Positions 1-64,000 of a stretch of DNA of 64,000 nucleotides are shown here, one piece after another. Both the position numbers and the translations under genes were made by a program. How positions within the stretch are numbered: position 1 is the first letter of the stretch; the number at the start of each line of letters is the position of its first letter. Source of the stretch: a virus. The notes beneath the pieces were generated by a model. The model searched no databases and was not told the origin of the DNA. It was given only the letters and a program-made list of their open reading frames with translations. The DNA is taken from positions 182,148 to 246,147 of the IMG/VR virus record IMGVR_UViG_3300042922_000542; one strand, 5' to 3'.

Positions 1-73
1 TTATACCCTCATCCACTATATTATGACCTATAAATTTTTGGTTAACACCTTCCACTGATTTATATATCGACAT
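1..73 (-). CDS. N-terminus of a tail fibre/adhesin-like protein (partial, runs off the left edge)
   Basis: Only the first 24 codons are present; the gene continues past base 1. The start is the ATG whose complement lies at 71-73, preceded on the minus strand by the ribosome site GTAAGGAGAG. The peptide begins MSIYKSVEGVNQKFIGHNI, closely matching the start of the propeller-like protein at 25330-26430 (MAIYKSIDGINKKIISHHI). The two are therefore paralogous at least at the N-terminus, which in fibre proteins is usually the virion-attachment end. Function beyond that is inferred from the paralog. It follows the terminator of the upstream kinase gene, so it is probably transcribed separately. Confidence 0.6.
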   Translation of the reverse strand, partial: MSIYKSVEGVNQKFIGHNIVDEGI

Positions 74-139
74 ATTTTACTCTCCTTACGTGTTATAACT
101 TATAAACAGGTTTATTAATCATAAAAATGAATAAAAAAA

Positions 140-169
140 ATAAGTTGCCTGAATGACCAGGCAACTTAT
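140..169 (-). terminator. Intrinsic terminator after the P-loop kinase gene
   Basis: A perfect 12-bp inverted repeat (ATAAGTTGCCTG / CAGGCAACTTAT) encloses a 6-nt loop and, on the minus strand, is followed by an uninterrupted T run. It sits just after the stop codon of the 175-690 gene. Confidence 0.85.
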
Positions 170-174
170 ATGTG

Positions 175-690
175 TTAATTGAGAAATTCTCTTAAAATTA
201 ATGATTCAAAGAACATTTTAAGTCTTGAGTCATCAATAATATTATTCTTACTTGAAAATACAATTTTTAAGAAACCTGGAAAATTTTGTGTACGCATTTC
301 ATCATTGAATTTATACCAATTATTTGATATGAATTTAACAAAGTCTTCTGAACTACCACGTCTCTCCAATCTCTCGATCCAATCATTCTTTAATGTTCGA
401 TCTGGATATATTAATATTGTTTTGATATTATTTTCAGCAAGCGCCCCTCTAACAATATCATGACTGCTAACAAATATTACATCAACTTCACCAATATTTG
501 ATTTAATATGTTCTATGTAGTTATTTGGAAACTCTGGATTCCTTTCTTTGGTATTATTGCCATCTTTATCTTTAATCCAACTAAACTCGCTGCTGTCACT
601 ATCAATCATCTTAAAGAGATCTCCATATTTTTTACAACAATAACTTTTTCCTACTCCAGGAAATCCAGATATTACAAATGTTCTACGCAT
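175..690 (-). CDS. P-loop NTPase, nucleotide-kinase-like
   Basis: 171 aa. A canonical Walker A motif, GFPGVGKS, lies at residues 9-16 directly after the first beta strand (TFVIS), as in adenylate/deoxynucleoside kinase-type P-loop proteins. Downstream segments DVIFVSSHD and KTILIYPDRTLKNDWIERLERR fit the Walker-B strand and arginine-rich lid region of small kinases. The substrate cannot be told from sequence; a nucleoside, nucleotide or polynucleotide phosphate is possible. It is the last gene of the minus-strand unit that also carries the RNAP beta C-half and ends at a strong terminator. Start ATG follows a purine-rich GGGGGAT site. Kinase fold is well supported, substrate unknown. Confidence 0.7.
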   Translation of the reverse strand: MRRTFVISGFPGVGKSYCCKKYGDLFKMIDSDSSEFSWIKDKDGNNTKERNPEFPNNYIEHIKSNIGEVDVIFVSSHDIVRGALAENNIKTILIYPDRTLKNDWIERLERRGSSEDFVKFISNNWYKFNDEMRTQNFPGFLKIVFSSKNNIIDDSRLKMFFESLILREFLN

Positions 691-741
691 GATTTATTAT
701 CCCCCACTAAATTTATTATTTTATGTAATTTATTTTATTGA

Positions 742-1776
742 TTAAATATTGAAAACATTACTTGTTATTTTACCTAAAAATTGATCTTCAAGAGTCATAA
801 TATTTTGTAATAATATATTTGCTACATCATCAGATAAATCTTTTCTGATAAATTTATCCAACCCTACTATCATTGCCAATACTTTTCTCTTAGTAGTTTC
901 ACTCTTGTTATCAACATCATTGAACACTATGAGATTCATAAAATACATGAGCAGCAAATTACTCTGTGTATGATATTTCTCTTCTAAATATAGCTTTTCA
1001 AATTGAGCTATTTCCAAAATGAATTTTTCAGAAATCTTCAGCCTGCTTAATTCATTACGCGTTCTTTCAATTATGTATTGAATTTTGCGCGCATCATTGA
1101 ATGTATTTACGATATGACCCATATTCTTTTCATCGACAGCTTCTTTCAAAAAGTCCAAATATTTGAAATAAAAGTGATCGTACAGCTGCTTTTCCATAGA
1201 TGCTTTCTTTTCTGCATCCGTTTCTTGTTCAATAGCAGCTTTTAATTGTTCTATACTTAATTTTTCTCTATCTTCAATTATTTGAGAATATTGTTTAGAT
1301 AGATTATTGAAATCAAACAATGCACGCATATAATTGTAGAATGCTTGAGCTGCCCATTTAACTCTATCGACAGTCTGAGCCTGATCTACTCCAAATATCT
1401 CAGCGTCTTCACCGAATATTTCAATCAATTTTTCTTCGGATATATTATTAATTCCATTTACGAAATCAAAATCTTCTGGATATGTACTAGGATCATCTAA
1501 GTCTATTCCCTCTGGAACAATTCTGTTAGCTTCATTATAATCAATGATTATTCTCATTTGATTACTATTAACATTAAACTCAGATTGAGTTTGTTGCCAA
1601 ATTGATTCCTGATAAGATAGCATTTCCTTTACAGTATGCATTAAAGATTGTAATTCCTGCATTGATGGCATACTTTGATTTTCAACAGGTTCCGGTGTTT
1701 CTACCTCAGTTACAGCGTCAGCTTCACCTACAACTGTTGGTTGTATTTCCATTACTTCATCGTGATTATTTTCCAT
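742..1776 (-). CDS. Unknown acidic, helical protein (344 aa)
   Basis: Not recognised. The first about 45 residues are acidic and proline-rich (VETPEPVENQ), followed by largely helical, glutamate/lysine-rich sequence of coiled-coil character, for example EDREKLSIEQLKAAIEQE and ARKIQYIIERTRNELSRLK. There is no signal peptide and no transmembrane segment. It has its own ribosome site (AGAGAGG) and lies between a membrane protein gene and the P-loop kinase in the minus-strand unit that includes RNAP beta C-half. A structural or scaffold role is possible but nothing in the sequence decides it. Confidence 0.6.
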   Translation of the reverse strand: MENNHDEVMEIQPTVVGEADAVTEVETPEPVENQSMPSMQELQSLMHTVKEMLSYQESIWQQTQSEFNVNSNQMRIIIDYNEANRIVPEGIDLDDPSTYPEDFDFVNGINNISEEKLIEIFGEDAEIFGVDQAQTVDRVKWAAQAFYNYMRALFDFNNLSKQYSQIIEDREKLSIEQLKAAIEQETDAEKKASMEKQLYDHFYFKYLDFLKEAVDEKNMGHIVNTFNDARKIQYIIERTRNELSRLKISEKFILEIAQFEKLYLEEKYHTQSNLLLMYFMNLIVFNDVDNKSETTKRKVLAMIVGLDKFIRKDLSDDVANILLQNIMTLEDQFLGKITSNVFNI

Positions 1777-1798
1777 ATTAATATACCTCTCTCTTTTT

Positions 1799-2266
1799 TT
1801 AATTTATAATAGTAATATCTTCAATTGCTCCATCCATTAGTTTATCGATTGTAACAATTGCTATATCACTGATATATTTCATATAATATTTTTCTGTTAA
1901 TAAATTATATCGATCCTTTAAAGGGTCGGTATCTTTAAATGACTCAAATACTTCAGTTGATATTTGACCTATTAATTGTTGTATTACAGTTCGACTTAAT
2001 TTAGTCATATCATTATTCATCTTAAATTTCTGAAACTCAATAACTGTAGTTTCGATTATTAAGAATTTTAGAAATTGATGAAATTCTTTGGTACGAATTG
2101 ATAGTGTTGATATATTACATACATCATCAACATGTTGCGACTGCAAAACACGAATTCTAGATTTTAATAATGATAATATTTTTAATCCAAATATTATCAA
2201 TACTAAATATATACCAAGATTAGATATGATGTTATATATAATATATCTTAGTGTAGGTTCAAACAT
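1799..2266 (-). CDS. Unknown small protein with one N-terminal membrane segment
   Basis: 155 aa. Residues about 8-32 (IYNIISNLGIYLVLIIFGLKIL) form a single strongly hydrophobic helix followed by basic residues (KSRIRVLQS), consistent with a membrane anchor with the remaining about 120 residues on the cytoplasmic side or in the virion. The start codon lies immediately next to the stop codon of the preceding 173-aa gene, and its ribosome site (AAGGAGGAAC) is inside that gene, indicating translational coupling. Family not recognised. Confidence 0.6.
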   Translation of the reverse strand: MFEPTLRYIIYNIISNLGIYLVLIIFGLKILSLLKSRIRVLQSQHVDDVCNISTLSIRTKEFHQFLKFLIIETTVIEFQKFKMNNDMTKLSRTVIQQLIGQISTEVFESFKDTDPLKDRYNLLTEKYYMKYISDIAIVTIDKLMDGAIEDITIIN

Positions 2267-2788
2267 TTAATGTTCCTCCTTTCTTGATAATTCAGCAACG
2301 AACTCATCATGATATGTAATATCGGCTCTATTTCCATAAACAATAGGATTTTTAATAATATTTACCATTTTATTTAGTGAGTCTGACTCTAATAACATTA
2401 TGCTATTATCGGGATTTTTATATTTCCATTGTGTTGCAAAATCTCTTATTTCTAGAATTGATTGCATATCTTTAGAATCAGTTGCGCTAACAATAAAGAA
2501 CGGTAATTCATACTTCGATGCTAACGCTTCAACTTCAAGACAAAATTGTTTAGCTTTATTTATATCGTGTGCTCGTGCCTTAATTGTTTCGATAGCATTC
2601 GGGATACCTATATTTCTATTCATTAATGGAAATGTCATCGGACCTTCTAATAATATCTTAGGTATTCCTGCATTTTCACATATTTGATCTTGTAATGTTT
2701 CTACAAGTGTTTTTGGATTCGGCGGTGCAGGTATTTCAAGAATTGAATTCTTTAATTCAGGACTTATATCATTTAATTTATTATCCAT
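2267..2788 (-). CDS. Unknown conserved-looking phage protein (173 aa)
   Basis: Not recognised. Mixed alpha/beta composition with a proline-rich N-terminal part (LEIPAPPNPKTL) and a central segment that reads like an alpha/beta fold (YELPFFIVSATDSKDMQ). No catalytic motif could be identified. It has a clear ribosome site (AAGGAGGTTAAT), abuts the next membrane protein gene with no gap, and lies directly after a 42-aa gene coupled to RNAP beta C-half. Its co-transcription with RNAP is visible; involvement in transcription is only a guess. Confidence 0.6.
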   Translation of the reverse strand: MDNKLNDISPELKNSILEIPAPPNPKTLVETLQDQICENAGIPKILLEGPMTFPLMNRNIGIPNAIETIKARAHDINKAKQFCLEVEALASKYELPFFIVSATDSKDMQSILEIRDFATQWKYKNPDNSIMLLESDSLNKMVNIIKNPIVYGNRADITYHDEFVAELSRKEEH

Positions 2789-2802
2789 ATTAACCTCCTT
2801 TA

Positions 2803-2931
2803 TTATTTTTTAGAATGTAATGGGATATATGTATGTCCTTGATTGTCTGAAAAATAAATTTTATTATCAAACATAATAAGTACTAATGTCTGATTATTTA
2901 TTACTTCAATTTTACATGTCATTGATGGCAT
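2803..2931 (-). CDS. Small ORF coupled to RNAP beta C-half (42 aa)
   Basis: This 42-codon frame begins with an ATG that shares one base with the TAA of the RNAP beta C-half gene (TAATG), a classical translational-coupling arrangement. The peptide (MPSMTCKIEVINNQTLVLIM...) alternates hydrophobic and polar residues like a small beta protein: three short strands separated by turns (MFDNKIYFSDNQG). It ends 15 bases before the start of the 173-aa gene. No family was recognised. It is supported by position and overlap rather than by homology. Confidence 0.5.
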   Translation of the reverse strand: MPSMTCKIEVINNQTLVLIMFDNKIYFSDNQGHTYIPLHSKK

Positions 2932-5249
2932 TATATTGTTAATACCTCCAAGTTACGTTTAAATATATTGATGATATCATCTGTTAAATGTTTCTTCTTA
3001 AATGGTAAATTCTCCATCACATAATCCCAGACCTCATCAAAGTCATTGATCATATTAGGATTATCTTTAATATACCTCTTATACATTTTTGACAATTTCT
3101 TTACATGATACATTTCATTATTAGTGCAGAATATTACTCTATTCTTGACTGTATATGCAATAATTTCTTTGTCGTCGATTTCATCATCTATATATTCATC
3201 TTCATCATGAATTGATTCAATTTTAACACCTAATGACTTTAAGTACACCTGGAGTATTTCTGCAGATCTTGAAGTAAACTTATCTGGTATATTATATTCA
3301 CCGTCTTCTGATATAATAGCTTCATACATGAATCGTCTACCATCAATAGATGAGCGATACAGTGCAGTTATTAAAGCAAAATCTTCAGGACGTGTAATTA
3401 TCATAAAATTAGGTGTTTCATATTCACCGAATCGAATAGGCGTTTCTGAATGCCATAACTTTCCAATTTTATTTTCATTGCTCTTTTCAGGTAAACTCTC
3501 ATCAGATATGGCTCCTGCTGATCTAACACTGAATCCTTTTTCACCGCTTTGTTTTAGTAATAAAATATATTGATATCCAATATGATATTTTCCGACAAAT
3601 ATGTCCCTGCCCCAATTTGGCTTTGGTATAAATAGATTGTACGGTTTAACTATATCATCAAATTCCTTATAAATTCTAATAACTGCATCTCTTATCATAT
3701 TATCATCATCAAATGGTTCGACTTTTATGTATATACCTTTATTAATTGCAGATTTAATAAACTCCCTCTGCTCTCTTTCACTCATTGAATTATATAATTT
3801 TTCAGTGTCTTTGGCCTCTTTAGTATTAAATATTTTTATAACATCAAACATTATTTTCTTCTTATCATTTATACTATCCAATGTGGCCATATATTCTCTT
3901 ACACGTTCTAATATAAATGTTTTACTAGCCTCGAATAATGCCATAGGTATACCTCTATTTATAAAGGCTAATGGATTTGTTATTAATTCAATACGTTTCT
4001 TTTCTCCTTTTGGATGGACTGCACCATATTCATCGACATATGAATCTACTGTTATGTATGGCATTTCCTCGTCTGGTACAATTTTACTAACAACAGTTTT
4101 ATTACCATAACGCCCAGTAATTTTACGCCCAATTCTAATTGGCTCTTTTCGTCTAATTAGTATTTCAACCATCATATTAGAAAATATATTATCGTTAAAT
4201 GCCCACTTAGCATCCTCATCTAAATAATTCATAGCTTTACGCATCCAGTGGTTTATTTCACGATCAATTGATTTTGATCCGCTATTAATTATTTTTTTGC
4301 ATATACGATAAACTTCAGTATAGAATACCTTGGCATCATTATAGTATTGAAACAATTGCCTATTTAAATTGTTAGGTTTTAGTTTATGATTATTACAGTA
4401 TACATTTATATCTATTACTTCACCATCACCATAAAATATTTGATCCGATGAAAAGTTTATTGTTGTTAGTGATATATCACGAAGATCACTAAACATCCTA
4501 GTTTCTTTTATTGTTCGAGTTGCGGCTAGTATACCATTGGTAACAGTATCGCCGATATTTGGTAAACATTGATAATTATTATCATCACCATATAGATTAA
4601 TAAATACTGTATTATCATTCACTGGAATTGTGGTAGTGCTAATTTTATTACTCATCATTCTTTTAGCAAATGATTCTGATATCTTTATAGCGTCATCCTG
4701 AACATATGGATCTACAGCATATAATATTCTACCATTAACACCTATACTCACATTCATATCGTCATCATATGAAGTAGATGTATATAGTACAGTATTTGTT
4801 GGTATTGTATCGCCAATATTTGAATTATCTAAATAATCATTTTTATAGTCAAATCCAAATTTTTCAGTTAAATCTTCACATTCTTTTCTTTCTATTAATC
4901 TATAAGAATCGTCATCTTTACAATATAGAAAATATAATGCGCTATATGTTTTCCCTTTTAATAATTCATTATATTTTTTAACAATGTTTATAACTTTATA
5001 GGTCTTATTAGTTCTATAATAGAAAGATGAATTTGCACCAATGAGGTTTTCATTACCATTATATATGAATGGAAACTCTGGTTTATCTATTGTCAAATGT
5101 TGATTATGATGTTTAATATTCATGGTGGTACGCATCAATGCAGATTTACCTGGAAAATCCCCTTGTCCTACCATTGATAATTTCTTCTTACCGACTAATT
5201 CTTCATTCTTCTTTCTCAGTTCGTTTATTAAATTAAATTTTTCCTTCAT
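2931..5249 (-). CDS. DNA-directed RNA polymerase beta subunit, C-terminal half (split beta)
   Basis: 772 aa. It corresponds to the second half of bacterial RpoB. In order: DFPGKSALMRTTMNIKHHNQ (residues about 32-51) matches the RpoB segment around DDANRALMGANMQRQAV; DDAIKISESFAKRMM matches the DAIVISE region; GRKITGRYGNKTVVSKIV (about 374-391) is the double-psi beta-barrel motif equivalent to GDKMAGRHGNKGVISKI, keeping both active-site lysines (K376, K384); NPLAFINRGIPMAL equals NPLGVPSRMNIGQ; then YQYILLLKQ, VRSAGAISDESLPEKS and GKLWHSETPIRFGEYE near the C-terminus equal the GYMYMLKL, RSTGPYS and GEMEVWALEA regions. The N-terminal half is encoded at 34088-35809 on the other strand. Split beta chains are known in phiKZ-like and AR9-like phages. 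Whether this is the virion or the non-virion enzyme is unknown. Confidence 0.93.
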   Translation of the reverse strand: MKEKFNLINELRKKNEELVGKKKLSMVGQGDFPGKSALMRTTMNIKHHNQHLTIDKPEFPFIYNGNENLIGANSSFYYRTNKTYKVINIVKKYNELLKGKTYSALYFLYCKDDDSYRLIERKECEDLTEKFGFDYKNDYLDNSNIGDTIPTNTVLYTSTSYDDDMNVSIGVNGRILYAVDPYVQDDAIKISESFAKRMMSNKISTTTIPVNDNTVFINLYGDDNNYQCLPNIGDTVTNGILAATRTIKETRMFSDLRDISLTTINFSSDQIFYGDGEVIDINVYCNNHKLKPNNLNRQLFQYYNDAKVFYTEVYRICKKIINSGSKSIDREINHWMRKAMNYLDEDAKWAFNDNIFSNMMVEILIRRKEPIRIGRKITGRYGNKTVVSKIVPDEEMPYITVDSYVDEYGAVHPKGEKKRIELITNPLAFINRGIPMALFEASKTFILERVREYMATLDSINDKKKIMFDVIKIFNTKEAKDTEKLYNSMSEREQREFIKSAINKGIYIKVEPFDDDNMIRDAVIRIYKEFDDIVKPYNLFIPKPNWGRDIFVGKYHIGYQYILLLKQSGEKGFSVRSAGAISDESLPEKSNENKIGKLWHSETPIRFGEYETPNFMIITRPEDFALITALYRSSIDGRRFMYEAIISEDGEYNIPDKFTSRSAEILQVYLKSLGVKIESIHDEDEYIDDEIDDKEIIAYTVKNRVIFCTNNEMYHVKKLSKMYKRYIKDNPNMINDFDEVWDYVMENLPFKKKHLTDDIINIFKRNLEVLTI

Positions 5250-5614
5250 ATAATTATCCCTCCCACCTGTTTTATTATATTATGTAAATATAGAATATCA
5301 TTCTCATCAAATAATAATCCAAATGGGCATTTCCATTGAAACTCAATAGATATTAAATCTAAACCCGCTAAGAACCTCATCCAATTCTCCCATAATATCA
5401 TATGAAAATCATTATTCTCAATATCTAACCCAAATGATTCATTGATCGATGCTTCATATCTATCATTATAAATAAATAACCCATCAGTATTAAATTTATT
5501 GAATAATTCAATGCTCTTTAATATTTCTTTAGCAATAAGATCTACACTAAAATCAGAAACAAGTAGAACTTCTTTATCACTGTAGGTTTTAACAGCATCA
5601 CTTAAATCGAACAT
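5246..5614 (-). CDS. Unknown protein coupled upstream of RNAP beta C-half (122 aa)
   Basis: Not recognised. Its last four bases overlap the start of RNAP beta C-half (ATGA overlap), so the two are probably translated together. The sequence is acidic and aromatic-rich (ILWENWMRFLAGLDLISIEFQWKC), without signal peptide, zinc-binding cysteines or nucleotide-binding loop. The ribosome site is GAGGAGGTATTCGT. Because of the overlap a transcription-linked role is conceivable, but this is inference from position only. Confidence 0.6.
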   Translation of the reverse strand: MFDLSDAVKTYSDKEVLLVSDFSVDLIAKEILKSIELFNKFNTDGLFIYNDRYEASINESFGLDIENNDFHMILWENWMRFLAGLDLISIEFQWKCPFGLLFDENDILYLHNIIKQVGGIII

Positions 5615-5626
5615 ACGAATACCTCC

Positions 5627-6049
5627 TCATATAAATTTGGTGATTTTATTTAAATCTTGATATATGACAAGTGTCGTTAATCCATTTAACTCATCTTTAT
5701 ATGAGCAATCAGGCAACTCATTATAAACAAATATCTTTTTATCCTGTCTAAATGCTTCATACATCTCTAACATGGTTGCTCCACCTATATATCCTTCTTG
5801 TCTAATAGGTAAATCAAGATTGAGAACTAATACAGCATCGCATTCTTGGATTTGTTCTGCACTATGTATGAACATTGTTGCTTTCCATGATCGGTGTGTA
5901 ATAGGATCACTAGTATATTCAAATTCCAAATTTGGATTATCATACGAATTTGGATAAATAACCTCATGATTAAAATTATTGATTAATTCATCTGCTATCG
6001 GTTTGATTTCACCGTAACAATATTTACTGCAGATTAAAAATAGTTTCAT
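5627..6049 (-). CDS. Nucleoside 2-deoxyribosyltransferase-like protein
   Basis: 140 aa. It starts with a Rossmann-like strand (MKLFLICSKY), continues with a segment ECDAVLVLNLD and then GYIGGATMLEMYEAFRQDKKIFVY. That order, with a glutamate in the GxxxE helix following an 'ADAVLVL' strand, is typical of the nucleoside 2-deoxyribosyltransferase superfamily and its relatives (including DUF4406). Such enzymes exchange or remove bases of deoxynucleosides; the family also contains nucleotide-binding proteins of other function. It is the first gene of the RNAP beta C-half unit. Superfamily is fairly secure, enzymatic activity is inferred. Confidence 0.6.
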   Translation of the reverse strand: MKLFLICSKYCYGEIKPIADELINNFNHEVIYPNSYDNPNLEFEYTSDPITHRSWKATMFIHSAEQIQECDAVLVLNLDLPIRQEGYIGGATMLEMYEAFRQDKKIFVYNELPDCSYKDELNGLTTLVIYQDLNKITKFI

Positions 6050-6128
6050 TTAAAACGCCCTCCCATTTATAGTCTAGTAACATCATAAGAAGAATATATA
6101 ATTATTATGTTAACACGAAACAATAAAT

Positions 6129-6166
6129 GAATATACAGTGTGGCTAAAATGCCACACTGTATATTC
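6129..6166. terminator. Perfect 16-bp hairpin between tail tube gene and the RNAP unit
   Basis: GAATATACAGTGTGGC pairs perfectly with GCCACACTGTATATTC around a 6-nt loop. Downstream of the hairpin on the minus strand only a weak T-rich stretch (TTCATTTATTG) follows; on the plus strand TATTTTTATT follows at a distance. It most likely ends the tube/sheath transcript (minus). Its unusually long perfect stem could also act as an RNA end-stabiliser. Confidence 0.7.
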
Positions 6167-6178
6167 TAGTTATTTTTA

Positions 6179-7255
6179 TTATCTACCAGCAAATCCTTGC
6201 CAATCGACAGGTGCTTGTCCAATACTTTCTTGGCCTGCTAGTTTACCATCGTTCATCGTCTTAGGAGTAACAATGGATGTTTTAGCATTAGCTGTTTGAT
6301 CGTATGCAGGTAAGTTACCAACATTCGTACCAGTAGCTGAGTCAGATGGTATTTGACCAAGGCTACGATTAAATAGATTAGCATTGCCTGGTGCATATAT
6401 AGCATCCCCAAGTTCAGGATTGAAGTTGTAGCTATTTGATACAATACGATATTGTTTCAATAAATCATTAGCTATACTTGTGATTATTGGAGAACGATAT
6501 ACAACACAGTTGAAGTTAAGATCATATGTAACGATATCATGAGATGGATTGGCATCCATGTTAAGCACCTGTTGTGAAATACCAGTTGGATAACAGTCAG
6601 CAAGTAACACCGCACGTTCAACTTGAGATCCTGAACGATCATGAAGTACATATATAAATTCACAAGTATGATTTGCTTCATTAAATGGTATACCTTCATC
6701 AGATTCATTTTCTCTTCTGTACAATCTCTTTTCTTTACCATCAGCATCTTTTCCGCCAGATATCCAACCACCGTATGTTGCGAGACCTGAGTTTTCATCA
6801 CCGATAGCATTCATCCATCCATCAATTACTGTATAGAATGGTGAGCCTGTAAATTCATATACACCTATTTGTATTGAGTTTGTAGTTTCTTTCGTTACAG
6901 TTGGTATATTGAATTGTCTTCCTGCAAATCCACCTTGTACAGGTGTACTAGCATTTTCAAGAACTTTATCCTGGAAACCAGTTACAGATCTATTCATATA
7001 TTCAAGCATATGTTTTACCTGAATAAATAATGAATCACTACTGTAAATATTATCACCGCCAGCAAACATTTTTGCAATTGCTTTTGGTGGTCTAACCATG
7101 AATAAACGTCCAAATCCATCCATTAATGGCGAATAGTTTGATAATGCATGATGTGTCGCATTAACTCCGCCAACAAATAAGCTATATTTTAGTATATCCG
7201 GGGAATCAAATTGTCTTCCGCCAGTTTGCGCTGTTATAACATTAGGCATTGCCAT
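6179..7255 (-). CDS. Tail tube protein
   Basis: 358 aa. It immediately follows the sheath gene and overlaps it by one base (TAATG), the order seen in contractile phages where the inner tube gene follows the sheath gene. The sequence is rich in beta-strand and glycine (GGFAGRQFNIPTV, SIQIGVYEFTGSPFYTVID) and contains an FIYVLHDRSGSQVERAVLLADCYPTGI segment typical of tube proteins that ends in a conserved PTG turn. The C-terminal 80 residues are low in predicted structure and asparagine/alanine-rich. Assignment rests on position and general character; a dedicated profile search would settle it. Confidence 0.75.
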   Translation of the reverse strand: MAMPNVITAQTGGRQFDSPDILKYSLFVGGVNATHHALSNYSPLMDGFGRLFMVRPPKAIAKMFAGGDNIYSSDSLFIQVKHMLEYMNRSVTGFQDKVLENASTPVQGGFAGRQFNIPTVTKETTNSIQIGVYEFTGSPFYTVIDGWMNAIGDENSGLATYGGWISGGKDADGKEKRLYRRENESDEGIPFNEANHTCEFIYVLHDRSGSQVERAVLLADCYPTGISQQVLNMDANPSHDIVTYDLNFNCVVYRSPIITSIANDLLKQYRIVSNSYNFNPELGDAIYAPGNANLFNRSLGQIPSDSATGTNVGNLPAYDQTANAKTSIVTPKTMNDGKLAGQESIGQAPVDWQGFAGR

Positions 7256-9666
7256 TATTTACCACCTCCTTGAGAATAGTCTGGTTGATTGATATCAATT
7301 TCCAGAATAATACGCTTATTGATATTACGGAAAGATACAGCTGCATAGCAATGCATCATCATATGTTTTTCTTCATATTCATTTGCTTCAAAGTAGATAT
7401 TTAAATCCTGAACCCAATTTCCAATCCATGGTCTATAAATATCCATTTGAGAATCTGTGTATCCTTTACGTACAACTGGATCACTCCACTCGTATAAGTA
7501 TCCACGATTAGATTTATCTAATCCTTTTTTAAGGATATTGAGTACACGCACATTAGTTTCTTCAAGCAATGCTGATGCATCATTTTGACATGTATTTTGA
7601 ACTGCACGTTGTACCGTAATTCCCTCGTCTAATGTCAGATAATAATTTACACGATTCTTGTATAATTCTTCTTTTACATCCCAGTCGATTAGATCTAATT
7701 CTGGCATGAATGTGTTTTTAATTATGTTTGGTATTTGTGCGTATGAATTTACAAACGGCTTATTAGGGCCATACTTAAGAATATGAGGAATTAATCTTTC
7801 TGCTAAGAAATATGTTACGGTAACTTTTACCTTTCTACCAGATGTAGGATCTATTATTTCATAATATCCAAGATCCACAGAGGTGTTTCTACCGTCGAAA
7901 GGTGCCATAGCATTTATTATAGAATGTAATTCTGAATTTACTTCGATTGATTTCAATCCAATTAATCCAGTATCAAGTTTTAATTCACAACCAGCTCCAG
8001 GTCCTTTAGCTAAAGGCATACCATTCTTATTACGGAATTGATTAAGGTCATACATTGCCTTTTTAACATTAACCTCGTCTGGAGTTATTTCTATAGAACC
8101 AGATGTTAGTATTGCTAAGGCCCTATAATCATCATCAGTTAATACTGTAGATCCATCATAAAGCATCTTTATAGTAGAATCGATATTTAAATCAACATCG
8201 CCAAGTGTCAAGTTATAATTAGCATCGAATATAAAATCAAGGTTTACTCTTGATGGAGAAAGAATGTATCTATCTTTCTTACCACGGAATGCCTTCACAT
8301 ATTCTTTTGATAATAATATCTTTAATTCAGCATTTGTTGGAGCACGATCTACACCCTCAATACTTATTGATTCAAAGTCACCATCAAATCCACCATCTAA
8401 TAGAACGCCTACATCTGTTGCTAAATTTTTACCATCATATTCAGCAGCATCAATTGCTTCTGGAACCCCATCATCATATGTTATTGCACCGTCTGCAGCT
8501 ATAGCAACAATGATATATGCATAACGACCATTATTGTGATCTGGGTCCGCAGTTAATAGAAGTTTCGCTCCAATAAATGCAGTATCCCAAGCAGATGTAT
8601 TAAGAGGTTTTACAGATGCAGTAGACTTATCTGGAACTACATATCCACGACTTTGAATTGTGTAATTCTGATAATAAGGTATTAATTCATCATTACGAGT
8701 ATTCAATTTATAACCGAATACTGGATCAAATGCATCTAAAGTTATCTTTTTAGCAACATCTAATTCATCTAAATCAGCCGTTGTCGGTGTGATTGTACCA
8801 ATATATGCTGCATTAAGTTCTACAATATCACTGTAAGCTTTAAATAACTTATCCATAGAATCTTCAAATGATTTAATTACAACTGGAGTAGTTCCAAGAG
8901 TATATTTATTAATAACATCATCAATCAAAGTTGATTGGTTATATTGAGATCCATTTGATAACGATCCAACAAAGTAATTCTTAGTTGCAGTTGCAATATC
9001 ATTTTCAATAACTCCGAATCCATACGCTTTAACATTGTAATCATATTCGAAATTATAATCACGAGTCAATCTTAATGAATATTGATTTCCATATTTACCT
9101 CTACCTGTTGATCTTACATAGAATAATGGAAGTACTTTATATCCAGTTAATGGGTCCGCAGTTTCGTTTGCTAATGATCTAGCATATTCCTCAATAGCAC
9201 TTTCGGTAATAGCACCGGCAGCAATTGCAGGTGGTTTTGCATATGCTGTTTCAAATTTAATTTCAAGTCTTTTCTTACCGGTCGGCTGTCCGTTTACATC
9301 TAATACATCTCCTGTACGATATTTAGCTAAAACTATTGTATTAGCATATCTCGCATTATCAGGAAGTACCCTCATAAACCATACGTTTGTATATTGATTA
9401 TTCAATAATACATCCGCCTGAAGAGATGACTGACCGTATTTTGTAAAGTTACTTTTTCCAAATAATTGCACCTTAGTTGCATAATCGGTCAATTTCATTA
9501 ATTTATTATCGATACCTTTATCAGCACCAGTTACAACTAATGTGGAATATGGTTTTTCTTCTACACTAAACGCAGCAACGTCTTCACTATAAAAGGTGTT
9601 ATCGTTGATTACAGTATGGACATGAGGCTGTGAATAATATGGAATTATTTGTGCAGTTTGTGGCAT
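7255..9666 (-). CDS. Tail sheath protein
   Basis: 803 aa, the contractile outer sheath. The N-terminus (IIPYYSQPHVHTVINDNT) and early segment STLVVTGADKGIDNKL..KLFGKSNFTKYGQ fit sheath domain I. The C-terminal part carries the conserved sheath core: LNILKKGLDKSNRGYLYE and a final beta-rich domain (NIYFEANEYEEKHMM, FRNINKRIILEID). It is longer than the roughly 480-660 aa of common sheaths, with extra domains in the middle (about 200-500) as in other large phages. Its leader, TAAAGGAGATATACAATT, resembles that of the major capsid gene, suiting strong late expression. It is translationally coupled to the tube gene. Confidence 0.87.
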   Translation of the reverse strand: MPQTAQIIPYYSQPHVHTVINDNTFYSEDVAAFSVEEKPYSTLVVTGADKGIDNKLMKLTDYATKVQLFGKSNFTKYGQSSLQADVLLNNQYTNVWFMRVLPDNARYANTIVLAKYRTGDVLDVNGQPTGKKRLEIKFETAYAKPPAIAAGAITESAIEEYARSLANETADPLTGYKVLPLFYVRSTGRGKYGNQYSLRLTRDYNFEYDYNVKAYGFGVIENDIATATKNYFVGSLSNGSQYNQSTLIDDVINKYTLGTTPVVIKSFEDSMDKLFKAYSDIVELNAAYIGTITPTTADLDELDVAKKITLDAFDPVFGYKLNTRNDELIPYYQNYTIQSRGYVVPDKSTASVKPLNTSAWDTAFIGAKLLLTADPDHNNGRYAYIIVAIAADGAITYDDGVPEAIDAAEYDGKNLATDVGVLLDGGFDGDFESISIEGVDRAPTNAELKILLSKEYVKAFRGKKDRYILSPSRVNLDFIFDANYNLTLGDVDLNIDSTIKMLYDGSTVLTDDDYRALAILTSGSIEITPDEVNVKKAMYDLNQFRNKNGMPLAKGPGAGCELKLDTGLIGLKSIEVNSELHSIINAMAPFDGRNTSVDLGYYEIIDPTSGRKVKVTVTYFLAERLIPHILKYGPNKPFVNSYAQIPNIIKNTFMPELDLIDWDVKEELYKNRVNYYLTLDEGITVQRAVQNTCQNDASALLEETNVRVLNILKKGLDKSNRGYLYEWSDPVVRKGYTDSQMDIYRPWIGNWVQDLNIYFEANEYEEKHMMMHCYAAVSFRNINKRIILEIDINQPDYSQGGGK

Positions 9667-9692
9667 AATTGTATATCTCCTTTACTTTATAT
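9667..9692 (-). promoter_or_regulatory. Strong 5' leader/RBS of the sheath gene, shared with MCP and the 324-aa virion gene
   Basis: On the minus strand this leader reads AAAGTAAAGGAGATATACAATT before the ATG. Nearly the same sequence (AAGYAAAGGAGATAAAC, then AATT) precedes the major capsid gene (19412-19446) and the 324-aa gene (45463-45499). Confidence 0.55.
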
Positions 9693-9750
9693 TTTTAACG
9701 AAAAAAGCTACATTATTTACTTGCTTTAAGAAATTGTTACTATAACAAGT

Positions 9751-10470
9751 TTAATATCTAATAATTTTCTCAAGAGGGGACACTGGTTCTTCTACTCCTT
9801 CAATTGTATTATTAATACCACTTGTTATCATCCTGTTGATGTCTTCATATACTAATCCTGAAAATGTTGATAAGTTTTCAACAATATCTCTAATATTACC
9901 AGTTTTATATCGATAACCACTAATAAATGGCGATTTACCATAGTATTCGCCAAATCTCTGTTTGACATCATTGGGATTTCGATATATACTTGCTATAATG
10001 GATTCATATATTTTTGATGGTACGTTAAATGAAATATTTGCCAATTCAAGATTTTTCCACCATATATCAGCGATTTTTGCATAATCCAATGTTTTTGGCA
10101 ATTTACCATTCATCATATATCGTAAAAATAATTCTGCAACTTCTCTACCTTGAGTTATATATTCAAAGAACATAAATGAATCCTTTACATAATTACAGGA
10201 TAACACATCAATAGTTAGACCATGTATTGTAATGGCAGTTTCTGAAGTTTCATAAATATTAATAGTTAATATAGTTGGTATATTTAAGAGTTTAATACCT
10301 TGTGGTGCGCCATTTTTAAATTCTTGAATATATAATAAACCTAACGTTTCTATAGTTGATCCATTATTTGTTGCGAATCCAGCAGTATCGAAATATGTCG
10401 TCGGTATATAGATTTCACAATATGAATTATTATAAATACGACCATTTGAGTTATATAATAGATTTGACAT
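9751..10470 (-). CDS. Probable tail/neck structural protein (unknown family)
   Basis: 239 aa. Not recognised by motif, but it lies between the large terminase and the sheath gene on the same strand, where head-tail connector or tail-completion proteins are common. The N-terminal half is beta-rich (YCEIYIPTTYFDTAG, ILTINIYETSETAITIHG); the C-terminal half is helical (NVPSKIYESIIASIYRN, RDIVENLSTFSGLVYEDINRMI). No membrane segment. RBS GGAGGTACAAG. Structural role is inferred from context only. Confidence 0.55.
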   Translation of the reverse strand: MSNLLYNSNGRIYNNSYCEIYIPTTYFDTAGFATNNGSTIETLGLLYIQEFKNGAPQGIKLLNIPTILTINIYETSETAITIHGLTIDVLSCNYVKDSFMFFEYITQGREVAELFLRYMMNGKLPKTLDYAKIADIWWKNLELANISFNVPSKIYESIIASIYRNPNDVKQRFGEYYGKSPFISGYRYKTGNIRDIVENLSTFSGLVYEDINRMITSGINNTIEGVEEPVSPLEKIIRY

Positions 10471-10544
10471 AACTTACTTGTACCTCCTTTACATTAGTAG
10501 TCATTACGTATTATTTGAATGGTTTAGTACAATTAAATGAAAAA

Positions 10545-12698
10545 TTAAAACATATTAATTTGATCAAAAAATGATGGTGGTATATCAACTGAGTCATCAA
10601 ATATATTATTGCTGTTAGGACGATTGGAATAGATAGGATCATAGATATTACTATTAACGGCTACTGCATATTTTTGCATTTGTTCCATTTCAATTGTGGT
10701 ACTTATTACAATCTCCTCAAACGTTACATTATCTGATGAGAAAAATTCTATATTACCACCAGATTTAATTTCTACATTCTGTTCATAATTCGGTTCTAAT
10801 GCCCCATAAATAGGATGGTCGGTTTTTCTAATACCAAAAAATTCTAAATTATCTCCGGTATAATAAACATAAATTGCATGATTATATGACATTACACAGT
10901 CATCATGTTCACCCTTAGCTGCTTGGATTTTACCAGTTGATGTTCTAATCAGTTTACACATATCATCGACTAAATATTCAGTATTAAGAATTTGCTTGCA
11001 TTCCTTAATGTGATTAAATAATAATTCAAACATAGCATCACGAACTTTTTTCGATGTATATGTACCATATTTCTTATATTGTTGCGATAATTTCTTTAAT
11101 TCATAATCACTTTCAGATTCATTTGCCATATCTTCCAATTGCTGTAATGAATCGGACCAGTATAAATTATCTTTAATTGAGCTTTCACAGATGGCGTGGA
11201 TTAAATATATACCCATGCTATTACGCTCAGGTATCAATACACCCTTTGGAATATAGTTAATTATAAGATCTATTAATACACGTAATAACTCAGTCCCACT
11301 TATATATGGTGATTTAAATTCTGCAGCAATTTGTAAGTTGTAAGGATTAACTATAGTTATAGATGTATTATCACCGCCACCACCGCCAGAAGGATCCACA
11401 CCTATTAAATACGGAATATTGGAATCCAATAATAATTTTGTATTTTGTTCATGCGGATATGTCAACATACGCCATTTCTTATTAAGTATGATGTCTGTAG
11501 TTGATTTCTGCATATGTGATATTAGGAATTCAAGATCTTCAGGTTCTATTGGTGAATCTGTAGATCCTCTTAGACGTTGCATTAATATTTCACGTCTAAT
11601 TGCCATTTTATCACCAGACAAATTATATTGCTCTTCAACCCACTTATGTGTTTTTCTAAGTTGCCAATACTGATATTCGATATAGAATATTCTTGTAACT
11701 TCTCTACTCTTATCGGTTGTGTCATCTTGATGATATTCATCGCGATATGCACTGATGTAATCTTCAATTTCTGCATCACTCATATCATATATTCGCTCAG
11801 TCCATGGAACCATTGATTTTATAATTGGTGCAGCAGTAGCACCTTCTCTTGTATCAAGATTACCAGGCGTTGTTGTGAAGATTCTACCATAAGGACGTCC
11901 TGCAATGGCAGCATTCTCAGATGCGGTTTTAAATGCAGGAGCAGAGTTGGATAATAATACATCAAAATATGGAGTATGTTCGATCTCGTCAAAATATACT
12001 ATGGACATAGAGTCACCACGGGCCATACCTTGGGCATGGGACATACTCGTGGGTTTTGGATGCATAACAATACGATTACCTCTGACTTTATTTTCAAGTA
12101 TTTCTGTTGCTTGTCGTGTCTTTTTAGTTTTACCGTCATTATCAATGAATCGTTTAAACTGTAACCATTCAGGAAGAACATCAATATCATTCTTTAAGTC
12201 TCTTAGGTTCTTCTTAGTGTTATCTGTGTCCTTACCAAAGAAATTGATATTAGCATTTTGAGATGCCAACTGAAAACACCATGATACGATAGTCGAAATA
12301 CTACCAGTTGTTTTATATGTCTGACGAGGTTCGCATAAACATGAGTCAAATCTTTTCGCAAAGCACCATATCAATGCGGCTAATCCACGATGTAAACAAA
12401 AGTCGACAGTACCCTTATCTGATTGAATCCTAGCAACGGTTCTTGCATAAAACCAAATATTTGATTGCAATTCACGCATTAGAATTTCTATTTCATGTCG
12501 TGTTATATTCTTTTTAAAAGGATCTATATCGCATACACCGGAATTAGGATATTTCACTTCCAACATAAAATAATAATTTTTTATACCGAGTGCTTTTAAT
12601 TCCATGGCGGTTTGCATAAAACTTTCATTTTTTGGTGAAAAGTCATAATATTTATATTCGCCTGTATGCGGATCCATAATTCTTTTGATATCAGCCAT
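10545..12698 (-). CDS. Terminase large subunit (TerL), ATPase plus nuclease
   Basis: 717 aa, the DNA-packaging motor. ATPase domain: Walker A-like PRQTYKTT (residues 124-131, catalytic lysine K129) preceded by the adenine-side region; Walker B IVYFDEIEH with D237 and catalytic E238; motif III-like GRIFTTTPGN. An RNase H-fold nuclease domain follows, with acidic clusters YLIGVDPSGGGGGDN (start about 430), VLIPERNSMG and KGEHDDCVMSYNHA, supplying the metal-binding aspartates. The nuclease cuts concatemeric DNA and the ATPase translocates it through the portal (46232-48505). A truncated paralog with destroyed Walker motifs is encoded at 38152-39126. RBS AAAGGAGTAATATT. Confidence 0.93.
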   Translation of the reverse strand: MADIKRIMDPHTGEYKYYDFSPKNESFMQTAMELKALGIKNYYFMLEVKYPNSGVCDIDPFKKNITRHEIEILMRELQSNIWFYARTVARIQSDKGTVDFCLHRGLAALIWCFAKRFDSCLCEPRQTYKTTGSISTIVSWCFQLASQNANINFFGKDTDNTKKNLRDLKNDIDVLPEWLQFKRFIDNDGKTKKTRQATEILENKVRGNRIVMHPKPTSMSHAQGMARGDSMSIVYFDEIEHTPYFDVLLSNSAPAFKTASENAAIAGRPYGRIFTTTPGNLDTREGATAAPIIKSMVPWTERIYDMSDAEIEDYISAYRDEYHQDDTTDKSREVTRIFYIEYQYWQLRKTHKWVEEQYNLSGDKMAIRREILMQRLRGSTDSPIEPEDLEFLISHMQKSTTDIILNKKWRMLTYPHEQNTKLLLDSNIPYLIGVDPSGGGGGDNTSITIVNPYNLQIAAEFKSPYISGTELLRVLIDLIINYIPKGVLIPERNSMGIYLIHAICESSIKDNLYWSDSLQQLEDMANESESDYELKKLSQQYKKYGTYTSKKVRDAMFELLFNHIKECKQILNTEYLVDDMCKLIRTSTGKIQAAKGEHDDCVMSYNHAIYVYYTGDNLEFFGIRKTDHPIYGALEPNYEQNVEIKSGGNIEFFSSDNVTFEEIVISTTIEMEQMQKYAVAVNSNIYDPIYSNRPNSNNIFDDSVDIPPSFFDQINMF

Positions 12699-12868
12699 TT
12701 ATTTAATATTACTCCTTTCTTCAGTCTATTACTTAAAAAGTATTATAAATGAGGTAGTAGTTCTTAATTAGAAAAAAACGCATATAACAATTATTGCATG
12801 ATACATTATAATATTATCATAAGGAATATAAATATTAAAAATTAAAATAAATAGGAGGTAATATTAAT

Positions 12869-13243
12869 ATGACTAAAGGTCGACTTGGAAAAAGAATAAC
12901 TGAAAATTATATTAAATTACTAAACAACGGAGGGTCGATTAATATGAGAATGTGGCAAAAGGAAATTGAAGTACATTGTGCACAAAGATGTACATTAAAT
13001 CTATTAGGTTACGAAAATACATCTGAAGCAGTAATGGTGTATGTACAAATCGTAGGAATTCAAAACAAGGTATTGGTTATTAGACCGCGATCTAGCGGGG
13101 GTGGTTATACAATAGAAGTTCATACCAAGAAACCAAAATTCAATGGTGTAATAAGTGTAGAAATGATATATGTCGATGGACTTAGAGAGGTACATAAAAT
13201 TTTAGATGAAATGTCATCTGATGATTTTTCATATTTCTTATAA
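12869..13243 (+). CDS. Unknown protein (124 aa), first of a three-gene rightward unit
   Basis: Not recognised. A strong ribosome site (ATAGGAGGTAAT) precedes the ATG. Residues about 30-70 contain two cysteines (EVHCAQRCTLNLLGYE), then alternating beta segments (AVMVYVQIVGIQNKVLVIRPR, YTIEVHTK, VISVEMIYVDGL), so the fold is probably mostly beta. It is followed after nine bases by a pair of tandem paralogs. The intergenic region upstream (12699-12868) contains an AT-rich promoter-like stretch (TATAATATTATCATAAGG). Confidence 0.6.
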   Translation: MTKGRLGKRITENYIKLLNNGGSINMRMWQKEIEVHCAQRCTLNLLGYENTSEAVMVYVQIVGIQNKVLVIRPRSSGGGYTIEVHTKKPKFNGVISVEMIYVDGLREVHKILDEMSSDDFSYFL

Positions 13244-13261
13244 TTAAAGGCGGTGAATAAA

Positions 13262-13594
13262 ATGTTAATGATTTATTTCATAACAGAAACAGGTAGACCT
13301 TTACCGAATGATACAGTTATATCAGTGCTTGATCGAATGGTGGAGACTAAAAAAATAGAAAAACCACCATATGCAAGTAGAAACGGTATCATCATTAATA
13401 ATGCAGAATATTTATTTAAAAATATTGCTGATAACTGCAATAATGATTTTGACATCGTGTATTATAATGATAACAATGGTAGTTGGAAGGTACTAACAGA
13501 TTCAGAGTTAATGGATTTCGTTATAACGTTAAATAATATGACGGATCAATCAATATTGTCCAGTAAAGTATTAAATAATATTAATAATAATTAA
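13262..13594 (+). CDS. Small protein, tandem paralog A (110 aa)
   Basis: Start chosen at the ATG at 13262 rather than the in-frame GTG at 13253: the ATG has the site AAAGGCGGTG at normal spacing, and the resulting N-terminus, MLMIYFITETGRPLPNDT, aligns without offset with the neighbour's MMMIYIITENGKRLPNDT. The two proteins remain alignable through the body (ISVLDRMVETK / TSVIKEMVDTN; FDIVYYNDNNGSWK / FVIIRYDNCCSEWT). They arose by tandem duplication. Function unknown; no catalytic motif seen. Confidence 0.65.
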   Translation: MLMIYFITETGRPLPNDTVISVLDRMVETKKIEKPPYASRNGIIINNAEYLFKNIADNCNNDFDIVYYNDNNGSWKVLTDSELMDFVITLNNMTDQSILSSKVLNNINNN

Positions 13595-13620
13595 TAAAAA
13601 AATAAGAGGGGGCTAAAAAA

Positions 13621-13950
13621 ATGATGATGATTTATATTATAACAGAAAATGGAAAACGGTTGCCGAATGATACAATTACATCGGTAATAAAAGAAATGGT
13701 GGATACTAACGCAATATCTGAACCGGGATGTTCATTTAAAAGTATTACACATGCAGATGCGCCTAATGATATACTAGAAAATATCAATAGACAGAAGGAT
13801 GGATTTGTAATAATACGTTATGATAATTGCTGTAGTGAATGGACGAAATTCAATGAAAAAGAAACAAATGAATTAATTACAGCATTATCGAACCCATTAT
13901 ATCAACAATTATCGCTCAACATATTGTTGAGTATATTATTCAACAAATAA
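13621..13950 (+). CDS. Small protein, tandem paralog B (109 aa)
   Basis: Paralog of the preceding gene, sharing the N-terminal strand-turn (MMMIYIITENGKRLPNDT) and the central VIIRYDN..EWTKF block. It differs by extra cysteines (EPGCSF, DNCCSEW) and a hydrophobic C-terminal end (LSLNILLSILF). Ribosome site AAGAGGGGGC. It ends just before a strong bidirectional terminator that separates it from the converging metalloprotease gene. Function unknown. Confidence 0.65.
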   Translation: MMMIYIITENGKRLPNDTITSVIKEMVDTNAISEPGCSFKSITHADAPNDILENINRQKDGFVIIRYDNCCSEWTKFNEKETNELITALSNPLYQQLSLNILLSILFNK

Positions 13951-13958
13951 TAAAATAC

Positions 13959-13983
13959 GAGGAGGGGTCATTGACCCCTCCTC
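13959..13983. terminator. Bidirectional terminator between converging genes
   Basis: GAGGAGGGGTCA pairs with TGACCCCTCCTC around a minimal loop. It lies between the ends of the plus gene (13950) and the minus gene (13994), with A/T-rich flanks on both sides (TAAAAT before, ATTTTA after), so it can act in both directions. Confidence 0.8.
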
Positions 13984-13993
13984 ATTTTACATT

Positions 13994-16900
13994 CTATCCT
14001 TCATAATTTTTTGGATACTTTATATCAATTATAGGACGATCTGCACTTGGTACAGGCATATCCATTATATTTTTTATTGCAGCTAATAATTGCGTTCTCA
14101 TATCTACCAGATATTGATAAGTATGAGGTACGATATAATTTTTAGTACCCACATCCAAAAGCTCAATATACCATTCAACAATTTCAAGTTTACCATATGC
14201 GTATGATACTATCATCATTTTATCATTAGCAGTTCTAATTGATTCACCCTCAATTGTTATATATGCTACAAGATCTGCTGGTATTTTCTTCAATCTTTTA
14301 ATTTTAACCTTTTCATTGAATACCATTTTATCTTCTATATATTTTTCACATTGTGCATATTCAAATCTGGATGTATATAATTCAATCTCTGTATCGAAAC
14401 CAGAATTATAGAATCTTTCTACGATTTGTGGTAGACTTTGCAATGATCGCACAGTCTCGGTATATGTGACATTAGTAGTTAATTGTGATATCAATGATTT
14501 TAAATCATGTATTATTTTTTTCTTAGACTTTTCAGGAGTTGGGTATGTCTCAACTATATCTGAAATGAATTTATTTACTTTATCAATTAATTCCATATCA
14601 GGGTTGAAAACCTTATTTACTTCTCCATCAACATCTCTGAATACGAGCAGCATACTTAATGTATATATAACGACACCATCGAGAGGTCCAATCAATAACT
14701 TCTTAGTAGGTGTATCGAATTTCATTAAATTCATTGCTATTTTTTCAGCACCTTTGTCTATATTACTATTATAGTATTTAATTGCATTCTCAAAACAATT
14801 TAAGAGATCGTCAGGTGTTTTAAATGTCTTAAATAATTTTTTAGATACTTTAATATTAATTGATCCGCTTCTTCGTAAAAACGTGGTAAATGTTTCATGG
14901 CCATTTATAAACCTATCAACAAATATATTATCGCCATTTTTCTTGATAGATAAATTAGGAGGTATAAATTCAAAATCAATATCACTTTTATCATTAGTAA
15001 ATCCAATTGATATAGCATCAAATTCACTTGCCCATTCTCGCAATGGACCTTCTGATATTAAATTAGCAATTGTATTTAATGTACTTTCACTAACCTTACC
15101 ACTTTTATCTATGATTGATTTGGCCAATGTTAATATGGTTTGCTTTGCGGTAGCAATCTTGGCTTTGTCAATTTTATTTAAGCCCATGGATTCCCCTCTA
15201 CCACCAGGAGTTTTAGTTAATCTATTATCCGGCTGTAAATACCAGCCACAGTTAACACATCTCGCTTGACCCCCACCATATGAGAATGAATGTTCACAAT
15301 TCTCTGGTGCGACAGAAAATGTAGATTCTATATATGGGGTTCCGTTATTAGCATAATCCCAAAGTTTCTTAGCCGCATCATCATCAAATCTGAGTTCAAA
15401 CATATCGATTCCATCATCGGGATCCCCACCAAGAACAATTGTTATACCAGGATATTTCTGTTGGAAATCAACCCTACCATCTTCAAATTCTCTATCAATT
15501 TCTTGAAGTAATAAATAAAGCTCATAATGTAAAAATCTATACGATTTTTGTTCATCCAGGGTCATCTTCTTATATAATTCATATTCCGCATCTTCAAAAT
15601 TAAAAGTTTGCTGTTGATCAGTTACGTATATAACTGCACTATATGAATTATTCTGTGGACTATGTGTAACACTACCACACCCTGTAATCGATGAATATAT
15701 ATATTTCTCGATCTCATCAATTATATGTTTTTCGGATAGTCTACTATATTCAGATTTTTTCACTTTATCCTTGATCTTGGTTAGAATTTGCTTATTTAGA
15801 TCATCAACAAGTGTTGAAATAATTGGTGGTAAGTTATCCTTTGATATGTTAATAGTCTTAGGTTTATTGCTATTATCATTATTGGTAGTAAATATATTAA
15901 ATTTATTTTTAAAACTAGTATTATCAGATTTATGTTTAAGAAATTGCGCGCGCTTGATGTTATAGTTATTGATATCAACTGCTTCTGTTTTAATATGATT
16001 ATCCACTACATTACCACGATTTTTAAACTTATTCCATAATTGTTCAGCAATTTTATCTGATGGATAAACATCGTATCCTTCTAAATTATGCCCATCATTA
16101 AATTCATATTCCAATCTTAAATCATATTTTTTGGATATAATGGGTTTAACTTTATTAAATACTTCGGTGATTAATGTGTGGAATAAATGTGCTTGCGTAT
16201 CATTTCGATCATTTACAACATGTCCTGTAATCTGTATCATACATTGATACTTCCCACTTTCAGTTGGCCAAATTTGGACAGCTTTATTATCATCAATCTC
16301 TGATAATGGCGTACAAAATTTATCAATATATTCTTTACATTTTTCAGATGTTAAAACTGATTTATATTTATCAGTCCTAATCATATGCTGTAAAGTTTCA
16401 ACTATGAATTTATTAGTTTGATTTAATTTTATTTGAAAGACCATTGGTAAATCTTTACGTTGATTATACAACCTAGGTTCAGTTGCTTCATTATAGATAT
16501 TATTAATATTCATATCTATTATATTCTCCTTCCATTCATAAGATTCTTTTTGGATATCAGATGCACTTTCATTTGTTTGTTTCAATTTATTTATAATGTG
16601 GTCAAACTCAGATCGTCCCATTGTAATATATTCATAAATTTTAATAGTCTCATTTATTAAAAGAACTCTTTCTTCCATCGTAAGGGTTTTATTTAATCTT
16701 TTTTTCATAATAATAATTAATATTTCTTTAGGAATTTTATAAAATGCCAATTTACCATATGGCTCATCTTTCCAGTTTTTAGATGGCATAATATGATGCA
16801 TAATATTAATCATATCCATAAAGTCAATATGCATAATATCATTAGCGAGCTTTTCTGGTTTCAAATGATAGTATGCTGCACTTATATTGGATAATTCCTG

Positions 16901-17512
16901 ATCTCTCGCGTTAGCATTATTATCAATAACTGTATTTAATATTGTACCAAACATTCCATTCTTTATTTCATATTCAACACGATCATATATTGATATATCC
17001 TTAATTGTTAATATATGACCAATTTCATGAGATATTATTATTTTTAAATCATCTATTGTTTTATAATTAAACGCAATCATTTTTTTTATATTTATAATCA
17101 TGGCCGGAATACGATTAGTGTCATCTTTAAATTTATCAATATATTGCGATATATTTGTGGATTGACTTATATTATATTTATTCAAATCTTCAATTTTGAT
17201 AGATTTAATCATTATTTTTGCATCAGGATGCATTAGATTCGAGTCATCCTCAATAAATATAACTAGAATATTATATTTTCTAATAAATTCTTCGAGTATC
17301 ATTTTAATATCAGTTTCCGACAAATCAGGTGTCGTATATTTCGTTTTTTCATCATGTATTGTCTTATTATTTAATTTATTATTTAATTTATTATTTATTT
17401 CAATAATTTTCAATGGAGATTTAATCAAATTTTGCATTAATATATCCATATTTTGTAAATTAATTAATAAATCAATATCATTTTTATTTATATGATTTAA
17501 TGCGTTATTCAT
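13994..17512 (-). CDS. Giant zinc-metalloprotease-like protein (1172 aa) with a zinc ribbon
   Basis: Residues 162-166 are HEIGH, a zincin HExxH motif, following a hydrophobic strand-helix (KTIDDLKIIIS) and followed by a region with further possible ligands (VIDNNANARDQELSN, then NDIMHIDFMD). This fits a metallopeptidase domain in the N-terminal 260 residues. Near residue 750, CEHSF...CVNCGWYL gives a four-ligand zinc-ribbon-like cluster. The C-terminal 400 residues are mixed alpha/beta with no recognised motif. It follows the capsid gene's unit on the minus strand, so it may be packaged or act in assembly. Protease activity is inferred from the motif alone; the substrate is unknown. No signal peptide. 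Confidence 0.65.
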   Translation of the reverse strand: MNNALNHINKNDIDLLINLQNMDILMQNLIKSPLKIIEINNKLNNKLNNKTIHDEKTKYTTPDLSETDIKMILEEFIRKYNILVIFIEDDSNLMHPDAKIMIKSIKIEDLNKYNISQSTNISQYIDKFKDDTNRIPAMIINIKKMIAFNYKTIDDLKIIISHEIGHILTIKDISIYDRVEYEIKNGMFGTILNTVIDNNANARDQELSNISAAYYHLKPEKLANDIMHIDFMDMINIMHHIMPSKNWKDEPYGKLAFYKIPKEILIIIMKKRLNKTLTMEERVLLINETIKIYEYITMGRSEFDHIINKLKQTNESASDIQKESYEWKENIIDMNINNIYNEATEPRLYNQRKDLPMVFQIKLNQTNKFIVETLQHMIRTDKYKSVLTSEKCKEYIDKFCTPLSEIDDNKAVQIWPTESGKYQCMIQITGHVVNDRNDTQAHLFHTLITEVFNKVKPIISKKYDLRLEYEFNDGHNLEGYDVYPSDKIAEQLWNKFKNRGNVVDNHIKTEAVDINNYNIKRAQFLKHKSDNTSFKNKFNIFTTNNDNSNKPKTINISKDNLPPIISTLVDDLNKQILTKIKDKVKKSEYSRLSEKHIIDEIEKYIYSSITGCGSVTHSPQNNSYSAVIYVTDQQQTFNFEDAEYELYKKMTLDEQKSYRFLHYELYLLLQEIDREFEDGRVDFQQKYPGITIVLGGDPDDGIDMFELRFDDDAAKKLWDYANNGTPYIESTFSVAPENCEHSFSYGGGQARCVNCGWYLQPDNRLTKTPGGRGESMGLNKIDKAKIATAKQTILTLAKSIIDKSGKVSESTLNTIANLISEGPLREWASEFDAISIGFTNDKSDIDFEFIPPNLSIKKNGDNIFVDRFINGHETFTTFLRRSGSINIKVSKKLFKTFKTPDDLLNCFENAIKYYNSNIDKGAEKIAMNLMKFDTPTKKLLIGPLDGVVIYTLSMLLVFRDVDGEVNKVFNPDMELIDKVNKFISDIVETYPTPEKSKKKIIHDLKSLISQLTTNVTYTETVRSLQSLPQIVERFYNSGFDTEIELYTSRFEYAQCEKYIEDKMVFNEKVKIKRLKKIPADLVAYITIEGESIRTANDKMMIVSYAYGKLEIVEWYIELLDVGTKNYIVPHTYQYLVDMRTQLLAAIKNIMDMPVPSADRPIIDIKYPKNYEG

Positions 17513-17568
17513 AATATATGCTCCTATAATAAAAGGTATTATACCTTGGTCTATTATGAAAAAAAGAA

Positions 17569-17600
17569 ATATAGAGCGGGAATAAGTCCCCGCTCTATAT
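17569..17600 (-). terminator. Terminator after the major capsid gene
   Basis: ATATAGAGCGGG pairs with CCCGCTCTATAT around an 8-nt loop; on the minus strand the stem is followed by TTTCTTTTTTT. It lies 24 bases beyond the stop codon of the capsid gene and allows the downstream metalloprotease gene to be expressed separately. Confidence 0.85.
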
Positions 17601-17623
17601 TTTTATATAATTAAAGAGGTGTA

Positions 17624-19411
17624 TTAAACAACTTCACCATATACATCAGCACTGTTAAGCATAACAAGTCTTGCCTGAATACCTTGAACAGAGATATCTT
17701 TGTATCTGCTTGTTGCAGTAACAATTGTATATGCTCCGCCAGGTCTATTAGTTGACTCGTACGCTGTTTGACTTTGTGAAGTCATTAAGTGTGAAGTATA
17801 TTTTAAGTGTTTGAAAGAAATATGTTCGTCATCAGTTGGGTAAGCATAGATTCTAAGAACAAGTTCTTTCTTATTTGTTGGAGCTACAGCTGCATCTGTA
17901 TATGCTTTATATACGTTTGATGCAACAACTCTAACCGGTGCACTCATATCTGTTGCAAAACCATATGAGTTGTTTACAGTGATACCACCAACTGATGCTC
18001 CCTGTTGGTAGTTCCATGTTGTCCATTTAGAAATAAGTTGGCAAGCCATTGGGTTACCAGCGATAACAAAGCTTAAGTTATCCAATTTAGCAGCTTCACA
18101 GAGTTTGTATATCAAACCTTTGATGGCAAATTGAACTGCATTTGCTTTGTATATAAATGGATCTCCAGCAAATCCAACCGGTGCTTTAAGATCAACCACA
18201 TGTTCCTGAACAAGTGATTCCAATTTATAGATGTCAGATTTAGTTCCAGCATATTTCTTATATTCATCATCAAGGAATCTAAGAACATTTTGTCCCTCTA
18301 TCATTTCTTGTGTCTTAACTATTTCATCAACCATTCTGTTGTAATAATTAATATCAAGTAATGCAGCAGCATCTTCGATTTCTTCTATTGAGAAAGGCAT
18401 ATTCCATCTTGCACCGTCTTCAATTGTGAATTTTATCAATTCACGTTTTTCTCTAACAGATACAGTTCTTGTATTTAATTCATTTGATAAATATCCTTCG
18501 AATACAACCCCAGTAACTTGAGCGTTGCAAGCAGATACATTAACAGTACCTTTTTTGAAATCAATTTTACCAGATACGCTATCTTTGATTATGGTTCCAT
18601 CATCTGCAACGAAATCAAGATCGCCATTTACAAATGTACCGCCAGTTGAGAATTCAACAGTAATGCCGTTTCCTTTAAGTTTATAAATTTTAGTAGCAAC
18701 TTCAACAGCAACAATTTTGATATTGTATGATAATCTATCTTGACCAGGTATTCCATCAGTAAGATTGTCAATGATATCATATTGATAAGCTGGTACTGCA
18801 ACTACAGTATCTTTTATTACATGACCTTTAGCAGCATCCCAAATCTTTTCCCATGTTCCATCAAATATACATTTTGGATATTCATACTCGTCACCAGTTG
18901 TATTGTCAACAAGATATGTAGTCTTAATGTGTTTTGCAAGGTTAGGAGTCTTAGTAGTTTCCACTTCAATAACATCTTTTATTATTGATTGGAAGAACTG
19001 TTTAGCAAGAGTTGGAAACTCTAATGTAGCGATCGGTAAGAATGAAAGTGTTGAAGCTGATTCATTGTAACTTCTAACTTTAGCATCCCAAAGTCTTTCA
19101 ACGTTTTCAACAAAGCTTTCAATGTGAGGGTCATTTGCAGATGCATTTCTGAATCCCTCGTATATTGGCTGTAATAGGTCTACCTTGTATGATTCCATAA
19201 ATGCTTTGTCGCCTACCATTGCACCTAAGTCACGTTTAATATCAATACCTACGCGGCTTTTGTAAGATTCATATAACTCATTAAAATTTTCCTGGAATGA
19301 TTTCCCAGATCTTGACACCTCAAATGAACTGCGTGAATTTGCAAGGTTTGGTGTTATTGTACCAGCGGATTCTCCGAACCAAGATCCGTTATTATTTCTT
19401 TGATAACTCAT
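17624..19411 (-). CDS. Major capsid protein (HK97-like fold)
   Basis: 595 aa. The N-terminal about 60 residues look like a delta-type/scaffold segment with candidate protease sites (FGES, FMES). The body fits a jumbo-phage major head protein: LSFLPIATLEFPTLAKQFF begins the N-arm/E-loop region; EDGARWNMPFSIEEIEDAAALLDINYYNRMVDEIVKTQ matches the spine helix region; FVIAGNPMACQLISKWTTW lies in the P/A domain; the end contains LVLRIYAYPTDDEHISFKHL and RLVMLNSADVYGEVV. An inserted beta domain occupies about 240-320. The gene has the strongest type of leader here (AAAGGAGATAAACCAATT) and its own terminator, as expected for the most abundant virion protein. Confidence 0.87.
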   Translation of the reverse strand: MSYQRNNNGSWFGESAGTITPNLANSRSSFEVSRSGKSFQENFNELYESYKSRVGIDIKRDLGAMVGDKAFMESYKVDLLQPIYEGFRNASANDPHIESFVENVERLWDAKVRSYNESASTLSFLPIATLEFPTLAKQFFQSIIKDVIEVETTKTPNLAKHIKTTYLVDNTTGDEYEYPKCIFDGTWEKIWDAAKGHVIKDTVVAVPAYQYDIIDNLTDGIPGQDRLSYNIKIVAVEVATKIYKLKGNGITVEFSTGGTFVNGDLDFVADDGTIIKDSVSGKIDFKKGTVNVSACNAQVTGVVFEGYLSNELNTRTVSVREKRELIKFTIEDGARWNMPFSIEEIEDAAALLDINYYNRMVDEIVKTQEMIEGQNVLRFLDDEYKKYAGTKSDIYKLESLVQEHVVDLKAPVGFAGDPFIYKANAVQFAIKGLIYKLCEAAKLDNLSFVIAGNPMACQLISKWTTWNYQQGASVGGITVNNSYGFATDMSAPVRVVASNVYKAYTDAAVAPTNKKELVLRIYAYPTDDEHISFKHLKYTSHLMTSQSQTAYESTNRPGGAYTIVTATSRYKDISVQGIQARLVMLNSADVYGEVV

Positions 19412-19446
19412 AATTGGTTTATCTCCTTTGCTTAATAGTTTTTTGG
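19412..19446 (-). promoter_or_regulatory. Strong 5' leader of the major capsid gene
   Basis: On the minus strand AAAAAACTATTAAGCAAAG then GAGATAAACCAATT precedes the ATG. It is almost the same as the leader at 45463-45499, so a shared expression signal is likely. Confidence 0.6.
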
Positions 19447-19511
19447 TTTAATATCATAATAGATTTCAATTACTCATCGAATTTTAACTAATTGTTACAT
19501 ATTCATTTTAC

Positions 19512-20051
19512 CTATTGCTTTATATTCTTCTCAAAGTTCTTATCTAATAAATTTAATAAATTAAAGCACTTATTGAAAAATAATAAATTTCTAGAATAAT
19601 TGTTATTAATAAAGTTATATGACAAATAAAGGTTAATATTATCACGCAACTTTTTTAATGAATCAATAATACCTAGTGCATTTGGTGATAATGAGTATAT
19701 GATATCGTTATTATCTTTTATTAATGATATGTGATCCGTTATTACACTGATCAGTGATAAAAATTTTTTATAAAGATTTTCATTCATAACAGCTGATATT
19801 TTCTCATTGATATCTAGATTTTCTGATTCATCTTCTATATTATCTTCAGCACCAGTACCATCACCAATATCAGGAAAATCTTCTAATTCAGGTGGTGGTT
19901 CATCAAGAGGTGTATCGTCAGGTTGGGTATCAACTTCGTCTACTCCGATATCAGGGGGACCTTCATTATTAATATTACCATCATTCGATATGTCATCCCC
20001 TTCGGCTTCGAATAATACCCTCTCAAATAAACTAGGCATATTAAGCATCAC
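19512..20051 (-). CDS. Acidic, proline-rich head-associated protein (179 aa), unknown
   Basis: Not recognised. The N-terminus MPSLFERVLFEAEGDD carries an LFEA site of the prohead-protease type; residues 20-85 are extremely acidic and proline-rich (DEPPPELEDFPDIGDG); the C-terminal half is helical and hydrophobic-patterned (FLSLISVITDHISLIKD, GIIDSLKKLRDNINLYLS). It is immediately upstream of the capsid gene on the same strand. A scaffolding or internal-head role is plausible from acidity and position but unproven. The leader GTAAAGGAGTGTG supports the ATG at 20051. Confidence 0.6.
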   Translation of the reverse strand: MMLNMPSLFERVLFEAEGDDISNDGNINNEGPPDIGVDEVDTQPDDTPLDEPPPELEDFPDIGDGTGAEDNIEDESENLDINEKISAVMNENLYKKFLSLISVITDHISLIKDNNDIIYSLSPNALGIIDSLKKLRDNINLYLSYNFINNNYSRNLLFFNKCFNLLNLLDKNFEKNIKQ

Positions 20052-20104
20052 ACTCCTTTACAAGTAATATATATTAATTGGATGGTAATATAAATTATAT
20101 CATT

Positions 20105-22855
20105 TTAGATGATTCTAGCAATTTTCTTACCGCCGTCGACACGAAGTAATTTTTTAGTCACTTCACGTTTAATTCTAATTAATTGATATTTTGCAGTATT
20201 ATCACCATTGTTCGCAGCATCTTTAATCTTCTCATCTATAATTTCGAGTTCGGCTTTTAATTCACCGATCATCTCATTACGAATACGAAATTGATTTTTA
20301 TCATTAGTGATTTTGTTGGTGATAGCTAAAAACATAAATACTGGATTGAATAGTAATTTAGCTTTTAATAAAGAGCCGGTCATGATAGCATTCCTAATGG
20401 CTCTATATAAATTCTGCCTTGAACGAGGATCTGCCATTTTTTCTTTCATTTGATTCTCATTCAAATCTTTCCATTGATTAAGCATACCATTTATCCATCC
20501 AACGGTACGAGTTGTTGGTTTCATAAATGTTTTACCAACATTAATTGCACTCTGCACAGTCTTTTTTATTTCCTGTTGCTTTCCACTTAAATTCCTGTCA
20601 ATATCCATCAATGTATCTCTTATCGGATGATCCGATTCTGGTTTAGCAGGTTCTTCAGTTGATTCGATAATCACATCAAATATACTATCGGAATTTGATT
20701 CATTATCGTTTAATAATGGTTCTATATCATCAGAATTGATGATCGATGATTCATTGAATACTTGATTATTTAAAAATGCTTTAGCACTCATAATCATTTG
20801 TACTTCTATGACAGCATATTTTTGTAAAGCTTCATATGCAGTATCATATATACCATCAACATCATCATCTTCATTCATATCCTCAGGACCTTTAGATACC
20901 AACTTAGCATTTATTATATATCGCCAAATTCCACCATTATCATCTCCGGGCAAATCATCACCAAGGTCAACTATTGCAAATGAAATATCATTGGTTGATA
21001 ATTTTTTAAGTGCATTATTAAGTTTAACGATGTTTGATTTTTGAATAACACCTGTTAACATATCGCCTACAAATATTAATGTATCCTCATTATGCATCTC
21101 TTTTTTATCGCCGGCCCAACCGAAATAAGCTTTAATTGGTTCTTCGATTTCAACGCCACCATCAGTGGATTTATAGAAATATTTTAAAATACTATCTGAA
21201 TCAATATTGTCAAAGTGTGTTTGGAAATATTTGCTGGCTAATTCAATATATGGTTTAAGATTCTTTATTGTAGTACCAATTATTTTTGATACCATTTCAC
21301 ATACATATTTGGCCTCTTTTTTAGTCATTACAGCAGCATATGTTATCACACCAACTATTCCAATACCAAATATTACGATGGGTGCAAACAATGTTATCAT
21401 AATTAATGTGGATAATATTGTCATGATAGCACCTTCACTCATAGGTTTAGGTTGAACATCAATACCATCCATTATATCAATAGAAAACATGTCAGTTGAT
21501 TCAGTCTTTGTTTCATCAGATTTGGTATCAACATTATATGACAATGTCGAATGTGTTGAATGATCATCATTACGATGTTTATTAAATGAATTATTATAAG
21601 TATAATAATAATTATTAACTTGACCATCATGTTTTAACGACGGTTTAGAATCATCGTCAACCTTGTCATTATCTTTAACAATAATTTTAGCTGGCGTAAT
21701 ATCATCAGGCACTGGTTGTTTGATATAATCTGTTGGTTTTAAATCAGCATTAATCTCTGTCTCTGGTGCGATAGTAGATTGTTGATCATTATCATCTTCG
21801 CCATATGATAAAATTTGATGCTGTTTCAGATAATCTGGTAATTTACCATATTTTTTATCCCTAGTAGATTCAATTAATCCAGGAATATCTTGTTTAGATA
21901 ATACTTTTTTACTAACAGTTGTTGGGGGTAGCATATCAACGATATCAGCACATGATTCATTTTCAGGAAGTAAACCATCAAATTCTTCATATATCGATAT
22001 TATGTCATCTTCGATTGCTTTGATATCATCAAAATTCTCCAACGTAGTCATATAATATTCTTTAAATGAAATATAATCATGCATATGATTAATTTCTTCT
22101 TCAGTATACTCAATGAATTTCTCTTCATCCATCAGAACTGATTCTTTATGGAGAATAGCATTTTTTAATTTAATTGATTTGACAATACCCTCTAATGACT
22201 CTTCTGTGAATTTCTTTTTTAAGGTATTTAATTTGTCGGAAGGTGATTTAATATCCTTTGATGCTTCCAGCAGCCATTGATATAAGGTTGGATTACCATC
22301 AGAACTATTAACAGCTTCTGATAAAAATTGAAATACTATATCAGCCTTATTATTTCTTTCAGCTGTAATGATAACATCGGGAATCGCAGCTTCACCAAAT
22401 TGAGATAATACCTTAGGTATATTTGAATTGAAATATTCATTATAGTATAATTTAGTATATTCATCATGAGATGCATCCAGTTCATCTTTATATGCCTCAA
22501 ACATAATAAATGAATTTTTATATTCATTCTTAAATGACTCCAACATTTCTTTAGATTCATTATAAATACTAGAATCAATACCACGGTATTTACACTGTTT
22601 GATAGCATTGTCAAATGATTCCATAATACTATCATATTTAATTAACGGGATACCATATTTTTCAATAAATTCTCTAAATGTTTTTACACCATGATTAGAT
22701 GTAATTATATATTCTAGATTTGATGCATAAAGATATGGATCATTTTGTAGAGAATTATTTACGGCTTCAATGTAATTATTAATATCAGATTGCAAGCCTG
22801 AAGATTTAGCTGATTGATACAATAATTTTATATCTTTCAAATTAATCAACTCCAT
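20105..22855 (-). CDS. Large probable virion protein with central hydrophobic segment (916 aa)
   Basis: Not recognised. The N-terminal half is helical and rich in candidate maturation sites of the form (L/I/F)xE(S/A): IMES, LLEA, FLSEA, FGEA. Residues about 370-470 are low-complexity and polar (NNYYYTYNNSFNKH). At about 465-500 there is a strongly hydrophobic stretch (IMTILSTLIMITLFAPIVIF) followed by GIGIVGVITYAAVM, enough for one or two membrane passes. The C-terminal part is basic and helical (RQNLYRAIRNAIMTGS, KREVTKKLLRVDGGKKIARII). It precedes the acidic protein and capsid genes. A structural or ejected protein is the best guess. Confidence 0.6.
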   Translation of the reverse strand: MELINLKDIKLLYQSAKSSGLQSDINNYIEAVNNSLQNDPYLYASNLEYIITSNHGVKTFREFIEKYGIPLIKYDSIMESFDNAIKQCKYRGIDSSIYNESKEMLESFKNEYKNSFIMFEAYKDELDASHDEYTKLYYNEYFNSNIPKVLSQFGEAAIPDVIITAERNNKADIVFQFLSEAVNSSDGNPTLYQWLLEASKDIKSPSDKLNTLKKKFTEESLEGIVKSIKLKNAILHKESVLMDEEKFIEYTEEEINHMHDYISFKEYYMTTLENFDDIKAIEDDIISIYEEFDGLLPENESCADIVDMLPPTTVSKKVLSKQDIPGLIESTRDKKYGKLPDYLKQHQILSYGEDDNDQQSTIAPETEINADLKPTDYIKQPVPDDITPAKIIVKDNDKVDDDSKPSLKHDGQVNNYYYTYNNSFNKHRNDDHSTHSTLSYNVDTKSDETKTESTDMFSIDIMDGIDVQPKPMSEGAIMTILSTLIMITLFAPIVIFGIGIVGVITYAAVMTKKEAKYVCEMVSKIIGTTIKNLKPYIELASKYFQTHFDNIDSDSILKYFYKSTDGGVEIEEPIKAYFGWAGDKKEMHNEDTLIFVGDMLTGVIQKSNIVKLNNALKKLSTNDISFAIVDLGDDLPGDDNGGIWRYIINAKLVSKGPEDMNEDDDVDGIYDTAYEALQKYAVIEVQMIMSAKAFLNNQVFNESSIINSDDIEPLLNDNESNSDSIFDVIIESTEEPAKPESDHPIRDTLMDIDRNLSGKQQEIKKTVQSAINVGKTFMKPTTRTVGWINGMLNQWKDLNENQMKEKMADPRSRQNLYRAIRNAIMTGSLLKAKLLFNPVFMFLAITNKITNDKNQFRIRNEMIGELKAELEIIDEKIKDAANNGDNTAKYQLIRIKREVTKKLLRVDGGKKIARII

Positions 22856-22916
22856 TTCTAAATTATTTTATTATAAGTTAAACTATTAATATTCTGTGAG
22901 AGAGGAAATACAAGCA

Positions 22917-24644
22917 ATGGTTAAGACAACTAAAAACAAAAATGAAATCTCTAAGATTAATGAAATTCAAATGCAAAAAATTAAAGTCTTTTATAAGAGA
23001 TCAATTCTTAAATCGATTATGAAGATTCTATTAATGGAGCACTCTGGATATAGAACCGTAAAATCCGTCAAGAATATAAATAGAGTATTTTCAAATCTCG
23101 ATTTAGATTTATACAATAAATCTGCAGAGTTAATTTCTTATATATGGTGTATAAGCAATATAAGTAAAAAATGGTTGGAGGGCATAGTAAATACCGACTT
23201 AATAATTGAATGGTGCAAACGACAAACGGATTTTGATAACATTAAGGAAAATATCATACAGGCATGCATAGATGATCCTCAAATAATATCGGAGCCTGAG
23301 GCAAAGATGATATTTGATCTAATATCAGAGGCGTTACAATTTGGATTTCTGGCTGGAATTAAAAATGAATATTTAGCATTATTAGATGATATTAATTTAG
23401 ATCAACCTGGTGCATTTAAAGAGTTAGCTGAAAGATTATTTTCAATATCCAATTCCGTAATTGATATTAAACATAATACAAATTTCGTATCAAATAAAGT
23501 TACATTTAATACATCTGATATTGATAGTGTTAAACATGCTATATCTCAAACGATTGGTTCTTTATCAGCATCGAATAGTATGCTTAAGACTGGTATACGA
23601 CGTTTAAATACTCTATTATCACCAGCTTATATGAATGGGAGAATTTACATATATTTGGGATTGCCGGCATCATTTAAATCAGGTATTTTATTAAAATCTG
23701 CATTAGATATTCGTAAATATAACCCGGATTTTAAAACAAAGACCCCAGGTCTGAAACCTGCAGTATTATACATAACAATGGAAAATGGATTTACCGAAAC
23801 AATCGAACGTATTTGGAATATGACATTTGATGATGACATTTCAAATTATACGCCAGAAGAAGCTAGTTCTAAAATAATGGAAGAGCTTGGTATCGGCGTA
23901 CCAACTACATATAATCTTGATGACGGTCCAGATAAGATGGCAAAATTAGAAACCGATGGAGCGTCTAATATTGAAATAGTAATAAAATATTTTTCATATA
24001 GAGAAATATGCACTGATGATATATTTACGATTATACAGGATTTGAGAGATAGCGGCCTTGAAGTATGTGCACTTGTATTTGATTATATTAAAAGAATTAG
24101 GCCTAATGTATCTGCAGCAGATAATGTTAAATTGGAACTTGATAGAATATGTAATGAACTAAAAGCAATGTCTGTTATATTAGATATACCTGTTATAACA
24201 GCACACCAGATGAATCGTAGTGCAGCATCGACAGTAGATAATGCAGTCCGAGCTGGAAAAGCCGATGTAACAAAAATGGTTGGCCGTGAAAATGTCGGTA
24301 GTGCATGGGAAGTTATTGAGGTTGCAGACTGGGCATGTGTATTAAATATAGAATATAAACCGGGAACCGATGATAAATATTTAGTATTCAATGTAGTTAA
24401 ACGAAGGAGAATCGATTCTACCGCAGGTGATGTTGCAAAATATACATACTTAGCACATCCATTTGCCAAGGATAACGGATTGCGATTATTAGATGATATT
24501 CACTTGGATAAAGTATTATCATTGCAATCATTAATTAATGACATCGATAATATAGTCGGTAAGGATAAAACAAATGCAGTTCCTAGAGTAAATAAGATAG
24601 AGCAACGAGATTTTATTGAAGATGTTGAATACGATATTGATTAA
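22917..24644 (+). CDS. DnaB-like replicative helicase
   Basis: 575 aa from the ATG at 22917, which has GAGAGGAA upstream; an in-frame GTG at 22896 would add seven residues and overlaps that site. The C-terminal RecA-like domain shows a Walker A variant GLPASFKS (248-255, K254), the helicase strand AVLYITMENG, Walker B LVFDYIKRIR, the sensor-type segment VITAHQMNR and GRENVGSAWEVIEVADWACVL, all in the order of DnaB/phage gp41-type helicases. The Walker A lacks the usual second glycine before the lysine (SFKS). The N-terminal 200 residues are helical and replace the primase-interacting domain. It is divergent from the 916-aa gene and probably drives phage replication. Confidence 0.82.
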   Translation: MVKTTKNKNEISKINEIQMQKIKVFYKRSILKSIMKILLMEHSGYRTVKSVKNINRVFSNLDLDLYNKSAELISYIWCISNISKKWLEGIVNTDLIIEWCKRQTDFDNIKENIIQACIDDPQIISEPEAKMIFDLISEALQFGFLAGIKNEYLALLDDINLDQPGAFKELAERLFSISNSVIDIKHNTNFVSNKVTFNTSDIDSVKHAISQTIGSLSASNSMLKTGIRRLNTLLSPAYMNGRIYIYLGLPASFKSGILLKSALDIRKYNPDFKTKTPGLKPAVLYITMENGFTETIERIWNMTFDDDISNYTPEEASSKIMEELGIGVPTTYNLDDGPDKMAKLETDGASNIEIVIKYFSYREICTDDIFTIIQDLRDSGLEVCALVFDYIKRIRPNVSAADNVKLELDRICNELKAMSVILDIPVITAHQMNRSAASTVDNAVRAGKADVTKMVGRENVGSAWEVIEVADWACVLNIEYKPGTDDKYLVFNVVKRRRIDSTAGDVAKYTYLAHPFAKDNGLRLLDDIHLDKVLSLQSLINDIDNIVGKDKTNAVPRVNKIEQRDFIEDVEYDID

Positions 24645-24663
24645 AGATTATAGGAGATGAAAG

Positions 24664-24972
24664 ATGAAGGAAACCATATTAGTACTACTATTCATAGTTA
24701 TAATATTAATGGCATTTAATTCGACAATGACTCTATTTTCAAACGTAAGAATACGGAAACAAATCAATCATATTATTTCAAATCATAATGACCTTATACA
24801 TATAATGGAAGAAGAAAATAGACAACTACAAAATCGATTATTAATAATACCAAATGAAATTATAACATCGATTGAGAAAGTAATTCAAAAACATAACGTG
24901 TCCGATGAGAATATGAAGATATTTACGGATGTAACTTCAGCTCATAAAGATGAAGATATAGAAATAAAATAA
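24664..24972 (+). CDS. Small membrane-anchored coiled-coil protein (102 aa)
   Basis: Residues 4-22 (TILVLLFIVIILMAFNSTM) form one transmembrane helix at the very N-terminus, followed by a polar helical region with heptad-like pattern (IRKQINHIISNHNDLIHIMEEENRQLQNRLLII). The ribosome site TAGGAGATGAAAG overlaps the spacing after the helicase stop codon, so it is co-transcribed with the helicase. Resembles small spanin-like or membrane-tether proteins in layout, but there is no lipobox and no specific evidence for lysis. Function unknown. Confidence 0.6.
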   Translation: MKETILVLLFIVIILMAFNSTMTLFSNVRIRKQINHIISNHNDLIHIMEEENRQLQNRLLIIPNEIITSIEKVIQKHNVSDENMKIFTDVTSAHKDEDIEIK

Positions 24973-24983
24973 TAGAATAAATT

Positions 24984-25011
24984 ATCATAGGGATACTGAT
25001 ATCCCTATGAT
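24984..25011. terminator. Bidirectional terminator
   Basis: ATCATAGGGATA pairs with TATCCCTATGAT around CTGA. It is followed by ACTATTTTTTTATT on the plus strand and lies between converging genes ending at 24972 and 25025. Confidence 0.85.
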
Positions 25012-25024
25012 AACTATTTTTTTA

Positions 25025-25315
25025 TTATAATTCAGTATCTAAAAAATTACTTAATTCAGAATTAGAATCTTCATATGGAAATTCATCTAATTCGTCCATA
25101 TCTATATCATCTAATAAATCATCATCACCAACTTTATTCTTATAAATATTGATTAGACGTGCCTCCATAATTGATGCTTGTTCTGCTATAAATTCGAATG
25201 TTTCGCGATTTTCACTATCTTCATTTTTTAATTCACATATATCTTGTATAAATGAATCGATTTTCATTATCGACTGTTTTAATATGCACTCATTCATTAT
25301 ATTATTCCTCCTCAA
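25025..25315 (-). CDS. Small acidic protein (96 aa), unknown
   Basis: Not recognised. Helical N-terminal half (CILKQSIMKIDSFIQDICELKN) and a very acidic C-terminus (DDLLDDIDMDELDEFPYED). It lies 14 bases after the fibre-like gene on the same strand, with ribosome site GAGGAGGAATAATATA, and ends at a bidirectional terminator. Adjacent position could suggest a fibre chaperone, but no sequence evidence supports this. Confidence 0.55.
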   Translation of the reverse strand: MRRNNIMNECILKQSIMKIDSFIQDICELKNEDSENRETFEFIAEQASIMEARLINIYKNKVGDDDLLDDIDMDELDEFPYEDSNSELSNFLDTEL

Positions 25316-25329
25316 TTTATATAAATTGT

Positions 25330-26430
25330 CTATCTAGAATAGCGTATACCAGCAGTCGAAGAACTAGCTACCCACATCCCATTATCATAACAACAATATA
25401 CAAAATTACCAGTTGTTATATTACTTTGTGTCCATGTCATACCATCTATAGAGTAATACAATCCTACAGAACTACCCGCAATCCATATACCATTTGCATA
25501 TGTACAATATGGAAAACTATTAGTGGTAATATTACTTTGTATCCAAGTCATACCATCGGTAGAATAATAAATACCCCTACCAGCATAACCACCTGCAATC
25601 CATATACCATTACTACCATAACAACTCATAAATCCACCGGTGGTTATATTACTCGGAGTCCATGTTATGCCATCTGTAGAATATCTCATACCAGAACCAT
25701 TGACACTAGCAAGCATATATATATTATTGTAATATGATACCGCCGCCCAATTAAGACTTGTGATGTTACCTCGAGCCCAAGTAATCCCATCAGTGGAATA
25801 CCATACACCATTATTAGAAGAAGCTACATTGCTAGCAGCAGCAACCCATTTTCCGTCTCCATAACAACAATCATTAAAATTACCAGTTTTGATATTACTC
25901 TGAGTCCAAGTTATACCATCAGTAGAATAATAAATACCCTTACCGTTAGTATCCATAACACCACTATGACCGATTGTAACCCAAACACCATTTGCATATT
26001 GAGCCCAAATAAACCTACCTGTCGTTACATTACTCTGAGTCCAATTTATACCGTCAGTTGAATAAAAGAGTCCGGTGCTAGCAGCACAAGCAACCCATAT
26101 ATTATTTGCATAATAACAATAAGCCATACTCGCGGTTGCTCCGTTACACATGTACCAGGTCTCTCCATCCGTTGAGTAACGTAAGCCACCAGTGCCCGTA
26201 TAACCACAGGAAACCCACACACCAGTACCATAACGACAATTTCTAAAATATCCAGTAGTTAAATTAGATTGATTCCAAATCATACCCGGTATCATTTGTC
26301 CGTGTACCCTTCTGTTTATACCAGCATCAGCTGTATATATTTCATATACATTCCTATTTACACCAACATCCATAATATGGTGACTTATTATTTTTTTATT
26401 AATTCCATCGATTGATTTATATATAGCCAT
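25330..26430 (-). CDS. Tail fibre/receptor-binding-like protein with eight propeller-type repeats
   Basis: 366 aa. After an N-terminal segment (about 1-50) with paired GVNR/GINR motifs typical of phage tail proteins, there are eight imperfect repeats of about 35-45 residues, each built as YSTDGITWTQSNITTGNF then a variable CYANGIWVA strand pair. This is the pattern of BNR/Asp-box-like beta-propeller blades. Repeat-based beta-propellers at phage tips or fibres usually bind glycans or other host surface molecules. Its N-terminus has a paralog at 1-73. A run of eight G residues occupies the ribosome-binding position. Fibre identity is inferred from architecture; the repeats themselves are certain. 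Confidence 0.7.
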   Translation of the reverse strand: MAIYKSIDGINKKIISHHIMDVGVNRNVYEIYTADAGINRRVHGQMIPGMIWNQSNLTTGYFRNCRYGTGVWVSCGYTGTGGLRYSTDGETWYMCNGATASMAYCYYANNIWVACAASTGLFYSTDGINWTQSNVTTGRFIWAQYANGVWVTIGHSGVMDTNGKGIYYSTDGITWTQSNIKTGNFNDCCYGDGKWVAAASNVASSNNGVWYSTDGITWARGNITSLNWAAVSYYNNIYMLASVNGSGMRYSTDGITWTPSNITTGGFMSCYGSNGIWIAGGYAGRGIYYSTDGMTWIQSNITTNSFPYCTYANGIWIAGSSVGLYYSIDGMTWTQSNITTGNFVYCCYDNGMWVASSSTAGIRYSR

Positions 26431-26439
26431 ATCATTATG

Positions 26440-26447
26440 CCCCCCCC
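26440..26447 (-). repeat. G8 homopolymer in the ribosome-binding region of the fibre-like gene
   Basis: Eight consecutive G on the minus strand lie nine bases before the ATG of the 25330-26430 gene, in an otherwise AT-rich 18-base gap after the helicase stop codon. It replaces a normal AGGAGG site. Homopolymeric G tracts change length easily during replication, so translation of the fibre-like gene may vary. Confidence 0.7.
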
Positions 26448-26448
26448 A

Positions 26449-27936
26449 TTATAGATCTATTACAGTAAATTTCTTAGATTTTCTTTTTAATAATTCGGCC
26501 CTACTAGAACCCCATGCTCTCAATTGTGGTACAGATGCATCAACTATATCGTACATATATGTATCTTTGCCATCGGATCGTCTTCGTAGCCTACCAGAAA
26601 CCTGTTCAGCCAATATCGGAGATTTAAATTGTTCAGCACATACTAAAACCGATAAATCCTTTACATCAAATCCGGTTCCACTGGATTTAACAGTTGATAT
26701 CAAAATATCAGCTTTACTTTTTACGGCATCATTAACTTCTTTACTATTATGCGAATGTATTGTTCCAACAAAATATTTCGGAAACATCTTTTGAATATGG
26801 TCCGCTAATATTTCAACTGATTCAATTGTAGGGGATAATATCAACATTCTACCGTATGGTATCTTAGATGCAATTTTAACAATTTCTAATATTTTATTAA
26901 CGAATACAGTCTTCCTATTAGGTGGAATGACTAATGCAGTATACTTCGGTATACTAATTCCATATCGCATCCATTTCTTATCTCTTTCATTATATCGCTT
27001 TGATGTAGAAACGCTTTTAATTTCATCATCAGTCAATTCGGATGTAGCCCAATACATAAAACAATTCATATGAGGTTTATGCCCATAAATATTGCCAGGT
27101 TTCCTATTAAATACTGTAGGATCTTTATCTTTAACTCTAAATATTTCTATCGCACTAAACATCTGATGATACAATTTATTTTCTTCTTCTGCAGATCTAC
27201 CGAATGTCGCTGTCAAATACCAGTTATTTTTTATATTTGAGCTTCCATCTATTTTAATTGTATTATGAAAATACATGTGTACTTCATCTATTACCTTAAC
27301 TCCAAATTTATTAGCTTTCATTATTTTTTCTAGATCATATTTTCTATTTAAGCTACTTAGTGTTGCTTGAAGAACTATCGTGAAATCAGTCTTGATATTA
27401 AAGAATTTATTTGGGCTATCGACTTCAGTAATATTACTTTCAGGCACATTAAACATTCTGATCAACGATTCTTTCCACTGTCCCCTGATATTTGTTGTTG
27501 GGACGATTATTAAAGATCTCATACCAATTTCAAGAAGGCATGAAATAGTCATACTTGTTTTACCCGTACCAGGCCCAGCTATAATACCAATATTATTTCC
27601 CTTCTTCGCATTTTCAATTGTAAATCCAATTACATCTTTTTGTAATTGATCCCTTGGCGTAAAGGAGCCACTATCAGGTTTTTTTATAGTTGCATAATCC
27701 CAGTATGTATTAGACTTATCTTCGATTGTAATCTTAAATAAATTTGTCACGATTTTTTCCAATCCGGTTGGTAAATATATAATTTCCTTATCATCATCTC
27801 TATAGATAAAAATGTTATCCATTGTTGAGACTAATTTCTCAATTTCATGGTCTTCAGTTTCAGTATATTCAGTGACTATTAATCTAGATCGCTCTTTAAC
27901 AATTTTCATTTTTAGCACCTTCTTTAATTTATTCAT
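26449..27936 (-). CDS. Superfamily 2 DNA/RNA helicase
   Basis: 495 aa. All core SF2 motifs can be read in order: PRDQLQKDVIGF (Q/pre-I region), motif I GPGTGKT, motif Ia SLIIVPTTNIRGQW, motif II DEVH, motif III LTATFGR, motif IV-like RMLILSPTIESVEILADHI, motif V STVKSSGTGFDVKDLSVLV, motif VI EQVSGRLRRR. The DEVH box and the compact size fit phage UvsW-like or general DEAD/H-type ATPases that unwind branched or R-loop structures in replication and recombination. No extra nuclease domain is present. It is the first gene of the leftward unit that also contains the fibre-like gene. Confidence 0.87.
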   Translation of the reverse strand: MNKLKKVLKMKIVKERSRLIVTEYTETEDHEIEKLVSTMDNIFIYRDDDKEIIYLPTGLEKIVTNLFKITIEDKSNTYWDYATIKKPDSGSFTPRDQLQKDVIGFTIENAKKGNNIGIIAGPGTGKTSMTISCLLEIGMRSLIIVPTTNIRGQWKESLIRMFNVPESNITEVDSPNKFFNIKTDFTIVLQATLSSLNRKYDLEKIMKANKFGVKVIDEVHMYFHNTIKIDGSSNIKNNWYLTATFGRSAEEENKLYHQMFSAIEIFRVKDKDPTVFNRKPGNIYGHKPHMNCFMYWATSELTDDEIKSVSTSKRYNERDKKWMRYGISIPKYTALVIPPNRKTVFVNKILEIVKIASKIPYGRMLILSPTIESVEILADHIQKMFPKYFVGTIHSHNSKEVNDAVKSKADILISTVKSSGTGFDVKDLSVLVCAEQFKSPILAEQVSGRLRRRSDGKDTYMYDIVDASVPQLRAWGSSRAELLKRKSKKFTVIDL

Positions 27937-28032
27937 TAATAATACGGTAAAAACGCATATTGTTTAATTATTAATATATATTATAAAGGTAATAGATAAG
28001 AATGATAATGATAAATTTATTGGAGGGATATT

Positions 28033-28146
28033 ATGTTATATAATATTATAATGGTTATACTAAAAATTTTAGAAGTCATGGCACTATGGTGCATATATAC
28101 AGTAATGGTGGATAATTTCAATTATAACGGTTGGAGAAAAAATTAA
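28033..28146 (+). CDS. Tiny membrane protein 1 (37 aa)
   Basis: Too short for usual ORF cut-offs but has a perfect ribosome site (TGGAGGGATATT) before the ATG. The peptide is one hydrophobic helix (IIMVILKILEVMALWCIYTVMV) with a short polar basic tail (NGWRKN). It is the first of three similar tiny membrane proteins in a row, preceded by a promoter-like AT-rich sequence with TATTATAAAGG. Confidence 0.6.
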   Translation: MLYNIIMVILKILEVMALWCIYTVMVDNFNYNGWRKN

Positions 28147-28163
28147 ATATCGGAGGGAATAAT

Positions 28164-28277
28164 ATGTTTAATAATATATTTACGATACTTTTAATAGCCG
28201 TAATCGGCTATGAGATTAAAATGATTGTCGATGGAATAAAAGAAGTATATCATGAAGTTATAAATTGGACCGAATAA
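28164..28277 (+). CDS. Tiny membrane protein 2 (37 aa)
   Basis: Ribosome site CGGAGGGAATAAT. The peptide has a short hydrophobic N-terminal helix (IFTILLIAVIGYEI) followed by an amphipathic polar part (KMIVDGIKEVYHEV). It follows the first tiny gene by 17 bases, so they form one unit. Function unknown; such peptides in phages often modify the host membrane or block superinfection, which is speculation here. Confidence 0.55.
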   Translation: MFNNIFTILLIAVIGYEIKMIVDGIKEVYHEVINWTE

Positions 28278-28298
28278 AATAATAGGGAGGATAATAAT

Positions 28299-28430
28299 AT
28301 GATGAATTTAGTATTAACATTTTTAGTAGTAGCTGTGATTGGTATATTCGTAGGGACTTTAATTACTGAAGTAATTGATAATCACAAACGAGGAATATAT
28401 AATAAAATAAATAATAGTGAAATACACTAA
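28299..28430 (+). CDS. Tiny membrane protein 3 (43 aa)
   Basis: Ribosome site AGGGAGGATAATAAT, start at ATG 28299 (a second ATG follows immediately). A 20-residue hydrophobic helix (LVLTFLVVAVIGIFVGTLI) is followed by a polar basic tail (DNHKRGIYNK). Third in the row of tiny membrane proteins and directly upstream of the structured RNA. Confidence 0.55.
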   Translation: MMNLVLTFLVVAVIGIFVGTLITEVIDNHKRGIYNKINNSEIH

Positions 28431-28439
28431 ATTAGTTTA

Positions 28440-28776
28440 GATGATCGGGAATTCTACATACGTTTATAAGTAGAAACCGTTATGGTTATTAAATAACAAT
28501 GTGCGGATAAATTAAATGAAAGGAGGATTCGGACAAAAAATATTTAATAAACCATAAATAAACCCGGTTGCTAATATAGATCGCATTTACAATACATTGT
28601 CATTAATTAATATTTACTTTGGGGACGAGTAAACATTAGGTGAACGGATGAGTTATTTAATAAACCTAATCGACAACTGTATTGAATGTAAATCTCATCT
28701 AGGGGTAGTATGAATTAAAAGAGGGATTCTATTTGGGGAATAAAAGGGGTTTATATAAACCCCTTTTATTTTTTAT
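28440..28776 (+). ncRNA. Structured noncoding RNA of about 340 nt (family not recognised)
   Basis: No ORF with a start and ribosome site spans this stretch, yet it is dense in paired segments. (1) TTCTAC/GTAGAA hairpin, 28452-28457 with 28470-28475. (2) Long stem 28480-28495 (TTATGGTTATTAAATA) with 28541-28557, 16 pairs and one bulge. (3) Outer stem 28585-28601 (ATTTACAATACATTGTC) with 28672-28693, plus AGAT/ATCT extension. (4) Inside it, hairpin 28613-28618 with 28628-28633 (loop TTGGGGACG) and hairpin 28635-28641 with 28664-28670. (5) A terminal hairpin 28739-28770 followed by T6. The 13-mer TATTTAATAAACC occurs at both 28541 and 28654, so two regions compete for one partner. It could be an independent RNA or a long 5' regulator of the 1271-aa gene; the terminator favours an independent RNA or an attenuator. 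Confidence 0.6.
28739..28776 (+). terminator. Terminator at the 3' end of the structured RNA
   Basis: AATAAAAGGGGTTTA pairs with TAAACCCCTTTTATT, followed by TTTTTT. It lies 57 bases before the start of the 1271-aa gene. Confidence 0.8.
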
Positions 28777-28832
28777 ATATTTTGAATACAATGACTCTTT
28801 TATAAAACACAATTTACGGAAGGTGGAATAAT

Positions 28833-31800
28833 ATGTATATTAATTTAAAAATAAATAATTCAGCTGAAGCATCAATAAAAGACTCTCAATGGAAAAATCC
28901 AGGAGCCAGTTTATATGATAAATTATTAGATTCATTTTACTATCCAAGTGATGATGTTGATGATCCTAAAAATCTATACCCATCACATTATTTAAAGGAA
29001 GCATATTTAATAGCCCCAATTAATAAAATTAAAAATAGTCCATATGGTAGAACCCCTTACTCTAGGAGTGGATGTAAATACCCCCATCACAATATTAGGA
29101 ATAATGAATTAGTTCTTGATATAAATGGTGTGAAGGCTGCATATGTAAGGGCCAGACAAATGGGAATATTCAAAGGTGACGTAAAAGAACATCTAATGGG
29201 ACACATTGAGGAATTAAATCTTATGGAAGTATTACATATCAAAAATGATGATATTATAGAGGAAAATTTTAATTTTATTGAATCTCATTTGTATATATCT
29301 GAATCAGTAAACAACCCTAATACTGGGGATACTAAAAAATTTTATGAAATTTTTAATATGCTAAATGGTGTTCATTATGGAATGTATAATACAAAGCTTA
29401 AAAAAGTTTTGTATTCTGAGATAATTGATGATGAAATAAATTTATTAGATTATTTAGATCAGCATGGTGATTCAGAATTTATTATCATGAAACCAGATGA
29501 TGTAATTAAATATAAGGCTGGAACTTGTTGGGATACATCATTATTCATATATGCTAAATTAATTGAAAACGGATTTAATCCACAAGTGGTATTCTACGTT
29601 ATTAATGATAATAATCACATAATTACACATTCAACTATAGTTGTTGAAGATTCGAATCGAGTAAAGTATAATATTGAATATAGTCATAGTGTTAGACGCG
29701 GTATTCATCAAATTGATAAAATAGAAGATGTATACGGCAATGAAGATGATATCATCTTTGTCAATAATAATGTTGACGTTACTAAATTATTGAAGAAGAA
29801 TGAAATTAAACCAGATGATTTTATCAAGGCTACAGAATGGAATCCAAATAAATCTATAGTTGAGTCTACCACATATTATGATTTCTTTAATGAAACATCT
29901 CACGGATTACTTAAATCATCATTTAGGTATGGTGTTAACATAGAAAATGGGCATAGAATAAAAATTGTATTTGATCTTGATGTTGCTAATATTAAATTCA
30001 CCGGACATGACTTTGGTGGAGATGCAACAAATAAGACATACGACGCTAATAAAAATATTTCTAAAAAAGGAAATAATGATTTTGTATCGATTGGAACTGT
30101 GAAAGCTATTATAGATGAAGATACTAATGAACGTTTACAATCTGTAAAAATAGTAGGTTCATTAAATAAATATATGATGAACATTGGACCTTTTATTGAA
30201 CCAGAGGGTGGACCGGTATGGAATATTGCTAAAGAAGAAAGAGCTAAAGAATCATTTGAATTAAACTCACTGCGTCTAAGAGAAATGATGGTAAAATCTA
30301 AAAATTGGAATCCACCATCAAATATCGTTAATAGCTATAAGGTCGGTCAGAAAGAAGATGATCCGACATATAAGGCTACAAGACCTGCGGCAAATATTTT
30401 CGATCTGGCATCCAATATAAATTCACATGTTAGATCTCCTCGTTTTAATGCCAAAGGGGTTCCAGATGATACCAAGACAATTAAAAGAAAAATCCATAGT
30501 ACCTATAATGAGTTTAAAATTATTTATAATGCAGCGTTTAATATTGCTAAAAAAAATAATGATGTTGAAGCTGGTGAGCAATTGAAGAAGTTATTGGATA
30601 CATTTGGAAGTAATGTTAAAAATGGTGTGAAATACATTTCATCAAATGAAGTTAATTCAGCATTAGATATACAAAATGAATTAATTAATATTAAAAGTGA
30701 AGCTAGAAAAATTCTCGATTCATTAAAATCTAAATATAAAACTGAAAGTGCATCTGAAATTATGATGAAAGATAATTTTGCTTTTATTGAATCATTTGTA
30801 TATTCTGCGCAATCAATACAAGAAGATACATCTATAAATGAGTCATATGTATTTTCACAAGATAATCTAGAAATTGATTTAGATCAGTGGTCGGCAACAC
30901 ACGGTAAAAATTTATTATTTATTACTGGTCAGGCAGGCTCAGGTAAATCAACTCTAGCTAGAAGTATGGCTAAACAGCATCATGCCGTATGGTTCGGACT
31001 TGACTTTTTTGAACAAACTGATCCTACATTAAAAAATATCAGCGAGTGGAATAAAAAATATGATGACGGAGATATTGAATTTCAATGTGTACCATTTATG
31101 TTAGAATACTATAAGGTCAGACCTGAATTGTTAACAAACTGGAATACCATAGTGAAAGATGAAGTTAAATTTCATCACGAATTTCTTCTATTTTTGAGAT
31201 GGTTAATTAATCGATTATATAAAATTAATCAACTATTTATTATTGAGGGCGTGCAATTAGCATTTTATGTTGACTATGCAGAATATGAAAAATATCCATT
31301 AATAATAATGGGGTCATCCATGTTAAAATCAACAGTTAGAAGAATAAAAAGAGCTGAAGAAAAGCATGGTATTAAAAGTGCTATTCGCAATTTGATGTTA
31401 TCATTTAAGAGAAATAAAATGTTTATTGATGATGAAAAAGTGTTAGATGATTTAAGAGATTCGGCTAATGCATCTAAAACTATGACTGCCGATGATAAAT
31501 CTATGCAAAAGATTATAATATCAAAAGGGACATATTTGCAGAGGCTTACTACAAGCAAAAATGAAAGTAATGATGAACGCCACATATATGTATCTCAGAC
31601 GAAAATGGATAATGATAAATATTTAGTTGAATGGGGTAACCGAGGATACAGAGTAACTTTAGAAGTTACAAATGATATCATTATGCCAATATATAAAGAA
31701 CGTTTTTCTGCATTTATGAGAGCTATAGAGGGAGCAGACGTTGATAGGGTAGCAAACGATATTTCAAATTTAAAGTATAGAAATAATGGTGAAAAATTTT

Positions 31801-32648
31801 TAAACGAATGGAAGAATAGAAATACCAAAGAGGTTAGTAAAGAGAGTTATATATCTTTTATATCATCTTTAACAAGTTCTGATTATAACAGACAAATATT
31901 TTTTAAAGAACTTAAATTGCGCGGATATAATGCCACAATAGATGATAATGATGCTGCCGAATGGACGGATAAACCAATAATTATTTTTGAAAGAAATAAA
32001 AATATCAAACAAACTGAGTGCATCAAAATTGATAGCGCGATGATAGATGACGCTAAAGAAAGGTTGTCAAAAGAAAAAAATATGGGTATTATGGAACATG
32101 CTATATATGAAGAAGTAAATATCGAAAGGGATGAAAAGATAGAAGTCGAAAAGGAAGTAACCGATGAACCTAAAGAAGAATCCCTACCCAAACAAACTGA
32201 TGCTAAAGAAGCTAATAAAAACGGCGTTAAACGTAAGGAATTATATATGAAATTTATTGAATATGCAAAATCAATAAATTCAAATAATCTATTTGGTAGC
32301 GTATTCGATAAAGATGCATTCAATATATATTCATTTGTACCACATGAAATGCGATATTTCTATAGGTTATCGAATCCATTATTATGTGTATTAAAAGATT
32401 CATTAGCATTCTTTGCATTATCGGAATTGAAAAAGATAAATAAGGATAATAAAAATATCAATACATTATTAATATTCGCCGCAGATAAGTCTAATAAAGT
32501 TATTGTATTTAATAATAATGATAAAGCAATTTATGAAGGCGCACAAAAGAATAATGAAATAATAGAATTAAATAAAATTGCGAACTCATTTGATAAGTAC
32601 ATAGAGAATTTAATTGGTATAACCATTCTCGAAGAATCCTTTTTATAA
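28833..32648 (+). CDS. Large multidomain protein: transglutaminase-like domain plus P-loop kinase-like domain
   Basis: 1271 aa. Region A, 1-150, unknown. Region B contains a transglutaminase/cysteine-protease-like core: AGTCWDTSLF (C232), THST (H266), then YNIEYS (E282), in the spacing of the 'GTCWDQ...THTF...E.S' family. Region C has a perfect P-loop GQAGSGKST (699-707, K705) followed by AVWFGLDFFEQ and a basic lid-like region (KSTVRRIKRAEEKHG), as in kinases of the zeta-toxin/shikimate-kinase type. The three regions are separated by two similar linkers, NFNFIESHLYISES (about 145-158) and NFAFIESFVYSAQS (about 648-661), both with prohead-protease-type sites. It may be a packaged, cleavable multi-effector protein. 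Ribosome site GGAAGGTGGAATAAT. Confidence 0.7.
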   Translation: MYINLKINNSAEASIKDSQWKNPGASLYDKLLDSFYYPSDDVDDPKNLYPSHYLKEAYLIAPINKIKNSPYGRTPYSRSGCKYPHHNIRNNELVLDINGVKAAYVRARQMGIFKGDVKEHLMGHIEELNLMEVLHIKNDDIIEENFNFIESHLYISESVNNPNTGDTKKFYEIFNMLNGVHYGMYNTKLKKVLYSEIIDDEINLLDYLDQHGDSEFIIMKPDDVIKYKAGTCWDTSLFIYAKLIENGFNPQVVFYVINDNNHIITHSTIVVEDSNRVKYNIEYSHSVRRGIHQIDKIEDVYGNEDDIIFVNNNVDVTKLLKKNEIKPDDFIKATEWNPNKSIVESTTYYDFFNETSHGLLKSSFRYGVNIENGHRIKIVFDLDVANIKFTGHDFGGDATNKTYDANKNISKKGNNDFVSIGTVKAIIDEDTNERLQSVKIVGSLNKYMMNIGPFIEPEGGPVWNIAKEERAKESFELNSLRLREMMVKSKNWNPPSNIVNSYKVGQKEDDPTYKATRPAANIFDLASNINSHVRSPRFNAKGVPDDTKTIKRKIHSTYNEFKIIYNAAFNIAKKNNDVEAGEQLKKLLDTFGSNVKNGVKYISSNEVNSALDIQNELINIKSEARKILDSLKSKYKTESASEIMMKDNFAFIESFVYSAQSIQEDTSINESYVFSQDNLEIDLDQWSATHGKNLLFITGQAGSGKSTLARSMAKQHHAVWFGLDFFEQTDPTLKNISEWNKKYDDGDIEFQCVPFMLEYYKVRPELLTNWNTIVKDEVKFHHEFLLFLRWLINRLYKINQLFIIEGVQLAFYVDYAEYEKYPLIIMGSSMLKSTVRRIKRAEEKHGIKSAIRNLMLSFKRNKMFIDDEKVLDDLRDSANASKTMTADDKSMQKIIISKGTYLQRLTTSKNESNDERHIYVSQTKMDNDKYLVEWGNRGYRVTLEVTNDIIMPIYKERFSAFMRAIEGADVDRVANDISNLKYRNNGEKFLNEWKNRNTKEVSKESYISFISSLTSSDYNRQIFFKELKLRGYNATIDDNDAAEWTDKPIIIFERNKNIKQTECIKIDSAMIDDAKERLSKEKNMGIMEHAIYEEVNIERDEKIEVEKEVTDEPKEESLPKQTDAKEANKNGVKRKELYMKFIEYAKSINSNNLFGSVFDKDAFNIYSFVPHEMRYFYRLSNPLLCVLKDSLAFFALSELKKINKDNKNINTLLIFAADKSNKVIVFNNNDKAIYEGAQKNNEIIELNKIANSFDKYIENLIGITILEESFL

Positions 32649-32690
32649 ACTAATAAATTTGTTAACCTTACTGGAAGGGAGGTAGAATAT

Positions 32691-32885
32691 GTGGAACCGT
32701 ATTCACTATTTACAACATGTTTACAATGGGGCGGAATTATAACGTTATTTGCATTATCGTTTAATACATTAATAAATGTTACTAAAGTAAGACGAATAAC
32801 GTTAAGGATTAATAGAATTAGGAGTATTGGTGTGAGTCCTGAAGTTATAAAGCAGACTGTTAATGGTTATGTAATTTTAAGGTAG
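32691..32885 (+). CDS. Small membrane protein with GTG start (64 aa)
   Basis: The frame starts with GTG at 32691 after a perfect GGGAGGT site; an overlapping ATG at 32689 is out of frame and gives only 17 codons. One hydrophobic helix (WGGIITLFALSFNTLINV) is followed by a basic region (KVRRITLRINRIRS). Its stop codon is inside the stem of the following terminator. Function unknown. Confidence 0.5.
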   Translation: MEPYSLFTTCLQWGGIITLFALSFNTLINVTKVRRITLRINRIRSIGVSPEVIKQTVNGYVILR

Positions 32886-32912
32886 GAGGGTTAAACCCTC
32901 CTACCATTTTTT
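32881..32912 (+). terminator. Intrinsic terminator
   Basis: GGTAGGAGGG pairs with CCCTCCTACC around TTAAA and is followed by ATTTTTTTAT. It ends the unit of the 1271-aa gene. Confidence 0.9.
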
Positions 32913-33001
32913 TATCGTATGTAATTTCGATTTACTTATATATTCTAATATTGTAAGTTGGAAAATGTATATATCGACAGACTAATATTTGGAGGTAAGT
33001 A

Positions 33002-33253
33002 ATGAAAAGAACTAATAGCCGCATTAATAAATATGACGGTGATAGTATGTTAGATCTTATTGATCTAGCATATAGTGATGCAATTGTTGATGATGAATTA
33101 ACACGCGGCAGAATACGGGCTATATACGTTAGAGTTAAATACGGTAAAGAATCTATAGGATCTATAGCCGAGTATTATGGTGTTCCTGAAACATTTATCC
33201 GCGATCTCAGTAAAGGAAAAATATTTGCTGATATAACACAAGCCAATCAATAA
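33002..33253 (+). CDS. Small helix-turn-helix protein (83 aa)
   Basis: The C-terminal half, SIGSIAEYYGVPETFIRDLSKG, has the pattern of a helix-turn-helix in which a resolvase/sigma-like 'IA..YGV....I..' core recognises DNA. The N-terminal half is acidic-helical (SMLDLIDLAYSDAIVDDELTRGRIRAIY). Ribosome site TGGAGGTAAGTA. It may be a phage transcription regulator or a DNA-binding accessory protein. The DNA-binding inference comes from the motif alone. Confidence 0.6.
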   Translation: MKRTNSRINKYDGDSMLDLIDLAYSDAIVDDELTRGRIRAIYVRVKYGKESIGSIAEYYGVPETFIRDLSKGKIFADITQANQ

Positions 33254-33287
33254 TCTAAATATTTAACATCATAAGGAGGAATTATCT

Positions 33288-33410
33288 ATGTCTAACAAAA
33301 ATAAAGATGAGAAGGAGCCAAAAAATATTAAGAAACCTATAAATAGCAATTGCGCTCGTGACACATATGACACTGACTTTATCACATACATCGAAAAGGA
33401 GACTAAATAA
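33288..33410 (+). CDS. Tiny hydrophilic protein (40 aa)
   Basis: Ribosome site AAGGAGGAATTATCT precedes the ATG. The peptide is polar and lysine-rich at the N-terminus (MSNKNKDEKEPKNIKK) with one cysteine in the middle. Its stop codon overlaps the start of the next tiny gene (TAATG), supporting that both are translated. No family recognised. Confidence 0.5.
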   Translation: MSNKNKDEKEPKNIKKPINSNCARDTYDTDFITYIEKETK

Positions 33411-33493
33411 TGGACGACATGAAAGACATATGGTTTGTGGAACAAGATTGCCCAGAACAATCTAATGATGATTCATCATATGATAATGATTAG
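33410..33493 (+). CDS. Tiny acidic protein (27 aa)
   Basis: Starts at an ATG overlapping the previous stop, with ribosome site AAAAGGAGAC inside the upstream gene. Peptide MDDMKDIWFVEQDCPEQSND is strongly acidic. Translational coupling is the main support; function unknown. Confidence 0.4.
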   Translation: MDDMKDIWFVEQDCPEQSNDDSSYDND

Positions 33494-33517
33494 GAGGTAA
33501 TAAAATATCAATTACAA

Positions 33518-33634
33518 ATGATAAAAAACTATTTAAAGTTAAAATGCGTATTATTAATATACGCTTATAATAGAGCATGTTATAAATCGGACGAATTATA
33601 TAAAATAACAACATCTAAATCAAATTGGTTATAG
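33518..33634 (+). CDS. Possible tiny ORF (38 aa), weak
   Basis: An ATG-initiated frame of 38 codons (MIKNYLKLKCVLLIYAYNRA...) lies after TAGGAGGTAATAAAATATCA, but the ribosome site is about 20 bases from the ATG, too far for normal initiation. Either initiation occurs at a non-ATG codon closer to the site, or this stretch (33494-33654) is a decayed gene or leader. The next feature is a terminator. Confidence 0.25.
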   Translation: MIKNYLKLKCVLLIYAYNRACYKSDELYKITTSKSNWL

Positions 33635-33654
33635 TATAATAAAACATTAGAAAT

Positions 33655-33690
33655 AAAACGATGCCGAAATAAGCATCGTTTTATTTTTTT
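33655..33690 (+). terminator. Intrinsic terminator
   Basis: AAAACGATGC pairs with GCATCGTTTT around an 8-nt loop; ATTTTTTT follows. It closes the tiny-gene cluster. Confidence 0.88.
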
Positions 33691-33784
33691 ATTTATATTT
33701 CATTATAAACATTCTTTTTTAAGTTGATTATACATTGTAATATTATATATGGTAAAAAATATATTAGGGGGGTAATCAACAAAA

Positions 33785-34066
33785 ATGGAATCATATTATA
33801 AAATGAGAATGTTCATAGAACTTGGTGTCAGTCTATTAGTTATAATTATATTAATCTCGTGGGTTATATTTATAATTATAAAATCCTGGTTCGATAAGAA
33901 ATTTAAAAGAAACTGTTTCAATTGTATACATTACAATCTTTACAATGTTGCATCGGTAGGTGATGGATGTCGATATAAATGTGATAAATTTAATAGAATT
34001 GATGGGTCACATTCTATGAATGTTAAATATAAATATGTGAGATGTAATGGTTTTGAATCTAAATAA
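33785..34066 (+). CDS. Membrane-anchored cysteine-rich small protein (93 aa)
   Basis: Residues about 8-33 (IELGVSLLVIIILISWVIFIII) form a transmembrane helix, followed by basic residues and a domain with five cysteines: CFNCIHY, GCRYKCDKF and RCNGF. Spacing CxxC...CxxxC suggests a small metal-binding or disulfide-stabilised domain. Ribosome site TTAGGGGGGTAATC. It is the first gene of the unit carrying RNAP beta N-half. Function unknown. Confidence 0.55.
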   Translation: MESYYKMRMFIELGVSLLVIIILISWVIFIIIKSWFDKKFKRNCFNCIHYNLYNVASVGDGCRYKCDKFNRIDGSHSMNVKYKYVRCNGFESK

Positions 34067-34087
34067 CTTTTATGGAGGCAACACAAT

Positions 34088-35809
34088 ATGTTGAAATATC
34101 TTAATCAATTACCAAATGATTACGTTGATCAATTAAATACCGGATTAATGAATAAGGAGTATGATAGGGATTTAATTGAATTACTAGTCGATAGCTTTAA
34201 GGGTTTGGAAATTCTGCCAAATATTAAAATTCTCGGATATACGTGGGAGCCTGAAGAAGACAAGTATGATGTAAATGATCACGTTGTCAGAAGAAATGTA
34301 AATAAAAATAAGGCAATTAAAAATATTACTGAAACACGATGTGGTGTTTTATATATTGATATTGAAATATCAGGCCCGGATAAAACAGGTAAGCATAAAG
34401 TCCACTACATCAAAAAGCCAATAATAGTACCGATCCAAGATGAACGCGGTTATTATCGTATTAAAGGAAAAGATTATTTTCTAATATATCAGATGGTCGA
34501 TAAAATGATGTACCCCTCTATAGGAGCTGTAACAATTAAATCATTAATGCCAATTTGTGTTAAAACTGTTAAAGAAGATATATCGGATGTTAATGAAAAT
34601 ACATATACTATTCCGATATACAATATTCAAATATTTAAATCTGCAATAAATATTCTTTTATTATACAGCAATTTGACAATAACTAAATCATTGAATTTTA
34701 TGGAAGTTAATAGATTTATCAAAATATTACAAAAAGATGATTATACACCTAACCATGAAACATCATTATATTTTGAATGCGGTAAGAAATCTGATATCGT
34801 TGTTTCGGTATTAAAAGATCCATTTGAAAAATTTATTTATGTAAAATCAATTGTAGGTTGCCTAATAAAACTATTTGAAGAAACTAAAATCCCATTTAAG
34901 GATATTGATAATTGGGAAGAATGGATGATTATAGTTGGTGGCAAGAATACAATTCGCAGGGGAATGTATCAGCATGTATTTTTCAATAGATTATTGGATG
35001 ATGTTACTCGTAAAGAATTAAAGATAAATGATTACGATAAACAAAATATCTACTATTTATTACGATGGATCGTACAAAATTATCATGTATTATGGGAAAA
35101 AGATAATTTATCGATGGTCAACAAAAGATTGCGCTGTAATGAATATGTTGGAAGTTTAATGACTGCAGAAATAAGTAAGCGAATTAATCGTCTTGTATCA
35201 TTAGGTGATAAAGCCACTATTAAGGAATATTTAGCAGCATTTAAATTTCCAGAGGATATTTTTGTTAGCAAGATGTATGGAAGCGGCATCCTTCGATATA
35301 ATGAAACGAATAATGATATGGATTTCCATAGTAAATGGAAGATAACAAAGAAGGGGCCTAACTCACTTGGAAACTCAAATCAAAAGAGAATTCCTGTAAG
35401 ACAAAGATTATTACATCCATCGATGTTGGGGTATATTGATATTGCAAGTACTAGTTCATCAGAACCAGGTCAAGGTGGGGATTTATCACCATGGAATGAT
35501 ATGAATAGTTTATATTTTGATAGTTCATTAGCCGAAAATGAAATGCATTATAAAATAAAACAATATCTAGATGAAAATCCACTAGATGATGAATGGGAAG
35601 AGTTGATAATTAAATGTGATAACATGGAACAATACAATTCAATTCTAGACTCATTATTGCATTATTCTGATGGAAAAATTCGAATATATGCAACCACTAA
35701 TAATGATACCGAAATCATAGTTATGGAAGACCCAAGAAACAATTACAGGAAATTTGATGAAAAGAATCTTACGGGTAATTCCAATACGGATAATAATGAT
35801 ACCAAATAA
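34088..35809 (+). CDS. DNA-directed RNA polymerase beta subunit, N-terminal half (split beta)
   Basis: 573 aa. Motifs in order match the first half of RpoB. [19 protein letters not shown] (about 120-138) corresponds to the GTFIINGTERVIVSQL strand-helix. [26 protein letters not shown] corresponds to [44 protein letters not shown] then [14 protein letters not shown] corresponds to [26 protein letters not shown], the rifampicin-pocket/fork region; the rifampicin-sensitivity residues are changed here. The protein ends about 100 residues after this point, just before where the partner at 2931-5249 resumes. Ribosome site TATGGAGGCAACACA. Splitting beta at this place is a hallmark of giant-phage multisubunit RNA polymerases. 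Confidence 0.92.
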   Translation: [573 protein letters not shown]

Positions 35810-35929
35810 GGAAATAATAAATGGTATATTATTATATTAAATATGATATAGCGATTCAATTTGAAATATACATAACGACTTAACAAGATCTAATAACAAA
35901 CAATAATCTATTTAGGAGGCATACATTTA

Positions 35930-36604
35930 ATGAAACAACAAGTAAAATATCAGCTAGTCTCAGTTCCAGGAAAACTAAGATTTGAATTAAAATTATTTAT
36001 GGATGATTCAAATGATAAAACTGAATTTATTTCTAATATAAACGGTGATAAATATACGACCGTATCATTATATCCGATAATGTCATTAACAATAATCCGC
36101 CTGGGAGAATTAAATGAAAGTGGTATTCGAACAAAGGTACCTTATAATCCAAATGACACACTATCGATGGGTCGATATAATTATCCAATATTTGTAAATG
36201 AATTAAATACAATACATAAGGATTTCAAAACTCCTGAGTTATATTCATATACAAATAAACGTTTAGAAATGAATGAAGAACTGGCATCAAAATTTAGAAG
36301 AGTGTTCATGGTTGGTAACACAGTCGTTGAAATGGTTCCTGTAGTAATAATTCAACCTGATGAAAATAAGGTTGAGGGCGTAAAAATTAAATTTAATAAT
36401 GAACAATCATCCGTGTTATTAACATTAAATGACATGGAATCATTATTATTTACAATGGAAAGAGTCAATATAGATTCAATAACAATGGATTTATATAATT
36501 CATATATTAAAACTGGGGTAAAAAATCACACTGTTGATGCATCATCATTTGCAGGTGCTAAAAAGGTTGACATCGATATTATCCCTAAAGATAATACAAT
36601 ATAA
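35930..36604 (+). CDS. Unknown protein downstream of RNAP beta N-half (224 aa)
   Basis: Not recognised. Mostly beta in character: KYQLVSVPGKLRFELKLFMDD, SLTIIRLGELNESGIRT, KVEGVKIKFNNEQSSVLLTL. It reads like a single compact beta domain without cysteines or nucleotide-binding loop. Such basic-acidic beta proteins beside replication/transcription genes are sometimes single-stranded DNA-binding proteins; that is only a suggestion. Ribosome site TAGGAGGCATACATTTA. The 120-base gap upstream is AT-rich and may contain a promoter. Confidence 0.6.
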   Translation: MKQQVKYQLVSVPGKLRFELKLFMDDSNDKTEFISNINGDKYTTVSLYPIMSLTIIRLGELNESGIRTKVPYNPNDTLSMGRYNYPIFVNELNTIHKDFKTPELYSYTNKRLEMNEELASKFRRVFMVGNTVVEMVPVVIIQPDENKVEGVKIKFNNEQSSVLLTLNDMESLLFTMERVNIDSITMDLYNSYIKTGVKNHTVDASSFAGAKKVDIDIIPKDNTI

Positions 36605-36636
36605 AAATATAAATAATTAAATGGAGGAAATATAAT

Positions 36637-37248
36637 ATGATACAACCAATATCGACCGCAAAATCAATGATGGTTATTGCAATTGCTGAAGAACTTACTA
36701 ATATCCGTAAGAGACTTGACGATATATATTGCGCTGATACCAAAGAATTTGATGTAGCAGGAAATTATAGTATAGAAGATATAACTAACATAATTATTAC
36801 ATTGAATTCATTATCTAATATATTTGATATAACAAATAATGTTGTATTCCAATCAAAAGCATTATATGAAACAAAAATTAATCATCCGGTAATATCTGCC
36901 TTATGGGAATTAATAAATAATACATTGATATTGATTGATGATAGCAAAATAAATTTAAATGTATTAGATCATCGATATAGCACGGATGTATTTAAAGTGT
37001 TTGGGAAAGTAATTGCAAATGTTCAACAAAGAGCAGATATCGTATATTATGCAGATAAGCCTCCAAGAGAATGTGAGAATGAAAGATCTGGCGCAATATT
37101 AAATGAATTAATACCCATAATAAGAATATGTGAAAAAATAAATATTAAACAGGCATCATATAATGAAGCATATAAAATATATGATTTCAGTAATAGTGGA
37201 AAAAAAGGTTATGCGCTAGTAGATGGTAAAATAATAAAAGTGGAGTGA
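36637..37248 (+). CDS. Unknown helical protein (203 aa)
   Basis: Not recognised. Helical with many isoleucine/asparagine residues (EDITNIIITLNSLSNIFDI, LWELINNTLILID), ending in a small beta segment (GKKGYALVDGKIIKVE). Ribosome site TGGAGGAAATATA. It uses TGA as stop, showing that TGA is a normal stop codon in this genome. It overlaps nothing and is spaced seven bases from the next gene, so it is in one operon with its neighbours. Confidence 0.6.
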   Translation: MIQPISTAKSMMVIAIAEELTNIRKRLDDIYCADTKEFDVAGNYSIEDITNIIITLNSLSNIFDITNNVVFQSKALYETKINHPVISALWELINNTLILIDDSKINLNVLDHRYSTDVFKVFGKVIANVQQRADIVYYADKPPRECENERSGAILNELIPIIRICEKINIKQASYNEAYKIYDFSNSGKKGYALVDGKIIKVE

Positions 37249-37255
37249 AAAATAA

Positions 37256-38131
37256 ATGATTGGAATAATCCCAGCAGCTTCAAAAATATTCGAAGTATAT
37301 GGAACATTCGATCATAAAAATTTAGTTGATAATAAATTGTATGTAGGTCCGGATGGTCGGATCTACATATATTCTTTGACTGAAACAAGATCGAATCCAA
37401 ATACAGGTTTCTTCCCAATATGGGATGGAAAAAATATATACATTTCGAAGTTTTCAAATGAAAAATATCTCAATAAAGATGTAATCAAAACAGATATAGC
37501 CAGTATGTCCTCAAAAATAGATAATGAAATCGCAAATAAGATTTTATACATGCAGCGACGTGCAGAAAACGATGCGATACTAAAGCCAATAATACAGGAA
37601 AATGATAATATGTTTACTCAGTGTATTAAAGGAATATTTGATTTAAAAACATTAACTTTGATAGATTTAGTTGATCTGTCTGGATTAAATGAAAAACTAA
37701 TTGCAAGTTATTATTCAGCATTAACTAAAATAGCATTTATGCGTTTAGAGCGATGGTATATATGGATAAATGTAATATTTCATCTTGATTACGATGTAGT
37801 GGTCATGCAAGATGATAGAGTATTATTACGATATACGCATTCAACTAATAATTTCGATGTCGACAATTCGAAATATAATGATATCATTAAATCGAAAGAT
37901 GACTTCCTAAAAAAGATTGTAAAGATTATTATGAAAATGGAAAATATTAATAAAGATGATTTGAGATCAGATCAGGTTGATGATTATACGATCAATAATA
38001 TGATGATAATATTGAATACGGATAAAATGTTATCGGCACAACTATTCAGTAGATTTACATCCATGTCAAATTTATCTTATACGGTAACATTGTATGAGAA
38101 TGGAAATGACATATTTCAGTATACCGAATAA
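37256..38131 (+). CDS. Unknown protein (291 aa)
   Basis: Not recognised. The N-terminal region has short strands separated by turns (FEVYGTFDHKN, YVGPDGRIYIYSL, FFPIWDGKNIYI); the middle is helical (RLERWYIWINVIFHL); the end returns to strands (YTVTLYENGNDIFQY). A GTGG-AGTGAAA ribosome site overlaps the end of the preceding gene. It directly precedes the pseudo-terminase, which gives no functional clue on its own. Confidence 0.6.
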   Translation: MIGIIPAASKIFEVYGTFDHKNLVDNKLYVGPDGRIYIYSLTETRSNPNTGFFPIWDGKNIYISKFSNEKYLNKDVIKTDIASMSSKIDNEIANKILYMQRRAENDAILKPIIQENDNMFTQCIKGIFDLKTLTLIDLVDLSGLNEKLIASYYSALTKIAFMRLERWYIWINVIFHLDYDVVVMQDDRVLLRYTHSTNNFDVDNSKYNDIIKSKDDFLKKIVKIIMKMENINKDDLRSDQVDDYTINNMMIILNTDKMLSAQLFSRFTSMSNLSYTVTLYENGNDIFQYTE

Positions 38132-38151
38132 AAAATAAGGAGTAATTAAAT

Positions 38152-39126
38152 ATGAAAAAAATTTATCAAATGAATACAGAAAATAAAAGCTTCTTAGATT
38201 TTTCATTATTGTTAAAAGAAGAAGGTATAAAAAATCATTTATTCATGTTGGAATTAAAAAATGAAAATCTATTATACATTGATCCATGGGATGGTTATAA
38301 AACAGAACAACAACAGCAACAAATCATTGATGAAGCATGCAATAATTTCTGGTATTTCGCTAGGGAAGTTATTAAATGGCGAGATTTAGATGGTTCATTG
38401 TATCATACTAAATTAGATAGAGGCAATTGCGCAATGTATTTTAATAGCTTAAACAATATTAGTACATGGAGATCGAACATTAGACAAACTTATTCTAGTA
38501 TAAGCGTAATTACATTTCTAATATGGCGTTGGTTATCAGGGTATTATACTGATATGGATGCTATAACAAGAGATATATCAGCATCAAAGCAGTTGAAGAC
38601 GGTGGTATCAAATATCATTAATAGTCTACCAGAATATTTTAATATTAAAAAACATGAATCATATAAATATTTTGGCATCATTGATAATGATAAAAATAAG
38701 ATACACTTTAATAGTTCTCGAGTTATAATTAAAAATGGATCAAATATTGATTCGGATATTGCATTTTTTGACGGTGGTGAATTTATACCAAATTTAAAAT
38801 CACTAATTGAAAATAGGAATCTTAATACACGTGAAATTAATAATACCAAATTCACTATAGTTAACTCTGTAATTGGCGATGACAAAGCACCATCTAGTCT
38901 ATTTGCGGAGGGATATATAGATTCAATGTTAAAATGGAAGGACACATTTTATGATACGGATATATCTATAAATAATGTGATAATCAATAATTATCACAAT
39001 AGGTCTGTATACATATGCCACCCTTACAATCTCCTTGGATTTAGTGAAGAATGGTTTAAAAATTATAGTAACATGATTGACGATGAAAATATAATTAGGC
39101 GTGAATTGTTGGCACAAAGAAGATAA
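38152..39126 (+). CDS. Truncated terminase-like protein with inactivated ATPase motifs (pseudo-TerL)
   Basis: 324 aa. It aligns with the N-terminal ATPase domain of the window's own TerL (10545-12698) along its whole length: NKSFLDFSLLLKEEGIKNHLFMLELK matches NESFMQTAMELKALGIKNYYFMLEVK; NFWYFAREVIKWRDLDG matches IWFYARTVARIQSDKG; and its last residues RRELLAQRR end where TerL has RREILMQRLRGS, exactly before the nuclease domain. But the Walker A lysine is replaced (RQTYSS, S115, against RQTYKT) and Walker B reads FFDGGE (D207-G208) instead of FDEIE, so ATP hydrolysis is not expected. It has a good ribosome site (AAGGAGTAATTAAAT). It is an intact gene, not decay, so a regulatory or structural role is likely. 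Confidence 0.8.
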   Translation: MKKIYQMNTENKSFLDFSLLLKEEGIKNHLFMLELKNENLLYIDPWDGYKTEQQQQQIIDEACNNFWYFAREVIKWRDLDGSLYHTKLDRGNCAMYFNSLNNISTWRSNIRQTYSSISVITFLIWRWLSGYYTDMDAITRDISASKQLKTVVSNIINSLPEYFNIKKHESYKYFGIIDNDKNKIHFNSSRVIIKNGSNIDSDIAFFDGGEFIPNLKSLIENRNLNTREINNTKFTIVNSVIGDDKAPSSLFAEGYIDSMLKWKDTFYDTDISINNVIINNYHNRSVYICHPYNLLGFSEEWFKNYSNMIDDENIIRRELLAQRR

Positions 39127-39165
39127 TATAAATAATTTCAGATTAACAGAAAGGGGGACATATTA

Positions 39166-39672
39166 ATGAAATATTTAGATAAAAACGGTAATAGATATGA
39201 TAGTTTATTATCAGCTTATATTGCAGATATTAAAAATATATTTGCTGAGAAAAAATCTAAAACAGAATCAAAGATTAATATATCCAGAAATTACAATACT
39301 ATGGATAAAATCGAATATTCATGCGATGATAATGAGCAAGACAACATTACTGATGATGCGGCTGAACCAGTTATATCAACAGGCATGCTTGATACATCTT
39401 TAGAAACGATCAACATTAATAATGACTTACATGCAGATACTTATGACAAGTTAGATAAACTTGTGAAAGATCTAAATGTCATGGAAATTAAATCAGTATC
39501 CAATAGTATAAATACTGATATTAAGCCAGCTATAAATCCATCAGGATTTGTTATCAAAGTATTAGATAAGATGAATAATTATATAACTGAGAATAAAGAT
39601 GAAATAGAAACTGATCTTAGAACATCTATCACAGATGTATTTACTAAGGCAACTGATAAGTTTAAAAAATAA
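39166..39672 (+). CDS. Unknown acidic protein (168 aa)
   Basis: Not recognised. Starts MKYLDKNGNRYDSLLSAYIAD, then an acidic low-complexity middle (DDNEQDNITDDAAEP), then a helical end (LRTSITDVFTKATDKFKK). Ribosome site AAAGGGGGACATATTA. Last gene before a bidirectional terminator. Context (after pseudo-TerL) hints at a late-assembly role, unproven. Confidence 0.55.
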   Translation: MKYLDKNGNRYDSLLSAYIADIKNIFAEKKSKTESKINISRNYNTMDKIEYSCDDNEQDNITDDAAEPVISTGMLDTSLETININNDLHADTYDKLDKLVKDLNVMEIKSVSNSINTDIKPAINPSGFVIKVLDKMNNYITENKDEIETDLRTSITDVFTKATDKFKK

Positions 39673-39712
39673 TATGTAGGGGATTCATATCCCCTACATA
39701 TTTATTTATTTT
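39672..39712. terminator. Bidirectional terminator
   Basis: ATATGTAGGGGAT pairs with ATCCCCTACATAT around TCAT; T-rich runs follow on the plus side and A/T-rich on the minus side. It separates converging genes ending at 39672 and 39715. Confidence 0.85.
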
Positions 39713-39714
39713 TT

Positions 39715-40530
39715 TTATTTTGTTTCTTCAGCTGCTTCAACTTCTTCTTTAGTAGGCAGCTCAACCTCTTTAACATCTTCTCTCTTAGTATCAACTACGA
39801 GAATATATCCGAAGCCATCTGCACCTTTTGCTTTTTTACCATAAAAATCAGGCAATGTTAATCCACACTTAATTGCATTAAATGTTAAATCCCCAATTTG
39901 ATCTGCAAATTTTTGTTTGTAATGTTCAATTGCTTCAGCTGTTTCATTTTCATGACAGAAGAAAACTCCACACATTTGCCATACGACTGGATTTATTTTA
40001 GAAATTCCTGTCCATTTTCTCTGAATGCCTTTACCGGAGCTACCAACATAAGCTCTAGCATAGATATATGATAAAACTGAAATAGGTTTTAATGAATATT
40101 TATTATCCTTGGCACCATTATCAATAATGTCTTTGATTTTCGCAACAGCATCCTTAATTTTTTCTTTATTTTCTTTAGTTGCAGATTCATAATATGGACC
40201 GCTGCAATATGATTCCATTATTGCAGATTCCGTAAATCTCATCTGTTTGTCTTCAACAGTTTCAGCAACTGGGCGTACTGTCTTTAATGTATCAAAAGCT
40301 TCATTAAAACTTTTCTTAATGTCATCAATAGCCTTATTGTAAACATCTTCTGAAATTTCTGTTTTAGCAGGTACATTGATTGATACATCCAGTCCAAAAT
40401 TTTCCTTTAATTCTGGATTACCGCTTGACAAGTTCTCTTTTGTTTCAGGTATAGTAGATTCTAATATATTAATAGAAAATATATCGTCAGTCATACCATC
40501 TTGGTTTAAATTAACATTATTATTACTCAT
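39715..40530 (-). CDS. Probable virion protein (271 aa)
   Basis: Not recognised. It contains several prohead-protease-type sites, NILESTI, RFTESAIMES and YYESATKE, in the first 130 residues. The middle is a globular alpha/beta domain (LKPISVLSYIYARAYVG, NPVVWQMCGVFFCHENETAEAIEHYKQKF, AIKCGLTLPDFYG). The C-terminus is acidic with EVEAAEETK. Ribosome site AAAAGGAGTCTATAATT. First of the minus-strand block of baseplate/neck-like genes is upstream of it. Structural role inferred from maturation-like sites and neighbours. Confidence 0.6.
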   Translation of the reverse strand: MSNNNVNLNQDGMTDDIFSINILESTIPETKENLSSGNPELKENFGLDVSINVPAKTEISEDVYNKAIDDIKKSFNEAFDTLKTVRPVAETVEDKQMRFTESAIMESYCSGPYYESATKENKEKIKDAVAKIKDIIDNGAKDNKYSLKPISVLSYIYARAYVGSSGKGIQRKWTGISKINPVVWQMCGVFFCHENETAEAIEHYKQKFADQIGDLTFNAIKCGLTLPDFYGKKAKGADGFGYILVVDTKREDVKEVELPTKEEVEAAEETK

Positions 40531-40628
40531 AATTATAGACTCCTTTTTTCACTTTTTTTTGTATAATTTGTATTACTTTTTTTGTTATCACATTAATAGA
40601 ATGTGTGACTCTAAATACTTTAATAAAA

Positions 40629-41948
40629 TCATTCAAAATCATATATCCTTTTAATCATCTCATTTATATAATCATGAGATACCGTAATTAATAGACGGTA
40701 TGTTTTATGTGGATTTGGATTAAGGATATGTAATATTCGTTCGTTCCAATCTATATAGAATGATTCACTATTTACAATGGCACCGTTCTCCCTGAACTGA
40801 AATTGTATGAACCGATCAATCGGTATACCTAATTTTAGGTGATAATCTAATACCGTCCTAAGAGAATTATTTAATATTTCATTTATCGATATTGTGTTTT
40901 CGTTTTGGGCTAATTTAAATATTGGAAATCCCAGTATAGACCATCCTACAGGAAGATGAAAATCATCTAAAGCAATAGTATCTGTAAATATTGGAACTAT
41001 GGCTTTATCTGCCGGACATGTTATATTTACATTCTCTTTAAGTTCTGGAGCATTCAACATGAAATACCCAATTGTATTAAACTCACATCTTACCGTAAAG
41101 GCAATATCAAAGTTACGTCTAATCTGACCGTCTTTGATACCTTGATTTGCTACAGGCTCTTGTACAACTGTATCAATATCAGATAAATAATACATGAAGA
41201 ACTCATCCGAATTGGATCCGCCCTTTAATTTATATGTGATCGGATGATACCATATTGAATTCATATAAGTTAAATATTTATAAACTGAATTTTCATCTTG
41301 GTCATTAACAGGAACACCTGCTAAGTTTGACAATAATGCATTAAATTCATCTGGGATATATAATTCTAATGGTGCTTTAATGAAGAAGTTATGACCAATA
41401 GGGATCATGTTGTGTATAAATGACATCCAATTAGTTTGCTCCATAAATGTATGAAACCCTAATACGACATCAATATACATTACGGCTCTATTATAATGTC
41501 CATGCACATGAATTCTGTTATATTTATCATTTGCCAATGGTATTAAAGAACTTTCACCCCATGTATTAAATGTATTGGTAATTCTTGAATTTATAATTGT
41601 ATTTGCTAAAAATCTATTATCGTCTTGACCAAAACTGATTCTAGGCGCTAATACCATAGATGGCATTTCCATTTTGACAATTTGACTTGGCGTATGTCTC
41701 AGTTGTCGACTAGCCAGCGTGGTAGTTGCAGTAACAGTTTTAAATAAATCTTTAGGGAATAAGTCGAGAATATATTTCTCAACAACTGATAATACATTGC
41801 CGTATGTATGCGCCGCTGATGTATTGCATACCGCGGCAGTATTCTTAATATGATCACCAAATTCAGCTCCTGGATTTCGTTCATACTGCACGCCTGCATA
41901 ATGAATATCTGGGTTTGCTACTGAAGGATTTGTATTATATTCTCGCAT
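40629..41948 (-). CDS. Probable structural (neck/baseplate) protein (439 aa)
   Basis: Not recognised by motif. The sequence is rich in aromatic and beta segments with many loops (MYIDVVLGFHTFMEQTNWMSF, FFMYYLSDIDTVVQ, LPVGWSILGFPIFKLAQN), typical of tail or baseplate proteins. It lies on the minus strand between the coiled-coil gene 41967-43151 and 39715-40530 in a block with a gp53/LysM-like gene. No enzymatic motif. Start ATG is preceded by AGGTGGTG. Confidence 0.55.
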   Translation of the reverse strand: MREYNTNPSVANPDIHYAGVQYERNPGAEFGDHIKNTAAVCNTSAAHTYGNVLSVVEKYILDLFPKDLFKTVTATTTLASRQLRHTPSQIVKMEMPSMVLAPRISFGQDDNRFLANTIINSRITNTFNTWGESSLIPLANDKYNRIHVHGHYNRAVMYIDVVLGFHTFMEQTNWMSFIHNMIPIGHNFFIKAPLELYIPDEFNALLSNLAGVPVNDQDENSVYKYLTYMNSIWYHPITYKLKGGSNSDEFFMYYLSDIDTVVQEPVANQGIKDGQIRRNFDIAFTVRCEFNTIGYFMLNAPELKENVNITCPADKAIVPIFTDTIALDDFHLPVGWSILGFPIFKLAQNENTISINEILNNSLRTVLDYHLKLGIPIDRFIQFQFRENGAIVNSESFYIDWNERILHILNPNPHKTYRLLITVSHDYINEMIKRIYDFE

Positions 41949-41966
41949 CTGTGTTTACACACCACC

Positions 41967-43151
41967 TTATACCACTTTTTTCCCGGGACTAGGGTCCAAT
42001 ATACCGTGAATTATACTATATATTGTAGTTTTAGCTTTAATTGCCCAAGCTCTATCATCAATATATTGCTTAGTAAATTCAATAACTTCAGCAGACATCG
42101 TTTGAAATACTGTAGTTAACTTTGTAACAGCGGAGATATATCTAGCATATAATTCAGCATTATCATTAATTTTAGCTAAAGCTTCTTCTTCCATATATTC
42201 TTTATCTTCACCAGGTCGAATCTGATAGTAGTCATGTGATAAATAATATTCAATCGTGATATTATTGTGTTTCATATAATCAATCCCGATTGTTCCCTTT
42301 ACTATCTTTTTTCGAGCCGCTTCAATTTCTGTAATTAATGCATTAATATTATTTATAACCTTATTAGCATTATCAGGGTCAATACGAATTATATCTATAA
42401 ATTTATAATCTATATTTATTGGATCGGTCTGACTTCCACCATTCTTACTCCATAATGTTTTTCTGAATTTATCCAGGTAGTTAGAAAAATCATGAACTGT
42501 TTCCGGCGCATCAATGATTACATGATCCTTAATTAATTCATCTAATATAGGTACTAACCTTTGACCAGCAGCATCCATCTTTCCCGTTAAACGTTCAATA
42601 TTTTGTTGTAATTTATCTATCTCCTTATTCTTAGCACTAATATTGTGGAAGTGTTCATCTTTTAGTATTTGTTTAAAACGTTCAGATTCTCTTAATTCTG
42701 AGAGAGCCTTCCTTAACTTTCCATTCACCTCTACCATGTCTTCAAAATGTTCTTCACGCACTTTTTCCAATAATGCTAACAGTGAATCATGTTCTATCTG
42801 CAATGTTTTAATTTGTTCATTTTGTTGATTTGTAAATACATTTATTATATTATGCCAGAATGTTTTTAATGATAATACAATACGTTTCCACATAGCAGCA
42901 ATTTTATCAACAAGATTTTTTTTACGAGTTTCTATTTTACTTTTAAATACTGACATATTGGTTGATTCATTCATATTAGTTAATAATAAATCATCAGTGC
43001 TACATATATTAGCACACCTATGCATATAATCTAAAGACGTAATTTCAAATTCTAGACATTCTCTTTGTAACTGATAATTGCTATCACTATGCTCAAATGC
43101 TAATGACTCTTTAATGTAATCTCCTAGAGATAACATTGATACATTTTCCAT
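41967..43151 (-). CDS. Virion-type protein with amphipathic helix and long coiled coil (394 aa)
   Basis: N-terminal leader (1-75) has a YIKES maturation-type site, then a basic tryptophan-rich helix MWKRIVLSLKTFWHNIINVF (about 87-106). A long coiled coil follows (QQNEQIKTLQIEHDSLLALLEKVREEH and FKQILKDEHFHNISAKNKEIDKLQQNIERL, about 110-200), then a C-terminal globular part. The leader-plus-amphipathic-helix layout is the same as in 44488-45462 and 62107-63543, suggesting one family of inner-head or ejected proteins. Ribosome site AATGGAGGCCCC. Function unknown. Confidence 0.6.
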   Translation of the reverse strand: MENVSMLSLGDYIKESLAFEHSDSNYQLQRECLEFEITSLDYMHRCANICSTDDLLLTNMNESTNMSVFKSKIETRKKNLVDKIAAMWKRIVLSLKTFWHNIINVFTNQQNEQIKTLQIEHDSLLALLEKVREEHFEDMVEVNGKLRKALSELRESERFKQILKDEHFHNISAKNKEIDKLQQNIERLTGKMDAAGQRLVPILDELIKDHVIIDAPETVHDFSNYLDKFRKTLWSKNGGSQTDPINIDYKFIDIIRIDPDNANKVINNINALITEIEAARKKIVKGTIGIDYMKHNNITIEYYLSHDYYQIRPGEDKEYMEEEALAKINDNAELYARYISAVTKLTTVFQTMSAEVIEFTKQYIDDRAWAIKAKTTIYSIIHGILDPSPGKKVV

Positions 43152-43169
43152 GTTGGGGCCTCCATTTTT

Positions 43170-43562
43170 TTAAAATATTTTTTGTTCTCGTTTAAAAAAT
43201 ATTTGAATCAATTCATGAACTTTATCTGGTTGATAAACTTTAATAATATTTCCTTTGAATTCTGTTATGTTTCTCATCTTATTCAATCTCAATAAAGCCA
43301 ACCACAATTCAGTAGTTCCGTATAATTCTAGACTCACTGATTTTGGTTTATACATATATAAATTTGGTAATACATAATATTGCGCAGCATCATCAAATTC
43401 TTTTTGATATTTTAAGAAAATATCATTATATGGTATTCTATAGATACTATCACGACTGTTATTATTTGTAACAAGAATCGTATCATACATTTTTTTGAGA
43501 TTTATCAATGCACTTTGACCATCGCTAATATACATACTTAGATCTGTCTTATTTGGTTCCAT
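43170..43562 (-). CDS. Baseplate wedge gp53-like / LysM-like protein (130 aa)
   Basis: The C-terminal half, LYGTTELWLALLRLNKMRNITEFKGNIIKVYQPDKV, has the sequence pattern of the T4 gp53-like baseplate wedge proteins and of LysM folds: a 'trp/aliphatic-leucine-N' helix, then a loop ending in an 'I.VY.P' strand. The N-terminal half is helical (SALINLKKMYDTILV). Size (130 aa) is a little shorter than T4 gp53 (196 aa). It is between two structural-type genes on the same strand. Family assignment is by pattern and context, not by search. Confidence 0.5.
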   Translation of the reverse strand: MEPNKTDLSMYISDGQSALINLKKMYDTILVTNNNSRDSIYRIPYNDIFLKYQKEFDDAAQYYVLPNLYMYKPKSVSLELYGTTELWLALLRLNKMRNITEFKGNIIKVYQPDKVHELIQIFFKREQKIF

Positions 43563-43591
43563 TTAAATCATCTCCTTCGTCCAAAAAAATA

Positions 43592-44002
43592 TTATATGTG
43601 TATGGTACCATTTGTAAAATTATCACCGCGTATAACATCATTAGTACCAAAGAATCGATACTGATATGATGGATCGCAATTCACACAAATTAATTGAAAT
43701 TGTCGTCCTATCTTAGTTTTAGGTCCATAATATTCTAATGGGGCACGACCAACAAAATGGGTTGTTAAATAATTTTGGACTTGAATTTGAGAATCAAATG
43801 TTAATTTATTATCTGCGTCATTTATGAATATAGATTTATCTATGCTATTCGGGATGATTTTGGCTTGTTCAAATGGAATGTTTGGCATCAACGAAGTAGA
43901 GTGGATTTTATAATCTCCAACTGATAGCATATAATAATCTTCACTTATTCGACAACAAGATTGTTCAACTACACGTGGAATACTAATTGATCCTATAAAC
44001 AT
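43592..44002 (-). CDS. Structural-type small protein (136 aa)
   Basis: Start reassigned to the ATG at 44002, which has TAGGAGGGGATACGATAAT upstream; the longer frame to 44146 lacks a ribosome site and would overlap the divergent gene at 44085. Peptide MFIGSISIPRVVEQSCCRIS is followed by beta-rich sequence with FLUQ-free short loops such as TSLMPNIPFEQAKIIPNSID and TTHFVGRAPLEYYGPKTKIGRQ, ending in NDVIRGDNFTNGTIHI. Such small beta proteins are common at baseplates (LysM-associated or tail-tip). Position first in the block of baseplate-like genes supports this; no family identified. Confidence 0.5.
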   Translation of the reverse strand: MFIGSISIPRVVEQSCCRISEDYYMLSVGDYKIHSTSLMPNIPFEQAKIIPNSIDKSIFINDADNKLTFDSQIQVQNYLTTHFVGRAPLEYYGPKTKIGRQFQLICVNCDPSYQYRFFGTNDVIRGDNFTNGTIHI

Positions 44003-44084
44003 ATTATCGTATCCCCTCCTATATGAATGATATATTATTATAATATAAGTAAAACGAAATTTATTTAAAAAGGAGATAAAAATA

Positions 44085-44426
44085 ATGGGTATTAAGAAGA
44101 AACATTCATTATTAGAACGTTTCATCACTAGAATTGAAACTGACACATCAGTAATTTTTCAATTAAAGGGTAAGCCCGAATATCCAATCGGTGTAGTAAA
44201 AGTAGTTAGACCATTAGAATACAGTAAAATGATGGGAGCAAAAGATTCAATAATTGAATCTCAGAAATCTGAAATTGAAAGGTTAAAAATAATTATATCT
44301 GATAAAGAATCGATAATATCAGATAAAGATTGTAACATTAGAACGTTACAAAATCAAATTGAAGATTTAGAAGATGAAATACGTTTAGAATCTATGACGC
44401 AGCCTAAACCTAAAGAACTTACATAA
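44085..44426 (+). CDS. Coiled-coil protein (113 aa)
   Basis: The N-terminal 50 residues are basic and beta-like (MGIKKKHSLLERFITRIE, FQLKGKPEYPIGVVKVV), then a continuous coiled coil runs to the end (SQKSEIERLKIIISDKESIIS, NIRTLQNQIEDLEDEIRLES). Ribosome site AAAAGGAGATAAAAATA. It is the only plus-strand gene here and is divergent from 43592-44002, with an AT-rich promoter-like region (TATATTATTATAATATAAG) between. Function unknown. Confidence 0.6.
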   Translation: MGIKKKHSLLERFITRIETDTSVIFQLKGKPEYPIGVVKVVRPLEYSKMMGAKDSIIESQKSEIERLKIIISDKESIISDKDCNIRTLQNQIEDLEDEIRLESMTQPKPKELT

Positions 44427-44442
44427 TGAAATATTAATAAAA

Positions 44443-44476
44443 AAATAGCATAGGGACATGATTCCCTATGCTATTT
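44443..44476. terminator. Bidirectional terminator
   Basis: AAATAGCATAGGGA pairs with TCCCTATGCTATTT around CATGAT; T-rich tail on the plus side. Between converging genes ending at 44426 and 44488. Confidence 0.85.
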
Positions 44477-44487
44477 ATTTTTTTTAT

Positions 44488-45462
44488 TTATTTCTTTAGT
44501 ATTCCTGCAAGTCCTACTATAACTTGCATTCTGTAGTTATTTACGGCAGTGTATAAAGCTATACAGTGCGCCATAGTTGAACTTGTATCTTCAAAGAATT
44601 TCTGACCTAACTCTGACATTTTACCTTTGTAATCTTTGTCAAGATTTAAGTTTTCAATTTTGAATCTATAAGCTTCAAGCTGTTTAATTAATTCATCAAT
44701 AGTTCCTGAATCAGCACTAACTACGATACCGCGTGTACGGCTTTCATTTATGTATCTTTCAAGAACCTTTTGAAGTGTTTCTACACCTTTTTCATTGTCT
44801 TCGGTTAAATTTTTAGCAACTTTATCGAAGAATTTATTGATATGTCTTTCAGCGATAGCCATGTTATAAGGTCCATCTGATGCTATAGTAGTTTGAATCT
44901 TTCTGTTAACAAGAGCTGCAGCTAATTTGTCTTTAATTGCATTATCATTCCACTTTAATATGTTGCTTGGCAACTTATGGAATCCTTCAACTTGTTTTTC
45001 AGAAATTGGAGCTCCAGATGTTTCAATAGCAGCTTCAACAACTTTCTTTATAGCTTCTTTGTCTGCATCAGTAACTTCATTTAAAGCAGTTAATTTTCTA
45101 ACAACATCTTCTGCCTTAGCTGATACATCTTTCATCTTCTTGCCTAAGTTCTTTAAGAATGAAATGAATCCATTCCATATCTTTAGTATCCATGCTTTCG
45201 CATCACCCATGAACTTTTTAGCTTTATCAGTATATTTAGATTCTAATAATGCAATAGCATCATTTCCTTGTGATTCAAATAAGAATCCTTCAGTTAAATA
45301 TGATGCTGATTCTGTAACTAATGTTGCATTTTCTGCAAGGAACTTCTGACTATCAATGTATCCCTCCATCAATGTTAATTCACTAGCTTCCTTCATGAAC
45401 TTATAATTTTCCTGACTGTGCTTAAATAACTCACACTCAACCATGAAATCTTTAATTGTCAT
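44488..45462 (-). CDS. Probable abundant inner-virion protein (324 aa)
   Basis: The N-terminal 75 residues contain several prohead-protease-type sites (LTLMEG, YLTEG, FLFES, ALLES), then a basic amphipathic, tryptophan-containing helix (AWILKIWNGFISFLKNLGKK, about 90-110), then helical sequence to the end. This leader-plus-amphipathic-helix plan is shared with 41967-43151 and 62107-63543. Its upstream leader is nearly identical to that of the major capsid gene, suggesting comparably strong late expression. It follows the portal block on the same strand. A head-internal protein that is cut during maturation and perhaps ejected is the best inference. Confidence 0.65.
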   Translation of the reverse strand: MTIKDFMVECELFKHSQENYKFMKEASELTLMEGYIDSQKFLAENATLVTESASYLTEGFLFESQGNDAIALLESKYTDKAKKFMGDAKAWILKIWNGFISFLKNLGKKMKDVSAKAEDVVRKLTALNEVTDADKEAIKKVVEAAIETSGAPISEKQVEGFHKLPSNILKWNDNAIKDKLAAALVNRKIQTTIASDGPYNMAIAERHINKFFDKVAKNLTEDNEKGVETLQKVLERYINESRTRGIVVSADSGTIDELIKQLEAYRFKIENLNLDKDYKGKMSELGQKFFEDTSSTMAHCIALYTAVNNYRMQVIVGLAGILKK

Positions 45463-45499
45463 AATTTGTTTATCTCCTTTACTTATAATAGTTTTTTTA
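45463..45499 (-). promoter_or_regulatory. Strong 5' leader shared with the major capsid gene
   Basis: On the minus strand AAAAAACTATTATAAGTAAA then GGAGATAAACAAATT precedes the ATG, matching the capsid leader (19412-19446) except for a two-base insertion and three substitutions. Confidence 0.6.
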
Positions 45500-45550
45500 T
45501 TATTACCGTGTAATTCAATGGAATTAACTTAATGTTACTAGTGAAATTTA

Positions 45551-46171
45551 TTAATTTTCATCGATTAAACTTGATGCTGCATTTCTTGCAATAGATGATA
45601 AGCTAGTTTCTTTTACCTTATCTAAATAGTTTTTAGCAAGTGCTACTGCATCGGTATGCTCATTTTTCTGAATGCGTAATTTCATATCTTTTGATATTTG
45701 AGATGCTTGCTTATATGCTTTATATTCCTCGGTATCTTTTTTTCTGGATAATAATAAAGCACAAACACTAACTAATTGAGCAAATTTAGTGTCGCGGTCA
45801 AATTTAATAATATTTCTTTCTAATAAAACATTATCGCTAGAGCATGCTTCAGTGATTTGATCAGATAAATCACCTTCGAGCTCTTGGGTAACCAAGATTG
45901 GTGTATATATTTTATTTAGCTCTTCTAATAGATCATTATTATTCACATTTCTTGGAGCTAAACTTATAGCATCTATGGAATCATTATCATCTTCTAATGA
46001 ATCGAAACTTTCTATCAGTGTATTGAATGCTGACACAAATTCCTTAAATGTTTTCGGTTTTTGATTCTGCATATCGGATCGATATATTGAAATACCTAGC
46101 TTATTAATATCATCAGCTGATAACTCTTTACCATTTTTTTTGATCACGATATCGTTATTACCTGTATTCAT
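45551..46171 (-). CDS. Probable head-assembly protein (206 aa), unknown
   Basis: Not recognised. Acidic and helical, with one prohead-protease-type site (NTLIESFDSLED). The C-terminal half is helical and basic (KQASQISKDMKLRIQKNE, SLSSIARNAASSLIDEN). It directly follows the portal gene and precedes the abundant inner-virion gene. The position resembles that of scaffold or core proteins. Ribosome site AGTAAAGGAGAATCG. Confidence 0.55.
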   Translation of the reverse strand: MNTGNNDIVIKKNGKELSADDINKLGISIYRSDMQNQKPKTFKEFVSAFNTLIESFDSLEDDNDSIDAISLAPRNVNNNDLLEELNKIYTPILVTQELEGDLSDQITEACSSDNVLLERNIIKFDRDTKFAQLVSVCALLLSRKKDTEEYKAYKQASQISKDMKLRIQKNEHTDAVALAKNYLDKVKETSLSSIARNAASSLIDEN

Positions 46172-46231
46172 AAACGATTCTCCTTTACTATTAATTTATT
46201 ATTAGCTTGTTTCAGTGCATCATAATTAGAT

Positions 46232-48505
46232 TTACTTCTTGGCTATCAATTCAATTTCTTCACTGCTAATAGTTTTATCTTTTGTTTGCTGTTTTAAAGT
46301 CATTTGATTTGCTTCAATTCTGATTGCTTCAGCTATTGTATCCATTTTGCCATAGTCTAGTTGAGGTAAGTATTCTTCAGCTAATTTACGTTTTAATACT
46401 ATTGCTAGATTTGAAGGTTTACCATCTTCAGTTTCCAATTCTTTTTGAGAGAAATAAATATTACTTACCAATTCAGCCAATACATTATAATCACTAATCA
46501 TTTGATTTGTAATATTTAATGTCGGCTGTTTAATAGTATTAAACTTAAATAAGAATGAATTTATTTCAGCATCACCAATATTACTATTGTATTTCATTAG
46601 TATCTTATACATATTCGTCAATGAATGATTAAAATCGATTTTATATGATGATACTGTTGATAAATACCTGGTGTTTGCTAATTCTAATGTCTTTGCAAAA
46701 TCAACATCATCTAATGCATTTATAACCATCAACGCTGGAACTCCAGTACCAGATATGGCCTGACGGCGTTGTTGTTCTAAGAACTCTGTATCTATAGGTT
46801 TGTCAACTGCAGAAATGGTATCAGTTTCAATCGCCTTATAATCACCACGACCTGATGGGAGTACCATTTCTCCCATACCACCGACTTTATTTATTACACC
46901 GCTATATGAATATATATCGTCGATAGTAATTCTTCTAGATTGGAACTTCCTCATTGCACGCTGAACTTGTGAAGCATAATCTTTATTTAATCCTGATGAT
47001 TTTAAATAATGTATACGAGTCGTATTATTATTCAATGTGTATAGCATATTGTATGCTGTTAATAGCATATACATTCTTGCAGGAAATAATGATGGTTCAA
47101 TTATAGAATGACCTTTACCATTTTCATCTTCATTTATTATAAATCTAACAACTTCGTTTTCAGGAATAAATACAAATGACAGACGACTCTCTGCAAATTT
47201 ATGACTCATAACAATATCTGCAATCTCACTCTTTAATTCAATATTATTATCTAACATTTTTTTATCAAAAGATCTTATTATAATTTCAGCAAGTGAATTT
47301 ACAACTTGTTTATCTCTAGTATAATGAGCTATTGATACATCAACGACCCCATTAGGCTGTATAGGATTTGTTTTGGAATTAACTTTCGATGAAGCATAAC
47401 AGTAACCAATTACGCGTCTATCAATTCGAACAGGTATGATTCTAAGAGGATCTAGATATTTAATATAGCATCCTTTGATATGATTATATTTTTTATATGG
47501 GATATCGCCCGGTTCAATATCTTTTTCTAATTTTTCATAATCATCATATCCATTAATAACACTCTCAAAAAATGAGACATCGGTATTAGACTTAAATACG
47601 CCATCTCTTTCTTTTTCTAATAATGTGCTTAAACCCGGTGCACCTAATTCTTGTAATAGCACAGTAGATCCATCTGGATATACAGATATATTTTTTAACA
47701 ATATATCTATATCGGCACTATCAACTTTAGCATCCTTAATTTTACTACTACCATCATCCTTATATTCACTCACAATTTTGATAGTGTCGTTAGAAACACT
47801 TTCCTTGATACATTTTATATTTTCTTCATTGTCTATAGAATACTCTATTGATTTAGTAGTGGATTCAGTTAACGATGTCTTACTTCTATTTGTCGATGAT
47901 TTTGCGTTTAATTTTCTATTATATGCATCCAATTCCGCAAATAGTTTACTGTATGGAACTATGTTTACATAAAATTCTCCACCCATTAGTGTTTGGGGTA
48001 TTATAAAATTTTTTATTGCTTTTTGTAAATCAAATTGTTTTTCAAGCTCTTTGACAATAGTTTGATTATCGGCAGCTTCAGAATTCTGAAATATAAGAGA
48101 TCTGGCAATTTCACCGGTTACAACATCGGACTCTATAATGGAATCTCTAACTGTAAATATTACATCACGCATTTCAGGCATTTGAGTGCAAATATTAAAT
48201 ATGTCTCGCTTAAGTAGTATTTCGTTAGTATTGATGCTATTAATTCCAGCATGATCTGTTTTAATTTCATTGAGGATACGTTTTATCATATCCGAATCAT
48301 TTTTATTTCCTGTCGTAAAATCAGAGAAACGTCTAATAAATCCATCTTTATCAAAATTAGATGAATTAAAATCTTCTATATTATCTTTAAGGATCTTATA
48401 GAAACTTTGATTAAGTTCCTTTAATTCATTACTCTCAAGATTTCCTACATCTGATGCAATATCATCGGATAATCGTTGCATTATATCCTCTTTATTAGTT
48501 GGCAT
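46232..48505 (-). CDS. Portal protein
   Basis: 757 aa, the dodecameric portal at the capsid vertex through which TerL pumps DNA. Recognisable features are: a wing/stem order with KKYNHIKGCYIKYLDPLRIIPVRIDRR (about 347-373); HSIIEPSLFPARMYMLLTAYNMLY (stem helix region); IDDIYSYSGVINKVGGMGEMVLPSGRGDYKAIETDTISAVDKP (about 545-590), the segment preceding the tunnel region; and SGTGVPALMVINALDDVDFAKTLELANTRYLSTV, the conserved 'GVP' helix. Length fits portals of large myoviruses (T4 gp20, 524 aa, plus insertions). An acidic, serine-rich insert near residue 200-230 contains an LTES site. Ribosome site TAAGGAGTGATATA. Confidence 0.85.
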   Translation of the reverse strand: MPTNKEDIMQRLSDDIASDVGNLESNELKELNQSFYKILKDNIEDFNSSNFDKDGFIRRFSDFTTGNKNDSDMIKRILNEIKTDHAGINSINTNEILLKRDIFNICTQMPEMRDVIFTVRDSIIESDVVTGEIARSLIFQNSEAADNQTIVKELEKQFDLQKAIKNFIIPQTLMGGEFYVNIVPYSKLFAELDAYNRKLNAKSSTNRSKTSLTESTTKSIEYSIDNEENIKCIKESVSNDTIKIVSEYKDDGSSKIKDAKVDSADIDILLKNISVYPDGSTVLLQELGAPGLSTLLEKERDGVFKSNTDVSFFESVINGYDDYEKLEKDIEPGDIPYKKYNHIKGCYIKYLDPLRIIPVRIDRRVIGYCYASSKVNSKTNPIQPNGVVDVSIAHYTRDKQVVNSLAEIIIRSFDKKMLDNNIELKSEIADIVMSHKFAESRLSFVFIPENEVVRFIINEDENGKGHSIIEPSLFPARMYMLLTAYNMLYTLNNNTTRIHYLKSSGLNKDYASQVQRAMRKFQSRRITIDDIYSYSGVINKVGGMGEMVLPSGRGDYKAIETDTISAVDKPIDTEFLEQQRRQAISGTGVPALMVINALDDVDFAKTLELANTRYLSTVSSYKIDFNHSLTNMYKILMKYNSNIGDAEINSFLFKFNTIKQPTLNITNQMISDYNVLAELVSNIYFSQKELETEDGKPSNLAIVLKRKLAEEYLPQLDYGKMDTIAEAIRIEANQMTLKQQTKDKTISSEEIELIAKK

Positions 48506-48554
48506 TATATCACTCCTTAAGATAGAACGGTTGTTTATTACTTTAGATTTAATA

Positions 48555-48582
48555 AATAGAGAGGCGTATAATCCTCTCTATT
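48555..48582 (-). terminator. Terminator of the 48594-49460 gene
   Basis: AATAGAGAGG pairs with CCTCTCTATT around an 8-nt loop; on the minus strand TATTAAAT follows. The T run is weak, so termination may be incomplete before the portal gene. Confidence 0.6.
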
Positions 48583-48593
48583 ATTTAATTGAG

Positions 48594-49460
48594 CTATATA
48601 TGTTTTTTAATGTTTTCTTTTAGATCTAATATACCTTTATTAAGCTTATCCAATTTATCCATAAGCTTCATTTTCGCATCAGCTGGGTCATCAGCAACTG
48701 GAGTAGATTCAACATCATTTACCTTATCGATGACAGTATTTGTTAAATCATTCGTATCTTCAACTTTGCCATCATCTGTAGCAGCATCTTTATTGATGGA
48801 ATCGTCAGTTTTTGATGTATCAGCCGCATCTATATTAATAGACTCTGTAAAGATATCTGCGGGAAGTTTTTTACCCTTATGATTTTGCAATAAGATATAA
48901 CCGACATTTTCACCTTTACCATTATTTTTATAACTCAAACGAAATATAGCAGCCTCACGAACGGTAAGTTTTTGACCATTTATCAGCTTATTTTGAATAT
49001 CTTTTAAATATGATTTGTCATCATTATAATTAGTACAAAGTAAATTTGCATATTCCTCTTCACTGAGTGCAAGAGTTGATGCTTCAGTGAATCCGTCATC
49101 AATTTCGGCATCCAATATATCATTAGATATTATTACATCTTTGGCATTCACTGGTGGGACTGGCAATACATCTGTTAACGTGTTTGTCTTACTATCAATT
49201 GTTACATTTAACAAATCACAAATGTCAGTTAGATCTTCAGCCGACTTATCCTCAATCGTATCATCTTCCACAGGTTGAGTTTTTACAGGTTCAATAGTTT
49301 CTGGATCTTTAGTATCAGTATCATCTAATACAATATCATCCCCATCTTCATCTTCAGTTATATATTTCTCTATGTCATCCATTACATCTTCATATATAAC
49401 TGCAGCTGATTCTAAAAATTCCTCTTTTTGTTCAATCATGCTTTTAATTGTTTTTAACAT
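48594..49460 (-). CDS. Acidic head-assembly protein (288 aa), unknown
   Basis: Not recognised. Candidate maturation sites: FLESAAV near residue 15, GFTEAS and IFTES later. Residues 30-80 are very acidic (TEDEDGDDIVLDDTDTKD). A central folded part contains EEEYANLLCTNYNDDKSYLKDIQNKLINGQKLTVREAAIFRL, and VGYILLQNHKGKKLPADIF follows. It is directly upstream of the portal gene. Acidic, proteolysis-site-rich proteins beside portals are commonly scaffold or core proteins. Confidence 0.6.
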   Translation of the reverse strand: MLKTIKSMIEQKEEFLESAAVIYEDVMDDIEKYITEDEDGDDIVLDDTDTKDPETIEPVKTQPVEDDTIEDKSAEDLTDICDLLNVTIDSKTNTLTDVLPVPPVNAKDVIISNDILDAEIDDGFTEASTLALSEEEYANLLCTNYNDDKSYLKDIQNKLINGQKLTVREAAIFRLSYKNNGKGENVGYILLQNHKGKKLPADIFTESINIDAADTSKTDDSINKDAATDDGKVEDTNDLTNTVIDKVNDVESTPVADDPADAKMKLMDKLDKLNKGILDLKENIKKHI

Positions 49461-49540
49461 AATACGCTCCTTTATTTAAATAATATTTTTTTGTTATTAG
49501 TATATATTGATTTGATTCTAATCATTATTAAAAAGTAGTG

Positions 49541-49569
49541 TTGATTTATTCTAACTACTAATATTATAT
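49541..49569 (+). promoter_or_regulatory. Sigma70-like promoter candidate for the endolysin
   Basis: TTGATT (49541-49546) and TTATAT (49564-49569) with a 17-base spacer lie about 51 bases before the endolysin start. The region is AT-rich, so chance matches are common. Confidence 0.3.
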
Positions 49570-49619
49570 AAGTTGGTTTAACTCAAACAAATTCTTAAAA
49601 TTATAAATAGGAGGTACTT

Positions 49620-50660
49620 ATGTCAATAGTAAAGAATTTAGGATTCAGAGAAAGCCCTAATCATTTAAAAGGTCGTGGAAAATGGGATAATAAAGCCGAT
49701 GTTATTGTTATGCATGTTACTGAAGGTGCATTCATTGGCGCATGTGATTGGTTATGCAATCCTGCATCACAAGCTTCTGCAACTTTTGTTACATCACAAA
49801 AGGGTGAATTTCGTCAATTAGTCGATTTAAAAAATATGGCATGGTGTAATGGGAATAGTCCAGAAACAATTCATGAAGCAACTAATAGTATTGTTAAGGC
49901 GCGTCCAAATGACAATGCGAATCTATATAGTTTCTCAATTGAAAATGAAGGATGGTCATATAAAGGTAATTATGGTATACCTACAGAAGCACAAATGGAA
50001 GCAATATATACAGTTTGTAAAATAATTGTTGATTATATTTTAACATATAACCCTACATGGAGAGCTTCTAGAGAAAATATAATAGGACATTGTCATATAC
50101 GTAAGATTGAAAAACCATCTTGCCCTACAGCAAATTATGGAGAAAAATTTCCATTTGATAAAATAATCAATGAAATCAATCTATATATTGATAAAAAGCT
50201 TGGAGTTACAACACCACCAATAGAAGTGATTATTCCATCTACACCTAAACCTATAGATACAGTGGCTGCTGCAGGTATGAAGGTGGGAACATTTGTTAGA
50301 GTTCGTAATGGTGCTAAAACATACAGTGGTGGTAGGGTAGCATCATTTATTTATCAAAATAAATATCCAATATCAGTATATAGTGGTGATAGAGTTGTAT
50401 TGGACAAAGATGGAATATGTACACCATTCAATGTAAAAGATTTATATATTGATACAATTATCGAGAAAAAAGAATTTAAAATAGGCAGCTACGTTAGGAT
50501 TAAAAAAGGTGCAATGTGGAATACTAATCCACCAAGAGCTGTACCAGAATGGGTTCGAAACAGTGTCCATATAATCGATGAACTAAAAGGTACCAGGGCT
50601 TTAATAGATAAGAAAGGTATTTGTAGTCCAATTGATATAAAATATTTGACGTTGGAATAG
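49620..50660 (+). CDS. Endolysin: N-acetylmuramoyl-L-alanine amidase with two C-terminal SH3-like repeats
   Basis: 346 aa. The N-terminal domain is a PGRP/Amidase_2 fold: a zinc-ligand histidine in VIVMHVTEG (H32), a substrate-side motif FVTSQKGEFRQLV, and the second set of ligands in IIGHCHIRKIEKPSCP (H157 or H159, C168). It cleaves the bond between MurNAc and the peptide stem. Two related C-terminal repeats follow: VGTFVRVRNGAKTYSGG...VVLDKDGICTPFNVKDLYI and IGSYVRIKKGAMWNT...LIDKKGICSPIDIKYLTL. They look like SH3-type cell-wall-binding domains. There is no signal peptide, so a holin is expected elsewhere. Isolated between terminators on the plus strand, ribosome site AGGAGGTACTT. Confidence 0.88.
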   Translation: MSIVKNLGFRESPNHLKGRGKWDNKADVIVMHVTEGAFIGACDWLCNPASQASATFVTSQKGEFRQLVDLKNMAWCNGNSPETIHEATNSIVKARPNDNANLYSFSIENEGWSYKGNYGIPTEAQMEAIYTVCKIIVDYILTYNPTWRASRENIIGHCHIRKIEKPSCPTANYGEKFPFDKIINEINLYIDKKLGVTTPPIEVIIPSTPKPIDTVAAAGMKVGTFVRVRNGAKTYSGGRVASFIYQNKYPISVYSGDRVVLDKDGICTPFNVKDLYIDTIIEKKEFKIGSYVRIKKGAMWNTNPPRAVPEWVRNSVHIIDELKGTRALIDKKGICSPIDIKYLTLE

Positions 50661-50662
50661 AA

Positions 50663-50698
50663 AAATAAAGGGAGTCCTAAGAGACTCCCTTTATTTTA
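50663..50698. terminator. Bidirectional terminator after the endolysin
   Basis: AAAATAAAGGGAGTC pairs with GACTCCCTTTATTTT around CTAAGA. Between converging genes ending at 50660 and 50700. Confidence 0.88.
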
Positions 50699-50699
50699 T

Positions 50700-50900
50700 T
50701 TAAAATTTATAAGGAATGCCAGTCATGCGTTCAAATTCATCATCACTTATTTTGCCACTACTGCGATACTCTTGTAGATGATCAGCTCGCTCTAATGGTA
50801 AATATGTATTTTGAATTATCTGCAGAGCTGCTTTTTCAGCATCGGTTAGATCAGATCTAGTGCTGAAATCCACATAGTAATCTGCTGGGTTGTATTTCAT
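50700..50900 (-). CDS. Small unknown protein (66 aa)
   Basis: Not recognised. Polar, with a helical middle (AEKAALQIIQNTYLPLERADHLQEYRSSG) and a C-terminal MTGIPYKF. It is downstream of the zinc-finger nuclease gene with a four-base spacing and a GGGAGAATAACATT ribosome site, so both are translated from one mRNA. No link to lysis is visible although it faces the endolysin. Confidence 0.5.
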   Translation of the reverse strand: MKYNPADYYVDFSTRSDLTDAEKAALQIIQNTYLPLERADHLQEYRSSGKISDDEFERMTGIPYKF

Positions 50901-50904
50901 AATG

Positions 50905-51630
50905 TTATTCTCCCTGTATTATTTTTTTAAATTCGGTATAATCTTTATTTACTATTTTTAGATATTTGACAAATGTTGTATTACTCTTCATCAGTTCTTC
51001 CTTGATCTTATCCTTCTCTCTACTATCTTTATTAATGTTTAATGCTGACCCATCATCCTTAATTTCAATCTCCATATTTAATGATGGTATGAAAAAATCA
51101 GGTATATAAAAACGATCCTTATCCCCATATTTATAAGTGTATATATGCGGCGATGGGGCTAGAATATCAGATGATGTCCAGTTTAATATTGTATCTAAAT
51201 ATTTTAAGAAATCTAGTTCATATGATCCAGTATAATTAAAATAGCCAGAACCATCACTCCACTTATAACTTCCACTTATTTTACGATTAGCCAACATTTC
51301 TTTTTGTTTTTCTGGATCATCCAATAAATGAATTTTTCCATATCTAGATATCATTCGATTTTTAAATTGTTCTCTGTATTGTTGTTTACATGCCGGATTA
51401 TTGCAAAATCTCGAATACTTCATTGTCTGTTCATTGAAGTCGGTGGTACTTTTACACATTACACATGAACCATGATCTTTACCCGTTAATAAAAAATAAA
51501 ACCATTGATAGCCCGTCAGATCAGGTCGTATTAAATTTTTATGTTTTAATTCATAATGTTGACCCATCTTTCGTTTATCAGAATTAGTATATTTACAGAA
51601 TTGACATCTGTACACTTTCACTTTTACCAA
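50905..51630 (-). CDS. Zinc-finger plus PD-(D/E)xK-like endonuclease, probable free-standing homing enzyme
   Basis: 241 aa. N-terminal C2H2-type finger (CQFCKYTNSDKRKMGQHYELKH), then a second zinc site (CVMCKSTTDF...RFCNNPACKQQY) and RSRYG-like basic region. The C-terminal domain has PDFFIPSLNMEIEIKDD, the signature of a nuclease of the PD-(D/E)xK type (P-D...E-I-K with a following acidic pair), preceded by a DEL motif (YELDFLKYLDTI). Phages carry many such enzymes as free-standing homing endonucleases. Its position between lysin and an unrelated large gene, facing away from both, suits recent insertion. Ribosome site AAAGGTGGTTGG. Target unknown. Confidence 0.68.
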   Translation of the reverse strand: MVKVKVYRCQFCKYTNSDKRKMGQHYELKHKNLIRPDLTGYQWFYFLLTGKDHGSCVMCKSTTDFNEQTMKYSRFCNNPACKQQYREQFKNRMISRYGKIHLLDDPEKQKEMLANRKISGSYKWSDGSGYFNYTGSYELDFLKYLDTILNWTSSDILAPSPHIYTYKYGDKDRFYIPDFFIPSLNMEIEIKDDGSALNINKDSREKDKIKEELMKSNTTFVKYLKIVNKDYTEFKKIIQGE

Positions 51631-51756
51631 CCACCTTTTTAATAAAATAAAAATAACGATATAATTATGATCGTATCAAATACATTTTATAATAAATGTA
51701 TATTATACCGAAGAGTAATTAATAATGTAAAAAATCAATGAAGGAGATATGAAAAT

Positions 51757-54351
51757 ATGAAAACATTTAATATGTGCAATTTGAATCAATCAATATTGCC
51801 ATTAATCCAAAAAGGTAACACACTAAAATATGAAATTATTAAAAATAAAGTATTTTCGAAACCTATTAACAAATCAGAAATATCACTGTTTAAAAATTCA
51901 CTAGATGCTTTTCTTAATGAATGGACAGGATACACTGTTGAAATTAAGAATGCATTGATCGATGCAAAAAATATTGAAGCAACTGCTGGTAATCGAGTAT
52001 TAGAATATGATTATGCCAAAAAATTTATATTTAGTAAATGCGACTATGAATCAGTTTATGATTTACTGGATGGTATAATGCAAGGGATTAATGACAATAA
52101 TATGCAGAAGCCATCCCATGTGAAGTTATATTTTCAACACATGCTCGATATGGCATTCAAAACAGAATCAACTTCAATTAGTGAATTGATTGATTCACGC
52201 TCTTATAAGATCTTTAATTTATATTATTCAAATATAAATTTATATGAGATAAAAATGTTTAACAGTATCCGTACATATGATGATATGTTTAATAGAGAAG
52301 ATCGAATTGACATATATAAGTCAGCATGTGATGTATTGGATATTATACTTAAATCCGATTTACAAAAGCCTCTCCATAGTGCTATGGGTAAATTTGCGGA
52401 TCAGTATAATTCATCAAAAATGTGGACTGCAATAATATCTCATGTTATAGATTATATCATCTATACTGCTGCTGAATATGCATCTAGAATATATGTTATT
52501 GGTACATATATAAATACGTTTAAAGGTCCATCAGTGGTTACTGAATCTACGAATAATACTATGATTGGATTAGATTCAATGGAAGTATCTGAAGATGTCA
52601 GTGCAGGTGATCTTTCTAGTATATGTAAAACTACTGATGAATTATTAGTTCGTGATATTAATGAAAATTTAACAGTGTTTGGCCGCTATAATGAATTCTT
52701 AACGTTAATCGGAGTTCAAAACATATCACCAGACAATATACATCAAATAACACCAAATGAGAATAATAAAATAATAGATAGCATTAAGTATAATGATGTT
52801 ATTAAATTAATACAATCTGCATATTTTAATGGTGAGGACTATTATGGTCAAAATAATAAATTAAATGAGTTTCATCATAATTTAAAGTATTTATTGACAA
52901 ATCCATTACATGGATTGGCTAGTAGTGAAAATCCAAAAAATGAAATATTACATTTAATTCGTAAAAATGATTATTATGGTCAGCCTAAGACTATTGCTAC
53001 ATACACAAAATTGGCTGAAGATTTATATTATGCAAGTATATATTTATCCAGAATAATTATTCAAGCAATGAATGAACTCAGGACGGTATCAAATGTAGTA
53101 TCAAATACAAATGATATAAACCCTCGTTTGCCAAGAAGAAATGGAGGAATTAATCTAATCGGAGAGAAAAAACATATCGACGAATGTTCATCTTTACTTT
53201 TAGGGCTATATAAAGAATTAATGGTGGCAGTGCATCAGAAATTTATGTATATCGAGTCATGTATAAATAATATTCATAATATCAATAATAAAGATTTGGA
53301 AACTAAATTTGATTTAAATGATCCAATTATATCTAATCGAGAATTAGCCGGTATAACGTCAATAGCTGTACCAGAAACATTAAGAATTCCAATGAGCTCA
53401 CAGGATCTATTTGTATTGACTACATTTGAAGAAGCTTGTTTAGAAAATGAAATTCTTAGATTAACACCTGGATTCGAAAATAGTTTATATTTAAGCGAAG
53501 CTGGTGGTTCAAAAATTATTGAAATGGTGATCAGTTTAGTGCAAGGATTGACTAACTCAGCATCAATATTTTTCTTTAAGAATTTTAAACCTGCTTCACA
53601 ATGGGTTATCAAAAATAAAGATACCCTATTGAAAATGAATTTTTCTAAAGATGATACGATATCAAATGTATACAAATATAATTTAGATATTAAATCTGAT
53701 GATACAATAAATGGAATAAGTATTAAACAATTACGTGATACATTAAAGAATTTTAATGAAGAAGAAGTTGCTAAAGATCCAGGTAAATGGATATCATCAT
53801 TATATCCAAGTGAAGAAATATACGAGTGGTTTAAAGCTGATGAGAAAACTGCAGCAATAAAATATCAGAATAAAATATTATTTGGTACAGATTCGGATAA
53901 GCCAACTGCACGAATAGAATTATCTGGAGCTGAATTGAAAACTGAATTTGATTCATGGGTAAATGATATGACGCATGCTGATACAATTGCAAAATTATTG
54001 GTTGACTATGCTAAAGCTATCGATATAGCTATCAAAGATATTAAAAAGAAAGCAATAGTTGAATCTGCTATAATTGAAGCAACCGGTGATGAACCACCAA
54101 TAATGGATACAAATGATAAAAAGGATCCGAATAATAAAGTAGATGATCCTAAAGTACAGATAAATGGAAATGCATCAACCGTTCCATTGAACGAAATAAC
54201 ATCTGTCATTTCAAGAACATGGAAACCATTATTCAGTGGAATTATACAAATCTTTACTGATGAATATAAAAATATAAAGGCTATATATCAACAAAGCATA
54301 ATAAGTAATACTGATAAACAAGATGATGCTAAACAAAATACTCCTAAATAA
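51757..54351 (+). CDS. Large helical, probable virion protein (864 aa)
   Basis: Not recognised. Mainly helical with amphipathic periodicity, without enzymatic motifs. It carries several prohead-protease-type sites: VTESTNN (about 265), LYLSEAGG (about 585) and AIVESAIIEATGDE (about 770). A proline/glutamate-rich linker precedes the C-terminal coiled region. A strong ribosome site (GAAGGAGATATGAAAAT) and a preceding promoter-like TATATTATACCGAAG support good expression. It lies at the head of the long rightward block ending at the RNase H unit. A structural or ejected virion component is the likeliest role. Confidence 0.55.
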   Translation: MKTFNMCNLNQSILPLIQKGNTLKYEIIKNKVFSKPINKSEISLFKNSLDAFLNEWTGYTVEIKNALIDAKNIEATAGNRVLEYDYAKKFIFSKCDYESVYDLLDGIMQGINDNNMQKPSHVKLYFQHMLDMAFKTESTSISELIDSRSYKIFNLYYSNINLYEIKMFNSIRTYDDMFNREDRIDIYKSACDVLDIILKSDLQKPLHSAMGKFADQYNSSKMWTAIISHVIDYIIYTAAEYASRIYVIGTYINTFKGPSVVTESTNNTMIGLDSMEVSEDVSAGDLSSICKTTDELLVRDINENLTVFGRYNEFLTLIGVQNISPDNIHQITPNENNKIIDSIKYNDVIKLIQSAYFNGEDYYGQNNKLNEFHHNLKYLLTNPLHGLASSENPKNEILHLIRKNDYYGQPKTIATYTKLAEDLYYASIYLSRIIIQAMNELRTVSNVVSNTNDINPRLPRRNGGINLIGEKKHIDECSSLLLGLYKELMVAVHQKFMYIESCINNIHNINNKDLETKFDLNDPIISNRELAGITSIAVPETLRIPMSSQDLFVLTTFEEACLENEILRLTPGFENSLYLSEAGGSKIIEMVISLVQGLTNSASIFFFKNFKPASQWVIKNKDTLLKMNFSKDDTISNVYKYNLDIKSDDTINGISIKQLRDTLKNFNEEEVAKDPGKWISSLYPSEEIYEWFKADEKTAAIKYQNKILFGTDSDKPTARIELSGAELKTEFDSWVNDMTHADTIAKLLVDYAKAIDIAIKDIKKKAIVESAIIEATGDEPPIMDTNDKKDPNNKVDDPKVQINGNASTVPLNEITSVISRTWKPLFSGIIQIFTDEYKNIKAIYQQSIISNTDKQDDAKQNTPK

Positions 54352-54360
54352 TAATTGAGT

Positions 54361-54390
54361 AAATGGAGGGGTATTAATACCCCTCCATTT
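54361..54390 (+). terminator. Intrinsic terminator
   Basis: AAATGGAGGGGTATT pairs with AATACCCCTCCATTT, a perfect 15-bp inverted repeat with no extra loop bases, followed by TATTCTTT. It ends the 864-aa gene. Confidence 0.8.
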
Positions 54391-54462
54391 TATTCTTTAA
54401 ATTAAATTATATATTCTTTATATATGAATAACATTTATCTATAGAAGAGAGGCTGATAGATT

Positions 54463-55869
54463 ATGGCAAAAGACGATATACTCGGAATGTATAATGAATT
54501 AATGAATGAAATTAATAATAGTAATATGATGAATTTTAATTCTAATAAAAAGCAGTATAATAATAATAAAAAATTTAATGACAATGATGAAGATACTGAA
54601 GTATTTATGACCAGTGAAGAAAAAGTAAAAGAGGAGCAAAAGGCTGATGAAATACTAGCAGATAAAAGGGGTTATGTACCAGGTGAAATAGAAGAGTCTG
54701 CAGTATTTAAAAGATACACCCAAAAGCGACAACATAAATACACTGCACAAGAAATGGAATTAATTGAAGACTCTTGTAGGAGGGTAATCGTTCACGACTA
54801 TGCGGAAAATGATTTCTATCATATCTCAGATGAAGAACGTTCGAAGCACGATCAATTGGCGGAGGTCGCAATAAAATTAGGTAGTGTTAAGCGTATATAC
54901 CGTCGTATAGACCAGTACATCGAGGCAATGCGAATAGTATATAAAGCATGGGATATTTTGGCAACAAGTAATTATCTACACACACGTGAAGAATTCTTTG
55001 GTTCAGTGGCATCTGGGAATATAGTATCCAATAGAATAATCCAACCTAAAATGAAACGAATCGATGATTATAATAAGGATAAAATAATTCAATATATTAG
55101 TGATGAAACTCTTGATCCGAAAGATCTATTACCTAATGAAGTGGATCCTTATGATCAGTTCTACACTGATGAAGAATATGAAGAGGAGCAAGCCAGATTA
55201 TTATCTTCTGATGAAATTGAATATATGATTAATTATGATGAAAACCATGCTGATGGAATGTCGATTAAAGACATTGATTGGAAATATATCAAGCAAAATG
55301 AATCTAGCTCATTCAATATTAAAAAGAAGAAGAAAAAATCGAAAAAGAAGATTAAAAAATCTGAAAAGAAATTGAGAGAGTCCGTATCAGCATTAGTATC
55401 AAAAATATCAAATGGTAATCATTATAAAACTTATGGTCATTCATTTGGATTAACTGAAGATATATTTAAAGAAATTAAAGAGAAATCTATATATGATGCA
55501 GTTAAGTTTAATGGTAGTTGGCAAGACAAAGACGCAGTTAAGATATATGATTTAGTTTTAACTGAGGCGATGTTAAGTGACCATCCAGATAATGAAAGGC
55601 ATATGACCTATGGTGATAAAGAACTTCAGACATTCTACAATACTATGGAAAGACATGGTATGAATACGGTTGAATTAAGACGTAGAATTAGTGGCGAGGC
55701 TCATACATATGATGTCGCAAAGCAGAAGGCTAATAGAAAAGAAAATAAAAGAATTGAATCTGCATTGATAAATCGTATTAATGGTTTATCTAAAGATCCT
55801 AAGTTTAAGAAACTTGTAACAAAAGCTGAAAAGAAATTGGATGAATACCGTAAGAATGAAAATGATTAA
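54463..55869 (+). CDS. Unknown protein with polylysine linker (468 aa)
   Basis: Not recognised. N-terminal asparagine-rich low-complexity region (about 17-45), then a globular helical domain (KRIYRRIDQYIEAMRIVYKAWDIL, about 145-170). A lysine-only linker, NIKKKKKKSKKKIKKSEKKL (about 285-305), then separates a second domain (SFGLTEDIFKEIKEKSIYDAVKF). The lysine tract is encoded by A-rich DNA (AAAAAGAAGAAGAAAAAA), so ribosome or polymerase slippage is conceivable. No motif indicates a function. Ribosome site AAGAGAGGCTGATAGATT. Confidence 0.55.
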   Translation: MAKDDILGMYNELMNEINNSNMMNFNSNKKQYNNNKKFNDNDEDTEVFMTSEEKVKEEQKADEILADKRGYVPGEIEESAVFKRYTQKRQHKYTAQEMELIEDSCRRVIVHDYAENDFYHISDEERSKHDQLAEVAIKLGSVKRIYRRIDQYIEAMRIVYKAWDILATSNYLHTREEFFGSVASGNIVSNRIIQPKMKRIDDYNKDKIIQYISDETLDPKDLLPNEVDPYDQFYTDEEYEEEQARLLSSDEIEYMINYDENHADGMSIKDIDWKYIKQNESSSFNIKKKKKKSKKKIKKSEKKLRESVSALVSKISNGNHYKTYGHSFGLTEDIFKEIKEKSIYDAVKFNGSWQDKDAVKIYDLVLTEAMLSDHPDNERHMTYGDKELQTFYNTMERHGMNTVELRRRISGEAHTYDVAKQKANRKENKRIESALINRINGLSKDPKFKKLVTKAEKKLDEYRKNEND

Positions 55870-55872
55870 TAA

Positions 55873-55899
55873 AAATAGCGGTATAAAGTGCCGCTATTT
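55873..55899 (+). terminator. Intrinsic terminator
   Basis: AAATAGCGG pairs with CCGCTATTT around a 9-nt loop; ATAATTTA follows. Weak T run, so partial termination is possible. Confidence 0.6.
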
Positions 55900-55928
55900 A
55901 TAATTTAAATTTAAAGAGGGGTATAATA

Positions 55929-56450
55929 ATGAAAAATAATCAACTATTAATATTGATGCCGGATGGTATTAATAATGTTAAAGAAATATTTGAATCTACT
56001 AATACTGTAGGTCTTCATACTCTGTCAGAACATTATTGGGTAGTTAAAAGTGATCATGTTTCAAATTGTCATCTGTGTACTATTCCCGATATTATGATAA
56101 CTGAATTACAAGATCTGGACGACAATGATACATATTGTAATTTATTAGATACATATGGAAATGTAATGGTGAATAAATTTATACATCACGATATCGATGT
56201 AATAAAAGATAAGCTTGAAAAACTTATAAACTATTATTTGAAAACCATTTGTGAAACTGATACAACCGATATAATTATATTCAATGATATGAGTGGTTCT
56301 AAAGACTACATATATGACATCATCAATGAATGCTTCGGTCCCGCAGGAAGTAATTTAATAACTGATGTTGAAGAATGCGGCCTCAAAAAATGTTTTAAAT
56401 TTGCAAATTTTCATAATATACATAAGGTGAGTGCATATGAGAGAATTTGA
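55929..56450 (+). CDS. Unknown protein A of an overlapping pair (173 aa)
   Basis: Not recognised. Alpha/beta in character, starting with a strand (QLLILMPDGINN), with cysteines at SNCHLCTIPD and a hydrophilic ending (HNIHKVSAYERI). It overlaps the next gene by 14 bases, in a different frame. Ribosome site AGAGGGGTATAATA. The pair may act together. Confidence 0.55.
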   Translation: MKNNQLLILMPDGINNVKEIFESTNTVGLHTLSEHYWVVKSDHVSNCHLCTIPDIMITELQDLDDNDTYCNLLDTYGNVMVNKFIHHDIDVIKDKLEKLINYYLKTICETDTTDIIIFNDMSGSKDYIYDIINECFGPAGSNLITDVEECGLKKCFKFANFHNIHKVSAYERI

Positions 56451-56892
56451 TTCATGCATAATCGATAGCGGGGATAATCATATATTAGTACTTAGAGATA
56501 CTTTTTCAACAGCAGTAATTACATTTAATAGAACTCAATGTGTTGAAACTCTTGGTGATGTACTAGTAAAAACTCATCTTACATATGAGAAAAACTTTGT
56601 TGTATACAATCAAACAATTGGCATGATTTCATCTATAGTTGAACATCCAGAGCATGAAGTATACAAAACATATTTTGATCCATTAAATGCATCTGAACAA
56701 TGGCTTGTCGAAGTAGAAGATGATCTTAAAATCTATAATATTGATAATGGCACTGAGCATATATACGTCACCTGGGATGAATATAACAGTATCGATGGTT
56801 CTCGTAAAGGTCATGTAAATACCTGTAAAAATAATATCAAATCGTTAATACAATTATTCACATATCGTAGACGCACCTGTAATACTATTTAA
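56437..56892 (+). CDS. Unknown protein B of an overlapping pair (151 aa)
   Basis: Start chosen at the ATG at 56437 with AAGGTGAGTG upstream, inside the end of the previous gene; an in-frame GTG at 56431 is also possible. Beta-rich sequence (DNHILVLRDTFSTAVITFNRT, EQWLVEVEDDLKIYNIDNGTEHIYVTWDEYN). Basic C-terminus (YRRRTCNTI). No family recognised. Confidence 0.5.
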   Translation: MREFDSCIIDSGDNHILVLRDTFSTAVITFNRTQCVETLGDVLVKTHLTYEKNFVVYNQTIGMISSIVEHPEHEVYKTYFDPLNASEQWLVEVEDDLKIYNIDNGTEHIYVTWDEYNSIDGSRKGHVNTCKNNIKSLIQLFTYRRRTCNTI

Positions 56893-56939
56893 TCTGTATA
56901 TTACCTTAATATAAAAATATTACAATATAGGAGGGTGTT

Positions 56940-57056
56940 ATGGATGAAAAAGGTATTGTGGTAATAACTGATCCGAATCCAATCGAGCAACCTGTTATCT
57001 ATGATCCTGAAAAGGAAATGGAATGGAATCCAGAAGAAGTTGATAAAGACGTTTAG
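56940..57056 (+). CDS. Tiny acidic protein (38 aa)
   Basis: Perfect ribosome site (TAGGAGGGTGTT) before the ATG at 56940. Peptide MDEKGIVVITDPNPIEQPVI is proline-rich and acidic, with VVI and EME segments. It is followed 15 bases later by another tiny gene with its own AGAAGGAGG site. Function unknown. Confidence 0.55.
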   Translation: MDEKGIVVITDPNPIEQPVIYDPEKEMEWNPEEVDKDV

Positions 57057-57071
57057 AAGGAGGCCAATAAA

Positions 57072-57218
57072 ATGAATTACAATGATTTATTGATGCTGCC
57101 AAAACTTAACGGATGTACCATTATAGGAGATCGAACATTTGCTGACTATGGCATTGTGCCACTATCATCAAGTGACATAACCGAGATGCAATTGGAAATT
57201 TTTGGATATGTACTTTAA
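57072..57218 (+). CDS. Small protein (48 aa), unknown
   Basis: Ribosome site AGAAGGAGGCCAATAAA before ATG 57072. Peptide MNYNDLLMLPKLNGCTIIGD... contains a hydrophobic, mixed middle and an acidic end (SSSDITEMQLEIF). It is ended by a strong terminator three bases after the stop codon. Confidence 0.55.
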   Translation: MNYNDLLMLPKLNGCTIIGDRTFADYGIVPLSSSDITEMQLEIFGYVL

Positions 57219-57221
57219 TGA

Positions 57222-57262
57222 AGTATTAGTGTGTGGGAGTCCCACACACTAATATTAATTTT
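57222..57262 (+). terminator. Intrinsic terminator
   Basis: AGTATTAGTGTGTGGG pairs with CCCACACACTAATATT (one mismatch) around AGT; AATTTTTAT follows. It ends the tiny-gene unit. Confidence 0.85.
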
Positions 57263-57285
57263 TATAAATTATAGGGGTAAATTGT

Positions 57286-57588
57286 ATGACAAAGTTAAAG
57301 TTATTGAGAGATGAAACAAATGAAATTATGACGGAATCGGATTTAATAAAATACTTAGAAATCGGGCCTGCACCATCAAACCTCATTAATGCAATACGTA
57401 CATTAAATGATGTTATTACATTAACTAATGAGCTAATCGATGTGGTCAATAAATCAATTATAATTATCGATAAACAAAATCAGAATATAAAAGAATTAGA
57501 AGGCGAAATTAAAAAGTTAAGAGATGATTATGAAAGTAGAATTAATAAATTAGAAATTGATCATGTAACGAGGGATCTAAAATTTTAA
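57286..57588 (+). CDS. Small coiled-coil protein (100 aa)
   Basis: Helical throughout, with heptads in VDVVNKSIIIIDKQNQNIKELEGEIKKLRDDYES (about 57-90). The N-terminus contains LKLLRDETNEIMTESDLIKYLEIGP. Ribosome site ATAGGGGTAAATTGT. Probably an oligomerising accessory protein in the same unit as RNase H. Function unknown. Confidence 0.55.
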   Translation: MTKLKLLRDETNEIMTESDLIKYLEIGPAPSNLINAIRTLNDVITLTNELIDVVNKSIIIIDKQNQNIKELEGEIKKLRDDYESRINKLEIDHVTRDLKF

Positions 57589-57612
57589 AAAAAATAAACG
57601 GGAGACGTTAAA

Positions 57613-58230
57613 ATGGAAAATAAAATTATTGAATTATATACAGATGGGTCATCATTAGGAAATCCGGGACCATCTGGTTTAGGTTATGTAATTAGATATT
57701 GGGAATCTAAAAAAGAAGGGGAACCTCCAGTTGCAAATAATATCGAGGGAAGTCAGGGTTTCAAATTAAGTACTAATAATCGTATGGAAATTATGGCCGG
57801 CATATATGGAATTGAATATATATTGGAACTCATCTCTGTTAAAATGCTTAACGGTGTTGAAAAAATCCAGTTGTCTACGGATTCTAAATATTTTTGTGAT
57901 GCTGTAGTACGCGGTTGGTTAGATAAATGGCAACAAAATAATTGGATTACATCATCTCAAACACCTGTTAAAAATAAGGATCTATGGGAGAAAGTAGTAG
58001 CCGTTTTAAATAAACTTAAACAGCAAAATATATCTCTTAACATTAGTTATATTCCAGGTCACCAAGGTTACGAATTCAATGAGCTTGCTGACAAATTATG
58101 TACTGCGGCATCAAATGATAGTCAAAATCATATGATTGATGAAGTATATGAATCAACAATGAGTAAACCTGCATTCGGTGGTTATAAAAAATATAATAAC
58201 TATAATAATTATAAGAGCTATAATAAATAA
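57613..58230 (+). CDS. Ribonuclease H (RNase HI family)
   Basis: 205 aa. All catalytic residues are visible: D11 (YTDGSS), E59 (NNRMEI), D90 (STDSKY), D160 (NELADKL), with a conserved histidine in PGHQG before the last. A core helix-loop with WLDKWQQNNW corresponds to the basic protrusion of E. coli RNase HI. It degrades RNA in RNA-DNA hybrids, for example primers. The final 20 residues are low-complexity (YKKYNNYNNYKSYNK) and not part of the fold. Ribosome site GGGAGACGTTAAA. Confidence 0.9.
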   Translation: MENKIIELYTDGSSLGNPGPSGLGYVIRYWESKKEGEPPVANNIEGSQGFKLSTNNRMEIMAGIYGIEYILELISVKMLNGVEKIQLSTDSKYFCDAVVRGWLDKWQQNNWITSSQTPVKNKDLWEKVVAVLNKLKQQNISLNISYIPGHQGYEFNELADKLCTAASNDSQNHMIDEVYESTMSKPAFGGYKKYNNYNNYKSYNK

Positions 58231-58293
58231 ATCAAGAATGATCTGGAATCTAAATATAATATAAAATATGATTTAATCAAGGGAGCCGAAAAT

Positions 58294-58770
58294 ATGAGTA
58301 TGATTAAAAGAAAAATATCTAAAGGAAATATCGAAGATTACGTCGGTGTAGTGAAAGAATTCATAGAAACATATGGCGGTGCAAATCAAAAGGAATCAGG
58401 ATTATATGGTGGCCTTGCAAAACCTGAATTAATATTAGCATCAAGAAAAGCTGAAAATCCTATTCGCATAATTGATAGAACTAATGATCGTGTATATTAT
58501 ATTACTATAAATGAAGTATCGAATACATATTTTGATACTGATGATGTAGTTTATACCATGTCCGATCTTGCCGCAAAACAATCTAAAGAAGTATGCCAAC
58601 GCCCCAGTGGTATCATAGAAGGTGATGGTGCTACAATGAATGTACATGTTAAATTATATAATGATGAAGATAAAATGAAGATGTCGAATATAATAACATA
58701 TGCCTTTAAGGGTGATGAAGATAATATTTTCATACAGTTATTATCAGGGATATTTATAGTACATGATTAA
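58294..58770 (+). CDS. Unknown protein (158 aa)
   Basis: Not recognised. It starts with a basic helix (SMIKRKISKGNIEDYVGVVKEFIETYGG). Beta-rich middle and end follow (DRVYYITINEVSNTYF, ATMNVHVKLYNDEDKM, DNIFIQLLSGIFIV). Ribosome site AAGGGAGCCGAAAAT. It precedes a bidirectional terminator; its role in the RNase H unit is unclear. Confidence 0.55.
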   Translation: MSMIKRKISKGNIEDYVGVVKEFIETYGGANQKESGLYGGLAKPELILASRKAENPIRIIDRTNDRVYYITINEVSNTYFDTDDVVYTMSDLAAKQSKEVCQRPSGIIEGDGATMNVHVKLYNDEDKMKMSNIITYAFKGDEDNIFIQLLSGIFIVHD

Positions 58771-58777
58771 TATAAAA

Positions 58778-58808
58778 AAATAGATGGGGTTTTATACCCC
58801 ATCTATTT
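58778..58808. terminator. Bidirectional terminator
   Basis: AAATAGATGGGG pairs with CCCCATCTATTT around TTTTATA. T-rich tail (ATTTTTTTTAT) on the plus strand. Between converging genes ending at 58770 and 58822. Confidence 0.88.
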
Positions 58809-58821
58809 ATTTTTTTTATAA

Positions 58822-59631
58822 TTAATATGCATAGAAATCCTGTTGGTCATCCAATCTAAGAGCGCATAAGTTAAACGGATTTATACGATTACCGTTCTTA
58901 TCAAACTTTAAACCTGCGCATCCAATATCAATGTTTATAAATTTTATATTCATAGATTGCCACGTTATAACTTCTGCACTATAATCTGATTTAATCGGTA
59001 ATTTACCATTCATAACTGGTGTATGCCCATGCACTATTATTTTACCGGCATAATTATCTCTCAATTTATTTAAATCAATATTGGCATCATATATAGGTTC
59101 CTTATTTTTATTAATACCTATTGTGCGGGCCCATGTAGATTGGTATAATAATAGATCTGGTCGGCAATTACTTGAAACAGTATTCGTTGGCATCGAATGA
59201 CATAACGTATATTCCACCCCATTAAGTTCAACTGACGCCTCAGCAATAAGGTCATTGAAAAATTCCCCAACTATCTTTTGTTCAAATATATCTATATGAT
59301 CTAATTCTTGAATTGTTTTATCCCCGCCATTATTTAACCATATTGATAGATGCGATGTTTTATTTTTAGGCATAGGCTTTTTATTAACGGCTGTTTCTAT
59401 TAATTCAAGTGAATCCATCATTAATAATTCATGATTACCGATTAACGTTGTGACATTACATTTAGATTTTAATTCAGTTATGTATTTAATGACACCCATA
59501 GAATCAGGTCCACGGTCGATATAATCCCCTAGAAATATTATATGATCTTCACTCTTTATGTCTAATTTATTAATCAATCTGATTAGTGTACTCAATTGAC
59601 CATGGATATCTCCTATTGCATATATCGCCAT
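58822..59631 (-). CDS. Serine/threonine (PPP-type) protein phosphatase
   Basis: 269 aa. Signature metal-binding motifs are in order: GDIHGQ (7-12), GDYIDRGPDS (35-44), GNHE (about 65-68), plus the two later histidines (CHSMPT, and VHGHTPV). This is the lambda phosphatase-type calcineurin-like fold used by phages, usually a small cytosolic two-metal enzyme that dephosphorylates proteins. A C-terminal VDINIDIGCAG segment corresponds to the last core strand. The kinase-like gene at 62107-63543 is in the same minus-strand block, so opposing phosphorylation is possible. Ribosome site AAGGGGGTCATTTT. Confidence 0.88.
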   Translation of the reverse strand: MAIYAIGDIHGQLSTLIRLINKLDIKSEDHIIFLGDYIDRGPDSMGVIKYITELKSKCNVTTLIGNHELLMMDSLELIETAVNKKPMPKNKTSHLSIWLNNGGDKTIQELDHIDIFEQKIVGEFFNDLIAEASVELNGVEYTLCHSMPTNTVSSNCRPDLLLYQSTWARTIGINKNKEPIYDANIDLNKLRDNYAGKIIVHGHTPVMNGKLPIKSDYSAEVITWQSMNIKFINIDIGCAGLKFDKNGNRINPFNLCALRLDDQQDFYAY

Positions 59632-59659
59632 AAAATGACCCCCTTCTTTATTTTTTTAT

Positions 59660-60157
59660 TTAGTCTGCAAAATATTCAAATGTATGATTGATAAACTTCA
59701 TCCATGCACTACCATTATGCAATATTTGCATAGATCCTATAATTGGATCTATCATGAAATTATAATCAACACCGGTCGGTATTACAGTGCCTTCTTGAAT
59801 TTGAATATTGGATCGGTCTGAGAATATTTCAATAAATTTTAATATACATGCAGCTGCATCATTATTAAAAATATCTTTTATATTATTATCACCCATACCA
59901 ATACGTCTACATTTCTGAATAAGACCTTTAGCACCACCAAAGAAATGATTTCCCTGAATGATTGCACCATTTGCATCAAGACCACCAATTTGAAAGAAAT
60001 AACCTCTAAGCGGATATATATAACAACAGCTTGTTTCATTAGTCGATACATCAGTCATTGTAATTGCGATCTGAGGAAAATCTTTACCGGCATCGCTAAC
60101 TCTAGAAAGTTCTTCTCCTGTTAAATCTCTTACTGATAATTTAATAGTTTTTTGCAT
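59660..60157 (-). CDS. Unknown protein (165 aa)
   Basis: Not recognised. Beta-rich N-terminus (KTIKLSVRDLTGEELSRV), with CCYIYPLRGYFFQIGGLDANG in the middle and a helical section (LIQKCRRIGMGDNNIKDIF). It lies between the phosphatase and a basic small gene on one minus-strand transcript. Ribosome site AATGGAGGAAATAAAATT. Confidence 0.55.
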   Translation of the reverse strand: MQKTIKLSVRDLTGEELSRVSDAGKDFPQIAITMTDVSTNETSCCYIYPLRGYFFQIGGLDANGAIIQGNHFFGGAKGLIQKCRRIGMGDNNIKDIFNNDAAACILKFIEIFSDRSNIQIQEGTVIPTGVDYNFMIDPIIGSMQILHNGSAWMKFINHTFEYFAD

Positions 60158-60199
60158 AATTTTATTTCCTCCATTTTATTTTTTATAATTATTTTTTTA

Positions 60200-60532
60200 T
60201 TAATAAGCCATAGTAATAACTTTATCAGTCATATTTAATAGATTCTGAAACCTGCGTTTTAATGCGCCTTCCAATTCATTCTGACAATACGGTTGAGTAT
60301 AACCTATTTTTTCTACCCTAGCATAATTAGTACGTCTACGTTTACCAAGGAATCCTATAGGTCTTATAACAAAATATGTACCATTTCTATCAGCTTCATA
60401 TGGATCTACAATATTACCCTCAGCATCAACTAGCTGTGGGATTCGACAATCGTCATCATAACCATTTCTGGCCCATTCTCGCTCCTCTCTACGCTCTAAT
60501 GCAATGAATTGTTCAATTGTGAATTTTCTCAT
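60200..60532 (-). CDS. Small basic protein (110 aa), unknown
   Basis: Not recognised. Strongly charged: the start MRKFTIEQFIALERREEREWARNGYDDD is followed by YFVIRPIGFLGKRRRTNYARVEKIGYTQ. A basic RRR tract may bind nucleic acid. Ribosome site TTTGGAGGCTAAAACATT. Same transcript as the phosphatase. Confidence 0.55.
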   Translation of the reverse strand: MRKFTIEQFIALERREEREWARNGYDDDCRIPQLVDAEGNIVDPYEADRNGTYFVIRPIGFLGKRRRTNYARVEKIGYTQPYCQNELEGALKRRFQNLLNMTDKVITMAY

Positions 60533-60620
60533 AATGTTTTAGCCTCCAAAAATATTTATTATTTATCTATATTTATAATGTATAAGATAATATCATTAAT
60601 ATACTATTTATATAAAAAAT

Positions 60621-60650
60621 AAATATGATGGGAATTAACCCATCATATTT
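60621..60650 (-). terminator. Terminator of the Mre11-like gene
   Basis: AAATATGATGGG pairs with CCCATCATATTT around AATTAA, overlapping the stop codon at 60643; on the minus strand ATTTTTTATA follows. Confidence 0.8.
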
Positions 60651-61782
60651 TTAATTCTTCATTAATTAAACTACTCAATTCTTCTATGGATATATCAACA
60701 TCGTAATTTTTATTTATGTATCTATGTATTTTATCTTCCAAACATAATGATGCATCCAATATAAAATCAAATTCAGTTTCAATTTCATCTTCTTTTATTA
60801 TAGCATTCAACGACGGTTCATTAAATATGCATGTTATTGATTTATCTTCAATTAATAGTGATTTTATATTTTCCTTAAATGAAGCGTCAATATTATTTGG
60901 GAATTTAAATTTCAATCGAATCTTACCAATTTTATTACCATTGAATATATCTTCATGCATCGATTTGATTTTATTTACTTCGCTAACAAGTTTATTCATA
61001 TCACTATATAATTCGGAATCTTCATCAAATGTATATGTTTTGTATAAATACGCTTCATTATTTTCAACAAAAGTAAATTTATTATCTTCAATTATACCAT
61101 AACCCTTGGCTTCCTCTTCACCAAATGAATTCCTAAATAAAGATCCGACATAATAACATTCATCATTCATATCACAATATGTATGATAATGACCAAATAA
61201 ACATATGTCTGATATTGATGATAATTCATTCGACTTAAATATCGGAACTTTTTTCTCCTTAGATGTTGAAGCATATTCAACGGGATTCACCATGGTCATA
61301 CCTTCGGCTATCACACCATGCCCAAATATATAATTATATCTTTTATCGGAATAAAGATAATCTTTATAATATTCAAATTTATCATCAACATATTCCTCAG
61401 GTAAATATAATACATTGATATTTGGATATATTTCTTCTTCAGTAACAGTAGTTATTAATTTAATATCAATTGATTTATTGGTAAAATGATAATTGAATAA
61501 ACGATATTGTTGCATTTCATGGCTTTCAGTCCCATATACAATTCTTATTTTTGTTTTTGATTTTTTACATAACCTGATAAGGTATGACATAACGTTTATA
61601 GCTAATGATGTGCAATCATCATTAACCTTAAACAACTTATCAAAATAATCACCTAATATTACAACTACATCTGTATGATTAAATACTAATTCTTTATCTA
61701 ATATATCTGTAATTATATTATACACATAATTCGTATCTTTTATGGATCCGATATGAATATCTGCAAAGTTCAAAATTCTCAT
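60643..61782 (-). CDS. Mre11/SbcD-like recombination nuclease (T4 gp47-type)
   Basis: 379 aa. Calcineurin-like metallophosphatase motifs in the Mre11/SbcD order: ADIHIG (7-12), GDYFDK (about 45-50), then GTESHE (about 84-89) in place of the canonical GNHD, GHGVIAEG, and the final GHYHTYC. Mn-dependent 3'-5' exonuclease/endonuclease activity with an SbcC-like ATPase partner would be expected; no partner is encoded in this window. The C-terminal half is helical and acidic, without recognisable domain. Ribosome site GGGGAGAGTGTTATAT. Confidence 0.82.
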   Translation of the reverse strand: MRILNFADIHIGSIKDTNYVYNIITDILDKELVFNHTDVVVILGDYFDKLFKVNDDCTSLAINVMSYLIRLCKKSKTKIRIVYGTESHEMQQYRLFNYHFTNKSIDIKLITTVTEEEIYPNINVLYLPEEYVDDKFEYYKDYLYSDKRYNYIFGHGVIAEGMTMVNPVEYASTSKEKKVPIFKSNELSSISDICLFGHYHTYCDMNDECYYVGSLFRNSFGEEEAKGYGIIEDNKFTFVENNEAYLYKTYTFDEDSELYSDMNKLVSEVNKIKSMHEDIFNGNKIGKIRLKFKFPNNIDASFKENIKSLLIEDKSITCIFNEPSLNAIIKEDEIETEFDFILDASLCLEDKIHRYINKNYDVDISIEELSSLINEELKI

Positions 61783-61844
61783 TTATATAACACTCTCCCC
61801 TTCACATTTATAATATATCGTTAATTTATTAAAGGGAATAAAAA

Positions 61845-61879
61845 AAATAAATGAGGGGATTAAAACCCCTCATTTATTT
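61845..61879 (-). terminator. Terminator of the 61860-62057 gene
   Basis: AAATAAATGAGGGG pairs with CCCCTCATTTATTT around ATTAAAA. On the minus strand a run of seven T follows. The stem overlaps the last codons of the gene. Confidence 0.85.
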
Positions 61880-62057
61880 CTCTTGGTATATCATTAATAT
61901 TTTTTACTACTCGTTTTATACGGGGTGCAGTCCAGCTATGTGATAATCCATGTTCTTTATCACATATGATCTCACGATCAGTTACGAATTTGGTATCATA
62001 TTGATCAAGATCATCAGATGTTATGGTATCCGGTTTATCATCATTAATCATTTCCAT
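61860..62057 (-). CDS. Small unknown protein (65 aa)
   Basis: Not recognised. N-terminus acidic (MEMINDDKPDTITSDDLD), middle with one cysteine (REIICDKEHGLSHSW) and basic C-terminal part (TAPRIKRVVKNIN). Ribosome site GGGAGGTAATTAATT. Situated between the Mre11-like gene and the kinase-like gene. Confidence 0.55.
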   Translation of the reverse strand: MEMINDDKPDTITSDDLDQYDTKFVTDREIICDKEHGLSHSWTAPRIKRVVKNINDIPREINEGF

Positions 62058-62106
62058 AATTAATTACCTCCCTATTTATATTAATATAATATATAATTTG
62101 GGGATG

Positions 62107-63543
62107 TTAATATACCTTAAAATTACCATAGTCGACAACTACCATTTTACCATTAATAAAACCAACATTGTCTTCATGCATATCAGCAGTTTGTAATCTT
62201 ATATTTTTATTCTTAAGTGATTTTTCTAATTGCTGTTCAAATTTTCTCATATCATCAAAATCAATATTACGTCGAATTGAAGCTTTTGGAACAATTACAT
62301 ATATACCGCTTTCTGAACTTTCATCTGTCGGTAATGCAAATTTATCAGCAACATCAATATCCTTAGATACAATATTTTTTATCTTTAGATCAAGTTTATT
62401 GTCAAATATACCTTTTCTGTTCCAAGCATATTTATAAACAAATTTATCCCGATCATTAGTTAAAACTGCAATACGGGTTGCTCCACTTGGTGCATCTGAA
62501 ACATCTCTGATCCATTTCTTCGTTTTACATGTTATTATGATAAAAGGTTTAACGATGCTATATGCTCGCATGGTATTTTTAATATCAGAATGTAATATGA
62601 TATGTTCTATTATATCACCGAGCATCTTTCGATCCCGTATTGCAGCTAATTCGAAGTTATCAAATGGATTTTGATATTTAAATGCTATGCATAAATCTAT
62701 ATCTCTTAATACAATATTAATCATATTAAGTGCTGTAGCTAATCCATTTAATATATCAGAAAAATATGGATCGATATTTGGATCATTTTCCATTTCTTTT
62801 ACTTCGGGCATATTTAAGATATTTACAATATGTTCAGTTAACTCATTAGCTTCAGGAAAAAATTCGGCAGTATCTATAGTAAAGTCATAAGAACCTTTAC
62901 GGAATATAGGTATTGTCCTACCAGTGTCACCTAATCTCAATCTTGCTGCTTGAATTAATCCAACATTATCAAATTTAGATTTGATTAATGGTACAACATA
63001 TCGATCAACGATCTTTTTATATTCAGCGATATTGATAATTAGACTACGATCTAATTCAATTATAGCCTCTCCGTTCGACATTTTTATAATGGTTCCAGGT
63101 CCACTGCTATTTACAGTATCTTTGATATCAAAACCATCTTTCGCCTTATTTGCAAAATCTTCAGCTTTCATATTTTTGTATTCAACAGGAATAGCACGTT
63201 TTCTAAAAGGCTTGCGTTCATGTTTAATACCAACTGAATCTAATGCACTTATGACTGTATTTTCGGTTTCTTCCATTTCCTTAATCTGTTTTTCTGCCTT
63301 AGGTTTAAATATATTTTTAATAGAATCACGGATTCGTTTAGCCAATTCAATGATCTTTTTAATTAACCATTTGATTCCTTTAGCTATACTATCGACTCCT
63401 TTACTTATATTTTTACCAATAGTTGATTCCTCAAGTAACATGAGTTCGGCGTCAATATAAGAGAAGTGCTCAGTTATTAAAGAATCATATTCTGTAGATA
63501 GGGATGACTCCTCTGCATCCCTTAAATAAAATTTGTAGCACAC
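62107..63543 (-). CDS. Virion-type protein ending in a kinase-like catalytic core (478 aa)
   Basis: The N-terminal leader (1-45) contains the maturation-like site LLEES, then a basic amphipathic helix KGIKWLIKKIIELAKRIRDS (about 52-71), the layout of 44488-45462 and 41967-43151. The C-terminal 110 residues resemble the end of a protein-kinase/aminoglycoside-phosphotransferase fold. A lysine (K371, FVYKYA) follows two short strands, then DMHEDN (D454, N459) in the spacing of the catalytic DxHxxN loop, then VVDYG (D471) in place of DFG, and the protein ends seven residues later. A helical C-lobe after the DFG is absent. Start is a GTG at 63543 with a weak ribosome site, inside the previous gene. 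Activity cannot be judged from sequence. Confidence 0.65.
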   Translation of the reverse strand: MCYKFYLRDAEESSLSTEYDSLITEHFSYIDAELMLLEESTIGKNISKGVDSIAKGIKWLIKKIIELAKRIRDSIKNIFKPKAEKQIKEMEETENTVISALDSVGIKHERKPFRKRAIPVEYKNMKAEDFANKAKDGFDIKDTVNSSGPGTIIKMSNGEAIIELDRSLIINIAEYKKIVDRYVVPLIKSKFDNVGLIQAARLRLGDTGRTIPIFRKGSYDFTIDTAEFFPEANELTEHIVNILNMPEVKEMENDPNIDPYFSDILNGLATALNMINIVLRDIDLCIAFKYQNPFDNFELAAIRDRKMLGDIIEHIILHSDIKNTMRAYSIVKPFIIITCKTKKWIRDVSDAPSGATRIAVLTNDRDKFVYKYAWNRKGIFDNKLDLKIKNIVSKDIDVADKFALPTDESSESGIYVIVPKASIRRNIDFDDMRKFEQQLEKSLKNKNIRLQTADMHEDNVGFINGKMVVVDYGNFKVY

Positions 63544-63998
63544 TCTGTCAATGTTGATTCATTAATAACAATGCCTTTCCCTAAACGAAGTCTTGTTGTA
63601 TATTCATTCAGTGATGCACCTTTTTGTCTAAACATATCATCAAACTGATTCAATGTAGATTCTCTTATTGCTAATCCAATAGTTTCATCTTGGGATCCAA
63701 CATCTTGTGAATTTTTCATAGACCATTCTGATATATAATCCATTGCAACTTTAAAACTGGAGGATTCAGTTTTAATATTAAAGGACATATCACTCTCATC
63801 CTTCTTATCTTTTAACAACTCAGAAATATCAGCAACAATTTTATTTACAGTTTTCTTCTTTAATTTTTCAATAAAATCTTCATATTCAACGTCTTTCTTA
63901 ACATCAATAAGCTGATTTTCCATATCATCATCTTGATCAGAAATCGGTTCAGGTGGGACATCTAAACCATCATCAGCATCTTCTTTTAATTTTTCCAT
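63522..63998 (-). CDS. Probable virion protein (158 aa, possibly N-terminally truncated by the window edge)
   Basis: An open frame reaches the right end of the window; the ATG at 63998 has no visible ribosome site, so the real start may lie beyond. Acidic N-terminal half (LKEDADDGLDVPPEPISD) and C-terminal part with prohead-protease-type sites AIRESTL and VINESTL. It overlaps the 62107-63543 gene by 22 bases in another frame, so the two are coupled, or a frameshift links them. Family unknown. Confidence 0.5.
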   Translation of the reverse strand: MEKLKEDADDGLDVPPEPISDQDDDMENQLIDVKKDVEYEDFIEKLKKKTVNKIVADISELLKDKKDESDMSFNIKTESSSFKVAMDYISEWSMKNSQDVGSQDETIGLAIRESTLNQFDDMFRQKGASLNEYTTRLRLGKGIVINESTLTECATNFI

Positions 63999-64000
63999 AG

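Follow-up and report, generated by a model that had tools for sequence, protein, structure and literature searches.

Viral packaging motors are usually pictured as rings of a single type of large terminase (TerL) subunit. In bacteriophage T4, motors that contain inactive gp17 subunits do assemble, but both their engagement with DNA and their packaging are poorer (PMC8589836). Like the protein described here, these doping subunits are ATPase-dead and could join a ring and slow the motor; the T4 subunit, however, is a laboratory point mutant of full-length gp17, whereas ours is the product of a natural, separate and truncated gene. Also in T4, the portal is presumed to be contacted by a helix-loop-helix next to the gp17 hinge, a peptide of which inhibits packaging (PMC9958956). 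A dead paralog is likewise kept beside the active enzyme in the case of trypanosomatid deoxyhypusine synthase, where it serves as an allosteric activator (PMC3663545); that is a different enzyme, and complex formation by the protein described here is a prediction. According to the original prediction made from this DNA, no phage pseudo-terminase of such a form was known to have been described. Within open-licence papers, our search likewise returned nothing relevant on inactive, truncated, duplicated or paralogous terminases of this form, and an overview of jumbo phages treats TerL as universal and, in the passages found, mentions no such paralog.

The window analysed here is a stretch of 64,000 nucleotides within a 246-kb virus record. 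It encodes a full-length TerL of 717 aa (10545..12698, minus strand) and, at 38152..39126 (plus strand), a 324-aa TerL paralog consisting of the ATPase domain only, with its catalytic residues gone, which we refer to as the pseudo-terminase. Its ORF has an ATG start, a TAA stop and an intact frame, and is preceded by a ribosome binding site, AAGGAG (38137..38142, plus strand), located 9 nt 5' of the ATG. In codon usage it is typical for the phage, ranking 15th among 33 ORFs, and shifted frames score worse. The coordinates, length, start and stop first reported for this gene were all correct, as were the unbroken frame and the ribosome site. These features support an intact, expressed-looking gene that is presumably expressed.

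BLASTP aligned residues 3-323 of the pseudo-terminase at 26% identity with residues 16-375 of the full-length TerL in the window (81 bits, E=5e-21), the shared end reading RRELLAQR in the former and RREILMQR in the latter; the end-to-end paralogy with the TerL ATPase domain that had been proposed was thereby recovered, with the same RRE(L/I)L.QR end. An independent profile search matched the protein to the PHROG terminase families phrog_32359 (1e-22) and phrog_2 (2e-12), and a PDB sequence search with the single protein gave no match. The structure check suggested at the outset was carried out with AlphaFold2 on an alignment of 39 sequences, and yielded a model (pLDDT 85.8, pTM 0.87) for which Foldseek returned T4 gp17 as the top solved structure (E=4e-7), jumbo-phage TerL models at TM 0.83-0.86 and, among other fold matches, the Avs3-bound TerL (8dgc). 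TerL sequences were included in the alignment, so that the fold is supported by the model and independently proven by the sequence statistics. These comparisons support the retention of the predicted TerL ATPase-domain fold. Furthermore, the model places helices at residues 299-306 and 312-319, which, by analogy with T4 gp17 (PMC9958956), would form a retained C-terminal helix-loop-helix (39046..39108, plus strand) just ahead of the start of the TerL hinge and nuclease.

The pseudo-terminase shares with phage TerLs (phiKZ-like; phrog_2/phrog_32359; T4 gp17 ATPase fold) ATPase-domain homology over its full length, the predicted fold and the domain boundary. Unlike them, it lacks the Walker A K/T, the Walker B glutamate, the RG loop, the C-motif and the nuclease, and it coexists with an intact TerL. 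Its Walker A motif reads RQTYSSIS (residues 111-118; 38482..38505, plus strand) versus RQTYKTTG in the phage's own TerL, RQTYSSI replacing RQTYKTT and S115 taking the place of the lysine. Its Walker B motif reads FFDGGE (residues 205-210; 38764..38781, plus strand) versus YFDEIE, the acidic pair DE having become DG (D207, G208). Both substitutions had been called in the original prediction; we found that the RG loop is deleted as well and that the C-motif (coupling motif) is lost, NSVIGDD (residues 238-244; 38863..38883, plus strand) standing against TTTPGN, with NSV in place of TTT. The protein stops at residue 324, at the ATPase boundary, and no nuclease domain is encoded downstream of 39126. 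The phage's own TerL retains K129/T130, D237/E238, RG, TTTPG and the nuclease carboxylates, with both ATPase and nuclease motifs intact. The losses in its paralog support the view that normal ATP binding and hydrolysis would no longer be possible for it.

The pseudo-terminase is the fifth gene in a same-strand cluster opened by the N-terminal half of the non-virion RNA polymerase (nvRNAP) beta subunit (34088..35809, plus strand), an ortholog of AR9 g105. Between them lie, on the same strand, three genes for proteins of unknown function, of 224 aa (35930..36604; conserved in syntenic relatives), 203 aa (36637..37248; like the pseudo-terminase, missing from three syntenic relatives) and 291 aa (37256..38131; the conserved left neighbour of an accessory slot). 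The earlier description of the gene as lying beside the RNAP beta N-half is therefore accurate for the cluster and not for direct adjacency, as these three genes (35930-38131) intervene. The right neighbour of the slot encodes a 168-aa protein, also of unknown function (39166..39672, plus strand), with a BLAST relative in G009 and a positional and N-terminal match in G001, and a bidirectional terminator-like hairpin closes the cluster (39671..39702). Neither an enrichment of the AR9-type late promoter motif within the window nor, in the cluster, counts of sigma-70-like promoters higher than in shuffled sequence were found.

Three relatives, G001, G003 and G009, share this cluster, including the 224-aa and 291-aa genes and a beta half that is about 58-74% identical by segment. 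No pseudo-terminase or remnant of it was detectable in any of the three, indicating that the gene is dispensable. In these relatives the slot is either empty or taken by other genes: an 87-aa lipoprotein-like ORF in G001, and a 95-aa ORF and an IF-1 gene in G009. The latter (L044:5854-6078, plus strand) encodes a 74-aa homolog of translation initiation factor IF-1 (Pfam eIF-1a, E=1.4e-21). The pseudo-terminase thus occupies an accessory site rather than a conserved rpoB neighbourhood. The nvRNAP beta N-half gene itself is in two to three pieces in G001 and G003 (L004:10001-12101, L045:10983-14724), and intact in the window and G009.

A search for TerL-like proteins of about 320 aa in jumbo phages had been proposed, and we conducted it on about 62 IMG/VR virus records with related TerLs (12 + 50). 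Five further ATPase-only TerL paralogs, all new, were found in addition to a TerL gene in other uncultivated jumbo phages (G010, G020, G060/G061, G049 and G052). Hence, in six viruses a second homolog of the TerL N-terminal domain accompanies a full TerL and ends at the common ATPase/nuclease boundary, the G049 copy carrying about 40 extra residues. Three copies lie directly upstream of TerL. In G010, the copy is 321 aa long, has the motif DDCLRAT, and precedes a TerL that runs off the contig. In G020, it is 327 aa long (motif RFTYNM) and stops 3 nt before TerL, each gene having a separate RBS; its DNA is the same across three contigs. The G060/G061 copy is about 350 aa long (motif LQHGKN with DD). 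The other two are distant from TerL: a 370-aa copy in G049 (motif RQLGNT with DH), about 65 kb away and following an RNAP beta fragment gene, and a 348-aa copy in G052 (motif VETGKT with DE, formally still intact).

Key catalytic residues are absent in four of the five further copies (G010, G020, G049 and G060). The G052 copy (L200:6568-7614, plus strand) has retained GKT, RG and DE and lacks the arginine/glutamine of Walker A; it is possibly a motor that is active without a nuclease, or else a copy in which this process is still at an early stage. The G060 copy contains one in-frame TGA after residue 268, observed in three contigs, from which at least this lineage may be losing its copy. Directly upstream of it lies a gene for a 300-aa protein (L132:3140-4042, plus strand) with a weak but collinear TerL-N profile match; this could be a further, more eroded tandem copy, its AlphaFold2 model reaching a pLDDT of only 58. 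Among the matches listed in 50,697 named phage records, in which records with matches in two places were spot-checked only, no ATPase-only paralog was found; the matches listed are TerLs, in some cases broken up by introns or insertions (Listeria LPJP1, Staphylococcus PB50). Viral and genome contigs were also scanned for exact patterns, using either the complete pseudo-terminase or its N-terminal portion, and no close orthologs of it emerged.

Jumbo-phage TerL genes interrupted by group I introns also yield an N-terminal TerL ORF, of about 210-310 aa, and TerL is interrupted in several relatives, with recognisable group I introns at three loci. These introns lie at different positions (L098:3416-3770, L078:6850-7213, L064:2455-2807), and several other TerL genes are split with no Rfam match. 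It is nevertheless very improbable that the pseudo-terminase is the misread first exon of such a gene, or an assembly error. The window holds an intact TerL and gave no Rfam match, and neither an intron nor a nuclease exon follows 39126. An intron-split TerL has intact catalytic motifs, an intron and a downstream nuclease exon, none of which the pseudo-terminase has, and in the interrupted genes the break falls ahead of the domain boundary, in most cases at about residues 215-290. Furthermore, the G020 and G049 copies are each identical, with zero substitutions, among independently assembled contigs. Short ORFs annotated as terminase large subunit in jumbo phages are not necessarily intron-split fragments.

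We then compared the pattern of sequence loss with that expected from decay. Neutral drift to 35% identity would introduce 19 stops on average (minimum of 9 in 200 simulations), and none was observed. Of the ten nucleotide-site columns that full TerLs conserve, 3 were kept in the window copy, versus 37 of the 56 other conserved columns (Fisher p=0.037). Measured by how many residues of the full-TerL consensus it retains, the window copy scored 34/54 for the N-terminal 100 aa (pre-P-loop), 24/82 for the nucleotide core and 14/28 for the C-terminal part (N-terminal vs core, p=0.0002), the corresponding values for the phage's own TerL being 30/54, 58/82 and 13/28. The core/N ratio was 0.45 for the window copy and 0.35-0.53 across all five dead copies, compared with 0.76 for the G052 copy and 0.96 +/- 0.11 (range 0.71-1.24) for 44 full TerLs. 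Since erosion is confined to the nucleotide core, uniform decay would not give such a pattern. Core-specific erosion and recurrence argue against simple decay, and suggest that the recurrent shortened copies are a working part, a pseudo-motor, rather than mere gene decay.

It could still be that TerL is occasionally duplicated and the duplicate truncated and stripped of its catalytic sites, persisting for a while as a (nearly) non-functional leftover before it vanishes. The sporadic distribution, the lack of the gene in three syntenic relatives, the copy with an in-frame TGA and the possible third, more eroded copy in that same virus would all fit such a history. We regard it as quite improbable, given that the sequence has diverged much further than a frame free of constraint would survive, that flank conservation equals or exceeds that of the phage's own TerL while erosion is limited to the core, and that all copies share one end point. 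Absence from relatives had initially been put forward as a sign of decay; the absence is real in G001, G003 and G009, but the core-specific erosion and the recurrence argue against its reading as simple decay.

The origins of the copies were investigated with trees, in which the six long branches are an obstacle. A first C20 tree with all six copies joined the five dead ones (support 98), but constrained trees pairing the G060 and G052 copies with their own TerLs were about 20 lnL better, and the single clade was set aside as the product of a search stuck below better trees, in which long branches had met. Placed singly, the G060 and G052 copies were sister to their own TerL (96 and 94, respectively), the G049 copy weakly so (67), and the window copy fell inside a 17-row clade holding the TerLs of the window, G010 and G020 (97). 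Removal of the nucleotide-motif columns gave a best LG+F+G4 tree that grouped the copies of G060 (97/89), G052 (98/86) and G049 (92/47) with the TerL of their own phage, and placed those of the window, G020 and G010 together (79/97) within the clade of their TerLs (93/88). Joining all six copies in one origin cost 19.5 lnL (AU p=0.17), so the AU test does not reject a single clade. Several origins, perhaps three to four, are probable from these trees, and the window, G020 and G010 copies possibly share one. The pseudo-terminase has its highest identity (33%) with the TerL of a different phage, and in the tree it is not placed beside the window's TerL, a grouping that is disfavoured yet statistically unrejected. 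On these grounds the protein is unlikely to be a recent copy of the phage's own (genus) TerL: of the prediction that it is a copy of that TerL, the TerL paralogy stands (E=5e-21), and descent from the phage's own gene is not favoured.

The conserved flanks bear on what the protein might do. A TerL ATPase fold co-opted for an unrelated task, for instance nucleic-acid binding or an interaction in host takeover, would agree with the location of the gene far from TerL in the window, G049 and G052, next to an RNAP beta fragment gene in G049, and with the retention of only the fold and flanks. Such a co-option is unlikely in our view, as flanks conserved towards the TerL consensus imply that TerL-type contacts are still in use, and the copies of three relatives lie directly upstream of TerL. 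A role in anti-defence was also considered. Avs1-4 recognise TerL or portal (PMC12931631), and a decoy that binds an Avs-type TerL-sensing receptor without activating it would shield the real TerL; the match of the predicted fold to the Avs3-bound TerL and the accessory slot, in a cluster headed by an ortholog of an early AR9 gene, are compatible with this. However, erosion has affected the ATP site, which is the best-conserved patch available to a broad TerL sensor, and this makes an Avs decoy less likely. Moreover, PADLOC defence models gave no match to the pseudo-terminase at E<=0.1, and three relatives keep the gene beside TerL; we hold this decoy to be decidedly unlikely.

The reading that we favour, at a probability of roughly 0.4, is that the pseudo-terminase is a diverged, catalytically dead TerL ATPase paralog that would act by docking, as a dead competitor or subunit, on the portal or TerL. 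Docking would rely on two retained parts, the N-terminal segment ahead of the P-loop and the C-terminal helix-loop-helix by the hinge. Through them, the protein may occupy the portal clip or be built into the TerL ring as an inactive member, and DNA packaging could thereby be slowed, timed or blocked. The original prediction had likewise suggested that it may join TerL rings or control packaging, or else act as an anti-satellite decoy. Because the window protein ends just after the hinge-type helix-loop-helix, a portal competitor or dead ring member would be the simplest mechanism; the helix-loop-helix is a putative portal contact here by analogy with gp17.

The target of such docking may be the phage's own motor or a rival's. 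Direct adjacency to TerL in three relatives suggests the phage's own motor, while the accessory slot, the sporadic occurrence and the early-type cluster suggest the motor of a co-infecting phage. Some considerations count against docking. Three syntenic relatives do without the gene, and the in-frame TGA suggests that the G060 lineage may be losing its copy. An inactive subunit, if derived from the TerL of the same phage, might be detrimental to that phage's packaging. Furthermore, AR9 g105 is expressed early (PMC5312081); by analogy the window cluster headed by its ortholog would be early-type, so that the pseudo-terminase lies away from TerL and would be made ahead of packaging. More tentatively than for the window protein alone, we propose that a dedicated, dead, ATPase-only TerL has arisen independently several times among jumbo phages and enters the portal-TerL complex to regulate or poison it, in which case some motors would be hetero-oligomeric or targeted. 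If true, a natural dominant-negative or regulatory subunit would exist in at least six jumbo-phage lineages, its ATP site eroded and its docking surfaces kept. With such a subunit one could study the timing of packaging, or its sabotage between rival phages, and learn which surfaces of TerL are enough for docking. That three relatives have the gene upstream of TerL is no more than suggestive of a TerS-like role, and the predicted fold is that of the TerL ATPase.

Other features were observed near the packaging genes. Just upstream of the G010 pseudo-terminase, two adjacent and similar proteins of 276 and 353 aa are apparent tandem duplicates (L017:1612-3510, plus strand), and in the G020 virus a stretch of about 460 bp near the packaging genes is duplicated in tandem at 82% identity (L204:1315-2314). 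In the window, a 1172-aa protein encoded upstream of TerL (13994-17512, minus strand) has a HEIGH zinc-peptidase-like motif, and its C-terminal part is related to HEIGH genes of ~420 aa that adjoin TerL in G010 and G020.

Follow-up and report, generated by a model that had tools for sequence, protein, structure and literature searches.

The 478-aa protein encoded at 62107-63543 (minus strand) of the window, by which we mean the whole 64-kb stretch of viral DNA analysed here, ends in a kinase core and not in a complete canonical kinase domain. Its N-terminus is of a phage head type and a PPP-type phosphatase is encoded nearby, and we lean, if only slightly, towards a minimal phosphotransferase that would be delivered from the head and opposed by that phosphatase. 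The kinase-like gene has a GTG start and an intact reading frame, and K371, DMHEDN (residues 454-459), VVDYG (D471) and the end at residue 478 all lie where the original prediction had placed them. No convincing ribosome-binding site is found upstream of the GTG and the start codon is therefore uncertain; the nearest in-frame ATG after it is codon 35, and RNA folding at the gene start gave nothing (z -0.54). The upstream gene (63522-63998, minus strand), for which a family search gave no family, continues up to the record end; at its stop it shares 22 bases with the start of the kinase-like gene.

The window is the final 64 kb of a virus record (G000) of 246,147 bases, whose terminase is 26-31% identical to those of phiKZ- and PBS1-type jumbo phages and 50-63% identical to those of several uncultured relatives. 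A virus-type RNA polymerase beta subunit, a major head protein and a tail sheath are also encoded in the window. Among its other genes, a 324-aa protein (38152-39126, plus strand) resembles the N-terminal part of the phage's large terminase (10545-12698) and is possibly a truncated terminase paralogue, while a 1271-aa protein (28833-32648, plus strand) has a P-loop in mid-protein (ITGQAGSGKSTLA) and possibly represents a P-loop kinase or ATPase within a large multidomain protein. A 366-aa protein (25330-26430, minus strand) made of repeats of the form W-x-Q/P-S-N-I-T-T-G...Y-Y-S-T-D-G is a beta-propeller-like candidate for tail or adhesion functions.

The kinase-like core and its phage family

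Residues 342-478 (62110-62520, minus strand) match phrog_4301, a family without an assigned function (E=3.7e-9, profile positions 44-168 of 225), and all 23 rows of the family alignment match the profile as well. The kinase superfamily features found in this core, all read from the minus strand, begin with an equivalent of the glycine loop, G354-A-T-R357 (62473-62484; Gly in 22 of 23 family members, Arg in 23 of 23), and of the beta3 lysine, K371 (62431-62433; Lys in 22 of 23, and in 7/7 paralogues). They continue with an acidic residue in alphaC (62389-62391; Glu/Asp in 22 of 23), which is Asp (D385) here and which the family has as Glu in 20/23 and as Asp in 2/23, the catalytic loop D454-M-H-E-D-N459 (62167-62184; Asp in 20/23, Asn in 21/23) and the metal-binding D471-Y-G473, preceded by V-V (62125-62133; Asp in 23/23, Gly in 22/23). 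The protein stops five residues past DYG, and the helical C-lobe and activation segment are absent.

The pattern D.H..N followed after 8-16 residues by D[YFL]G, which was chosen post hoc, occurs in one of the 61 open reading frames of the window; of 200,000 shuffled versions of the 478-aa protein, 35 contain it. Conservation within the family is a stronger test of the predicted kinase-like core than this motif count. The columns at kinase positions are the most conserved ones across the 23 aligned phage proteins, and those invariant in 14 phage members are G, R, V, K, P, F, N, E, G, N, D and G. Many members have the Ser/Thr-kinase form of the loop, D-x-K-P-x-N...D-Y-G, with Lys where the window protein has His; the jumbo relatives have D-x-H-x-x-N.

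The typical phrog_4301 member is a standalone protein of ~118 aa, found in T4-like, N4-like, jumbo and haloarchaeal phages. Such standalone versions occur in Seuratvirus Skure, Dhakavirus JS10, the N4-like phiG17, Asteriusvirus UB, jumbo phages (several from Aeromonas, others OBP-like or Miami-like) and HATV-2, a virus of haloarchaea; a few members (Kc263, SNUABM_5) have kinase names in their deposited annotation. The window protein shares with them the domain as defined by the profile, the conserved residues and an end within a few residues of D-x-G, whereas most members lack its leader, basic helix and middle region. In most alignment rows the C-terminus lies 0-27 residues past D-x-G, the L058 and OBP rows having been cut by segment choice, and OBP-type proteins have a longer, non-kinase tail. 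Because most members end just past D-x-G, the missing C-lobe is a property of the family and not the mark of a broken gene.

The whole 478-aa protein, used as a single-sequence query against the PDB, phage records and viral contigs, gave no real relative. Its PDB matches to DegP (residues 124-182, E 0.04-0.3) look like chance, while matches to Escherichia phage Skure and HATV-2 at E 1-4 resembled noise but were shown to be real by phrog_4301. A scan of the genome contigs with the standalone family gave no matches, and the closest isolated phiKZ/PBS1-type phages tested had no match either. In phage JS10 (L036 2983-4360) the standalone gene is followed two bases on by rnlB, encoding RNA ligase 2, and HATV-2 (L003 1979-3334) encodes adjacent kinase-core proteins, gp108 and gp109, the latter with the loop D-V-I-P-K-N and then D-Y-A. 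The virus itself has a second, more divergent kinase-like protein of ~286 aa outside the window (G000:C1:164545-165405, plus strand; L211:1246-2106; profile E=8.7e-8), in which GPGTNRYAFK, YAIKF, KEF and LDFAY precede a zinc-ribbon-like stretch, C-x2-C...C-x2-C; its homologue in a related record (G002) is fused into a 927-codon frame.

Comparison of the family profile with all PDB sequences returned 26 matches, all of them protein kinases (TTK/MPS1, KSR2, MAP3K8) and all in register from the lysine strand to D-F-G (positions 19-124 of 128). Each of these matches is weak singly (E 0.17-0.7), and it is their unanimity that constitutes the evidence. The AlphaFold2 model of residues 342-478 (pLDDT 79, pTM 0.70) consists of a kinase N-lobe with catalytic and metal loops. 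In core-model numbering, strand 3 (27-32) contains K371 and the alphaC helix (35-52) contains D385; two short strands flank the catalytic loop, and DYG follows the last strand. The top 50 Foldseek matches of this model in the PDB are all kinase-fold proteins. With VIA-align the best match is the ATP-bound ArkI RNA kinase (Z 10.1, rmsd 2.5 A, 114 aligned residues that span all key positions), followed by Kae1-Bud32 at Z 9.9 and by ePKs, APH(2'') and Rio at 8.4-9.6, near-ties given Z differences under 1. Matches in BFVD comprise many uncharacterised small phage proteins together with named viral kinases. With a pLDDT of 52 the full-length model is poor, but kinases again rank first for its kinase part.

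Homology and a kinase-like fold for the core thus have computational support. The kinase-type core without a helical C-lobe that had been proposed is upheld by family conservation, the PDB profile matches, the AlphaFold2 model, Foldseek and VIA-align, and structure prediction with structural comparison to kinases, the check suggested for it, gave a kinase-like and not a different fold. The alternative that the D, H, N, D and K residues are arranged by chance in a protein of some other fold is very improbable: the motif alone is short and single PDB profile matches have E >0.1, but the residues are conserved in 23 diverse phage proteins, the PDB matches are to kinases only and in register, and the fold matches are likewise to kinases only.

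The head-type N-terminus

The protein as a whole is laid out as a head-type leader, a basic helix, a helical middle region and the C-terminal kinase-like core. The leader (residues 1-38; 63430-63543, minus strand) ends at an invariant Glu38 within Leu-Leu-Glu, a putative prohead-protease site. It is followed by a long basic amphipathic helix (residues 44-103; 63235-63414, minus strand) that is seen with low confidence in the full-length AlphaFold2 model, residues 44-90 containing 14 K/R against 5 D/E. The middle region (residues 104-341; 62521-63234, minus strand) is mostly helical in a low-confidence model (pLDDT mostly <60).

By profile search, this architecture is found in seven proteins from four virus records, of which G002, G010 and G012 have two apiece and this virus has one; L056, L058, L060 and L022 are among these homologues. 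A leader of ~40 residues, an invariant Glu in [LIF]-x-E, the basic amphipathic helix, the helical middle and the core are common to 7/7, and N145, I169, N266, D295, I302, L308 and Y328 of the middle region are conserved in all seven. The relatives have these genes within or close to the head/portal block. The G002 record encodes an S77 prohead protease of the T4 type, and this virus encodes a 61% identical homologue of it (G000:171198-172085); a PF03420 search of G000 gave no direct match, and the protease was reached via the G002 homologue. The claim of a virion-type N-terminus is therefore supported by the leader, invariant Glu and basic helix in 7/7, by the head/portal setting in relatives and by the T4-type prohead protease.

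These sequence features suggest that the leader is probably cleaved after Leu-Leu-Glu38 by the prohead protease. The [LIF]-x-E of the paralogues differs from the S/A/G-x-E of phiKZ-type cleavage sites and is nearer to the T4-type prohead-protease motif. By analogy with proteins of SPN3US and phiKZ and with T4 Alt, processing in the head and ejection of the kinase-like protein are plausible (PMC5694885, PMC5512222). Two other window proteins of the head/portal block (41967-43151 and 44488-45462, minus strand) have a leader and a basic helix but unrelated C-termini, which suggests one targeting module with exchangeable cargo.

The linked phosphatase and the proposed mechanism

The PPP-type phosphatase announced for 58822-59631 (minus strand) was recovered as a 269-aa protein with the motifs GDIHG, GDYIDRG, GNHE and HGHTP, and matches Pfam Metallophos (PF00149) at E=4.5e-18 and phrog_246 at E=5.6e-34; ApaH and protein-phosphatase models match it equally well, both below cut-off, and a protein and a dinucleoside tetraphosphate are both candidate substrates. 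In this virus the phosphatase and kinase-like genes are ~2.5 kb apart on the minus strand, within 58.8-63.5 kb, and in two relatives phosphatase homologues lie between kinase-like genes as their direct neighbours (L056:2921-3646, L060:7541-8272). The order in G010 is phrog_21946 protein, kinase, PPP phosphatase, kinase and a homologue of window gene 39715-40530; G012 has the same order with a 98-aa gene added between phosphatase and second kinase. Both cassettes lie on one strand within the head-gene block, flanked by the same pair of genes, and the corresponding slot in this virus is empty. An SbcD/gp47-like metallophosphoesterase gene (60643-61782, minus strand) occupies the interval that separates the kinase-like gene from the PPP phosphatase in the window; its homologues in G002, G010 and G012, 56-58% identical, are several kb from the kinase cassette.

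No PPP phosphatase match was found in G002, and both of its kinase-like copies are degenerate, one reading D-I-K-A-D-A (Asn lost) and the other R-C-N-S-G-G (Asp and Asn lost), whereas D-x-H-x-x-N is intact in each of the five copies from the three genomes that encode the phosphatase. The absence of the phosphatase thus goes with degenerate kinase loops, a suggestive correlation that comes from four related records, some of them fragmentary, and is not statistical. Kinase-phosphatase linkage was looked for outside this virus group, including in the phages with standalone domains, and none was found.

The same loops bear on whether the protein is instead a pseudokinase, in which the core has a kinase-like fold and may bind nucleotide but would serve the head protein in a structural or binding role, with no phosphate transfer. 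The absent C-lobe and the head-type signals are consistent with such a role, as is the loss of the catalytic Asp or Asn in several homologues (L022 and L058, which have the same architecture, OBP and Miami), from which catalysis would appear not to be universal in the family. The window copy and 5/7 paralogues, however, keep Lys, Asp, Asn and metal Asp, the same 5/7 keeping D-x-H-x-x-N, the catalytic Asp is present in 20/23 family members, and the degenerate paralogues sit in the genome without a detected phosphatase. For the window copy we lean towards a kinase, and the pseudokinase reading seems somewhat unlikely.

In the mechanism that we favour, the kinase-like core would be carried on a jumbo-phage head protein from which the prohead protease would remove the leader at Leu-Leu-Glu38, and the remaining basic helix would hold the protein in the capsid or on DNA until ejection. 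Once in the host, ATP-Mg would be bound through K371, N459 and D471, D454 would transfer phosphate onto a host or phage protein, and the linked PPP phosphatase, the next gene in related viruses, would reverse or limit the phosphorylation. In its most specific form, that of a head-ejected, active kinase of ~130 residues that lacks a C-lobe, or for which the N-terminal helical region stands in, and that is opposed by a co-inherited PPP phosphatase, the proposal is possible but tentative. Because there is no C-lobe, the canonical peptide-binding site and the alphaF anchor are absent, which counts against an active kinase, and the kinase-phosphatase link comes from few related viruses, which counts against the explanation preferred here, as do the catalytic residues lost in some homologues, the poor full-length model and the missing match in the closest isolated phiKZ/PBS1-type phages tested.

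Alternatively, the protein could phosphorylate RNA (e.g. tRNA) or a small molecule and not a protein, in the manner of ArkI; this we consider improbable. ArkI with ATP is the best structural match (Z 10.1), with Bud32, Rio and APH(2'') close, but Z differences under 1 are ties and do not single it out. The adjacency of a standalone member to rnlB in phage JS10 and the basic N-terminal helix would suit an RNA substrate, but the rnlB linkage is found in one lineage, and PPP enzymes are not known to erase 2'-phosphates. Although ArkI is itself reduced yet active (PMC9095486), its activity-relevant basic C-lobe is absent in the window core.

The description of phrog_4301 as a kinase core without a C-lobe provides a testable hypothesis for T4-like, N4-like, jumbo and haloarchaeal phages. 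If active, the core would test the minimum size of a kinase, which structure takes over from the substrate-binding lobe and whether kinases enter the cell together with phage DNA. Should the favoured mechanism be true, the cassette of two kinases and a phosphatase would be a delivered, reversible signalling module, and the virus would deliver a reversible phosphorylation switch based on an enzyme that is among the smallest of the kinase fold.

Comparison with known systems

Loss of the C-lobe is an already described theme among the polyvalent-protein kinases (PF18762, Iyer et al. 2017), which have lost the whole C-terminal subdomain and kept the active site (PMC5512222). These Kinase-PolyVal proteins resemble the window core in having a kinase-type active site without that subdomain and in the existence of standalone versions; they belong to mobile elements and are thought to be delivered with DNA (PMC5512222), and members from Bacteroidota end shortly past the metal-binding Asp. 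The window core scores 14.5 bits (E=0.037) against PF18762, below the curated cut-off of 27 bits, and a scan of G000 with this model gave no match above cut-off. With hhalign the window family and PF18762 are collinear over 110 columns with a score of 27.9 and a probability of only 16%; 100 column shuffles all scored <=16.3, an earlier set of 60 having included one unexplained 132. The comparison was meaningless with just four PF18762 members and became collinear but weak with more. The signature Glu that precedes strand 2 and the signature Gln of the final N-lobe strand, named as distinguishing by the authors of PF18762 and present in its Bacteroidota members, are absent in the window family, which has G-A-T-R and V-I-V-P against G-A-E-Q and x-Q-P. 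Because these two signature residues are missing, the window core is set apart as a separate family, of the same kind as Kinase-PolyVal and perhaps distantly akin to it. The host architecture also differs in its jumbo-phage head leader.

The archaeal tRNA kinase ArkI (PDB 8yv5, 8yv4), the best structural match over 114 residues, is likewise a reduced kinase, active without subdomains VIII and X and with HGQ for HRD (PMC9095486); a further likeness is that its phosphate is later taken off by a separate eraser enzyme. Unlike the window core, it keeps a small, basic C-lobe important for activity (PMC9095486), has HGQ in the loop against D-x-H and is a cellular tRNA-modifying enzyme. For the N-terminal part of the protein, the closest likeness is to the ejected head proteins of phiKZ/SPN3US type and to T4 Alt, which share an N-terminal propeptide ending at Glu, maturation by the prohead protease and the carriage of enzymes in the head (PMC5694885), and T4 Alt is both packaged and injected (PMC5512222).
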